A stretch of DNA of 33,605 nt from Nitrospirae bacterium MYbinv3. GTDB lineage: Bacteria; Nitrospirota; Thermodesulfovibrionia; Thermodesulfovibrionales; Magnetobacteriaceae. Below, one piece after another: positions 1-33,605 of the stretch. A program made the position numbers and the translations under genes. The stretch covers positions 1-33,605 of the forward strand of contig PEAB01000039.1 of assembly GCA_002753395.1 (NCBI GenBank), given 5' to 3'. Within the stretch, counting starts at the first letter, position 1. Each line of letters starts with the position of its first letter. The notes under the pieces are model-generated. The model ran no database searches, was not told the origin of the DNA, and was given only the letters and a program-made list of their open reading frames with translations.

Positions 1-122
1 AAATGCCTTTGTCTTTCGGTTATGGGGTCGGTACATATTTCCTCTAACTCTGGAAACAATACACGTTGAGTTTTTCCTAATAGCCATGATTTACTCTCTC
101 TCTTAACATGATGCTCTCCTTA
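1..122 (-). pseudogene. 5' end of an IS transposase, frameshifted, running off the left edge
   Basis: Read leftwards, the minus strand encodes WLLGKTQRVLFPELEEICTD and continues with PITERQRH to the window edge. This resembles the N-terminus of ISNCY/IS5-like transposases (aromatic-L-x-G-K-T-Q-R followed by LFPELEE). In that frame there is no start codon: a TAA lies at 122-120 and the only upstream ATG (109-107, behind AAGGAGAGC) is in another frame that stops after ten codons. A one-base indel between the ATG and the W codon would explain this, so the copy is probably dead. The family assignment is from memory of the motif and only about 30 residues are visible. Confidence 0.45.
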
Positions 123-163
123 TCGATTTAAGTTTGGGAAACTTATTTTATCATAAGGAGAGC
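113..163. repeat. Nested inverted repeat at the IS end
   Basis: An 11-bp perfect inverted repeat (GCTCTCCTTAT at 113-123, ATAAGGAGAGC at 153-163) encloses a second one (AAGTTT at 130-135, AAACTT at 139-144). The pair could form a cruciform or a hairpin in RNA. It sits exactly between the transposase start and the truncated hicB fragment, so it probably is or contains the terminal structure of the insertion element. The transposase Shine-Dalgarno (AAGGAG) lies in one arm. Confidence 0.55.
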
Positions 164-182
164 TAAAACTTCTTCCGTTTAG

Positions 183-290
183 GAGTTTTGCAAGAGGCTC
201 ATAGAAGTAATTATTTCTGAATGGATAGAAACGGCAAAAGAGTTAGGACGTTCTATACCACAGCCCAAGGGACGGCTAATGTTTGCGTAG
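183..290 (+). pseudogene. C-terminal fragment of a HicB-family antitoxin
   Basis: The open frame between TAG (180-182) and TAG (288-290) gives 35 codons. The last 27 residues, with the blocks EWIETAKELGR and PQPKGRLMFA at the very end, match the typical C-terminus of HicB antitoxins (EWIETAKELGRPIPEPKGRLMFA-like). There is no start codon or N-terminal half. The fragment abuts the inverted repeat of the IS edge, which suggests that the insertion removed the 5' part. A hicA partner is not seen on the right side. Confidence 0.5.
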
Positions 291-300
291 GTTATGGGAC

Positions 301-382
301 TGAGTGAGGGGGCTGCGAACCCCTGCGACAGTGGGCAGAGCCTCTCCTTCTTTGGCAAAACCCACGACTTTCTTATGCACCC
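301..382 (+). repeat. R1 repeat, copy 1 (partial)
   Basis: This holds the 3' half of the dispersed R1 family: the GAGGGGGCTGCGAACCCCTG module, the GGGCAGAGCCTCTCC module and the terminal block CCCACGACTTTCTTATGCAC. It lies between the hicB remnant and terB. The rest of 383-540 shows no gene. Confidence 0.8.
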
Positions 383-555
383 TAGATTTCTCTTTACTTG
401 ACTTTGACAGCGCTTGTGTTTTATTATCAAAGCTGATTATGCAATCAGAGTATAGCTGTGTAGCTATTAAATGGACATTTATAGGTCATGTTTGCAAAAC
501 AGGCAGCAGGCCAATAGACCTAAAAACACAGAAAGTAAAGTAGGAGGAAAAAAAA

Positions 556-1011
556 ATGGGTTTCTGGGATAATGTAAAAAGCAGTGTAAACCAAATGAGC
601 GACTCGCTGCAAAACAAGGTTTCACAGTTTAAGAACGCCGACTTTGCAAACGGTGCAATGGCCATGTGCGCCCTTGTAGCCGCGGCAGATGGAAATATCG
701 ATCCAGAAGAGCGGCAGAAGACAGCAGCCTTGATCATGGCAAACGACATGCTCAAGGTCTTTCCAGCAACTGAACTAAAGGATAAATTCGATTTCTATTG
801 CGATAAACTAAACAAGGACTTCGATTTTGGTAAGATCGAGGTTATCCAGGCTATATCAAAACTGAAGAAGAAGGAAGACCAGGCCAGGGCTGTAATCCAG
901 GTTGGTATTATTATCGGCGGGTCAGACGGCCGCTTCGACCCAAGTGAAAAAAAGGTCATTAAAGAGGCTTGTAACGCCGTAGGAATCAACCCTGCAGACT
1001 TTGACCTTTAA
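556..1011 (+). CDS. terB: TerB family tellurite-resistance/stress protein
   Basis: The 151-residue protein matches the length and layout of TerB: N-terminal MGFWDNVKSSV, then two acidic loops, AAADGNIDPEE (about residues 42-52) and GGSDGRFDPSEKK (about 116-128), and a C-terminus ending NPADFDL, which is the usual TerB ending. TerB is a soluble all-helical protein of the Ter stress system that binds metal through these acidic loops. It is associated with tellurite, colicin and phage resistance, and its biochemical role is not settled. A strong Shine-Dalgarno (TAGGAGG) lies 9 bases before the ATG. No other ter genes (terC, terD, terZ) are nearby, so it works alone or in trans. A GC-rich hairpin (about 1034-1062, no clear T run) follows the stop and might end the transcript. 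Confidence 0.88.
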   Translation: MGFWDNVKSSVNQMSDSLQNKVSQFKNADFANGAMAMCALVAAADGNIDPEERQKTAALIMANDMLKVFPATELKDKFDFYCDKLNKDFDFGKIEVIQAISKLKKKEDQARAVIQVGIIIGGSDGRFDPSEKKVIKEACNAVGINPADFDL

Positions 1012-1123
1012 CCAAGTCGTTTAATCCAAAAAGTGGAGGCGCGTGAAAAACGCCCCCCCAATAATCCTATTTATCTATATTAAGTGCAAGGACATAAGTG
1101 TAACCATAAATTAGGATTGAGCA

Positions 1124-1213
1124 TTACGGGGTCAAGGGGACTGGTCCCCTTGTGGGTGGGTCTGAGGGAGGGGGCTGCGAACCCCTGCGGCAGAAGCAAA
1201 GCCCTACCTTCTT
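1124..1213 (+). repeat. R1 repeat, copy 2
   Basis: This copy has GGGGTCAAGGGGACTGGTCC, then GTGGGTGGGTCTGAGG and the GGGGGCTGCGAACCCCTGCG module. The preceding bases (GGACATAAG...TTAGGATTGAGCATTA) are also shared with the inverse copy near 28870-28905, so the repeat unit extends upstream of the GC-rich core. Confidence 0.85.
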
Positions 1214-1270
1214 TCCCTTTTTGTATATAATAATTATAGGCAGGTACTTATAAACTCTAAGGAGTAAGGC

Positions 1271-3913
1271 ATGAAATTTACCTATAGCGGTTTAGACACT
1301 GAGGCTGTTGAGATATCGAGAAAACAGCACGGCTCAAATCAATTAGCACCCCCTGAGATAGAGGGATTTTGGGAAAAACTCATCGGTAATTTTAAGGACC
1401 CGATAATCATTATTTTGTTAGTCGCCCTGGCAATAATTACCGTACTTGCACTGTTTGGTTATGCAAAGTGGTATGAGGGCGTGGGTATAGCCGTTGCCGT
1501 TTTAATAGCTACCTCTGTTGCCACACTGTCAGAACATAAGAACGAAACCTCGTTCAGAAACCTACAGGAAGAGGCATCGCGGATACTGATAAACGTGTTT
1601 CGCAACGGCCATATAACCGAGATCTCCATAAACGATATAGTCGTTGGAGATTATGTCCTCCTGCAGCCTGGCGATAAGGTGCCGGCCGATGGCACGTTGG
1701 TTGAGAGCGACCTGAGCGTCAATCAAGCCGCCCTAACTGGTGAGGTGGAACACGTAAAGAAAAAAACAGCCCCAGATGACTACACACCCAAAGAAGTAAA
1801 CGACCTTGCTGACCCCTACATGCTATACAGAGGCTCTGTTATTGAAGATGGCGAGGCCGTTATGAAAATAAGCGTCGTCGGTGAGAACTCCCTGTATGGC
1901 AAGCTCGTCAAGGAATTGGAGGCAGAGGACAGAGAGACGCCGCTACAGGTGAAGCTAAACACCCTTGCAGATGGCATAAGCAGGTTTGGCTATTTTGGGG
2001 GGACATTTATTGCCCTGTCCTTCTTGTTTAAGAAGATGTTTATAGACCACAACTTTGTCATGTCGGAGGTCTCAAAATACCTCTCTCATTGGCAGGTATT
2101 TTTACACGACGCCATTACGGCTGTAATCCTGGCTATTATAATCATAGTTGTGGCTGTCCCTGAGGGGCTGCCGATGATGATAGCCATTGTACTCTCTATG
2201 AACATGAGAAAGATGTTAAAAGAAAAGGTCTTGGTCAGAAAGCTGCTTGGTATAGAGACTGCCGGCAGTATAAACATCCTCTTTTCAGACAAGACGGGCA
2301 CCATAACCAAGGGACAGATGGAAGTATCACAGTTTATGATAGGCGACACAAGCAATTATAGCAGCTTTGATGCCGTCCCTGCACCTGTGAAAGCACTCCT
2401 GACGCTGTCCATAAAGGAAAACACAAGCAGTGTTATCAACACCCAAGAGGGTAAGGTAAATGAGATAGTCGGCGGCAATCGTGTTGAGAAGGCACTGATG
2501 AGGTACATCTTTTCAGCCCTATTAGAAAACAACAACGTAAAGCTCAACAGGTCAATCCTTTTCAGCAGCGATAAGAAGTTCTCTGCTACAGAGGTCAGCA
2601 TGGCCGATAAGATTTATACCCTTGTCAAGGGAGCACCTGAGATCATCCTTTCAGGCTGCAAGGGGTACTACGGCAAAGACGGCAAGATCGTTGACCTGGA
2701 CAAGACAGTCTCAGAAGTCTTGACTCAAAAGATAGACGAACTCTCCGGTCGAGGCATGAGGTTGATAGCCCTGGCAATCTCTGAAAAACCCATTACAGCC
2801 GATTCGCTGCCGCCGGGCTTAAAGTTATTGGGTATCATAAGCATCAGGGATGAGATACGTGCAGAGTCGGCCCAAGCCATCAGACAGGCGCAGGAGGCTG
2901 GCATTCAGGTTGTTATGATAACAGGCGATAAGCGTGAGACGGCAGAGTCCATAGCCAGAGAAGTCGGTCTCTTGCAGCAGCCAGGTGACCTCATAATGAC
3001 ATCGGAGGAGATAAACAGGCTCTCCGATGATAGGCTCGCTGCCCTATTACCCAATCTCAGGGTAGTGGCCAGGGCACTGCCTACAGATAAGAGCCGGTTT
3101 GTTAAGATCGCACAGAGCCTAAACCTCGTAGTGGGGATGACCGGAGATGGGGTAAACGACTCCCCTGCCCTTACAAAGGCAGACGTAGGGTTTGCAATGG
3201 GCAGCGGCACAGAGGTAGCAAAAGAGGCCGGCGATATTGTCATCCTGGACGATAACTTCCTATCCATAACAAAGGCCGTACTATATGGCCGTACTATATT
3301 TAACTCTATAAGGAAGTTTATAGTGTTTCAGTTGACGGTGAGTTTTTCAGCGATTATGACAGCGTTTTTGGGACCCTTTTTTGGATTTGACCTGCCCTTC
3401 ACGCTTGTACAACTGTTGTGGGTCAACCTTGTGATGGATAGTCTTGCCGCTCTGGCCTTCGGTGGTGAGGCAGCACTGAAGAGGTTTATGAGTGAAAAAC
3501 CTAAGAGCAGAGAGGAATCCATAATAAGCAAGGATATGTGGGCATCGGTTTTAGTTAATGGAATATTTATGACGATTGTATGTATATACTTCTTGAAAAG
3601 CGAGTTCATAAGGGCGCAGTTTAGTTCTGAGGCAGCCTTTTTGACAGGATTTTTCGGCTTTTTTGTCTTTGTCAACAACTTCAACAAGTTCAACGTCAGG
3701 ACAGAGTTGATTAATCTTTTCGATCACATGCTTGAGAACAAGAATTTTCTCAAGGTAATAGCATTGATCTTTGTTGTTCAAATAGTATTTACGTACTTTG
3801 GTGGAGAAATCCTCAGAACTGTTGGCCTGACTATCTCTGAATGGTTAGTGGTGTTTGCACTGTCGGCAATTATCATACCGGTAGATTTAATCAGGAAGAC
3901 GCTAAGAGGTTAA
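1271..3913 (+). CDS. PMCA-type calcium-translocating P-type ATPase
   Basis: This 880-residue P2-type ATPase pumps Ca2+ out of the cytoplasm at the cost of ATP. Features in order are an N-terminal cation-ATPase segment, paired membrane helices, the actuator loop with LTGE, the M4 motif AVPEGLPM (Glu about 298), the phosphorylation motif DKTGT (Asp about 340), the nucleotide-binding KGAPE block, the hinge MTGDGVNDSPAL (from about 623), and the M6 motif LLWVNLVMDSLAALAF, whose Asn and Asp complete a plasma-membrane-type (single Ca2+) site. The C-terminus carries further helices and no calmodulin-binding tail. The length is normal for bacterial members. The start is supported by AAGGAG 7 bases upstream. 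The neighbour terB carries acidic Ca2+-binding-like loops, so a shared role in metal or stress homeostasis is possible but not shown. An R1 repeat lies between the two genes. Confidence 0.93.
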   Translation: MKFTYSGLDTEAVEISRKQHGSNQLAPPEIEGFWEKLIGNFKDPIIIILLVALAIITVLALFGYAKWYEGVGIAVAVLIATSVATLSEHKNETSFRNLQEEASRILINVFRNGHITEISINDIVVGDYVLLQPGDKVPADGTLVESDLSVNQAALTGEVEHVKKKTAPDDYTPKEVNDLADPYMLYRGSVIEDGEAVMKISVVGENSLYGKLVKELEAEDRETPLQVKLNTLADGISRFGYFGGTFIALSFLFKKMFIDHNFVMSEVSKYLSHWQVFLHDAITAVILAIIIIVVAVPEGLPMMIAIVLSMNMRKMLKEKVLVRKLLGIETAGSINILFSDKTGTITKGQMEVSQFMIGDTSNYSSFDAVPAPVKALLTLSIKENTSSVINTQEGKVNEIVGGNRVEKALMRYIFSALLENNNVKLNRSILFSSDKKFSATEVSMADKIYTLVKGAPEIILSGCKGYYGKDGKIVDLDKTVSEVLTQKIDELSGRGMRLIALAISEKPITADSLPPGLKLLGIISIRDEIRAESAQAIRQAQEAGIQVVMITGDKRETAESIAREVGLLQQPGDLIMTSEEINRLSDDRLAALLPNLRVVARALPTDKSRFVKIAQSLNLVVGMTGDGVNDSPALTKADVGFAMGSGTEVAKEAGDIVILDDNFLSITKAVLYGRTIFNSIRKFIVFQLTVSFSAIMTAFLGPFFGFDLPFTLVQLLWVNLVMDSLAALAFGGEAALKRFMSEKPKSREESIISKDMWASVLVNGIFMTIVCIYFLKSEFIRAQFSSEAAFLTGFFGFFVFVNNFNKFNVRTELINLFDHMLENKNFLKVIALIFVVQIVFTYFGGEILRTVGLTISEWLVVFALSAIIIPVDLIRKTLRG

Positions 3914-3930
3914 GGGGATAAGGGAAATAG

Positions 3931-4056
3931 AAGAAGGGGAGGCTCTGCCCACTGTCGCAGGGGTTCGCAACCCCTCCCCTCAAACCCCTACCAGTCCCCC
4001 ATTGAGCCAGGGGTCGCTGACCCCCTTGACCCCGTAAATGTCAGGCGTGGCTGCTT
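3931..4056 (-). repeat. R1 repeat, copy 3
   Basis: Inverse orientation: GAAGGGGAGGCTCTGCCCAC, GCAGGGGTTCGCAACCCC, then a degenerate CAGTCCCC...GACCCCCTTGACCCCG core, followed by the TAAATGTCAGGCGTGG tail shared with copies 6, 7 and 9. It sits between the convergent Ca2+-ATPase and barrel-protein genes and may serve as a bidirectional terminator-like structure. Confidence 0.85.
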
Positions 4057-4118
4057 AAGATGTTCCTAAGTGCAGATACAGAATGCTTAAAGTCAACAGC
4101 ATTTTCCTTCTCTATTAT

Positions 4119-5138
4119 TTAAAAGTTGTACGAAAGTCCTAGTAAAATCCTGTATCTTGAAACCAGTTGGGTTCCGTTAACACGTTCCCATACAGGGATC
4201 TGCACTTTGATGTCGATCATGCTGTCTTTGGTGGGAAGCGCTTGAACACCTGGTGAAAACCATATGCTGTCGCCGCCTGTGTTAGCCGGATCATCCATAA
4301 GGCTTTTCAGGTTTGTATACTTACCGTCTTTATCGTCTGCTTTATTCAGGTGTAGATACGTCAAACTGCTCGTAAGGTTAAAGTCTGACGATATGGCAAA
4401 TTTGCCTAACGCATTTAAGGAGAGAGAGTCTCCGAATTTATAGCCCTCAGGGTTGCGATTGGATAACTGGTAGGTTACATCGGCTTGAATCAGGAATGGA
4501 CTCATCATCCTTGCATACATTAAAGAAAAAATTGGGTCCCATGAACCCGTACCAGTTTGCATGTGTGCATGGATAAACCTGCCGCTTGAGCCGCGCTCAG
4601 TATAGTTACCTGTAGGAGTTTTTATCCCTGCGCCTAGTGTTATCGTATCTGTGGGAAGTTTATCATCGTTGGTATAGATACGATACAGTCCCATTGCAGT
4701 GATGTCACCAATGTTTTCAACTGGCTCCATTGGTTGTTCCGACCATTGTTTTGCTGTACCCATGCCCATACCCATCGTCATGTTCATCGTGTTTTTAACA
4801 TGTGGGATAGATATAAATGCGGTGAAGTTAGGTGTGAAACCATATGCTGTTGTCAACGTTTCCTTAATCATCTCCATGTGATTTGGAAGCAACGTGTATG
4901 TTCCTTTGTTCTGTAAGTCTGATAACGTTCTATCAGAACCACCTTCTTTAAACTTATCCATGAGGGTGAAGCTGTAGGTTAGTTGGAATGAAAACTCCTC
5001 TGTCTTGGGTGAAGCGACGCCTAACAAACTCTCTTGAACACCGGTTGAAAGCTGGCAGCACAGACCTGACGCATATGCCTCCTGCGATACCGTATAACCC
5101 ATCAAGACAAGCAAAAACATAACAAAATACCTTCTCAT
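4119..5138 (-). CDS. Outer-membrane beta-barrel protein (phenol-degradation meta-pathway transporter-like)
   Basis: The 339-residue protein has a signal peptide (RRYFVMFLLVLMGYTV... cleaved near AYA-SG) and then alternating amphipathic strands, and it ends in ILLGLSYNF. A terminal phenylalanine is the recognition signal of the outer-membrane barrel assembly machinery. The pattern (TLGAGIKTPTGNY, WDPIFSLMYARMMSP, FSPGVQAL) resembles the PF13557/COG4313 'transporter' family, whose substrates are mostly unknown. A methionine-rich run (NTMNMTMGMGMG, about residues 115-126) is unusual and might bind soft metals such as copper, which is inference. AAGGAG lies 10 bases before the ATG. It is transcribed alone and convergent with the Ca2+-ATPase. 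Confidence 0.7.
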   Translation of the reverse strand: MRRYFVMFLLVLMGYTVSQEAYASGLCCQLSTGVQESLLGVASPKTEEFSFQLTYSFTLMDKFKEGGSDRTLSDLQNKGTYTLLPNHMEMIKETLTTAYGFTPNFTAFISIPHVKNTMNMTMGMGMGTAKQWSEQPMEPVENIGDITAMGLYRIYTNDDKLPTDTITLGAGIKTPTGNYTERGSSGRFIHAHMQTGTGSWDPIFSLMYARMMSPFLIQADVTYQLSNRNPEGYKFGDSLSLNALGKFAISSDFNLTSSLTYLHLNKADDKDGKYTNLKSLMDDPANTGGDSIWFSPGVQALPTKDSMIDIKVQIPVWERVNGTQLVSRYRILLGLSYNF

Positions 5139-5259
5139 AAGTTCATTCTCCTTTATATTTGATTTGATTTATTGGCCAATATATACTGTTATGTGATTTA
5201 CTTTTGAAATAAAACTGCCTTGCAGACTGACTTATGACTATCCGCTTAAACTTGTTTTT

Positions 5260-5580
5260 CTAATTGGAGTGAGGTTCGGGCGGGTATTCAATGGGAAAGA
5301 CAACTATAAAATATCTAAAAATCCGTCTTATTGCAATAAATAGGTAGAATGGCATTATTAACATTAACATATATTGATATTCATTTATAAAAGGTAAATC
5401 TGTATTAGAAAATGCTGAGGCACTTGGATACTCGCATACGTTAATAGCACAAAATATATGCCTCTCAATTGTCTTACTAAAGTTGAGATTAGCTGGTTTT
5501 ATAACTGGTACAAGGAGAAATATAAGGAATATAGACAAGAATAGCTCTCTATAAACCCTATAACTTTTCTTAAGCATCAT
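5260..5580 (-). CDS. Small membrane protein of unknown function
   Basis: The 106-residue protein has two predicted membrane helices (about residues 13-29 and 70-86, the second followed by RRIFRYF). They flank a loop of about 40 residues with two cysteines (CAINVCEYPSASAF) that would face the periplasm, while the proline-rich C-terminus is cytoplasmic by the positive-inside rule. I do not recognise the family. There is no good Shine-Dalgarno before ATG-ATG, but a consensus sigma-70 promoter lies 52-80 bases upstream, and an 11-codon leader ORF (MMFSVKSEDIA) ends in TAATG at the start codon. Coupled translation would explain the missing ribosome site. It is AT-richer than the core genes. Confidence 0.55.
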   Translation of the reverse strand: MMLKKSYRVYRELFLSIFLIFLLVPVIKPANLNFSKTIERHIFCAINVCEYPSASAFSNTDLPFINEYQYMLMLIMPFYLFIAIRRIFRYFIVVFPIEYPPEPHSN

Positions 5581-5615
5581 TATGCTATATCTTCTGATTT
5601 CACTGAAAACATCAT

Positions 5616-5660
5616 GTATCCCGATACTGCAATTATATCTTGTTTTAGTAAATTTGTCAA
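5616..5660 (-). promoter_or_regulatory. Consensus sigma-70 promoter with palindrome near the start point
   Basis: On the minus strand TTGACA (5660-5655) and TATAAT (5637-5632) are both perfect and separated by exactly 17 bases. A 12-bp palindrome, GTATCGGGATAC (5627-5616), sits where transcription should start and could be an operator. It reads into the small membrane protein gene. Confidence 0.75.
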
Positions 5661-5712
5661 ATTAAACTTTTGGGCGGGGGCATAAAAATTTCGTGGGGGG
5701 CAATAAATTTAA

Positions 5713-5800
5713 AGGGGTCAAGGAGACTGGTCCCCTTGCAGAGGGGTCTGAGGGGAGGGTCTCCCCTTCTATACTAATACTGGTATAAACGCAACTTGTT
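5713..5800 (+). repeat. R1 repeat, copy 4 (ACTGGTAT-ended subtype)
   Basis: GGGGTCAAGGAGACTGGTCC, then GCAGAGGGGTCTGAGGGG, TCTCCCCTTCTATACTAATA and CTGGTATAAACGCAACTTG. The same ending occurs in the copies at 27296-27451 (inverse) and 29165-29253. Confidence 0.85.
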
Positions 5801-5820
5801 ATAAGCACCTACCTAGTTTG

Positions 5821-5986
5821 GTATCCTCTTTAAAAAGCATGGTAGAATTTTTTATGGTTTCAAGACTTATGGATTCCCACTTTCGTGGGAATGACAGGAA
5901 TGGCCATTTTTCAAATATGTCATTCCTGTGTAAACAGGAATCCAGAAAGCGTAAAAGCATCGTTACCATGAATTTAAAGAAGATAC
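5821..5986 (+). mobile_element. MITE-like element M, copy A (intact)
   Basis: A 166-bp non-coding element starts GTATCCTCTTTAAA and ends in TTTAAAGAAGATAC, which are inverted repeats of each other with one mismatch. It is flanked by a perfect 8-bp direct repeat CTAGTTTG (5813-5820, 5987-5994), the expected target-site duplication. Inside are two palindromes, ATTCCCACTTTCGTGGGAAT and ATTCCTGTGTAAACAGGAAT. Copy D (32702-32867) has the same length and boundaries in the opposite orientation. Short open frames inside it are not genes. The remaining bases of 5995-6190 show no gene. Confidence 0.85.
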
Positions 5987-6205
5987 CTAGTTTGTTTAAC
6001 TCTAGTATCTTTATATAATGCTCTAGCATCTGCTTATTACCTCCCTATATTTATTGTATCTACTTATATTTTACTCCACTCCTCATTTTTTTGATAACAC
6101 TTCAGTTATCCAGCCATTGACAAACAGTAACCAATATATTTAGTCTATAAATATACTATAATTTAAAAATCGCATAACTAAGCAAAACGAGTTGTGGAGG
6201 TAGAG

Positions 6206-7237
6206 GTGATTGATAGACTAATTAATGGCTTTGCAGATATAGTAAAAATGGCCGTTAGCCATGAAGCAGGAAGGCCGAGGGTACATAATAACGATTGGCC
6301 TTTTGAGGTAATCTGGGGGTCTGATGCGCATGCGATTGAAGGCTGTGACTACCACAATGATATCTATATACAGCAAGGAATTAACGAGTTTACGAGTATT
6401 CTAAGGGCGATTGAGGCATTGAAGGAACGCTCGACTGGTCTTGAAATAGGTTTTCGTAGAGGGGGCAGTCACCTGATTTTCAGGGAATATTTCAAAAAGT
6501 TTATAAGCGTAGAGCTCAATCCAAGATCCTTGCTGATGTTTGTACAGAATAGTGTCTTAGATGAAAGGTCGGAGTTCATAATCGGATATTCAACCTCCAC
6601 GCCAGTAGTGAATAAGGTTAAAGAGATTGTTGGCGGTAGATTGGATTTTGTCTTCATAGACGGTGACCATAGTTTTGAAGGGGTAAAGTCTGACTTTCTT
6701 ACATACTGGCCGCTGCTTAGCAACGATGGGGTGCTTGCTATTCACGATGTCGACTGTCCACATGTGCCTGAGGTAAAAGATATTTATGAGTTTGTGCAAG
6801 AACTCAGACAACTCGATTTTTCTATGGATGTAGTCCATATTGATTACTGCGGTGTTGCCATAATCAAGAAGGATGAGCGTAACAGAGATATCAAACTGCC
6901 AGAAAATAGATATTTGACCGCATTTGACTCTCTTCCTAAAAATGTTCGTATCTGTCTTTATGGCGCCAGTAAATTTGGCAGCGCTATAAGAAGGAAGCTT
7001 GAAAAAAACAGAAAAGACATTGAAATCAAATGCTTCATAGACACATTTAAAGAGGGTTTTGAGGATGGGTTAAGTATCATTAATGTAAAGCAGCTTGATA
7101 ATCACATGTATGATTCTGACATGATACTTATAACCTCTATATATTCAAGGGAGATTGAAAAAACTTTAATAAGTAAAGGTATAAGTAATTACAAAATAGC
7201 TATGCCCTTTTTGACTGATCCAGCTTATGGGTGCTGA
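6206..7237 (+). CDS. SAM-dependent methyltransferase with C-terminal Rossmann-like domain
   Basis: The N-terminal two thirds look like a Methyltransf_24-type class I methyltransferase. The SAM-binding motif is LEIGFRRGGSHLIF (about residues 79-92), with the strand-4 motif DFVFIDGDHSFEGV (about 147-160), and then LLSNDGVLAIHDVD. The last 90 residues begin VRICLYGASKFGSAIRRKL, a second glycine-rich nucleotide-binding-like segment of the kind often found at the end of sugar-modifying or cell-surface methyltransferases. The substrate is unknown and may be a surface polysaccharide. I chose the GTG at 6206 because TGGAGG lies 5 bases before it. An in-frame GTG at 6194 would overlap that site. The gene is AT-rich and monocistronic, between a MITE and the convergent nifS. 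Confidence 0.72.
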   Translation: MIDRLINGFADIVKMAVSHEAGRPRVHNNDWPFEVIWGSDAHAIEGCDYHNDIYIQQGINEFTSILRAIEALKERSTGLEIGFRRGGSHLIFREYFKKFISVELNPRSLLMFVQNSVLDERSEFIIGYSTSTPVVNKVKEIVGGRLDFVFIDGDHSFEGVKSDFLTYWPLLSNDGVLAIHDVDCPHVPEVKDIYEFVQELRQLDFSMDVVHIDYCGVAIIKKDERNRDIKLPENRYLTAFDSLPKNVRICLYGASKFGSAIRRKLEKNRKDIEIKCFIDTFKEGFEDGLSIINVKQLDNHMYDSDMILITSIYSREIEKTLISKGISNYKIAMPFLTDPAYGC

Positions 7238-7294
7238 TAAGTGGGAGGGTATGAGATGACCGGCCCCTTCTTTCTACAGCGGGTAAAACACCCT

Positions 7295-8449
7295 TTATCG
7301 ACCAAAAGGTGAGATATCCCTTAGATAATTAATAATCCCTGGTAGTACCTCAATGACCTTGTTGACCTCGGCCTCGGTGTTGTACCGGCTGAATGAGAAT
7401 CTCACAGAGCCGCGTATAACCTCCGGGGGCACGGACATGGCCATGAGGACGTGACTGGCATCTGACGACCCAGAGGAACAGGCCGACCCCGATGAGGCAC
7501 ATACACCGTGCTGGTTTAACAGCATGAGCACCGCCTCACCATCTATGTACTGGAAACTTATGTTTAGCGTATTGGGCAGTCTATAATCTTTTGCGCCATT
7601 TAGCTTAGAGTCTGTGCATTTTTCTAAGATTGCCCCTTGCAGCTTGTCCCTCAACCCGCTGATATAGGCAATCTCGCTGTTAAGATTGTTTTTGGCCAGC
7701 TCACACGCCTTGCCAAGACCAATTATTGAGGCTGTGTTCTCCGTCCCGGCGCGTCTGCCGTTTTCCTGATGTCCACCAATTAGCAATGGATGATATGGCA
7801 CCCCTCTTCTTACGTATAAGACGCCAATCCCTTTGGGGGCATGCAGCTTATGACCAGATATACTCAGCATATCGATAGAGAGTGTTCTAACGTTTATTGG
7901 GATCTTTCCGGCGGCCTGCACAGCGTCTGTGTGGAAGAGGATGTTTCTTTCTTTGAGTAACTGCCCTATCTCCTGGATGGGAAATAAGATCCCTGTTTCG
8001 TTGTTTGCAAACATGATCGATACAACGGCGACGGAGTCATCTAAGGCATCCTTGAGGTCGTTCATGTCAAGATGGCCATCGTTGTCCACAGGCAGGTAGG
8101 TGATACGATAGCCCTCGCTCTCTTTGAGCTTACAGAGATTCAATACGGCTGGGTGTTCTACCTTTGTCGTTACAATATGGTTCTTTTGCCGGTTAGTCTT
8201 TAGTGCGCTTAATATGGCTGTATTGTTGCCCTCTGTGCCACAGCTAGTAAAGACGATCTCATCGGCCTCAGCCCCGATAAGGGCTGCTACTTTAACCCTT
8301 GCCTCCTCAATCTTACTGCGCACCTGAGCGCCAAGGCTATAAACGCTTGAGGGGTTGCCATAAAGCTCCCTCAGGTATGGCGCCATCTCCTCAAACACCT
8401 CTTGGGCTACAGCAGTTGTGGCGTTGTTGTCCAGATATATGCTTTGCAT
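7295..8449 (-). CDS. nifS: Cysteine desulfurase NifS
   Basis: This PLP enzyme removes sulfur from cysteine, giving alanine and an enzyme persulfide for Fe-S cluster assembly. The 384-residue protein has all the hallmarks: LDNNATT at the N-terminus, His99 in VEHPAV, HTDAVQ (Asp175), the PLP lysine in SISGHKLHAPKG (Lys201), ENTASIIG, and the mobile loop ASSGSACSSGS with Cys324. The loop length fits group I (NifS/IscS) enzymes. No nifU or iscU scaffold lies next to it, and no nif genes are in the window, so a housekeeping Fe-S role is likely. It could equally be named iscS. It is convergent with the methyltransferase gene. A TTGACA (8492-8487) upstream has only a poor -10 partner. Confidence 0.92.
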   Translation of the reverse strand: MQSIYLDNNATTAVAQEVFEEMAPYLRELYGNPSSVYSLGAQVRSKIEEARVKVAALIGAEADEIVFTSCGTEGNNTAILSALKTNRQKNHIVTTKVEHPAVLNLCKLKESEGYRITYLPVDNDGHLDMNDLKDALDDSVAVVSIMFANNETGILFPIQEIGQLLKERNILFHTDAVQAAGKIPINVRTLSIDMLSISGHKLHAPKGIGVLYVRRGVPYHPLLIGGHQENGRRAGTENTASIIGLGKACELAKNNLNSEIAYISGLRDKLQGAILEKCTDSKLNGAKDYRLPNTLNISFQYIDGEAVLMLLNQHGVCASSGSACSSGSSDASHVLMAMSVPPEVIRGSVRFSFSRYNTEAEVNKVIEVLPGIINYLRDISPFGR

Positions 8450-8640
8450 AACAGCGACGTTACTTTAACACAGGTTGGTATGTAGCTGTCAACTATAAGT
8501 TACCTTTAAAAAAACTCTTGAACATACAAAAAGGGCATCATTACAAAATTGAAACCTGCTTTTCGATGGATAAAGCAGCATATAATAAGGGTTTTAGAAG
8601 TTTATGCGTAGGCTCTACAAAAAAATGCAAAAGTATACTA

Positions 8641-8649
8641 TGCTATAAT
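8641..8649 (+). promoter_or_regulatory. Extended -10 promoter of the first bacteriohemerythrin gene
   Basis: TGCTATAAT is a perfect extended -10 element 53 bases before the ATG at 8702. No good -35 is visible, as is usual for extended -10 promoters. The same nine bases lie upstream of the flavin reductase-hemerythrin pair (28682-28674, minus strand). Confidence 0.6.
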
Positions 8650-8701
8650 ATAGACGATGTGATATGTATAAAAAGACAGTTTTATAAAAGGGAGGTTATA
8701 A

Positions 8702-9109
8702 ATGCCGTTAATAACTTGGTCGGACAGTCTAAGTGTCCACATTAAAGAGGTTGATAGCCAGCATCAGAGGCTAGTTCAACTTGTAAACGATGTGTTTGAT
8801 GCTGTAAACGCAAAAAAAGGCAACGATATATTGAAGAAGGTGCTTAACGAACTGATAGACTACACAAAGTACCACTTTGCTACAGAAGAGCGGTTGATGA
8901 ATGCCCATGACTACCCCGAGCGGGTCAAGCACAAAGAGGAACACGATGATCTTACCAAACAGGTACTCGATTTCCAGAAGAAATTCAAGGAGGGAAAGGC
9001 TATGCTTGATATTCTCTTGATGAACTTCCTCAAGGAATGGTTGATAAAGCACATAATTGGTAGTGATAAGAAATTTGGCCCCTATTTAAATAGTAAGGGA
9101 GTGTCATAA
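8702..9109 (+). CDS. Bacteriohemerythrin (single-domain)
   Basis: This is an oxygen-binding protein with a non-haem di-iron site in a four-helix bundle, cytoplasmic, used for O2 storage, delivery or sensing. All seven iron ligands are present in the 135-residue chain: His21 (VDSQH), His58 and Glu62 (YHFATEE), His77 and His81 (HKEEH), His117 and Asp122 (KHIIGSD). There is no fused methyl-accepting, GGDEF or other signalling domain. GGGAGG lies 7 bases before the ATG. It stands alone and converges with mutS, 38 bases away. The window contains a second member at 27744-28151 that differs at many positions outside the ligands. Confidence 0.93.
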   Translation: MPLITWSDSLSVHIKEVDSQHQRLVQLVNDVFDAVNAKKGNDILKKVLNELIDYTKYHFATEERLMNAHDYPERVKHKEEHDDLTKQVLDFQKKFKEGKAMLDILLMNFLKEWLIKHIIGSDKKFGPYLNSKGVS

Positions 9110-9147
9110 CTATTGAAGGTTGTCAACCCCCTCAGACTATCTTTAGC

Positions 9148-11724
9148 TTATTTATCAGCAAGCCTTTGAAGCTCCTGCAATGCTTTAAAGGCATCCTGGG
9201 GGGTTAGCTTTTCGATATCAATCTGACGGAGCATAAAGAGGGCGGGGTCTTCTATCTTTGAAAACAGGTCAAGCTGCTGTGCCATACGCTTCTTCTTTCT
9301 GAGGGAGAAGCTCATACGCTGTGGGTCTTCGTACTCCTTTTTTTCGAGGTTTGATAGTATCTCCTTTGCCCTGACGATTATCTTGTCTGGCAGACCGGCC
9401 AGACGTGCCACCTGTATACCATAGCTCTTGTCGGCAGAGCCTTTTACGATCTTGCGCAGGAAGATGATCTCATCCCCCCACTCCTTTACGGATACGTTGT
9501 AGTTCTTGACCCCCTGTGCAGTCAGGGAAAGCTCCGTAAGCTCGTTGTAGTGTGTGGCAAAGAGGGTACGCGCCTCCACCTCCGAGGCGATGAACTCTGC
9601 CACAGCCCAGGCGATGCTAATACCGTCAAACGTGCTTGTCCCGCGCCCTACCTCATCCAAGATGATTAGACTCCTTCTGGTGGCGTTGTTGACGATGTTT
9701 GCCGTCTCAACCATCTCCACCATAAAGGTGCTCTGCCCCTTGGCCAGGTAGTCTGAGGCCCCGATGCGGGTAAATATCCTGTCAACAACGCCAATTGTGG
9801 CAGACTCAGCAGGGATAAATGATCCCATCTGAGCCATCAGCACGATCAACGCCGCCTGCCGCATGTAGGTTGACTTTCCGGCCATGTTTGGCCCCGTAAT
9901 GATGAGCAGCTTGTTTTCGTCAAGATCAAGGAGTGTGTCGTTTGGTGTAAACCGCGTCCCGCTGGTGGCCTTTTCCACTACCGGATGACGGCCATCGATG
10001 ATCTCAAGCCTGGAGGCGTTGTTTATAACGGGCCTGACGTAGTTGTTCTTCTTGGCCACAGTTGCAAGGGACTGTAGAAAATCCACCACTGCCACTGTTA
10101 AAGCGCTGTCTCTGAGGTCCTTTACGTAGTAGACGATCTTGCCCACTATCTCTTTAAAATACTCGTATTCAAGGTGCTTTAGTCTCTCCTCTGCCCCAAC
10201 GATCTTGTTTTCATAGTCTTTAAGCTCTTGGGTAACAAAACGCTCTGCGTTGGCCAGGGTCTGCTTTCTTACAAAGTATGCCGGTGCCAGGTGCAGGTTA
10301 GCCTTTGTTATCTCTATGTAGTAGCCAAAGACCCTGTTAAAGCCCACCTTCAGTCCGTTTATACCGGTTGCTGCACGCTCCTTGATCTCAAGTTCCGTGA
10401 GGTAGGTCTTTCCCTTTGTGGCGAGCTCCCTTAGATCATCGATCTCCTTGTTGACGCCGTCCTTGATTATCCAGCCGTCCTTGACCGTGTTGGGCGGGGA
10501 GTCTACGATGCTCTCCTCAATCATGTTTATGAGCGAGGTGAAGTCTGCAATGCCGGTAGCAATCTCCCTTAGATATCCGTCGTTGCAGCCCTCAAGGAGG
10601 CCCTTGATCAGGGGCAGGGTGGCAAGTGAGTTCTTAAGGGCTACCAGGTCGCGGGCGTTGGAGCTGCCTTTGATGAGCCTGGCGGTGAGACGCTCGATGT
10701 CCTGGACGTTTTTGAGAACCTTGCGTAACTCCTGTCTTAGGTCAAAGTCGTTAAAGAGATACTCCACGGCAGAGAGCCTATTATCAATCACGGTTGTGTC
10801 AATGGAGGGTTTCAGTATGGTGTCTCTGAGGAGGCGCCCGCCCATCGAAGTGAGGGTTTCATCCAGTATAGATAGAAGCGTGTAGTCCTCTGAAAGCTCC
10901 TTAAGGTTCTTTATTAATTCAAGATTTTTTACGGCGGCTGCATCTAAGAACATACACGAGGCGTTGTTGAGAGGTCGGATTCTATCAAAGCACAGACCAG
11001 ACTTCTGGGTCTCCAGCAGGTAGTTTAAGAGGGCGCCGGCTGCCGATGTAGCCGTAGGCATGTGATCACAGCCAAACCCCTCAAGCGTGGATACCTTAAA
11101 GTACTCCAGGAGGAGTCTGTAGCCATTTGAGTAGTCAAAGTAGTCGTCATCGTAGTACGTTGTGAAATAGTTTTTTAAGGCAATGCCGTAGTGTAGGTTC
11201 TTTCTTAGCGATTCGGGGCATAGTATTTCTCTGACAGAAAACCTGCCAATCTCATCAGAGAGGGGCTCGTTGCTCTCATAAACGATGAACTCCCCGGTTG
11301 AGATATCGGCCAGTGCGATACCGCTTCCAACGGTGCCCGTACAGAAGGCAAACACGTAGGTATTGTCTTTTGGGTTTTCTGGTTCAAACGTCCCTGGTGT
11401 TATGACTCTTACGACCTGTCGCTTGACTATCCCTTTGGCATCGGCAGGGTCTTCCATCTGTTCGCACACAGCCACCTTGTATCCAGCCGAAACAACCTTT
11501 CTGACGTAGGTATCGAGCGAGTGGTAGGGAAAACCGCATAACGCCGTAGCGTCCTCTTTGTTCTTGTCCCTGGTAGTGAGGGCTATCTGCAATATCTTTG
11601 ATGCTGCAACGGCATCCTCGCCAAACATCTCATAGAAGTCCCCCATCCTAAAGAAAAGGATAGCGTCCTTGTGTTCATCCTTTATCTCATTGTACTGTTT
11701 CATTAACGGCGTCTGTTCTGTCAT
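9148..11724 (-). CDS. mutS: DNA mismatch repair protein MutS
   Basis: MutS recognises base mismatches and small loops and recruits MutL. The 858-residue length is typical of full MutS1. The mismatch-reading motif FYEMFGEDA carries Phe30 and Glu32. The connector, lever and clamp domains follow. The ATPase domain has Walker A GPNMAGKST (about 611-619), Walker B LIILDEVGRGTST with the signature loop, FATHYNEL, and the C-terminal helix-turn-helix dimer region. It begins at an ATG with AAGGG about 9 bases upstream. Downstream is the convergent hemerythrin gene. pgi is on the same strand but 332 bases upstream, so it is probably a separate transcript. No mutL is in the window. Confidence 0.97.
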   Translation of the reverse strand: MTEQTPLMKQYNEIKDEHKDAILFFRMGDFYEMFGEDAVAASKILQIALTTRDKNKEDATALCGFPYHSLDTYVRKVVSAGYKVAVCEQMEDPADAKGIVKRQVVRVITPGTFEPENPKDNTYVFAFCTGTVGSGIALADISTGEFIVYESNEPLSDEIGRFSVREILCPESLRKNLHYGIALKNYFTTYYDDDYFDYSNGYRLLLEYFKVSTLEGFGCDHMPTATSAAGALLNYLLETQKSGLCFDRIRPLNNASCMFLDAAAVKNLELIKNLKELSEDYTLLSILDETLTSMGGRLLRDTILKPSIDTTVIDNRLSAVEYLFNDFDLRQELRKVLKNVQDIERLTARLIKGSSNARDLVALKNSLATLPLIKGLLEGCNDGYLREIATGIADFTSLINMIEESIVDSPPNTVKDGWIIKDGVNKEIDDLRELATKGKTYLTELEIKERAATGINGLKVGFNRVFGYYIEITKANLHLAPAYFVRKQTLANAERFVTQELKDYENKIVGAEERLKHLEYEYFKEIVGKIVYYVKDLRDSALTVAVVDFLQSLATVAKKNNYVRPVINNASRLEIIDGRHPVVEKATSGTRFTPNDTLLDLDENKLLIITGPNMAGKSTYMRQAALIVLMAQMGSFIPAESATIGVVDRIFTRIGASDYLAKGQSTFMVEMVETANIVNNATRRSLIILDEVGRGTSTFDGISIAWAVAEFIASEVEARTLFATHYNELTELSLTAQGVKNYNVSVKEWGDEIIFLRKIVKGSADKSYGIQVARLAGLPDKIIVRAKEILSNLEKKEYEDPQRMSFSLRKKKRMAQQLDLFSKIEDPALFMLRQIDIEKLTPQDAFKALQELQRLADK

Positions 11725-11930
11725 TGCATATACCCTTATCTTATGATAGCTATATTATTACATATAAACGTATTAAAAAGGTTATGAATTTGTCTTGTAA
11801 CTGTGATTTTAACGTTGTCTGATGCTGGTTTTTGGCTGACTGAGGCGGAGTGTTGGATTAATGGATAAAGAAGGCCTTCATAACGAGTGATATAACGCCG
11901 GCAAACAGGACGCCTAATATCCACCTAACA

Positions 11931-11975
11931 AGGTCTAAGGGAGGGGGTTGCGAACCCCTGAGCCCTCCCTTCTTA
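11931..11975 (+). repeat. R1 repeat, copy 5 (fragment)
   Basis: Only the GGTCTAAGGGAGGGGGTTGC, GAACCCCTG and AGCCCTCCCTTCTT modules of R1 are kept. The GGGGTCAAGG core is missing. Confidence 0.75.
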
Positions 11976-12028
11976 ATACATACGGGTGAACTATTACGAA
12001 TGACCTAAAATGCATACAGCAGCTATGA

Positions 12029-12047
12029 GGGGGGACAAGTGCCCCCC
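12029..12047 (-). terminator. Possible terminator hairpin of pgi
   Basis: GGGGGG (12029-12034) and CCCCCC (12042-12047) around a 7-base loop lie 10 bases past the pgi stop. No T run follows on the minus strand, so an intrinsic terminator is only possible. Confidence 0.35.
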
Positions 12048-12056
12048 TTATCTTTC

Positions 12057-13649
12057 CTATGAGGATGCTTGGAATTTGGATGATGTCAGGGGGGTGTCTC
12101 CTATTTGTTTGATCTTATGATCGGGATTGGCGGCTACGTGTAGCAACACCTTGAAGATGGTCTCTACGTCATTTGCCAATCCTAGGGCACCAGCGGCTTC
12201 ATCTGCGGTGTAGGCGTTACTTGGGTTGTTCCTCAGCAGGGAGAGCACTGCCCGTTGGAGTTCGACGACCTTTGTGGCCTCCTTCTTGCCCGCCTCTACA
12301 CCTGGCTGATGATAGGCATTGATGTTGATGAGACTTGCGTAAAACCCTACTGCTCTCTCATACAGGGCAACAAGTACCCCAAAGGAAAACGGGTCTATCT
12401 TATCTATCGTTATAGTCATTGATTCTCTGTTGTTTCCATAGAGGGCGCTGCGAGTGCCTAATAGAAAGGCACTGAGGTAGTCGCCAGTGGTGAAGTCCGT
12501 CTCTACCTGCATGGAGGGGGTTTTTCTGTCCTTTAGCACCTCAACAAAGGTTACGAAGAAGTTGTTGACGCCGTCTCTGAGCTGTTGGATGTAGGCGTGC
12601 TGGTCGGTGGTGCCCTTGTTGCCGTAGACGGTTATACCTTGATTGACCAGCTTGCCGTCGCTGTCAAGCTCCTTGCCGAGTGACTCCATAATGAGCTGCT
12701 GGAGGTACTTTGTAAAGAGCTGCATCCTGTCCTTGTAGGGCAGGATGACCATGTCGCGACTGCCGCGCCCGTTTGTTGCGTAATACCACATCAGGGCCAG
12801 GATGGCGGAGGGGTTAGCCAGGGCATCCTTTGTGCGTGTGATCTCGTCACACAGGCGGGCACCGGCAAGTACAGCGTCAACGTCCAGGCCCTGAAGCGCT
12901 GCCGGCAACAGTCCAACAGCCGAGGTCTCAGACGTGCGGCCTCCAACCCAGTCCCACATTGGAAACGTCCGTATCCAACTCTCTGAGGTGGCTGTTCTAT
13001 CAAGGTTGCTGCCCTTTCCTGTAACTGCAACCGCATGTTTGGCAAAATCCAGGCACTGCGCCTTATAAGCAGCCTTTGCCTCAAGCATCCCGTTGCGAGT
13101 CTCAACGGTGCCTCCGCTCTTTGATATAACTATGGCTAGGGTCTCAGACAATCCCTTGCCGATCTGTCCAAGGACGTAATCCATACCGTCAGGATCGGTG
13201 TTGTCAAAGAAATAGGGCGTCATGGGGTCGTTTGGGCTACCCATAGCGTTTGCTGCAAACTGAGGTCCTAGGGCCGAGCCACCAATGCCTACAACGAGGA
13301 TATTCTTAAAGGGTACACCCTCCTGAGAGACAACCTTTCCTGAATGAACATCCTTGGTAAAGGACTTAATGGCCAAGAGCGTCTCTTCAATCTCTGTCCT
13401 AAGCTCTGGCGTTGGGGCAAGGGCGGGGTTACGCAGCCAATAGTGCCCGACCATACGCTTTTCGTCGGGGTTTGCTATATCGCCTGATTCGAGATCGTCC
13501 ATAGCGCCGAAGGCCTTCTGTATAAGTGGCTTCATCTCATCAAAAAAACCGTCCTTGAAATTCATCCTGCTGATATCAAGACTCAATCCTAATTTTCTGT
13601 TGTCGTACAAGTATGTCTTATAGCGATTCCATAGTTCAATAGGGTTCAT
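12057..13649 (-). CDS. pgi: Glucose-6-phosphate isomerase
   Basis: This enzyme interconverts glucose 6-phosphate and fructose 6-phosphate in glycolysis and gluconeogenesis (cytoplasm). The 530-residue sequence contains the sugar-phosphate isomerase (SIS) blocks: [11 protein letters not shown] (about residues 119-129), [12 protein letters not shown] (about 174-185), [13 protein letters not shown], and the catalytic [16 protein letters not shown] region, followed by the C-terminal lysine-containing part ([10 protein letters not shown]). The start is an ATG with AAGGAG 5 bases upstream. The reading frame is intact. It is probably a single-gene transcript. A divergent ORF of 104 codons in the same strand region is a frame shadow. 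Confidence 0.95.
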
Positions 13650-13729
13650 AAAGTCTCCTTCATTATATTATGCCAGGGGTATCACACCCCTTGAGTTTGT
13701 ATTAACCTTGTTAGCTGTGTTTGACTAAA

Positions 13730-13921
13730 TTATTTAGGATAAGGAATTCCAGGCTGCCTATAGATTTTAACTGCCAAGATATCAGCAATCTCAGCGTGTC
13801 TGCGGATTGTAACATGTTTACTTGTGTTGCAAATATTTATATAACGACCATGTTTAGCGCCTTCTCTCAATAAGACACACCCATGTTTTTCTATATGTCG
13901 TATAAACTCTCTTCTTTTCAC
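13730..13921 (-). CDS. hicA: HicA-family mRNA interferase toxin
   Basis: The 63-residue protein begins MKRREFIRHIEKHGCVLL, the usual HicA start, with the catalytic His24 in GAKHGRY and the conserved RRHAEIADILAVKI block (normally PRH-E-I-LAKKI). HicA folds like a double-stranded RNA-binding domain and cleaves mRNA when its HicB partner is absent. The start is GTG at 13921, overlapping the stop of the upstream hicB remnant by four bases (GTGA), the usual coupled arrangement. The antitoxin is interrupted by a stop codon, so this toxin is either weakened, untranslated because coupling is lost, or neutralised elsewhere. The IRRH and RQPGIP substitutions may be attenuating changes. Confidence 0.75.
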   Translation of the reverse strand: MKRREFIRHIEKHGCVLLREGAKHGRYINICNTSKHVTIRRHAEIADILAVKIYRQPGIPYPK

Positions 13922-14118
13922 ACCTCTATTTCTTGTACAATAACTTCTCGATCAGGTAGAGATTCAAGGTCAAAGGGCTTTTGCATTTATAGTATTGCGA
14001 CGACAAGATTTCCCTTCGCTTCATCAACTGTCTTACCCTGAGTCAAAGCGCCTGGTATGTCATCTATCCATCCAACCCACCAATCACCATCCTTAACAAA
14101 CACTGCTTTAACCTTCAT
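13918..14118 (-). pseudogene. hicB: HicB-family antitoxin with in-frame stop
   Basis: From ATG (14118) the frame reads MKVKAVFVKDGDWWVGW then IDDIPGALTQGKTVDEAKGN, the typical HicB N-terminus, and reaches TAA at 13989-13987 after 43 codons. The same frame resumes at once with an ATG (MQKPFDLESLPDREVIVQEI, 22 codons) and stops at 13918, overlapping hicA. The second part matches the usual HicB C-terminus (REVIVEEIEV). One nonsense change, probably with loss of a few middle codons, explains the break. Reinitiation at the adjacent ATG could still make two half-proteins, but this is speculation. Confidence 0.7.
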
Positions 14119-14168
14119 ATTAAAGTTTAACACAAGCCAGTAGAAAAAACAATCCTACTGCTCGCAGG

Positions 14169-14340
14169 GGGTGCATAAGAAAGTCGTGGGTTTTTTCAGA
14201 GAAGGGGAGGCTCTGCCCACTGTCGCAGAGGTTCGCAACCCCCTCCCTAGACCCTCCCACAAGGGGACGAGTCCCCTTGACCCCGTAAATGTCAGGCATG
14301 ATTGCTTAAGTCAACAGAATTAGGGGTTAGGGGAGGGTGT
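14169..14340 (-). repeat. R1 repeat, copy 6 (long composite)
   Basis: It begins with the terminal block GTGCATAAGAAAGTCGTGGG, then GGAGGCTCTGCCCACTGTC, GCAACCCCCTCCCTAGACCC, the core ACAAGGGGACGAGTCCCCTT and the tail GTAAATGTCAGGCATGATTG, ending with AGTCAACAGAATTAGGGGTT. The tail is shared in inverse with copies 7 and 8. Confidence 0.85.
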
Positions 14341-14344
14341 TAAA

Positions 14345-14375
14345 TTTACTGTCACCACTACTTGTGCAGGACTAC
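14345..14375 (-). repeat. R2 repeat fragment
   Basis: GTCACCACTACTTGTGCAGG and ACTACC are the inverse of the R2 unit GGTAGTCCTGCAGAGGTAGTG seen at 17629. Confidence 0.6.
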
Positions 14376-14472
14376 CATACTTGGAAAACGCCTATACTGC
14401 CATTCCCACGAAAGTGGGAATCCATGTCTTGAAACCATAAAAATAAATTTACCATGTTTTTTAAGAGGATAC
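14376..14472 (-). mobile_element. MITE-like element M, copy C (truncated)
   Basis: This is the same orientation as copy D and matches its right 95 bases: TTGGAAAACGCCTATACTG, the ATTCCCACGAAAGTGGGAAT palindrome, TCTTGAAACCATAAAAAT, CCATGTTTTTTAAGAGGATAC. The other half is missing and its place is taken by R2 sequence. No target duplication remains. Bases 14473-14579 hold no gene. Confidence 0.75.
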
Positions 14473-14579
14473 TGTTACTCCCCTATTGCAAGGCAAAGCT
14501 ATCCCTGCTATGATTATCAGTTCTTGATTTGTTTATGCACCCTTTTGTATTGAGGTAAAAAGTCTCTAAATGTGTGCTC

Positions 14580-16751
14580 TCAGCTTTCGAGGTTTAAGAG
14601 CCTCCCGCCTTGATAGATCAAGAATGCAATGCCCCATGCGATGACAAACTGGTAAAGAACAGCAAAGAAAAACCACCCCCACGTACCGTTTTCCTGTTTT
14701 AATGCTATCCCCGCAACAATACATGGCATGTATAAGAGCACAAAGGCCATGAAGGCATATGCTGACAGCGGCGTAAACGTCTTCCTAATGGCCGTTTTTA
14801 TATTAACCACCTCTTCGGTATCCTTTGATGAGATACTCGGAATCCCAATATTGGAGAATAGATTCGACAATGATAAATTGAAGGCACTGAAGAAAGATAG
14901 AGTCATCTTCTTTATATCTTCACCAACAGACAAAGTGTTTTCACCCTTGTTTTGGTTAACCTTTGGCGCGTAGATCTCTGCCATCGACGACACCACTGCT
15001 TCTTTGGCCATCACGCCTGTGATTAAGGCAGATACGGCCTCCCAGTTACCAAACCCCAGCGGTTTAAAAATAAAGGTAAAAGAACTGGAAAAGCGTCCCA
15101 GATAAGAATCCCTCTTACTCTGTGCATCAAAAGGCATATTGAAAAGAAACCAGACAACTATGGACATGGCTAAGAGATAAGTCCCTGCCTTTACAACAAA
15201 GTGCTTTCCCTTCTCCCAACTGTGTATGAATAAGTTTTTCCAGGAGGGTACCCTGTAAGATGGCAGCTCCATGATAAAAAATGACGATTTGCCTTTAAAC
15301 AATGTATTTTTTAAAATCAACCCTACTATAATAGCTAACACAATGCCAAGCGTATATATAGACCAGAGTACACTTCCAGAGTTTTCACTAAAAAACACAC
15401 CCACAAACAAGGCATAGACAGGCAGCCTGGCGCTACATGATATAAATGGGATAAGCAGCGACGTTAGCAACCTGTCGGAGCGGTTCTCAAGTGTTCGGGT
15501 AGCGTATATGGCTGGCACGTTGCATCCAAACCCCAAGACGATAGGGATAAAGGACTTACCGTGAAGACCTATGATGTGCATAACGCTGTCCATGACAAAG
15601 GCGGCACGCGCCATATACCCGCTGCCCTCAAGAAAGGTTATGAAAAACATGATGGCAAATATTACAGGCACAAAAGACAACACAAACCCCACACCGGCTA
15701 TTATGCCATCGGATACAAGCAAACTTAACCACTCAATGCCAGTGATAGATAAGATTAAGAACAAAGCCCATTTTTTTAACACTTCCGTTACTGAGCCGTT
15801 TATCCAGTCGGTAAAGGGACCGGATATGTCAAAGGTGAGTTTGAACACTAACCACATCACAAACAGAAATATAGGTATGCCCAGATATTTGTTTAGGACT
15901 ATCTTGTCGATCTTTCCAGTAAGCTCTTCCCTGCGGATTTCAGGTCTGGTCAACACCTCTTGTGTAAGACCAGAGGCCTGAGCATACCTGGCGGCTGCAA
16001 TAATATCGCGCACACTCTCCTTATGTACATCGGTAAGATGCTTAAGGGCATCTGACACTATATCAACTGATACCCCAATGGGTTCAAGATCACCACGGAT
16101 CTTCTCATCACCTTCCATGAGTTTATAGACAATCCACCTTGGCAGCGCTTTATCGCTTTGACCTTGGGCAGGCAGACTTTTTATACTGGTCTCAATCATA
16201 GATACAGCATTTTCAATATCCTCGTTATAAATAAGACGTTTTGGTTTAGAGCGATTAACCGCTGCGCTAATTGCCGCTTCTAATAGAGCATCAACACCAA
16301 TATTCCTCTTAGCCACGGTAGGTATGACCCCTGTGCAGAGCAGTTCAGATATGGCATCTGTGTTGATCTTGTAACCTTTTTTCTCAACCTCATCAAAGAT
16401 GTTCAACGCAATGACCATAGGCGTCTCAAGTTCCATCAGTTCGATGGTCAGACAGAGATTTCTTTCAAGATTGGTAGCATCTACAACGTCTATGATCACG
16501 TCGGGTTTTTCACGGATCAGAAAATCGCTCGATATAATCTCCTCTTGAGAAAACGGACTTAGACTATACACACCAGGCAGATCCACAAGGTTTATGATAT
16601 GATCTCTATAGTTAAAAATCGCCTCTTTCTTCTCAACCGTAACACCCGACCAATTCCCTACCTGTAACCTAGTGCCTGCCAATGCGTTTATAAGCGTAGA
16701 TTTGCCAGCGTTAGGGTTTCCAGCCACTGCTATTTTAATCATGCTATTCAT
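14580..16751 (-). CDS. feoB: Ferrous iron transport protein B
   Basis: FeoB is the inner-membrane Fe2+ permease, with an N-terminal G-protein domain, a linker, and a multi-helix channel. The G1 motif GNPNAGKST (residues 11-19), G3 DLPGVYSL and G4-like NIFDE are visible. The channel has the two Gate blocks, one with GFGCNVPAIYATRTLENR and ISCSARLPVYALF, the other ending VLLYMPCIVAGIALKQENG. The 723-residue length is normal. I start at ATG 16751 because GGGAGGA is 8 bases upstream. The frame extends to a TTG at 16775 that overlaps the stop of the preceding gene, but it has no ribosome site. It is the second gene of an operon with a Fur-FeoA fusion and is likely Fe-repressed through the palindrome at 17544. 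Confidence 0.95.
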   Translation of the reverse strand: MNSMIKIAVAGNPNAGKSTLINALAGTRLQVGNWSGVTVEKKEAIFNYRDHIINLVDLPGVYSLSPFSQEEIISSDFLIREKPDVIIDVVDATNLERNLCLTIELMELETPMVIALNIFDEVEKKGYKINTDAISELLCTGVIPTVAKRNIGVDALLEAAISAAVNRSKPKRLIYNEDIENAVSMIETSIKSLPAQGQSDKALPRWIVYKLMEGDEKIRGDLEPIGVSVDIVSDALKHLTDVHKESVRDIIAAARYAQASGLTQEVLTRPEIRREELTGKIDKIVLNKYLGIPIFLFVMWLVFKLTFDISGPFTDWINGSVTEVLKKWALFLILSITGIEWLSLLVSDGIIAGVGFVLSFVPVIFAIMFFITFLEGSGYMARAAFVMDSVMHIIGLHGKSFIPIVLGFGCNVPAIYATRTLENRSDRLLTSLLIPFISCSARLPVYALFVGVFFSENSGSVLWSIYTLGIVLAIIVGLILKNTLFKGKSSFFIMELPSYRVPSWKNLFIHSWEKGKHFVVKAGTYLLAMSIVVWFLFNMPFDAQSKRDSYLGRFSSSFTFIFKPLGFGNWEAVSALITGVMAKEAVVSSMAEIYAPKVNQNKGENTLSVGEDIKKMTLSFFSAFNLSLSNLFSNIGIPSISSKDTEEVVNIKTAIRKTFTPLSAYAFMAFVLLYMPCIVAGIALKQENGTWGWFFFAVLYQFVIAWGIAFLIYQGGRLLNLES

Positions 16752-16771
16752 CGACGAATCCTCCCCCTTCT

Positions 16772-17509
16772 TCAATCTTCCACCTCAACCATGATGTCCA
16801 TAGCAGCAGTCCTTCCTATGGCTATCCTTAGTTCATCTATTTTCAGGAGTATTGGACCTCTGGCACCGTTGTTTAATATCTCGACGGTTTTTCCTAGCCT
16901 CAAACCCATCTCCTGTATCCTTCTCTCTTTCCTTTGATCTGAAACGTCTTTAGGGAGATTCATATTTGGTGTGAAACTTATAACCCTGGCCTTTGTACCG
17001 TTTTTTAGGAGTCCAAGCGGCGACAACTTCATAAACTTACTGTTGACCGTCTTCTTGTATGAATCCTCATCAGCATCACTAGGCGCCTTATCCATGCATT
17101 GGGCGCATATGCCATAGAGATCCATCTTATGCCCTGTAAGGATATAACCATTGACCTCGGCAAGTCTCTCCTGCATAGATTCAATCTGATTGTCAAATAT
17201 CTCTACAGTTTTTTTACAGGAGACACATATTAGATGGTCATGATGTTCACTCTCATATTCATATCTCTTTATCCCGTCACCGAAGTCTTCCTCCCTCGCT
17301 AGTCCGGCATCAGAGAGCAATCTCAGTGTTCTGTAAACCGTGGTATGACCAATAGTGCTGTCTTTTTGCGCTATCTTACGATGTAGCTCTTCCACAGATA
17401 TATGCTTCTGGCTGCTTAAAAACTCATCAAGGATAAAGGCCCTCTGAGGGGTCATCTTTAATTGCTTCCAGTGTAAAAAGGTCTCAAAGTATTTTTTTAT
17501 GTCTTCCAC
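16772..17509 (-). CDS. Fur-family repressor fused to a FeoA domain
   Basis: The 245-residue protein joins two parts that are normally separate. Residues 1-140 are a Fur repressor: winged helix (TPQRAFILDEF...HTTVYRTLRLLSDAGLA), a metal-binding stretch YEYESEHHDHLICVSC, and the structural zinc cysteines C95/C98 and C135/C138. Residues about 158-243 are a FeoA SH3-like domain (KLSPLGLLKNGTKARVI...RRIQEMGLRLGKTVEIL...ILLKIDELRIAIGRTAAMDI). FeoA normally binds FeoB and affects Fe2+ uptake, so the fusion could both repress the operon and contact FeoB, which is inference. It starts at GTG 17509 with AGGTAGG 8 bases upstream. feoB follows after 20 bases. The reading frame is continuous across the joint, so it is not a frameshift artefact. 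Confidence 0.88.
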   Translation of the reverse strand: MEDIKKYFETFLHWKQLKMTPQRAFILDEFLSSQKHISVEELHRKIAQKDSTIGHTTVYRTLRLLSDAGLAREEDFGDGIKRYEYESEHHDHLICVSCKKTVEIFDNQIESMQERLAEVNGYILTGHKMDLYGICAQCMDKAPSDADEDSYKKTVNSKFMKLSPLGLLKNGTKARVISFTPNMNLPKDVSDQRKERRIQEMGLRLGKTVEILNNGARGPILLKIDELRIAIGRTAAMDIMVEVED

Positions 17510-17543
17510 GTTTTTTACCTACCTATTCCTTACAGCAGTTGCC

Positions 17544-17594
17544 AATGAAATTCATTTTCACCTGTACTTTATCATATTAACAATGGTGTGTCAA
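17544..17594 (-). promoter_or_regulatory. Promoter and Fur-box-like palindrome of the feo operon
   Basis: On the minus strand TTGACA (17594-17589) is followed after 17 bases by TAAAGT (17571-17566). The perfect 13-bp palindrome AATGAATTTCATT (17556-17544) lies about where transcription begins. Its half-site arrangement (6-1-6) is like Fur boxes, although the bases differ from GATAATNATTATC. Binding of the iron-loaded fusion protein here would close a feedback loop. The distance to the GTG start is 34 bases. Confidence 0.6.
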
Positions 17595-17628
17595 GCATTT
17601 ATTTACAGTAGATTAGTATCTTCTTTGG

Positions 17629-17680
17629 TAGTCCTGCAGAGGTAGTGATATTCAATCCCCCTCCCTTGATGGGAGGGGTT
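17629..17680 (+). repeat. R2 repeat with hairpin
   Basis: GGTAGTCCTGCAGAGGTAGT, then GATATTCAATC and an 8-bp stem hairpin CCCCTCCC-TTGAT-GGGAGGGG (17658-17678). Relatives are at 14345, 17841-17865, 28736 and 33285. Confidence 0.75.
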
Positions 17681-17689
17681 AGGGGTAAT

Positions 17690-17835
17690 GCTGTTGACTT
17701 AAGCAATCATGCCTGACATTTACGGGGTCAAGGGGACTGGTCCCCTTGTGGGAGGGTCTAGGGAGGGCAAAGCCCTCCTTATTCATTTTCACAGCCTTAA
17801 GTCAACAGCATTAGGGGTTAGGGGAGGGTGTTAAG
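17690..17835 (+). repeat. R1 repeat, copy 7 (long composite)
   Basis: It begins TTGACTTAAGCAATCATGCC, TGACATTTACGGGGTCAAGG and the ACTGGTCCCCTTGTGGGAGG core, continues with GGCAAAGCCCTCC and ends AGTCAACAGCATTAGGGG. The two ends (CTTAAGCAATC and AAGTCAACAGCATTA) repeat the tails of copy 6. Confidence 0.85.
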
Positions 17836-17840
17836 TTTAT

Positions 17841-17865
17841 GGTCAGCACTACCTTTTCAGGACTA
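17841..17865 (-). repeat. R2 repeat overlapping the 3' end of the glycosyltransferase gene
   Basis: In minus orientation it reads GGTAGTCCTGAAAAGGTAGT, the R2 unit, and its TAG is the stop of the GT4 gene. Confidence 0.6.
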
Positions 17866-18964
17866 CCGAAGACACAACATCTTCAAATGCCTGTCCTATC
17901 TTATGCCAACTGAAGTTATTTATTACTCTTTCTCTTGCCCTGACACCCATACTTGTCCTTAGAGCTTCATCGGAGAGAAGGGTATCGAGGGCGGCTGTCA
18001 GAGACTCTTTTTCCCTGGGTGTTACAAGGATACCTGTGTTGGGGGCTATGACCTCTGGGATGCCTCCTACGCTGGTAGCCACAACAGGTTTGGCACAGGC
18101 CATTGCCTCTGCTATTGAAATGCCAAATGTCTCATCTGCCACGCTTGGATAGACTGCTATGTCGCTTATTGCATAGTAGGCTGGCAGTTCTGCATTTGGC
18201 ACGCCCTTATGAAATATCACAGAGTCCGTTACATTTAATGTCTCCGCTAGCTGCTTAAGTTCGTCCAGGTATTCACCATCGCCTATGATAAGGTATTTAA
18301 CGTAGTGCCTCTTAACAATCTCAGCTAAGGCCATAATAGCGTACTGTATCCCTTTCAAGCCCACAAGGCGGCAGGCGCTTATTATAACCTTCTCGTTTCT
18401 GATGTTTAGGGCGTCTTTGAGTCCTCTGTCTTCTTTCATAGGATGAAACGTATCCGTATCTATGCCATTGTACAGGACACGAGGTCTGACGTTGCAGTAG
18501 TCCTGTATTACTGAAGCATTAAAATTACTGCATGATAAAAAGCTATCAATCTTCTTTACTAAGCTCCTGTAACCAGGGAAGAACTCTGTGCCGTGTGAGC
18601 TAAAGACAACACTGGCCCCTGTCAGCCTTCTTACCTTAAGAGCCGCTGGGATATCGTATGGTTTGTGGATGTAGATAACATCATAGTGGTTACTTACAAC
18701 GTCATCGAGCGAGTAGTAAGCAAAAGAGAGCCTTTCTACGAATTTTCTAAACCTTCTACCAAAGTCGGGTATACTATTACGATCCCAAAAGGGATACGTA
18801 TATACGCAGATATCATCTGCTTTAGAGGTCAGTATTTGCCCTTTGCCTCCGTAGACATGCACCTCATGACCACGCCTGGACAGGGTGTTTGCCATTCCCC
18901 ATATAAAGGTTTGAACACCGCCAAAGCTAACGGTAATTGTAACATCAAACAGTGCTATTTTCAA
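17849..18964 (-). CDS. GT4-family glycosyltransferase
   Basis: The 371-residue retaining glycosyltransferase has a GT-B fold. The N-terminus, KIALFDVTITVSFGGVQTF, holds the GG-V-Q acceptor loop, and the C-terminal nucleotide-sugar site has SACRLVGLKGIQYAI and the EX7E motif in DETFGISIAEAMACAKPVVA followed by TSVGGIPEVI. Donor and acceptor are unknown. It probably builds cell-surface polysaccharide or lipid-linked glycan at the cytoplasmic face. The only suitable start is TTG at 18964, without a clear ribosome site, 35 bases after the helicase gene, so it is translated from that operon. The last five codons and stop (VVLKR) are formed by an R2 repeat, so the original C-terminus may have been different. 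Confidence 0.82.
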   Translation of the reverse strand: MKIALFDVTITVSFGGVQTFIWGMANTLSRRGHEVHVYGGKGQILTSKADDICVYTYPFWDRNSIPDFGRRFRKFVERLSFAYYSLDDVVSNHYDVIYIHKPYDIPAALKVRRLTGASVVFSSHGTEFFPGYRSLVKKIDSFLSCSNFNASVIQDYCNVRPRVLYNGIDTDTFHPMKEDRGLKDALNIRNEKVIISACRLVGLKGIQYAIMALAEIVKRHYVKYLIIGDGEYLDELKQLAETLNVTDSVIFHKGVPNAELPAYYAISDIAVYPSVADETFGISIAEAMACAKPVVATSVGGIPEVIAPNTGILVTPREKESLTAALDTLLSDEALRTSMGVRARERVINNFSWHKIGQAFEDVVSSVVLKR

Positions 18965-18999
18965 TTAAGGTACAAGGGGAGCGACGCCCCCCTCTCTTA

Positions 19000-20400
19000 T
19001 TAAAACCTTTTTCTACGCGTAGGCATTCTCTTAACACTTTTCTGTCTTGCTGTCTTGTGCATAATACGTTCAACCTCTCTGCTGCTAAGGCCAATCCTGT
19101 TTGGACCTGCTACTGATTGTTTGTCTAACAGCATAGAGACAGCCTTACAGGCAATCTGTGTGCAATCCACGTCCTCCGAGAGACGTTGTATTATCTCAAC
19201 GGCTTCCTCGTTTATATGTTCACGGGTCAACTTACCTATGAGCAGGTTCTGGTGCCGCCTTCTGGCCTGAGTGATGGTTGGGACCTCCTCGTAGACTATC
19301 GGGGCGCCGGAGAACTCCATAATGCGATTTAGTTCCTTAAACTCCAGCGGTGTGACCAGCGTTATGGCAATCCCTTTCTTTCCGGCTCTTCCCGTTCGAC
19401 CGATACGGTGCACGTAGCTTTCCGGGTCAAAGGGTATGTGGTAGTTAAATACGTGAGAGACGTCGGTGATATCAAGGCCTCTGGCTGCCACATCTGTTGC
19501 AATCAGCATGTCTATGCGCCCGCGCTTGAAGCTGTCCATCGTTACGTTTCTCTGGAATTGTTCCATATCCCCGTGTAGAGCTTTTGCAGAGTATCCACGT
19601 GATATCATTGTCGTGGATAGGATATCAGTCTCTCTCTTGGTGCGGCAAAAAATGAGCGCCTTTGGCGGTGCCTCTGTGTCTATGAGTCTGACAAGCGCCT
19701 CTTCACGCTCACGTTCCTCTATTACGTAGTAGCGTTGTTCTATGTCCTCAGGTGTAGCGAGGGTTTTTGGCGTTACGTCGATGGTTACAGGGTTTTGCAG
19801 GATCGTTCTTGCTAACTTTGCAATGGCGGGCGGTACGGTTGCCGAAAAAAGCAGGGTTTGACGTACCTTGGGCAGGAATTCAAATATCGACCCGATGTCC
19901 TCGATAAAGCCCATATCCAGCATCTCATCTGCCTCATCAAGGATGACGATCCACGGGTTAAAGCCCTTTAATCGTCCAGCCCTGAGATGGTCAAGCAGCC
20001 TTCCCGGTGTGGCCGTAACCACCTGTGCACCACGGTTATTAATTAAATCCACCTGCCTGCTTATAGATTGACCTCCATATACAGCCACTGTCTGTATAGA
20101 GGCATAACGTCCAAGACGATACAGCTCGTCGCTGACCTGTGATGCAAGCTCCCGTGTTGGGATTATCACTAGAATCTCAACCTCACCGGTGAATCGAGCC
20201 ATCTGCATGGCTGGGAGGCCAAATGCGGCTGTCTTACCAGTTCCCGTCTGTGCCTGCGCTATTACGTCGCGCCCTTGGAGGATCACCGGTATCGCCTTTT
20301 CCTGAATTGGGGATGGTACCTTAAAGCCGGCCTCAATTACTCCCTTTAAGATATTCTTACTAAAGCCGAAGCCTTCAAAATCGTTTAGTTCTTGTTCCAT
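19000..20400 (-). CDS. DEAD-box ATP-dependent RNA helicase
   Basis: This unwinds RNA, with likely roles in ribosome assembly, mRNA decay or cold response. In the 466-residue protein the Q motif is around FKVPSPIQ (Gln33), Walker A is AQTGTGKT (50-57), then PTRELA, TPGRLLDH, DEAD (155-158), SAT (186-188), FCRTKRE, and HRIGRTGRAG (331-340). After the helicase core an extension of about 100 residues ends in a very basic tail (KSVKRMPTRRKRF) that probably binds RNA. It lacks the DbpA-type RNA-binding domain, so an exact name (rhlE, csdA) is not given. The ribosome site AAGGA is only 2 bases from the ATG. It lies between the GspC-like gene and the GT4 gene in one orientation. Confidence 0.93.
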   Translation of the reverse strand: MEQELNDFEGFGFSKNILKGVIEAGFKVPSPIQEKAIPVILQGRDVIAQAQTGTGKTAAFGLPAMQMARFTGEVEILVIIPTRELASQVSDELYRLGRYASIQTVAVYGGQSISRQVDLINNRGAQVVTATPGRLLDHLRAGRLKGFNPWIVILDEADEMLDMGFIEDIGSIFEFLPKVRQTLLFSATVPPAIAKLARTILQNPVTIDVTPKTLATPEDIEQRYYVIEEREREEALVRLIDTEAPPKALIFCRTKRETDILSTTMISRGYSAKALHGDMEQFQRNVTMDSFKRGRIDMLIATDVAARGLDITDVSHVFNYHIPFDPESYVHRIGRTGRAGKKGIAITLVTPLEFKELNRIMEFSGAPIVYEEVPTITQARRRHQNLLIGKLTREHINEEAVEIIQRLSEDVDCTQIACKAVSMLLDKQSVAGPNRIGLSSREVERIMHKTARQKSVKRMPTRRKRF

Positions 20401-20450
20401 ATTCCTTTTTTTGCCTTCTTTAAATTTTATTTGTTTAGTATACCATAACT

Positions 20451-21083
20451 TTAAGGTCCTGGCATAGGTGGTATAGGTATTGGCGGCATACCAGGAGGGG
20501 ACTGCATCACAGGGGGCACCCCTGGCGGTGTATTGCCCTTTGGCGGCACAGGTGTTGGAGGCGAACCCGTTCTGGGTTTCTTCTTACTGCTGTCTACAAC
20601 AAGATATCTTAAGGTCTTATCACCGCTCACGAATTCAACATACTCAGGGGTGATGGTCTTTAACGTATACCCGCTGATTGTATCTCCCTGGTGGAGTCTC
20701 CTCTGTCTTTGACCTCTGCCAGGCGTGCTGAAGGGATTTTTCTTGTCCTCTACATAAACTGATGTGGCATTGGGATACATCAATATCCCATATAGTATGA
20801 AATCCGGCGGAGGGGCCTGCGGCTCTGGTGCCTTTGCTGGTAAAACCAGCTTTCTCTCCTGATGAAACAGGTTCTTATCTGTTATAATCATGTAAGCGCC
20901 TCTGTCGTCTAACTTTTGCCCCTCCAGTATCTTTACCTCTTCATGTTCTAAAGGCTCAACCTTCTTCTTAGTAACCTTTGGGACGCTCTTCTCCTTGTAA
21001 AGCCTCTCTTCATACATGCCCGTCAGTATCAACAAAACGATTAGGCTTGCATTTAATAAGTTGAAATGCCTCAATACCCTCAT
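20451..21083 (-). CDS. GspC/PilP-like inner-membrane-anchored periplasmic protein
   Basis: The 210-residue protein has a short cytoplasmic start (MRVLRHFN), one membrane helix (LLNASLIVLLILTGMY) and a periplasmic part. Residues about 70-165 resemble the homology region of GspC: ITDKNLFHQER, then DFILYGILMYPNATSVYVED and GDTISGYTLKTITPEYVEFV. In type II secretion this domain contacts the secretin GspD. The C-terminal 45 residues are very proline-rich (PPGMPPIPIPPMPGP). No other secretion gene is nearby, so it is an orphan gspC, or a pilus-related protein of similar fold. It starts at ATG 21083 and is followed after 50 bases by the helicase gene. Confidence 0.6.
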   Translation of the reverse strand: MRVLRHFNLLNASLIVLLILTGMYEERLYKEKSVPKVTKKKVEPLEHEEVKILEGQKLDDRGAYMIITDKNLFHQERKLVLPAKAPEPQAPPPDFILYGILMYPNATSVYVEDKKNPFSTPGRGQRQRRLHQGDTISGYTLKTITPEYVEFVSGDKTLRYLVVDSSKKKPRTGSPPTPVPPKGNTPPGVPPVMQSPPGMPPIPIPPMPGP

Positions 21084-21113
21084 TGGTACAGTATAGCATT
21101 ATTGTAAGACTCT

Positions 21114-21323
21114 GTGCATAAGAAAATCATGGAAACAAAAGTATATAATGGGGTCAAGGGGACTGGTCCCCTTGTGGGAGGGTCTAGGGAGGGCAAAGCC
21201 CTCCTTATTTATCTTCACAGATTAAGTCAACAGCATTAGGTCTGAGGGGAGGGGTTGCGAACCCCCTGCGGCAACAGGCAGAGCCTCCCCTTCTTTGACA
21301 AAACCCACGACTTTCTTATGCAC
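21114..21323 (+). repeat. R1 repeat, copy 8 (bounded by terminal inverted repeats)
   Basis: This is the longest copy. It starts GTGCATAAGAAAATCATGG and ends CCCACGACTTTCTTATGCAC, the inverse with two mismatches. Between them are the GGGGTCAAGGGGACTGGTCC core, GGCAAAGCCCTCC, AGTCAACAGCATTAGG, GGGGTTGCGAACCCCCTGC and GGCAGAGCCTCCCC. No target duplication was found. Bases 21324-21433 hold no gene. Confidence 0.85.
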
Positions 21324-21433
21324 CCCAACACACGTTGTATTTTTCCTTACATCCATGATACCGGAATAACATTATATTTTCCTGCGTTTAAATTTTAGTT
21401 CGCTGCTTAATTTTAACATAAGGAGAATTAATA

Positions 21434-21487
21434 ATGAATCCAGTTAAGGAGTTTTATAAGAAGCTTGAGAGGGTAAAATCAAAATGA
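21434..21487 (+). CDS. 17-residue leader peptide overlapping rph
   Basis: [17 protein letters not shown] is preceded by AAGGAG 8-9 bases before its ATG and ends in a TGA that overlaps the rph ATG (ATGA, 21484-21487). rph itself has only a weak GAGAGGG inside the leader, so its translation is probably coupled to the leader. The peptide is highly charged, without an obvious run of one amino acid, so classical attenuation is not indicated. A stretch at 152-200 looks similar (CATAAGGAGA...AGGAGTTTT.NAAGA.GCT). Confidence 0.5.
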
Positions 21488-22218
21488 GACCTGACGAAAG
21501 ATTGGCTGACCAGTTGCGGCCAGTGACAATACATCGCGGATTTATAAAGTATGCAGAGGGTTCAGCTCTTATCGAGGTTGGCAATACCAAGGTCATATGC
21601 ACGGCCACTATCGAGGAGGGTGTTCCACCCTTTTTGAAGGACAGCGGGCAAGGCTGGATAACGGCCGAGTACTCGATGCTCCCACGCTCCACACACACGC
21701 GCAGCACAAGGGAGGCCAAGACGGGCAGGGTCAGCGGACGTACCTACGAAATACAACGCATGATTGGCCGAGCCCTCCGCAGCGTCATAAACATGCACCA
21801 GATGGGTGAGCGGACAGTCCTTATCGACTGCGATGTGATACAGGCAGATGGCGGTACCCGGACAGCCTCTATTACGGGGGCCTTTGTGTGTCTGGTAGAC
21901 GCCCTGCGTTTTGCCGAAAAAAACGGCATTATACGGAGGTTCCCCGTAACAGACTACCTTGCAGCAGTCAGCGCCGGTATCGTGGATGGCCAGCAGAGGT
22001 TAGACCTTTGTTATGAGGAGGACAGTCGTGCAGACGTCGATATGAACGTTGTTATGACCGCCTCCAACAGGTATGTAGAGATACAAGGATGTGCTGAGGG
22101 TACCCCATTTCCAAGACATACTGTCAACGAGCTGCTTGACCTTGCAGCCTTGGGTATCACTCAGCTTATAGCCATTCAAAGGCAGGTGTTGGAAGATGGA
22201 CATTTATCTGGCAACTAA
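21484..22218 (+). CDS. rph: Ribonuclease PH
   Basis: Phosphate-dependent 3' exoribonuclease that trims tRNA 3' ends, active as a hexameric ring. The 244-residue sequence has the full set of blocks: [19 protein letters not shown] (usually RPDGR), [72 protein letters not shown], and the C-terminal [19 protein letters not shown] catalytic acidic region. The G in RPDGR is E here, which is unusual but outside the catalytic acids. It overlaps the leader peptide by 4 bases and rdgB by 23 bases, the common rph-rdgB pair. Confidence 0.95.
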
Positions 22219-22825
22219 TAACAAGGGAAAGATCAGGGAGCTCAACAGGCTGTTTGAGGCAACCCCGTACGCGTTCGTTGCCGCCGGAGAGCTGTTGAAG
22301 GATACTGACGTATTAGAAGATGGCAAGAGTTATTACGAAAATGCCTACAAGAAGGCCATCTATCTTTACCACAAGACAGCCGCATATGTGGTAGCCGAGG
22401 ACTCTGGCCTGGAGGTGGAGGCACTTGATGGCGCTCCTGGTGTGTACTCAGCACGGTTTGCAAACCTGTTACAAGATACAAACGCCACCGACATAGAAAA
22501 TATCACCCACCTGCTCAGTCTGCTCACCGATGTACCAGCTTCAAAGCGGGCAGCCAGGTATGTCTCCGTCCTGTGTTTGATAGAAAACGGCGAGGAGAGG
22601 TATTTTGAGGGTGAGGTGCGGGGGAGGATCATTGAAACACCTGCCGGGGATTTTGGTTTTGGCTATGACCCGATCTTCGTCCCCGATGGCTACGATCAGA
22701 CGTTTGCTCAGTTAGGGCAAGAGATCAAAAACAGGATCAGCCACAGGGCAATGGCCGCTCAAAGGCTTAAAGAGTATATTGGAAAAATGGGGAACGCTGC
22801 TCCCCCTCATGGCTTAAGGCTTTGA
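22196..22825 (+). CDS. rdgB: Non-canonical purine NTP pyrophosphatase (RdgB/HAM1)
   Basis: Cleaves ITP, dITP and XTP to monophosphates, preventing their incorporation. The 209-residue protein has the signature [11 protein letters not shown] at the N-terminus, [20 protein letters not shown] (with the Mg2+-binding acidic residues), and [14 protein letters not shown]. It starts inside the 3' end of rph, at an ATG with GGAAG a few bases upstream, so coupled translation is expected. The last few codons (APPHGLRL) are variable in the family. Confidence 0.93.
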
Positions 22826-22839
22826 AGATGCAAAAAAAA

Positions 22840-23010
22840 TAGGAAGGGCTTTGCCCTCCCTAGACCCACCCACAAGGGGACTCATCCCCTTGACCCCGTA
22901 AATGTCATGCAAGGAGGGGGCAGCGACCCCCTTCAATGGACTGGTACCCTTGCGAGGGGTCTGAGGGGGAGCAGAGCACCTCTTTCTCTCCGTAAAATTC
23001 TAATGCACCC
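22840..23010 (-). repeat. R1 repeat, copy 9 (rearranged)
   Basis: Inverse GGAAGGGCTTTGCCCTCCC, CCCACAAGGGGACTCATCCC and GACCCCGTAAATGTC, then a second partial core (GGACTGGTACCCTTGCGAGG, GGTCTGAGGGGGAGCAGAGC) in the other orientation. This is two overlapping copies in opposite directions. Confidence 0.75.
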
Positions 23011-23061
23011 GTGTAGAATTTTGCTTGTTCAGAGGTGGTGTGTTGTGTTAAGATAAGGCTG

Positions 23062-24651
23062 ATGAAAAAAATTGAGATTTATGATACAACCCTAAGGGAT
23101 GGGGCGCAGGCTGAGGAGGTCACTTTCTCCGTCGAAGATAAGGTACTGATAACTGAAAAACTCGACGACTTTGGTATCAACTACATAGAAGGGGGTTGGC
23201 CTGGCTCAAACCCCAGGGACGTCGAATACTTCGAGCAGGTCAAAGGACTGAAGCTCAAGAATGCAAATATTGTGGCATTTGGCAGTACACAGAGGTTTGG
23301 ACATGCAGCAGAAAACGACCTAAACCTCAAAGCGCTTGTTGCAGCAGGGACGAGCGTTATAACAATATTTGGAAAGACATGGGATTTTCATGTCAGAGAG
23401 GCTCTAAAGATTTCACTCGATGACAACCTTAAGCTGATCTATGATTCAATACGCTTCTTGAAGCGGCATGGGGTTAAGGTGTTTTTCGACTGTGAACACT
23501 TCTTTCAAGGGTTTCAAAACAACCAGGAGTACGCCATCAGGAGCATCAAGGCGGCAGAGGAGGCCGGCGCCGACTGCCTTGTCCTATGCGACACAAATGG
23601 CGGATGTCTGCCTGAGTATGTGGGGCAGGTAACCCAATACGTCATCAAGAACGTACAAACCTCAGTTGGCATCCACGCCCACAACGACTCCGACTGCGCC
23701 GTGGCAAACTCGCTTGCGGCTGTCAGCGTTGGTGCGGTACAGGTGCAAGGTACCATCAATGGATTGGGTGAACGATGCGGCAACGCAAACCTGTGCTCCA
23801 TCATACCAAATCTGCAAATCAAGCAGGGATATGAGTGTATTGGCGACAAGCTAAAACTCGTCCGCGAGGTCTCAAGGTACGTCAACGAAATAGCCAACAT
23901 CAGCCACGTCAGGCGGCAGCCCTACGTTGGCGACAGTGCATTTGCCCACAAGGCGGGTATTCACGTCAGCGCCATCCTCAAGCGGCCTGAGACGTACGAA
24001 CATATAAGACCGGAACTGGTGGGTAACTCACAAAGGATGTTGGTATCCGACCTGGCTGGCAAGAGCAACGTGATCAGAAAGGCGGAGGAGTTTGGCGTGC
24101 ATTTTACGGACAGAGACAAGTCCCAGGAGCTATTGGATAAGTTAAAGACACTTGAGAGTGAGGGCTTTCAGTTTGAGGCCGCTGAGGCGTCCTTTGAGCT
24201 GTTGATGAAAAAGAGCACCGGTCAGTACTGGGAGGCCTTTGAACTGCTTGGTTTTCGCGTGATTGTAGAGAAAGAGGACAGGTGTAAAGAGGCAAAGAGC
24301 GAGGCCACAATCAAGCTCAGACTCCCAGATGGTGTGGTCGAACATACCGCCGCCGAGGGTAACGGCCCAGTCAACGCCCTGGACAATGCTCTGCGGAAGG
24401 CTCTGCATCCATACTACCCAAGCCTCAGGGAAGTCATACTGCACGACTACAAGGTCAGGGTGCTCTCAGGCGTCAAGGGCACGGCCACAGGTGTGAGGGT
24501 GCTAATCGAGTCGGGCGATTGTGACAGCAGATGGGGCACAGTGGGGGTTAGCAAGAACGTCATAGAGGCCTCTTGGCAGGCCCTTGTTGACAGCATAGAG
24601 TACAAGCTGTTAAAGGACGAAAAACGGCTTGATGCAGAAACGCCAAAATAG
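23062..24651 (+). CDS. cimA: (R)-citramalate synthase
   Basis: Condenses acetyl-CoA and pyruvate to (R)-citramalate, the first step of the threonine-independent route to isoleucine. It belongs to the DRE-TIM metallolyases: [20 protein letters not shown] (metal and catalytic Asp/Arg), [10 protein letters not shown] (the CimA form), the [13 protein letters not shown] metal histidines, [11 protein letters not shown], and a C-terminal LeuA-type regulatory domain (about residues 395-520) that usually binds isoleucine. The 529-residue length fits CimA better than 2-isopropylmalate synthase. I start at ATG 23062 (MKKIEIYD) rather than the GTG-type frame start at 23035, because family members begin there. 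It is monocistronic here, bounded by R1 copies. Confidence 0.93.
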
Positions 24652-24700
24652 GTAGTATTTCAGTATACGACTGAGTTATTAAGTATAAACATGCGATATC

Positions 24701-24786
24701 TTGGGGTCAAGGGGACTGGTCCCCTTGTGGGTGGATCTAGGGAGAGGGGGGCGAACCCCTGCGTCAGTAGGCAAAGCCTTCCATTT
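24701..24786 (+). repeat. R1 repeat, copy 10
   Basis: GGGGTCAAGGGGACTGGTCC, TGTGGGTGGATCTAGGGAG, GCGAACCCCTGCGTCAGTAG and GCAAAGCCTTCC. It lies between the convergent cimA and GT2 genes. Confidence 0.85.
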
Positions 24787-24794
24787 TTAATGCT

Positions 24795-25895
24795 TTAACG
24801 TTCAAACCTCCAAGTATCAAGTGTGTTGTAGGATTTAAGGTCTACAAACCTCGTGAAATAAACACCTGGGGACAGGTACGACCAGACCTCATCCGATAAT
24901 GTAAACCCTGGCTCATCCGCTACCGCCGTTGCCGCTGGCACAAAGGCGGTGTTTACTGAGAGCTGAAAGAGCAGCCTGCCCCTGTAGACCTTGTCTGATG
25001 AGAAGTGAGGCCGTTGAGCCGTTATACCGAGGTCTCTGTGGTCAAACGGTTGTTTCAGTCTCTTGAGTCTACTGGTAACGTTTGATACGGAATTAGCTGC
25101 GAGTCTAGACAGGGGGGAGTGGTGTATTGACATGTACCTTTCTTCTGAGACAACGAACTTGCCAAAGGAGATGCCGCTGTCGGTTCTTGCGCTCTGATTA
25201 TAGAAGTGACATATCTGGGCATCTGGCACCATGTAGAGGTCAAGCCCACTTCGTTTCAGGCGTTTGCACCAGTCGCTGTCCTCAAAGTACAGGGGATAGC
25301 CCTCATCGAATAGTCCAACCCGTTTGATGATCGACTTGGACGTCAGTATTGCCGATCCAGGAAGCATATCCACCGATAATGGGGTTATGGCGCTCTGGTA
25401 GGCATAATCCTCCGCTAGGTTCGCCCTGTCTATGACACTGTTGAGGTATCTTAGATCGCTTAACGACTGTCTTATCCTCAAGCAGGGCGATGGCAGACGG
25501 TGTTGAACGAGCTGCAACGTCTTAGCGCTGTCCCACCACGTCTTAGGGCCAACTGCGCCTACGTTCTTGCCGGTGTTAAAGAAGTCGACAAGCCGCAGCA
25601 GGCAGCCCTCAAAGACGATGGTGTCGGGGTTTAGAAACATCACATAATGCCCGTTTGCCAAACTGACGCCTTGATTGCAGGCACAGGCAAAGCCTGGGTT
25701 GTCCTGATTGAAGACGAGCTTGACACCGGCATCAGTCAACGCCACTAATCGCTCCGCCTCCGACGGTGTGGATGAATTGTCCACAACGATTATCTCAACA
25801 CTGTCGTTACTGCTGTTAAGGATAGAGCCGACGCAGCGGTGGACAAAGTCAGCCGTATGGTAGTTGACTATAATTATAGATATATCGGGTAGCAT
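24795..25895 (-). CDS. GT2-family glycosyltransferase (rhamnosyltransferase-like)
   Basis: The 366-residue inverting glycosyltransferase has a GT-A domain in its first 250 residues: SIIIVNYHTADFVHRCVGSI, VEIIVVDNSST, NQDNPGFACACNQGV, MFLNPDTIVFEG (the DXD-equivalent region) and the GLFDEGYPLYFEDSDWCKRL motif typical of rhamnosyltransferase/WcaA-like members. A C-terminal part of about 100 residues lacks recognised motifs. It starts at ATG 25895, whose ribosome site TAGGAATC overlaps the amt stop codon. The 9-base gap makes it the second gene of an amt transcript, an odd partnership with no evident metabolic link. Confidence 0.85.
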   Translation of the reverse strand: MLPDISIIIVNYHTADFVHRCVGSILNSSNDSVEIIVVDNSSTPSEAERLVALTDAGVKLVFNQDNPGFACACNQGVSLANGHYVMFLNPDTIVFEGCLLRLVDFFNTGKNVGAVGPKTWWDSAKTLQLVQHRLPSPCLRIRQSLSDLRYLNSVIDRANLAEDYAYQSAITPLSVDMLPGSAILTSKSIIKRVGLFDEGYPLYFEDSDWCKRLKRSGLDLYMVPDAQICHFYNQSARTDSGISFGKFVVSEERYMSIHHSPLSRLAANSVSNVTSRLKRLKQPFDHRDLGITAQRPHFSSDKVYRGRLLFQLSVNTAFVPAATAVADEPGFTLSDEVWSYLSPGVYFTRFVDLKSYNTLDTWRFER

Positions 25896-25904
25896 ATTAG
25901 ATTC

Positions 25905-27197
25905 CTATAGATAATACCCGCTCTCACCGTGTTGCGTAACATCAAGTCCTTCGATCTCTTGTTCGTGTTGTACCCTAAGCCCCATGACGGCATCTATCAC
26001 CTTGAACTTTATGAAGGTCAAGACAAACGAATAAACAGCAACGAGGGCAACAGCGCCAAGCTGGACAAAAAATAGACGTGACTGGCCGTTGATCAGACCA
26101 TTGGCGCCGTGATCATTTATAGCTAAGGACGCAAATACGCCTACGCATATGGAACCTATGGTACCGCCCACTCCGTGGACGCCAAATGCGTCAAGTGAGT
26201 CGTCATAGCCTATGTGCGACTTTATATTGAGGGAGAAATAGCAGACGGTCCCGGCCAATAATCCGATGACAAAGGCAGACATGGGTGAGACAAACCCAGC
26301 GCCAGGTGTTATTGTGGCCAGCCCCGCAATAGAGGCCGTTGCACAGCCAAACATTGTGGGTTTACCGCGGTGTATCCATTCAATGGCCAGCCACACGACA
26401 ACAGCCGCCACGGCCGCCGTGTGGGAGGTCACAAATGCCATAGTGCTTAACTGCCCGCTGGAGAGTGCGCTGCCTCCATTAAATCCAAACCACCCAAACC
26501 ACAGGATACCTGTCCCTATAACGGTTAGAGGAAGGTTATGAGGGGGCATGGACTCATGCGGAAAGCCTTTTCTCTTACCTAGTACCAATGCCGCAGCAAG
26601 GGCAGAAAACCCAGACGTGATGTGAACAACGATCCCGCCTGCAAAATCAAGTACCCCCATGTTGGCCATCCATCCCCCCTTGCCCCATACCCAGTGGGCA
26701 ATGGGATTATAGATTACGGTTGTCCATATGAGCGTAAAGATCAGGAAGGAGGAGAACTTCATCCTCTCTGCAAATGCTCCGCTTATAAGGGCGGGTGTAA
26801 TGACGGCAAACATGGCCTGATAGATCATAAAAGCTAAGTGGGGCACCGTTGGTGCGTAATCGGCGTTAGGTTCAACGCCAACGCCTCTCAACCCAATCCA
26901 GTCCAGTCCTCCGATAAGCCCGTGGAAGTCGGGGCCAAAGGACAGGCTGTACCCTACCATTATCCACTGCACGCTGACCAGGGCAATGGCAACAAAGCTG
27001 TGCATAAATGTAGCAAGGACGTTTTTCCTTCTGACCATACCTCCATAAAACATCGCAAGCCCAGGTGTCATAAGCATCACCATCGCTGCTGATACCAACA
27101 TCCAGGCTGTATCTCCCTTGTCTACTTTTAATGCGTCGGCAGCAAAAGCAGAGGTCGCAAATAAAACTAAAAACAATACAACAGAAACCCCTTTCAT
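25905..27197 (-). CDS. amt: Ammonium transporter
   Basis: This trimeric channel moves ammonium across the inner membrane. The 430-residue protein has a cleavable signal peptide (KGVSVVLFLVLFATSAFAA), then 11 membrane helices with GLAMFYGGMVRRKNVLATFMH, the first pore histidine in GGIVVHITSGFSALAAA, WFGWFGFNGGSA and the second pore histidine in DAFGVHGVGGTIGSI. All the expected Amt blocks are intact. Unlike the usual arrangement no glnK (PII) gene follows or precedes. The next gene is a GT2 glycosyltransferase. AAGGAG lies 6 bases before the ATG. No sigma-54 motif is visible upstream, where a MITE fragment begins within 35 bases. Confidence 0.95.
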   Translation of the reverse strand: MKGVSVVLFLVLFATSAFAADALKVDKGDTAWMLVSAAMVMLMTPGLAMFYGGMVRRKNVLATFMHSFVAIALVSVQWIMVGYSLSFGPDFHGLIGGLDWIGLRGVGVEPNADYAPTVPHLAFMIYQAMFAVITPALISGAFAERMKFSSFLIFTLIWTTVIYNPIAHWVWGKGGWMANMGVLDFAGGIVVHITSGFSALAAALVLGKRKGFPHESMPPHNLPLTVIGTGILWFGWFGFNGGSALSSGQLSTMAFVTSHTAAVAAVVVWLAIEWIHRGKPTMFGCATASIAGLATITPGAGFVSPMSAFVIGLLAGTVCYFSLNIKSHIGYDDSLDAFGVHGVGGTIGSICVGVFASLAINDHGANGLINGQSRLFFVQLGAVALVAVYSFVLTFIKFKVIDAVMGLRVQHEQEIEGLDVTQHGESGYYL

Positions 27198-27228
27198 TTA
27201 ATCTCCTTATGAATATTTAAGATGTACT

Positions 27229-27295
27229 TTTCTTCTTTATGTTTCATGGTAACTATGCTTTTACGCTTTCTGGATTCATGTTTACACAGGAATGA
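27229..27295 (-). mobile_element. MITE-like element M, copy B, left half
   Basis: It matches the left 80 bases of copy D (TCTTCTTTATG, TTTCATGGTAACTATGCTTT, CTGGATTCATGTTTACACAGG, AATGA) and is interrupted by an R1 copy. It lies within the leader or promoter region of amt. Confidence 0.7.
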
Positions 27296-27451
27296 TACCA
27301 ATTTGCGTACCAGTATTAGTATAGAAGGGGAGACCCTGTCCCCCTCAGCCCCCTCTGCAGGCGCTACGCTCATTGATCAGTTCGCTCCCTACGGTCGCTA
27401 GGCAGTCCCCTTGACCCCATTAAAGTTCAACTTTTTTGGATGCAACTTAGT
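27296..27451 (-). repeat. R1 repeat, copy 11, inserted in the MITE
   Basis: Inverse of the 5713 subtype: TACCAATTTGCGTACCAGTA, GAAGGGGAGACCCTGTCCCC, CTGCAG, then a foreign 44-bp segment (GCGCTACGCTCATTGATCAG, CGCTCCCTACGGTCGCTAGG) and AGTCCCCTTGACCCCATT. It is flanked by ATGA on both sides (27292-27295, 27452-27455) and splits MITE copy B. Confidence 0.75.
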
Positions 27452-27560
27452 ATGACGTATTTGGAAAACAGCCATTACTGTTATTCCCACGTAAATGGGA
27501 ATCCACTCCGTAATCCCGTCAAGACGCATAGATTCCTGCTTTCGCAGGAATGACATTTTC
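27452..27560 (-). mobile_element. MITE-like element M, copy B, right half (degenerate)
   Basis: It continues copy B with GTATTTGGAAAACAGCCATT and the palindrome ATTCCCACGTAAATGGGAAT, then diverges. A second palindrome, ATTCCTGCTTTCGCAGGAAT, follows at about 27531-27550. The GAGGATAC terminus is not found. Bases 27561-27743 hold no supported gene. Confidence 0.6.
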
Positions 27561-27743
27561 ATGTTATTGGATGTCAAGGTCAAAATCTTTTTGCAAACTC
27601 CATTTAGTTTAGTATCTATGACATATTTAAAGGTCAAAAAAAGGGGGAACGTCCCCCTATACATCCTGGCCGCTCCCCCTGGGTCTCCCTTCATTAGGGT
27701 AACCCGTTTCATACCTCACAGGTATCTATCCCCATAACGTCCA

Positions 27744-28151
27744 CTATCGTTTCCTAATAAATTCTCCAATAGATTTGTCTGTCTTACAGATATGGTTTTT
27801 ATACCAGTCAATAAGAACTGTGTTTACAGTCTTAATAAGGGCAGGCGACTTATGATCCTTTCTGAATGCAACAAGCAGCTCATTAAAATTCTCCCAAAAT
27901 TGCGTGTGCTGCGCCTCATGTTCCAATAGCTTGTCTTTTGGATATCTTATGCGTTCCATAAGTTTTTCTTCCATTGAAAAATGAGTCTCAACGTATTGCT
28001 TGAGAAAACTAATTACTTTTTCGATCTCATCCTTACCTCTGCCGTTTACAATTGCCCTTATTAAATTATCAACAATTGTGATCAACTCCTTGTGTTGATT
28101 GTCTATTGTTTCTACCCCTACAGACAACTCTTCTGTCCATTTAAATGCCAT
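27744..28151 (-). CDS. Bacteriohemerythrin (single-domain), second copy
   Basis: The 135-residue di-iron O2-binding protein has all seven ligands: His20 (TIDNQH), His57 and Glu61 (THFSMEE), His78 and His82 (HEAQH), His120 and Asp125 (NHICKTD). It has the same length as the protein at 8702-9109, but the sequence outside the ligand motifs is quite different, so they are not a recent duplication. It follows the flavin reductase gene by 31 bases on the same strand and is probably cotranscribed from the extended -10 promoter at 28674. The pairing suggests a role in O2 or NO handling, or electron supply to the di-iron site, which is inference. The ribosome site is weak. Confidence 0.92.
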   Translation of the reverse strand: MAFKWTEELSVGVETIDNQHKELITIVDNLIRAIVNGRGKDEIEKVISFLKQYVETHFSMEEKLMERIRYPKDKLLEHEAQHTQFWENFNELLVAFRKDHKSPALIKTVNTVLIDWYKNHICKTDKSIGEFIRKR

Positions 28152-28182
28152 GTCAGCTTTCCATACTCCCTAATCTATTCTT

Positions 28183-28641
28183 TTAGAAGAAGTCGTTCCA
28201 TCTAAATAATAGAGGGGTTTTATTATCCTTTAACATCTTTGCAGCAACAACGTTTCCAACAAATAGCTCGTGGTCGCCTGCCTTGAAAATATCAGACACC
28301 TTGCACTCAATATACGCCAGGGAGCTGTCAAGAATGGGTGACCCATTAGGGGCTGCGGAATAACCGACGTTAGCTAACTTGTCAGCATCTCTACCACTTT
28401 TCAACCCAAAGTGCTTGGCAACATCAGTCTGCTCCTCTGATAAGACATTCAACGCAAAGTAACCAGACTCTTTAACCAATTCATTAGTATATCTTTCTGG
28501 GGCTAATGATACCATCATCATAGTAGGGTTAAAAGAAACCTGTGAAACCCAAGTCGCCGTCATGCCGTTGACCTTATCCTTACTCTTAACCGTTACAATG
28601 TAAACACCTAACATTACGCCTTTAGCTATAACATCCTGCAT
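28183..28641 (-). CDS. Flavin reductase-like FMN-binding protein
   Basis: The 152-residue protein of the flavin reductase/flavoredoxin family (PF01613) binds FMN in a split barrel and transfers electrons from NAD(P)H or a partner. Typical blocks are KGVMLGVYIVTVKSKDKVNG, TATWVSQVSFNPTMMMVSLA, KESGYFALNVLSEEQ and the acidic AGDHELFVGNVV motif. The C-terminus is short, with no rubredoxin fusion. The start has a strong GAAGGAGG 6 bases upstream and the extended -10 promoter 33 bases upstream. The bacteriohemerythrin gene follows. Confidence 0.85.
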   Translation of the reverse strand: MQDVIAKGVMLGVYIVTVKSKDKVNGMTATWVSQVSFNPTMMMVSLAPERYTNELVKESGYFALNVLSEEQTDVAKHFGLKSGRDADKLANVGYSAAPNGSPILDSSLAYIECKVSDIFKAGDHELFVGNVVAAKMLKDNKTPLLFRWNDFF

Positions 28642-28673
28642 ACAATCCTCCTTCTTAAGTTATTAGCCTATAC

Positions 28674-28682
28674 ATTATAGCA
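28674..28682 (-). promoter_or_regulatory. Extended -10 promoter of the flavin reductase-hemerythrin pair
   Basis: TGCTATAAT on the minus strand is identical to the element before the other hemerythrin gene. The -35 position (TGTCCT, 17 bases away) is poor. Confidence 0.6.
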
Positions 28683-28735
28683 CACTTACAGTGGTTAGGA
28701 CAGTAAAAGCAGATAAATATTTTTGCTGGAAATTT

Positions 28736-28778
28736 GGTAGTCCTCAGAGGTAGTGATATTCAATTCCCCTCTGAAAAG
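28736..28778 (+). repeat. R2 repeat
   Basis: GGTAGTCCTCAGAGGTAGTG, then ATATTCAATTCCCCTCTG. The CCCCTCCC hairpin is degenerate here. Confidence 0.65.
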
Positions 28779-28780
28779 GT

Positions 28781-28905
28781 AAAGAAGGTAGGGCTTTGCC
28801 TCTGCCGCAGGGGTTCGCAACCCCCTCCCTCAGACCCACCCACAAGGGGACCAGACCCCTTGACCCCATAATGATCAATCCTAATATTTTATGTCCATGT
28901 TCTTA
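28781..28905 (-). repeat. R1 repeat, copy 12
   Basis: Inverse: GAAGGTAGGGCTTTGCCTCT, GCCGCAGGGGTTCGCAACCC, CAGACCCACCCACAAGGGG, ACCAGACCCCTTGACCCCAT, and the TTAGGATTGA/TGGACATAAAA upstream block shared with copy 2. Confidence 0.85.
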
Positions 28906-29164
28906 TCATAGGGATAGATAGCGTGTATGACACGGTCATATTAAAACTTTTCGTTTTATGATTTTGTCTTGCTTTCATATAAGGTTTTACGTATGTGAAG
29001 AACTCTTTTCATAAAGTGGGGGTTTTGAAAACAAGATTTCACTTGTTTTTGTGTTTCTTTTGTGTTTATACTAGCCAATATAGCGTAGATAGTATAATTA
29101 GACTTATACTAAGTTTCATTCAAAGAGGCATATTATGTTTCAGAATGTAAGATGTTGTATTGTA
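28906..29164. other. AT-rich intergenic stretch, no gene seen
   Basis: There is no supported open frame on either strand. A TATAAT occurs at about 29093 but has no -35 partner. With the adjacent R1 copies it separates the flavin reductase and the cluster starting at 29379. Confidence 0.6.
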
Positions 29165-29253
29165 ATGGGGTCAAGGGGACTGGCCCCCTTGCAGAGGGGT
29201 CTGAGGGGAGACAGAGTCTCCCCTTCTATACCAATACTGGTATGAACGCAACT
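29165..29253 (+). repeat. R1 repeat, copy 13 (ACTGGTAT-ended subtype)
   Basis: GGGGTCAAGGGGACTGGCCC, GCAGAGGGGTCTGAGGGGAG, TCTCCCCTTCTATACCAATA and CTGGTATGAACGCAACTTG, close to the copy at 5713. Confidence 0.85.
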
Positions 29254-29314
29254 TGATATTAGTTGTTTAGGATGGAGGCAACAAAGAAGGTAGTATAACA
29301 ACGTAAGATGGAAT

Positions 29315-29343
29315 CACCGGTTGCCACGGGTGATAATATTATC
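29315..29343 (+). promoter_or_regulatory. Possible operator: hairpin plus 12-bp palindrome
   Basis: TCACC...GGGTGA (29314-29333) forms a short inverted repeat and GATAATATTATC (29332-29343) is a perfect palindrome, ending 35 bases before the lipoprotein ATG. It resembles half-sites of Fur-type boxes without the central base. No clear -35/-10 pair was found around it. Confidence 0.35.
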
Positions 29344-29378
29344 GCTTATTTTATGCAAAAAACATAGGAGATTAAAGC

Positions 29379-30824
29379 ATGTTGAAGAAAGCAGGATATG
29401 TGTCTATTATTGTCTGCATTGTGTTGATGTATGGTTGTAGTAGACCTTTGCCCCCTATAGAATCTATCAGTACCAATGTTTATAATCCAAAGGACTCACA
29501 ACTGCCAATTTATGATATAAACACTGTACCGATAAGTTTCTGGACTATTAAAGATGGTGAGGACAATGTAGGCTTTATAGTAGCGGGACATGCTGAAAAG
29601 GCTATCTGCAAGGCAGCATCACTAGAGGTGATAAACATAGTAAAGGAAATTGGTGAGAGAGAAGATAGCGTTTTTACTTTTGGTGTAGCTTATGATTTAA
29701 GACCCAAACTTTCTATTTCAAATAAATGGAGCGCCAATTACAGTTCAACAATAAGCAAGATGGAGAACAAGTTTAGGGAACTTGCTAAGAATTATCCAGG
29801 GCAAGTAAAAGTTAATAAAATCAACTATGCTGATTATAACAAAGTAGCAAGCTCGCTTAAAGACAATATTGCTAAGGTGAGAAATAGCAAAGACTGGGAC
29901 AGACATATAGTAGAGTACAAGTATCACAGCAGCCCCATAATTGTTCCGTTTTATAGTATAGAGAATGGAGAAAAGACAGTTTTTAAGATGAAAAAGAGTA
30001 TCTTTGGAGTTACCCCAGTAGGGGCAGCAATCATGTCCTTTAAGCGTGAAATTGAGAGCGCTGTCGATGAGATCAAAAAGATGAGAGAGCAAAACAGCAA
30101 TGAACTGCAAAGACTACTGGAAAGTTTCAAAGGTAAAAGAAAGTTCAAGATATATAGAATCCAGGAAGATATCGTTGTTCTCGAAGAATATACGATAGAT
30201 AGTTCATTACCGAAAGCTCCACCTGGTTTTCAGTTGCAAACAATAGATGCAACAACCGGTATGGTGCTAGAAACTAGAGATGTAACAGCAGATGAAGCGA
30301 CAAAAATGTTGAAAGACTCCAGTGTTACAATAGACCCTACTGCAAGAAAGTTATTGCAGGAATGGATTGATGATGTAAAAAATCACAGCAGAAAGATAGA
30401 TAAAGTAAAATCAGATTTGAAAAATGTGATTAATGATGCAAATAACGTTATGGAAAAACAAATAAACGAGCTCTTGGCTTTAATGAAGAAGATACAAGAG
30501 CAAAATGATGAATCTATTGTTATTGATGCCTTCTTAAGAGGATGGGCGTTTAGCACGGGTAATCTTTCTACAAACAAACGACTCGACGATTGGTACAGAG
30601 AAAGAAGAAAGGTATGGGATACTATCCTTAGATCCGTTAACCTAGGTAGAAACAACAATAACATGGCGGGCGCATTTCATAGTGATAACGTTTTTTTCAA
30701 AGTAGTAACTCGAAATGATATATATGAAATTACGCCTTATTACATCGTAGGTGACGATTTTATCCAGGTCATAGATAAAAGGCTTGGGATAAGTCAGATC
30801 GTAAGCCCATTTAATTTCAGATAG
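29379..30824 (+). CDS. Lipoprotein of unknown function, first gene of the four-gene cluster
   Basis: The 481-residue protein has a lipoprotein signal peptide: LKKAGYVSIIVCIVLMYGC with the lipid-attached Cys at 20. Ser at +2 favours transfer to the outer membrane. No known domain was recognised. The middle (about residues 215-250 and 330-390) is rich in charged, heptad-like helices (AVDEIKKMREQNSNELQRLL; KKIQEQNDE) and probably forms coiled coils. The segment SLPKAPPGFQLQTIDATTG between them may be a beta hairpin. It starts at ATG with AGGAG 9 bases upstream. The gene is visibly AT-richer than the core genes, suggesting transfer. It is followed after 19 bases by a second exported protein. Confidence 0.75.
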   Translation: MLKKAGYVSIIVCIVLMYGCSRPLPPIESISTNVYNPKDSQLPIYDINTVPISFWTIKDGEDNVGFIVAGHAEKAICKAASLEVINIVKEIGEREDSVFTFGVAYDLRPKLSISNKWSANYSSTISKMENKFRELAKNYPGQVKVNKINYADYNKVASSLKDNIAKVRNSKDWDRHIVEYKYHSSPIIVPFYSIENGEKTVFKMKKSIFGVTPVGAAIMSFKREIESAVDEIKKMREQNSNELQRLLESFKGKRKFKIYRIQEDIVVLEEYTIDSSLPKAPPGFQLQTIDATTGMVLETRDVTADEATKMLKDSSVTIDPTARKLLQEWIDDVKNHSRKIDKVKSDLKNVINDANNVMEKQINELLALMKKIQEQNDESIVIDAFLRGWAFSTGNLSTNKRLDDWYRERRKVWDTILRSVNLGRNNNNMAGAFHSDNVFFKVVTRNDIYEITPYYIVGDDFIQVIDKRLGISQIVSPFNFR

Positions 30825-30843
30825 AATAGAAAGGAGCAAACCA

Positions 30844-31476
30844 ATGAAAAAGTTTTTATTGTTGATCGTTAACTTATTGTTTCTAATTACCTGTAGTAAT
30901 GTCTCAGCTTTAGACTTGGGCAGACAACCTGGTGAAGATGCTTTCTATAGCATCATGCTTTTTAAAACAGATCAGAAGAGGGCAAAACCTGACTATGTCA
31001 TCGAAGCAAAAACACCTAGCCTAATGGAGATCGAAAAGAATCTCTATGGTAATGAGAGAGTGCTTATTTACGATCAATCAACAACACCAATCAACGACTC
31101 TTTGTCTGATATCAGGAAAAGCGAGATTACAATAATCAACAATTATGCCTTTCTAAGAATCGACAATAGATTTTATCAAGTTGGAATTAAAATAGAAGGC
31201 AAAAGCGACAAGTCAGTTAATGACTTAAGCAAAAAAGATAAACGTTTATTAACTAACGTGTTAGCTGAAAGTTTCAATAAAATTGCTCTAACACCCGCTG
31301 CCCTAGCTTTGTCATTTACAAAAGAAAGCTATGTCATTACGGCATATAAATCTTCCCTAACGGGTGATATAATAATTCGTAGATCTTTCGATACTCGTTC
31401 AACAGAAAATTATTATTATCATCAGTGTTTCGATATAGCAAAACTCGGGTTTATTTATGATTACGAACGGCAATAG
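30844..31476 (+). CDS. Exported protein of unknown function
   Basis: The 210-residue protein has a signal peptide (KKFLLLIVNLLFLITC..NVSA-LDLG) with a likely signal peptidase I site after VSA. A lipobox reading (LITC) is possible but has a poor -1 residue. The mature part starts DLGRQPGEDAFYSIMLFK and is rich in charged residues, without recognised motifs, and may be a mixed alpha/beta periplasmic domain. GAAAGGAG lies 6 bases before the ATG. The last 20 bases overlap the start of the next gene in another frame, so the two are translationally coupled. Confidence 0.72.
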   Translation: MKKFLLLIVNLLFLITCSNVSALDLGRQPGEDAFYSIMLFKTDQKRAKPDYVIEAKTPSLMEIEKNLYGNERVLIYDQSTTPINDSLSDIRKSEITIINNYAFLRIDNRFYQVGIKIEGKSDKSVNDLSKKDKRLLTNVLAESFNKIALTPAALALSFTKESYVITAYKSSLTGDIIIRRSFDTRSTENYYYHQCFDIAKLGFIYDYERQ

Positions 31477-32692
31477 CATAGAGCAGTACCTATGCCATCC
31501 CGCAATCCTTGTACTACCTAATAAAAAGTTGTACGATGATAACAATGTACTGTCTCATCTAATAGATATGGATAAATCCTTAGAAAAAATACGTATTCTA
31601 ACGGAGCAGAATAAACTTAAGGACGAAAGACATAAATTACTTGTTATTATTTATTATCACCCTCTATCAGACAGATTTCTTCTTATATTAGGAACGATAG
31701 AACAGGAAAACAAGACGTTAGAAACGCAGTCTTCACTTTGGTCTCTGTCTTTTTATGATGGTACAGAGGTTAATTTAGAATATTTCGTGTCTTTACACAG
31801 ACTATACAAGAAGCATTTCTTAAGCAGCGAAAGTGAAAAAGAATCTTTTGGTGTTGATGAAGTAAAAGAACTAATAAACACATTTAGCTGGTTGTCACGA
31901 TTATTCTTTTCACCTATATCTACACTTTTAAAAATCGACAGCCATTTGATTGTACAATTTGATATAAACATTAAAAATGAGAAGTACGTAATAGACTTGA
32001 CCAATATAATGGATTTTCGCCACAGATGCGGTATTAATATGGATAAAGAGGATATCTTAGTCACTGTTGTAACGGTTGAGAATCTATGTTTATTTTTAAA
32101 CAATCTTTTTTTATTAGATTTACCAACGCCTCAGTCTATTGCTTTGCTATACGGCCTTAATAAACACAATGACCAATATATTGAAGATATCTACAGCATG
32201 GCATTATCTGCCGCAGAAAACGCCGGTGTTTGTGTGTACTCCTTTCGCACTATCAAAGACTTGCTGGCTTTATGCAAAAAGGGATTCGAAGGCAAGACTA
32301 TTCAAATAATTGCACATTGTGATACCCAAACCATGTTGTTCCCTAAAGATAGAGGTTTTTCTATCTTTGAATTAAAGCGCTCATTGAATGAGTTAAAGAG
32401 AGATGATTTATTACGAGATGATGTCTGTATTGATTTGAACTGTTGTAATCCTTTTAAAGACTTTTATAGATTATACGAACATGAAATAAAATCAGTCTAT
32501 TTTAATCATTCAAAAAAAGATACATACCTCAATGCATTTAGTTTATATGAGTTATACTCATGTCATAATGCAAGGAAAATTAGATTTGTAAATCAATATT
32601 TAGATGGCAAGTCATATATGCATGAGGCATGGTCGAAGGTTAGACGTACTACTTACAAAGTTAATAAAATTGGGTTCGTAGAGGTCCCATAA
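31457..32692 (+). CDS. Putative caspase/CHAT-like cysteine protease-fold protein
   Basis: The 411-residue protein is cytosolic, with no signal peptide or membrane segment. The C-terminal third contains TIQIIAHCDTQTMLFP (His287), and 42-43 residues later DDVCIDLNCCNPF (Cys329/Cys330). A buried strand ending in H, then a strand ending in a C with small neighbours about 40-50 residues later, is the pattern of clan CD peptidases (caspase, CHAT: ...ATHG... and ...LSAC...). The Cys330 position fits IDLxxCNP. The first 220 residues are not recognised. It starts at ATG 31457, within the previous gene. It is one of four adjacent genes and may act as the effector of the cluster. The protease idea is inference from two motifs. 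Confidence 0.55.
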   Translation: MITNGNSIEQYLCHPAILVLPNKKLYDDNNVLSHLIDMDKSLEKIRILTEQNKLKDERHKLLVIIYYHPLSDRFLLILGTIEQENKTLETQSSLWSLSFYDGTEVNLEYFVSLHRLYKKHFLSSESEKESFGVDEVKELINTFSWLSRLFFSPISTLLKIDSHLIVQFDINIKNEKYVIDLTNIMDFRHRCGINMDKEDILVTVVTVENLCLFLNNLFLLDLPTPQSIALLYGLNKHNDQYIEDIYSMALSAAENAGVCVYSFRTIKDLLALCKKGFEGKTIQIIAHCDTQTMLFPKDRGFSIFELKRSLNELKRDDLLRDDVCIDLNCCNPFKDFYRLYEHEIKSVYFNHSKKDTYLNAFSLYELYSCHNARKIRFVNQYLDGKSYMHEAWSKVRRTTYKVNKIGFVEVP

Positions 32693-32701
32693 ATATTGGA
32701 G

Positions 32702-32867
32702 GTATCTTCTTTATCTTTCATGGTAACTATGCTTTTATGCTTTCTGGATTCCTGTTTACACAGGAATGACATATTTGGAAAACGGCTATTACTGTCATTC
32801 CCACGAAAGTGGGAATCCATAGTCTTGAAACCATAAAAATTTTTACCATGCTTTTTAACGAGGATAC
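32702..32867 (-). mobile_element. MITE-like element M, copy D (intact), between two genes of the cluster
   Basis: The 166-bp element is flanked by 8-bp direct repeats TATTGGAG (32694-32701, 32868-32875). The ends are GTATCTTCTTTA and the inverse of GTATCCTCGTTAA, as in copy A. It carries ATTCCTGTTTACACAGGAAT and ATTCCCACGAAAGTGGGAAT. The duplicated TATTGGAG contains the Shine-Dalgarno of the next gene. Confidence 0.88.
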
Positions 32868-32881
32868 TATTGGAGGTCAAA

Positions 32882-33271
32882 TTGCAAGAGGTAGTAGTTA
32901 ATAAAATAAGCGGTGATTTACTTGATTTCATGTCTTTTTTACAGGAACAAGCCGATAAAGAAACTTTTGGCAAATATGAGGTACGTGATATTCACAAAAC
33001 GATTGAACGTGATCTAGACATCGAATACACACAGATTCTACTGGATGTCTCTATAGGAGTTTTTGTCGATCTTATATGTAACTACTTATTAGATTATGAT
33101 TCAAAAGAAGAATTAAGGAACGAGCTTGAACGTACTCTTATCATAAACATGAGCTTTAAAGACAAAGATGAAAAAATGATAACAGTAACATGTTCTGGCG
33201 AAACCGTGGAAGATGTAATTCAGGAATTAAAAAAAGTCTTTAGCAATCACGGCTTCACAGAAATTACTTAA
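32882..33271 (+). CDS. Small cytosolic protein, last gene of the cluster
   Basis: The 129-residue protein has no signal peptide. The first 80 residues look helical (DLLDFMSFLQEQADKETFGK; YTQILLDVSIGVFVDLICNY). The last 45 (IINMSFKDKDEKMITVTCSG, ETVEDVIQELKKVF) look like two strands followed by a helix, similar to small adaptor or effector-associated domains near caspase-like genes, but I cannot name it. TTG at 32882 is chosen because GGAGG (32872-32876) is 5 bases before it. An earlier in-frame TTG (32870) would lie within the ribosome site. In the ancestral arrangement, without the MITE, this gene would start 15 bases after the stop of the caspase-like gene. Confidence 0.65.
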   Translation: MQEVVVNKISGDLLDFMSFLQEQADKETFGKYEVRDIHKTIERDLDIEYTQILLDVSIGVFVDLICNYLLDYDSKEELRNELERTLIINMSFKDKDEKMITVTCSGETVEDVIQELKKVFSNHGFTEIT

Positions 33272-33284
33272 GGAGGCAAATTGG

Positions 33285-33335
33285 CCCCCTCCTTTGATGG
33301 GAGGGGGATTGAAGATAACTACCTCTGCAGGTCTA
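33285..33335 (-). terminator. R2-derived hairpin after the cluster
   Basis: CCCCCTCC (33285-33292) pairs with GGAGGGGG (33300-33307), an 8-bp perfect stem 14 bases after the last stop codon. It is part of an inverse R2 unit (ACTACCTCTGCAGG to 33331). It may end transcription of the cluster, although no T run follows. Confidence 0.5.
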
Positions 33336-33337
33336 TC

Positions 33338-33605
33338 TTATTTTGTACTCCAAAACTTCTTCTGCATCCAAAGACTAACGTACTGCCATATTATGTCATA
33401 CATGACGCAAAATGTCACCTTAAGAAAGATTATGCTAATGTAAACAGGCTCATTTAAAAAGTCTTTCTCTGGCATGATAACTGCAAAGTGATAAGCGTAA
33501 TGATAAGGCGTAAAGCTAAGGATGGTTTTTAACCGTCTAAAGAGGTAATACGGATTTTGGAGGATTGACATGTTTAAGGTAATGTCAGAGATGAGCAAGA
33601 GGGAT
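33338..33605 (-). CDS. C-terminal part of a membrane protein, running off the right edge
   Basis: The minus-strand frame is open to the window end (at least 88 codons), so the true start is outside. A TTG at 33598 is not convincing. The visible part contains YYLFRRLKTILSF, HYAYHFAVIMPEKDF and a hydrophobic segment PVYISIIFLKVTFCVMYDII, followed by WQYVSLWMQKKF. It looks like the end of an integral membrane or membrane-associated protein, but no family is recognised. Confidence 0.45.
   Translation of the reverse strand, partial: SLLLISDITLNMSILQNPYYLFRRLKTILSFTPYHYAYHFAVIMPEKDFLNEPVYISIIFLKVTFCVMYDIIWQYVSLWMQKKFWSTK

Follow-up and report, generated by a model that had tools for sequence, protein, structure and literature searches.

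A Fur repressor joined to a FeoA domain directly before feoB in a magnetotactic bacterial lineage

Introduction

FeoB is always accompanied by a feoA gene or a FeoA domain in a survey of Feo operons, which mentions, with no more detail, that FeoA sometimes occurs with "an additional domain" and treats the function of FeoA, like that of the second FeoA in many such operons, as an open question (PMC8749426). Several described systems join one of these partners to another protein or place it under iron control. DtxR/MntR/IdeR repressors with a C-terminal SH3/FeoA domain, such as PgMntR, encoded beside feoB2 (PMC4805248), and FeoAB fusions, such as that of Bacteroides fragilis, in which FeoA stabilises GTP-bound FeoB (PMC8980893), are two of them. 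A third is the Fur protein of M. gryphiswaldense with its feoAB1 operator (PMC4506495, PMC3251581).

We analysed a 33,605-nt stretch of DNA (hereafter, the window) which contains a gene for a Fur domain fused to a FeoA domain, directly before feoB. DtxR-FeoA regulators are the known parallel to this architecture: in both, a metal-dependent repressor, predicted as such in our case, carries a C-terminal FeoA-like domain and adjoins feoB. However, the DNA-binding and sensing part of the fusion is Fur, a member of another family, its linker appears flexible and varies in length, and its FeoA part is far nearer to stand-alone FeoA. The FeoAB fusions, which we also found in two relatives, likewise join FeoA to a neighbour from the Feo operon, but that neighbour is the pump rather than a regulator, and the FeoA kind employed is a different one. 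The Fur of M. gryphiswaldense shares with the fusion the Fur fold, all ligands of both metal sites and, in a magnetotactic bacterium, feo genes as a target, but lacks a FeoA domain, whereas the fusion has zinc cysteines. The same genes in the same order, with a Fur box at fur, occur in fur-feoA-feoA-feoB operons of Desulfobacterota (G721) and Nitrospirota (G033, G042, G051, G028); these, however, are unfused and keep the canonical FeoA, and in the Nitrospirota operons fur is separated from feoA by an additional gene.

Results

A Fur-FeoA fusion gene precedes feoB

The fusion gene (16772-17509) runs on the minus strand from a GTG at 17509 to a TGA at 16774-16772 and encodes 245 amino acids. The continuous frame of this length described in the initial annotation thus exists, but its strand had to be corrected to minus; the plus strand of the same interval has many stops and no open frame. 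Pfam matches to the product comprise FUR (PF01475; residues 16-132, E=4.8e-33, 114 bits against a cut-off of 23.1) and FeoA (PF04023; residues 164-242, E=1.9e-12, 47.5 bits), both well above the curated cut-offs, and nothing else; there is no DtxR winged helix or Fe_dep_repr_C domain in the protein. With the ligands retained as described below, this bears out the description of a complete Fur and a complete FeoA in a single frame. In the full-length structural model, both domains fold, and a fold search with it placed Fur chains on top, led by that of M. gryphiswaldense. The linker between the domains (C138 to P164; 17021-17095, minus strand), 25 residues long here, was modelled with low confidence, which, together with a pTM of 0.52, means that no fixed arrangement of the domains is predicted.

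The next gene on the same strand is feoB (14580-16751), in agreement with the initial annotation. It encodes 723 amino acids with FeoB_N, Gate, FeoB_C and FeoB_Cyto domains (TIGR00437, 625 bits) and no FeoA domain of its own. Its probable start, the ATG at 16751, lies 20 nt downstream of the stop codon of the fusion and follows a strong ribosome site, GGGGGAGG, by about 8 nt. Elsewhere in the window, two ORFs of 210 and 411 amino acids (20451-21083, minus strand; 31457-32692, plus strand) had no Pfam match.

The Fur part (residues 1-142; 17084-17509, minus strand) comprises DNA-binding and dimerisation domains that we aligned to the Fur proteins of M. gryphiswaldense and C. jejuni. The regulatory site of M. 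gryphiswaldense Fur consists of H33/E81/H88/H90/E101 and its second site of H87/D89/E108/Q111/H125 (PMC4506495). Every one of these ligands has a counterpart in the fusion: H36, E84, H90, H92 and E103 at site 1, and H89, D91, E110, Q113 and H127 at site 2; the DNA-contacting residues K15 and R57 are likewise retained, as K18 and R60. The structural zinc cysteines previously reported at C95/C98 and C135/C138 were found at these positions and are invariant across 38 aligned Fur proteins. At the position of E101 in M. gryphiswaldense, the fusion has Glu (E103) rather than the Asp (D104) found there in PerR, so that its ligands are of the Fur rather than the PerR type. Identity as PerR or Zur is disfavoured by this ligand and by the best matches, and we infer that this part works as a dimeric repressor activated by iron.

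The fused FeoA belongs to the second FeoA kind

The FeoA domain (residues 160-243; 16781-17032, minus strand) is SH3-like and was modelled with a pLDDT of 89. Its best PDB match is FeoA 3e19 (TM 0.79/0.90), followed by B. fragilis FeoA and then by DtxR-family SH3 domains (5zr4, 7b1y, 4o6j). By HMM and tree, the domain does not belong to the canonical kind, which groups with FeoA proteins adjoining or fused to FeoB and has the signature KRRLMDMG...RRKEA; it groups, with 100/100 support, with a non-canonical ("second") kind whose signature is MxPLGLL...DMGLRxGKxVEML.N.GxGP.LLKxDESRIA..RGxAMKI. Identity is 39-48% to the stand-alone non-canonical FeoA proteins in the operons of relatives and 19% to the DtxR-FeoA protein of its own genome, values that disfavour its classification as a DtxR-type SH3 domain. 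Some stand-alone proteins of the non-canonical kind carry Cys/His-rich loops, for example HGNRHRHRNCHYSAPCNDRHC in L100:1498-1830, which could bind metal; the fused FeoA of the window lacks such loops.

No stand-alone FeoA, and no remaining canonical FeoA, was found in any of the five genomes that carry the fusion, and four of them encode a single further protein with a FeoA domain, about 250-270 amino acids long. The one in the genome of the window is a DtxR-type regulator with FeoA at its C-terminus, encoded directly after a second FeoB-like permease (contig G000:C94, L002:1408-2136 and 2151-3197, both on the minus strand), an arrangement that resembles PgMntR and feoB2 of P. gingivalis (PMC4805248). 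Regulator-FeoA proteins paired with FeoB thus occur twice in this genome, as Fur-FeoA/FeoB and as DtxR-FeoA/FeoB2.

A Fur-box-like site overlaps the predicted transcription start

Upstream of the fusion, a sigma-70-like promoter (TTGACA-17-TAAAGT, its -10 preceded by TG; 17566-17594, minus strand) was predicted by its match to the consensus. Directly downstream of it, overlapping the predicted transcription start, lies a putative operator, GAAAATGAATTTCATTGGC (17541-17559, minus strand; core AATGAATTTCATT), which matches the Fur consensus at 14 of 19 positions. The palindrome pointed out earlier at 17544-17556 is real: it reads AATGAAATTCATT, has a 6-1-6 structure and is Fur-box-like. Sites of 14/19 are expected by chance about 1.6 times in the whole window and about 0.005 times per 100 bases. 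Five relatives (G004, G010, G014, G033, G721) have operator-like sites that match at 16-18 of 19 positions, at or near the fur start. Because a Fur-box-like site stands at the promoter and stronger ones at or near the start of fur in these relatives, the fusion is likely to autoregulate its operon.

Searching the genome with the pattern AATGANNNTCATT returned the site of the window as the only AATGAAATTCATT, and twelve other matches, mostly AATGACTTTCATT. There are about 10 AATGACTTTCATT sites in the genome (for example L105:1501, L106:389, L107:1501 and L108:1501). Four that we read share the flanks CTTGTTG..GTAAGGTCATG as copies of one repeat, so that the AATGACTTTCATT sites look like a dispersed repeat element and no regulon can be read from the AATGANNNTCATT pattern.

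The fusion was found in one family among the genomes sampled

The window comes from a genome of what we take to be the family Magnetobacteriaceae (Nitrospirota). This family includes Candidatus Magnetomicrobium (G008/L037), and a magnetochrome domain, typical of magnetosome genes, was found in 17 of its 19 genomes searched, including that of the window (16 above the curated cut-off). The fusion itself occurs in five of the 19 (the genome of the window, G000, and G004, G006, G010 and G014); the assembly of G010 consists of a single 3.27-Mb contig. The gene directly behind the fusion is feoB in four carriers; in the fifth, G006 (79% complete), the fusion has no adjoining feoB, and neither a FeoB match nor a Fur box was found. 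The Fur and the FeoB of the window are both absent from three genomes of the same genus (56-92% complete).

Linkers in the relatives range from 15 to 69 residues, while both domains align. Across four genome pairs, the FeoA part had a dN/dS of 0.05-0.22. In the pairs for which the ratio was computable, it was 0.03-0.06 for the Fur part, whose synonymous sites were saturated in the comparison of G000 with G006, and 0.29-0.90 for the linker. These values indicate purifying selection on both domains and a freely varying linker.

A first contig scan with a single protein query found nothing, and named relatives were recovered by a scan with an alignment. In a search of 396 genomes of the phylum, the matches listed for a full-length profile spanned both domains within a single open frame in members of the family alone. 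Three other phyla, sampled with 1,086 genomes in total, yielded no fusion at the thresholds used: 395 genomes from the phylum of a Desulfovibrio MAG, where the full-length profile matched separate genes in G721, 392 from that of a planctomycete, and 299 from that of a Selenomonadales MAG (Bacillota), the last searched without a positive control. No plasmid protein among the matches listed and no PDB chain has both domains, and no Fur-FeoA protein is named in the literature searched. On these samples of genomes, which are far from exhaustive and on which any claim of rarity rests, the joining of Fur and FeoA is, as had been surmised, rare, and it is apparently undescribed.

Origin of the fusion

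Two different feoA genes, the non-canonical one followed by the canonical one, stand in a row before feoB in G721 and in further families of the order, and in G033, G042, G051, G028, G058 and G721, fur lies close upstream of this feoA-feoA-feoB array, in most cases with another gene in between. Gene order thus points to a likely origin of the fusion within a fur-feoA-feoA-feoB operon, in which fur was joined to the non-canonical feoA and the canonical feoA was lost. In G008 and G009, from sister genera of the same family, the canonical FeoA is instead fused to FeoB, so that a single family shows two distinct joins within this operon. The trees are compatible with one as well as with two origins of Fur-FeoA. 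The fusions grouped in the Fur tree with support of 60/26 when a long-branch row was omitted and fell into two groups when it was included; for the FeoA tree, a single origin of the fusion had a p-AU of 0.40.

Two further observations concern a related Fur gene and the surroundings of the operon. In L096:13130-13687 (G015:C55), an ORF for a Fur close to that of the window is cut after the residues HH and continues into unrelated, membrane-protein-like sequence, which looks like gene decay or mis-assembly. The fur-feoA-feoB operon of the window, absent from genomes of the same genus, is flanked by 82-nt inverted repeats (14241-14322 and 17686-17767) that are 98% complementary; since the window holds many further members of this repeat family (near 1128, 5714, 21150, 22854, 24703, 28824 and 29167), the bracketing may be due to chance.

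Discussion

We favour, with somewhat better than even confidence, a reading in which the fusion is both an autoregulating iron repressor and the FeoA subunit of FeoB. The Fur part, as an iron-activated dimer, would bind the palindrome overlapping its own transcription start and, with plentiful Fe2+, shut off the fur-feoA-feoB operon; presumably, the protein also represses other iron genes, because no second Fur-family protein was found in the genome of the window (96.6% complete). The FeoA part, on its flexible linker, would serve as the FeoA subunit needed by FeoB, and such binding is likely because the genomes bearing the fusion lack stand-alone FeoA. Repression by the fusion, FeoB binding and iron as the signal are all features that we infer from sequence and models. 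Several observations count against this dual role. The FeoA part may never have served FeoB directly, because its kind works beside a canonical FeoA in relatives; the operator of the window is a modest match; and G006 has the fusion with no FeoB match or Fur box.

Alternative explanations must be weighed against this reading. That the gene is a sequencing or assembly artefact joining two genes would fit the draft state of the assembly (175 contigs), and an error at about 17060-17090 had been named as a possible refutation, but four further assemblies, one of them a single contig, have the same in-frame fusion with linkers that differ, so that we reject this explanation as having a negligible probability. 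The join could also be neutral, fixing only the ratio of Fur to FeoA while each part works as before. This would be compatible with the dual role, from which it differs only in denying cross-talk, and the proximity of fur and feoA in relatives and the unconstrained linker are in its favour; yet the fusion persists in more than one genus, both of its parts under strong selection, and Fur is normally needed in amounts far different from those of a transporter subunit, so that we consider it possible but rather unlikely.

The DtxR-family SH3 domains among the fold matches suggest another possibility, namely, that the FeoA part acts only inside the regulator, stabilising the dimer or tuning metal activation as in DtxR, IdeR and MntR, with no contact to FeoB. 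P. gingivalis MntR indeed needs its terminal FeoA domain for metal and DNA binding (PMC4805248). We nevertheless deem such an internal role unlikely, given the much greater identity of the FeoA part to stand-alone FeoA (39-48%) than to the DtxR-FeoA encoded in the same genome (19%) and a linker that varies freely between 15 and 69 residues, which argues against a fixed contact; moreover, FeoB would be left without any FeoA. Still more doubtful is a transport-coupled regulator, in which FeoB at the membrane would capture the FeoA part, and hence Fur, so that the amount of free repressor would depend on whether the pump is idle, GTP-bound or saturated. The anatomy would be the same as for the dual role, the flexible linker would permit tethering, and regulator-FeoA/FeoB pairs occur twice in the genome, but a Fur dimer would then need to act at both sites, and the sequence does not demand coupling. 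If coupling were nevertheless real, pump activity, not cytosolic iron alone, would set the expression of iron genes, perhaps including magnetosome genes, and DtxR-FeoA with FeoB2, also encoded in this genome, would exemplify that principle a second time.

The occurrence of the non-canonical FeoA on an iron repressor, with the canonical FeoA lost, suggests a working partner for the second FeoA kind, and the natural Fur-FeoA fusion provides a ready construct for probing its role. A Fur mutant of Magnetospirillum forms fewer magnetosomes (PMC3251581). In the dual role that we favour, the fusion would join a sensor to the machine under its control, in a magnetotactic lineage that takes up unusual amounts of iron.

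Follow-up and report, generated by a model that had tools for sequence, protein, structure and literature searches.

Correia/nemis, ERIC and RUP sequences are examples of bacterial MITEs; Correia, ERIC and RUP duplicate TA, whereas the family with R1 ends described here duplicates TNA. Tn3-derived miniature elements (TIMEs) have Tn3-type ends and 5-bp duplications, and RAYT proteins serve REP sequences. As summarized in parts of a review (PMC2229807), bacterial MITEs are short and non-coding, with inverted ends, a terminal TA and a target duplication, and they are mainly intergenic and mostly A+T-rich. A report on TIMEs (PMC4133298) describes, in the part cited here, that they generate mosaic non-autonomous transposons. 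In the IS1031 group of the IS5 family, TNA is preferred and a 3-bp direct repeat is produced, according to passages of a paper about ISLrh (PMC12016507).

The R1 element resembled the MITEs of these review passages (PMC2229807) in being short, non-coding and mainly intergenic, with inverted ends, a terminal TA and a target duplication, but differed from them in the G+C-rich core and in the several unrelated interiors found between the same ends. Of the features by which a MITE is recognized, short length, terminal inverted repeats, multiple copies, no transposase gene, a target-site duplication and a paralogous empty site were observed. R1 copies shared with the IS1031 group, as characterized in the ISLrh passages, the 3-bp TNA duplication, which was seen in 28 of the 30 identical flanks and in 67 of all 78 flanks of the own genome. 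The ISLrh end GAACCTGTCTAGTATCT given there (PMC12016507) had no resemblance to the TACCAAGTTGC of R1 in a comparison by eye, which covered this one IS1031-group end. Among the matches listed for literature on MITEs, Nitrospirae and magnetotaxis, none had the term "miniature inverted-repeat"; literature containing this term together with Nitrospirota exists, and the papers matching the string TACCAAGTTGC bore titles on other subjects.

The nested R1 element and its host MITE

The window, which is the whole stretch of 33,605 nucleotides analysed, is contig C62 of an assembly of 3.71 Mb in 175 contigs. The nest is located upstream of amt, between this ammonium transporter gene (TIGR00836) and a bacteriohemerythrin gene. 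Among 80 named loci retained for comparison, from which records of the own genome may be missing, the amt product came closest to one from a Nitrospiraceae assembly (68% identity), so the host is probably an uncultured Nitrospirota bacterium. The inserted unit, an R1-type miniature element inside MITE copy B, occupied 27296..27452 on the plus strand (157 bp), as defined by ends common to other genome copies and by a gap-free alignment of the joined flanks to four uninterrupted MITE copies. Its inverted repeats are 11 bp long. The left one, TACCAATTTGC at 27296..27306 (plus strand), had one mismatch to TACCAAGTTGC, and the right one, TACTAAGTTGC at 27442..27452 (read on the minus strand), was placed by end alignment among the copies. 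They are bordered by a 3-bp duplication, TGA at 27293..27295 on the left and TGA at 27453..27455 on the right, assigned from the sequence and from flank counts over paired-end copies. The right boundary lies at 27452 because the right inverted repeat ends with the A that precedes the right TGA.

The flanks of other copies provided the main evidence for this duplication. Loci were chosen because they matched R1 or the end pattern, and the flanks played no part in the choice; ends 60-420 bp apart were paired and overlapping alternatives removed, which reduced 41 pairs to 39 in the own genome and 68 to 56 in the relatives. Identical 3-bp flanks were found in 30 of the 39 own pairs (10,000 shuffles of the right flanks: mean 8.7, maximum 19) and in 38 of the 56 pairs of the relatives (mean 14.7, maximum 26, again over 10,000 shuffles). 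TNA also made up 99 of the 112 flanks in the relatives, and the two own identical flanks other than TNA were ATA and, in the 407-bp pair L157, GTT. This L157 pair and the L159 pair, whose flanks are not identical, are probably spurious; both were retained in the counts. Identical flanks were absent from 9/39 own pairs and 18/56 pairs of the relatives, some of which resembled hybrids or spurious pairings. The first-pass annotation had allowed that a match of four bases might be chance if other copies shared no boundaries; flank identity in 30 of 39 pairs against a shuffled maximum of 19 refuted this. Its proposal that R1 inserts as a unit with a short target duplication was borne out, with ends recurring in other copies and flanks matching far above the shuffled level.

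The copies were also consistent in size, since 12 of the own paired-end copies were 126 bp and 11 were 152 bp long, so that 23/39 belonged to these two sizes. The pattern TACYAAGTTGC had 69 matches in the genome (reversed control, 4), and TACYAAGTTGCRTTCA with up to two mismatches had 98 (reversed control pattern, 6). Used as a genome query, the 156 bases first described as the insert gave at least 48 matches, full-length and partial, with 40 of 509 candidates scored. Copy L001 folded as DNA with a z of -4.4, which is expected because the ends are inverted and carries no weight as an argument.

MITE copy B consists of a left part at 27231..27295 (plus strand, 95% to 32705-32769) and a right part at 27453..27505 (plus strand), which extends to the limit of the match with intact copies in the joined-flank alignment. 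Two intact copies of 166 bp with the uninterrupted site were found in the window, copy D at 32702..32867 (plus strand) with a perfect 8-bp duplication TATTGGAG and copy A at 5821..5986 (minus strand) with a perfect 8-bp duplication CTAGTTTG. Copy D had correctly been named as showing the uninterrupted site, which reads AGGAATGACATATTTGG at 32762-32778. For the empty-site comparison, the R1 unit and one TGA were removed from the window copy, and its flanks, once joined, were aligned to the genome copies. The joined flanks matched four uninterrupted, paralogous copies without a gap over 103-110 bp (window 32710-32819, window 5972-5870, L012 and L154) and L017 and L008 with one gap, while several further MITE copies differed by 23-24 gap positions. 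The alignment to copies A and D ended at base 110 of 120, and 27506-27560 was unlike both; with its match to the intact MITE ending at about 27505, copy B is itself truncated or hybrid.

Two more R1-end insertions, L008 and L147, were found in the same host MITE family, their joined flanks spanning MITE copies mostly with one gap for L008 and at 78-81% with 2-3 gaps in the longest matches for L147. A loose scan for host-MITE ends gave 20 pairs, of which three had a perfect 8-bp duplication (A, D and L017, the last a copy of 164 bp); the other 17 had none, and many of them were chance pairings. Because the joined flanks match uninterrupted copies and the host MITE forms a separate class with 8-bp duplications, the MITE arrived first and R1 second. 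The relative age read from this site in the first-pass annotation thus agrees with the uninterrupted paralogous sites and the gap-free joined flanks. The difference between the 8-bp and the 3-bp duplications suggests that the host MITE and R1 were moved by different enzymes.

It is very probable that the inserted unit is a non-autonomous MITE that was moved in trans by a transposase and landed in an older MITE of a different class. The R1-type MITE would be a non-coding element, commonly of 126 or 152 bp (here 157 bp), with terminal inverted repeats of 11-16 bp (TACYAAGTTGCRTTCA). A transposase supplied in trans would make a 3-bp staggered cut at TNA, and the R1 unit would then be inserted into a copy of the older MITE, for which the 8-bp duplications may point to another enzyme. 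The copies have common ends and TNA duplications, uninterrupted paralogous sites are present, and two further R1-end insertions lie in the same MITE family. At this locus two MITE classes are cleanly nested, and the order of their arrival is known. As an event the insertion is of an ordinary kind; its background is more interesting, as one end signal is combined with several interiors and no visible owner.

The mobilizing enzyme and the spread of the end

A transposase with matching ends, which the first-pass annotation had proposed to look for, was not found, and no autonomous element with R1 ends was found either, in the parts searched of the own genome, the stretches of relatives and the viral contigs; we infer the mobilizing step for this reason. 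Genes matching PF01609 (DDE_Tnp_1) were present at 18 places in 4 of the six genomes searched, and none of them sat between paired R1 ends. L214 and L215, near PF01609 genes, each had one single 11-base end match with one mismatch. PF01609 had no match in G010 or in G012, the genome with the most ends, and PF13359 (DDE_Tnp_4, PIF/Harbinger-like) occurred at 4 places in 2 of 19 genomes with no R1 end (up to one mismatch) nearby. An IS5-like transposase is the first guess because the ISLrh passages (PMC12016507) give TNA as the IS1031-group target, and from this target alone an IS5/IS1031-like enzyme is a tentative assignment, somewhat short of an even chance.

The G012 sample comprised 40 stretches (406 kb) covering 75 of its 112 exact ends; 55 of the end pairs in it were short with TNA flanks, and 14 were longer. 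The longest frame of nine longer pairs was scanned against Pfam, mostly as its first 130-150 residues, and the remaining five were inspected by eye. The scan of the nine gave no transposase. The frames in the longer pairs included a response regulator, a methyltransferase, an aminotransferase, POTRA and a ParE toxin (one frame shared by two pairs); DUF996 scored below the cut-off in the same scan, and two frames had no match. L316 and L304 turned out to be separate or tandem elements. At L316 1361-1824 (G012:C7), two separate R1-end elements flanked a gene for a ParE-like toxin (PF05016) together with a small frame next to it, and L304 2961-3480 (G012:C15) was a tandem array of several R1-end element copies joined through a shortened end, with an N stretch inside. 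In G010, a genome in a single contig, the 20 stretches covered had R1-end pairs of 122-292 bp. The 1053-bp pair of L172 was rejected as an autonomous element as it encloses a response regulator, and the 2.6-kb pair of L190 encloses two genes resembling sugar-related enzymes by eye. Beyond the R1 end of the contig-end copy L122, the sequence belonged to another insertion sequence (ends CAGCGATTCTCAGTG) that had entered an R1 relic; this insertion sequence had 14 genome matches and, in L160-L171, often lay at contig edges.

The mobilizer may instead be a stand-alone transposase without flanking R1 ends, as RAYT is for REP, so that there would be no autonomous copy to find. The lack of an autonomous copy in the 406 kb of G012 (75/112 exact ends) and among the pairs in the 20 stretches of G010 agrees with this, as do ends that are common across the family while several interiors exist. 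To our knowledge, however, RAYT/REP elements make no TNA duplication; autonomous copies may also be just rare or lost at contig breaks, and for several single ends in G010 no convincing partner lay within 2.6 kb. We regard this alternative as unlikely. Returning to a MITE moved in trans, the several unrelated interiors between the same ends, together with the 293-330 bp nests that have their own duplications at three loci, suggest that the enzyme recognizes the ends alone. A broader and rather speculative version is that one 16-bp end serves the family as a common signal, on which an unflanked, possibly domesticated enzyme acts in trans, and that interiors are repeatedly replaced, partly through exchange of GC-rich cores with elements using other ends and other transposases. 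The missing transposase is a concrete target for a search.

The 16-bp end was present with up to one mismatch in 17 of the 19 genomes of the bacterial family (289 occurrences in G012) and exactly in 14 of the 176 genomes of the order, all 14 within the 19 of the family, with no exact end in the 157 other genomes of the order. The relatives had the same ends, often with TNA flanks; ends and target are now defined for a MITE family spanning one bacterial family. With ends excluded, the R1 interior was matched by BLAST in two of the sampled stretches of relatives, one each in the genus-mates G002 and G003. A 103-bp interior type was common to G001, G002, G003 and the relic L136 of the own genome, all within the own genus, while a 123-bp type was common to the genera g2 and g4 (86% over the full length). 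Further interiors in other relatives included, by eye, palindromes of the GGAATGACA kind.

Among viral contigs, 22 stretches had the 16-bp end and six a variant of it, one stretch being in both sets. Because two of these contigs, L268 and L273, carried short elements of 98-99 bp with the same paired ends and TNA flanks, the R1-type end is not wholly confined to the bacterial family. The elements at L268 14589-14686 and 7519-7617 and at L273 5967-6064 enclose a palindrome of 48-50 bp that carries the same end. L280 had one weak pair 1.7 kb apart with three mismatches at one end, and L269 had no end pair. The L268 element had 2 short matches to plasmids and 21 to phages (E 0.9), R1 had 1 short match to plasmids, the strict end was absent from the 80 Amt-bearing named loci (520 kb), and the window had no Rfam match at the gathering threshold.

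Assortment of cores and ends

The first-pass annotation had treated R1 as a single repeat family, which did not hold, as the GC-rich core was found between ends of other types too. A search of the whole window for the core GGGGTCAAGGGGACT with up to three mismatches gave 12 matches, one within a gene. R1 inverted repeats were present on both sides of just two of the 11 non-genic cores (27404 and 29167), the second belonging to another R1-end element of the 152-bp subfamily at 29107..29258 (minus strand) with a TTA duplication. The core at 5714 had one R1 end and a weak GGG-CATAA-type end, and lies in an apparent hybrid at 5676..5801 (minus strand) with an R1 inverted repeat at 5791-5801 (one mismatch) and three mismatches in 14 at the other end. 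The remaining eight had other or no recognized ends: mixed GGG-CATAA and TAATGC types at 14270 and 21150, a single recognized end at 4019 and 22883, no firmly recognized end at 1128, 24703 and 28853, and, for the core at 17724, a short element (17686-17813) with inverted ends TAATGCTGTTGACTTAAG on both sides. Ends related to TAATGCTGTTGACTTAAG were also found inside the R1-end elements L015, L137, L138 and L140. In this genome the ends assort independently of the cores, and grouping repeats by core does not necessarily yield units of transposition.

The core of the window copy is itself mixed. In the alignment, a 44-nt module at 27360..27403 (plus strand) stands where the usual R1 core of 126 bp has 8 nt, and it recurs elsewhere between other ends; in L027 and L028 it is followed by the same right-hand neighbour ATTAAAGT and then by a GGG-CATAA-type end. 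In L137, L138 and L140, R1 ends enclose a TAATGC-type element; these nests measure 293-330 bp and have a separate TNA duplication each, while L015 (336 bp) had unequal flanks. Nesting, renewed transposition of nests from R1 ends and core exchange in either direction best account for the mix of cores and ends. This mixed core, the sharing of cores by elements with different ends and the apparent hybrids would also be compatible with an R1 core that entered the MITE through repeat recombination or template switching, without transposition. Such a repeat-to-repeat event leaves the full R1 ends, the exact TGA duplication and the gap-free empty site unaccounted for, and is highly improbable as the origin of the insert. 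For the transposed unit, homologous exchange between GC-rich cores may have produced the mixed interior of the window copy, and recombination probably shaped the interior of this copy and not its boundary.

An ISKra4-family insertion sequence was considered as the owner of the R1 ends, since a fragment of an ISKra4 transposase (L124, contig C57; NF033572, E 7.6e-47, 160 bits, cut-off 205) has an exact R1 end, TACCAAGTTGCATTCA, about 0.16 kb away; this fragment was the only long one of this transposase seen in the genome. ISKra4-type ends also bound elements with the same core, but ISKra4 ends start with GGGTGCATAA and R1 ends with TACCAAGTTGC. A full-length relative (L193; NF033572, 269.5 bits, cut-off 205) was bounded by GGGTGCATAA on both sides and had just two matches to the R1 end, each with two mismatches in 11 and one inside the gene, and in L124 a GGGTGCATAA boundary separates the transposase from the R1 end. 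This transposase was also unmatched in 13 of the 19 family genomes, including G004, G006, G010 and G012, all four of which have R1 ends. With the boundaries of L193 and L124 both of the GGGTGCATAA type, descent of R1 from an ISKra4 element was rejected as very doubtful, and a literature search found no paper joining MITEs with ISKra4. Short repeats with ISKra4-type ends GGGTGCATAAGAAAGTCGTGGG occur in the window at 320-382, 14169-14182 and 21263-21325.

The least likely alternative is the original description of the insert as 156 bases with ends TACC... and ...AGT and a 4-bp duplication, since, although ATGA does stand on both sides (27292-27295 and 27452-27455) and flanks L001 in the same way, the right-hand A completes the inverted repeat TACTAAGTTGC and the left base at -4 is A in just 5 of the 30 own copies with identical 3-bp flanks. 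A unit with defined ends was thus correctly recognized, while its span is 157 bp and the duplication is the 3-bp TGA (usually TNA in the family), the fourth base being the element's own last base. The other bases at this left -4 position were G in 13, C in 8 and T in 4 of these copies.
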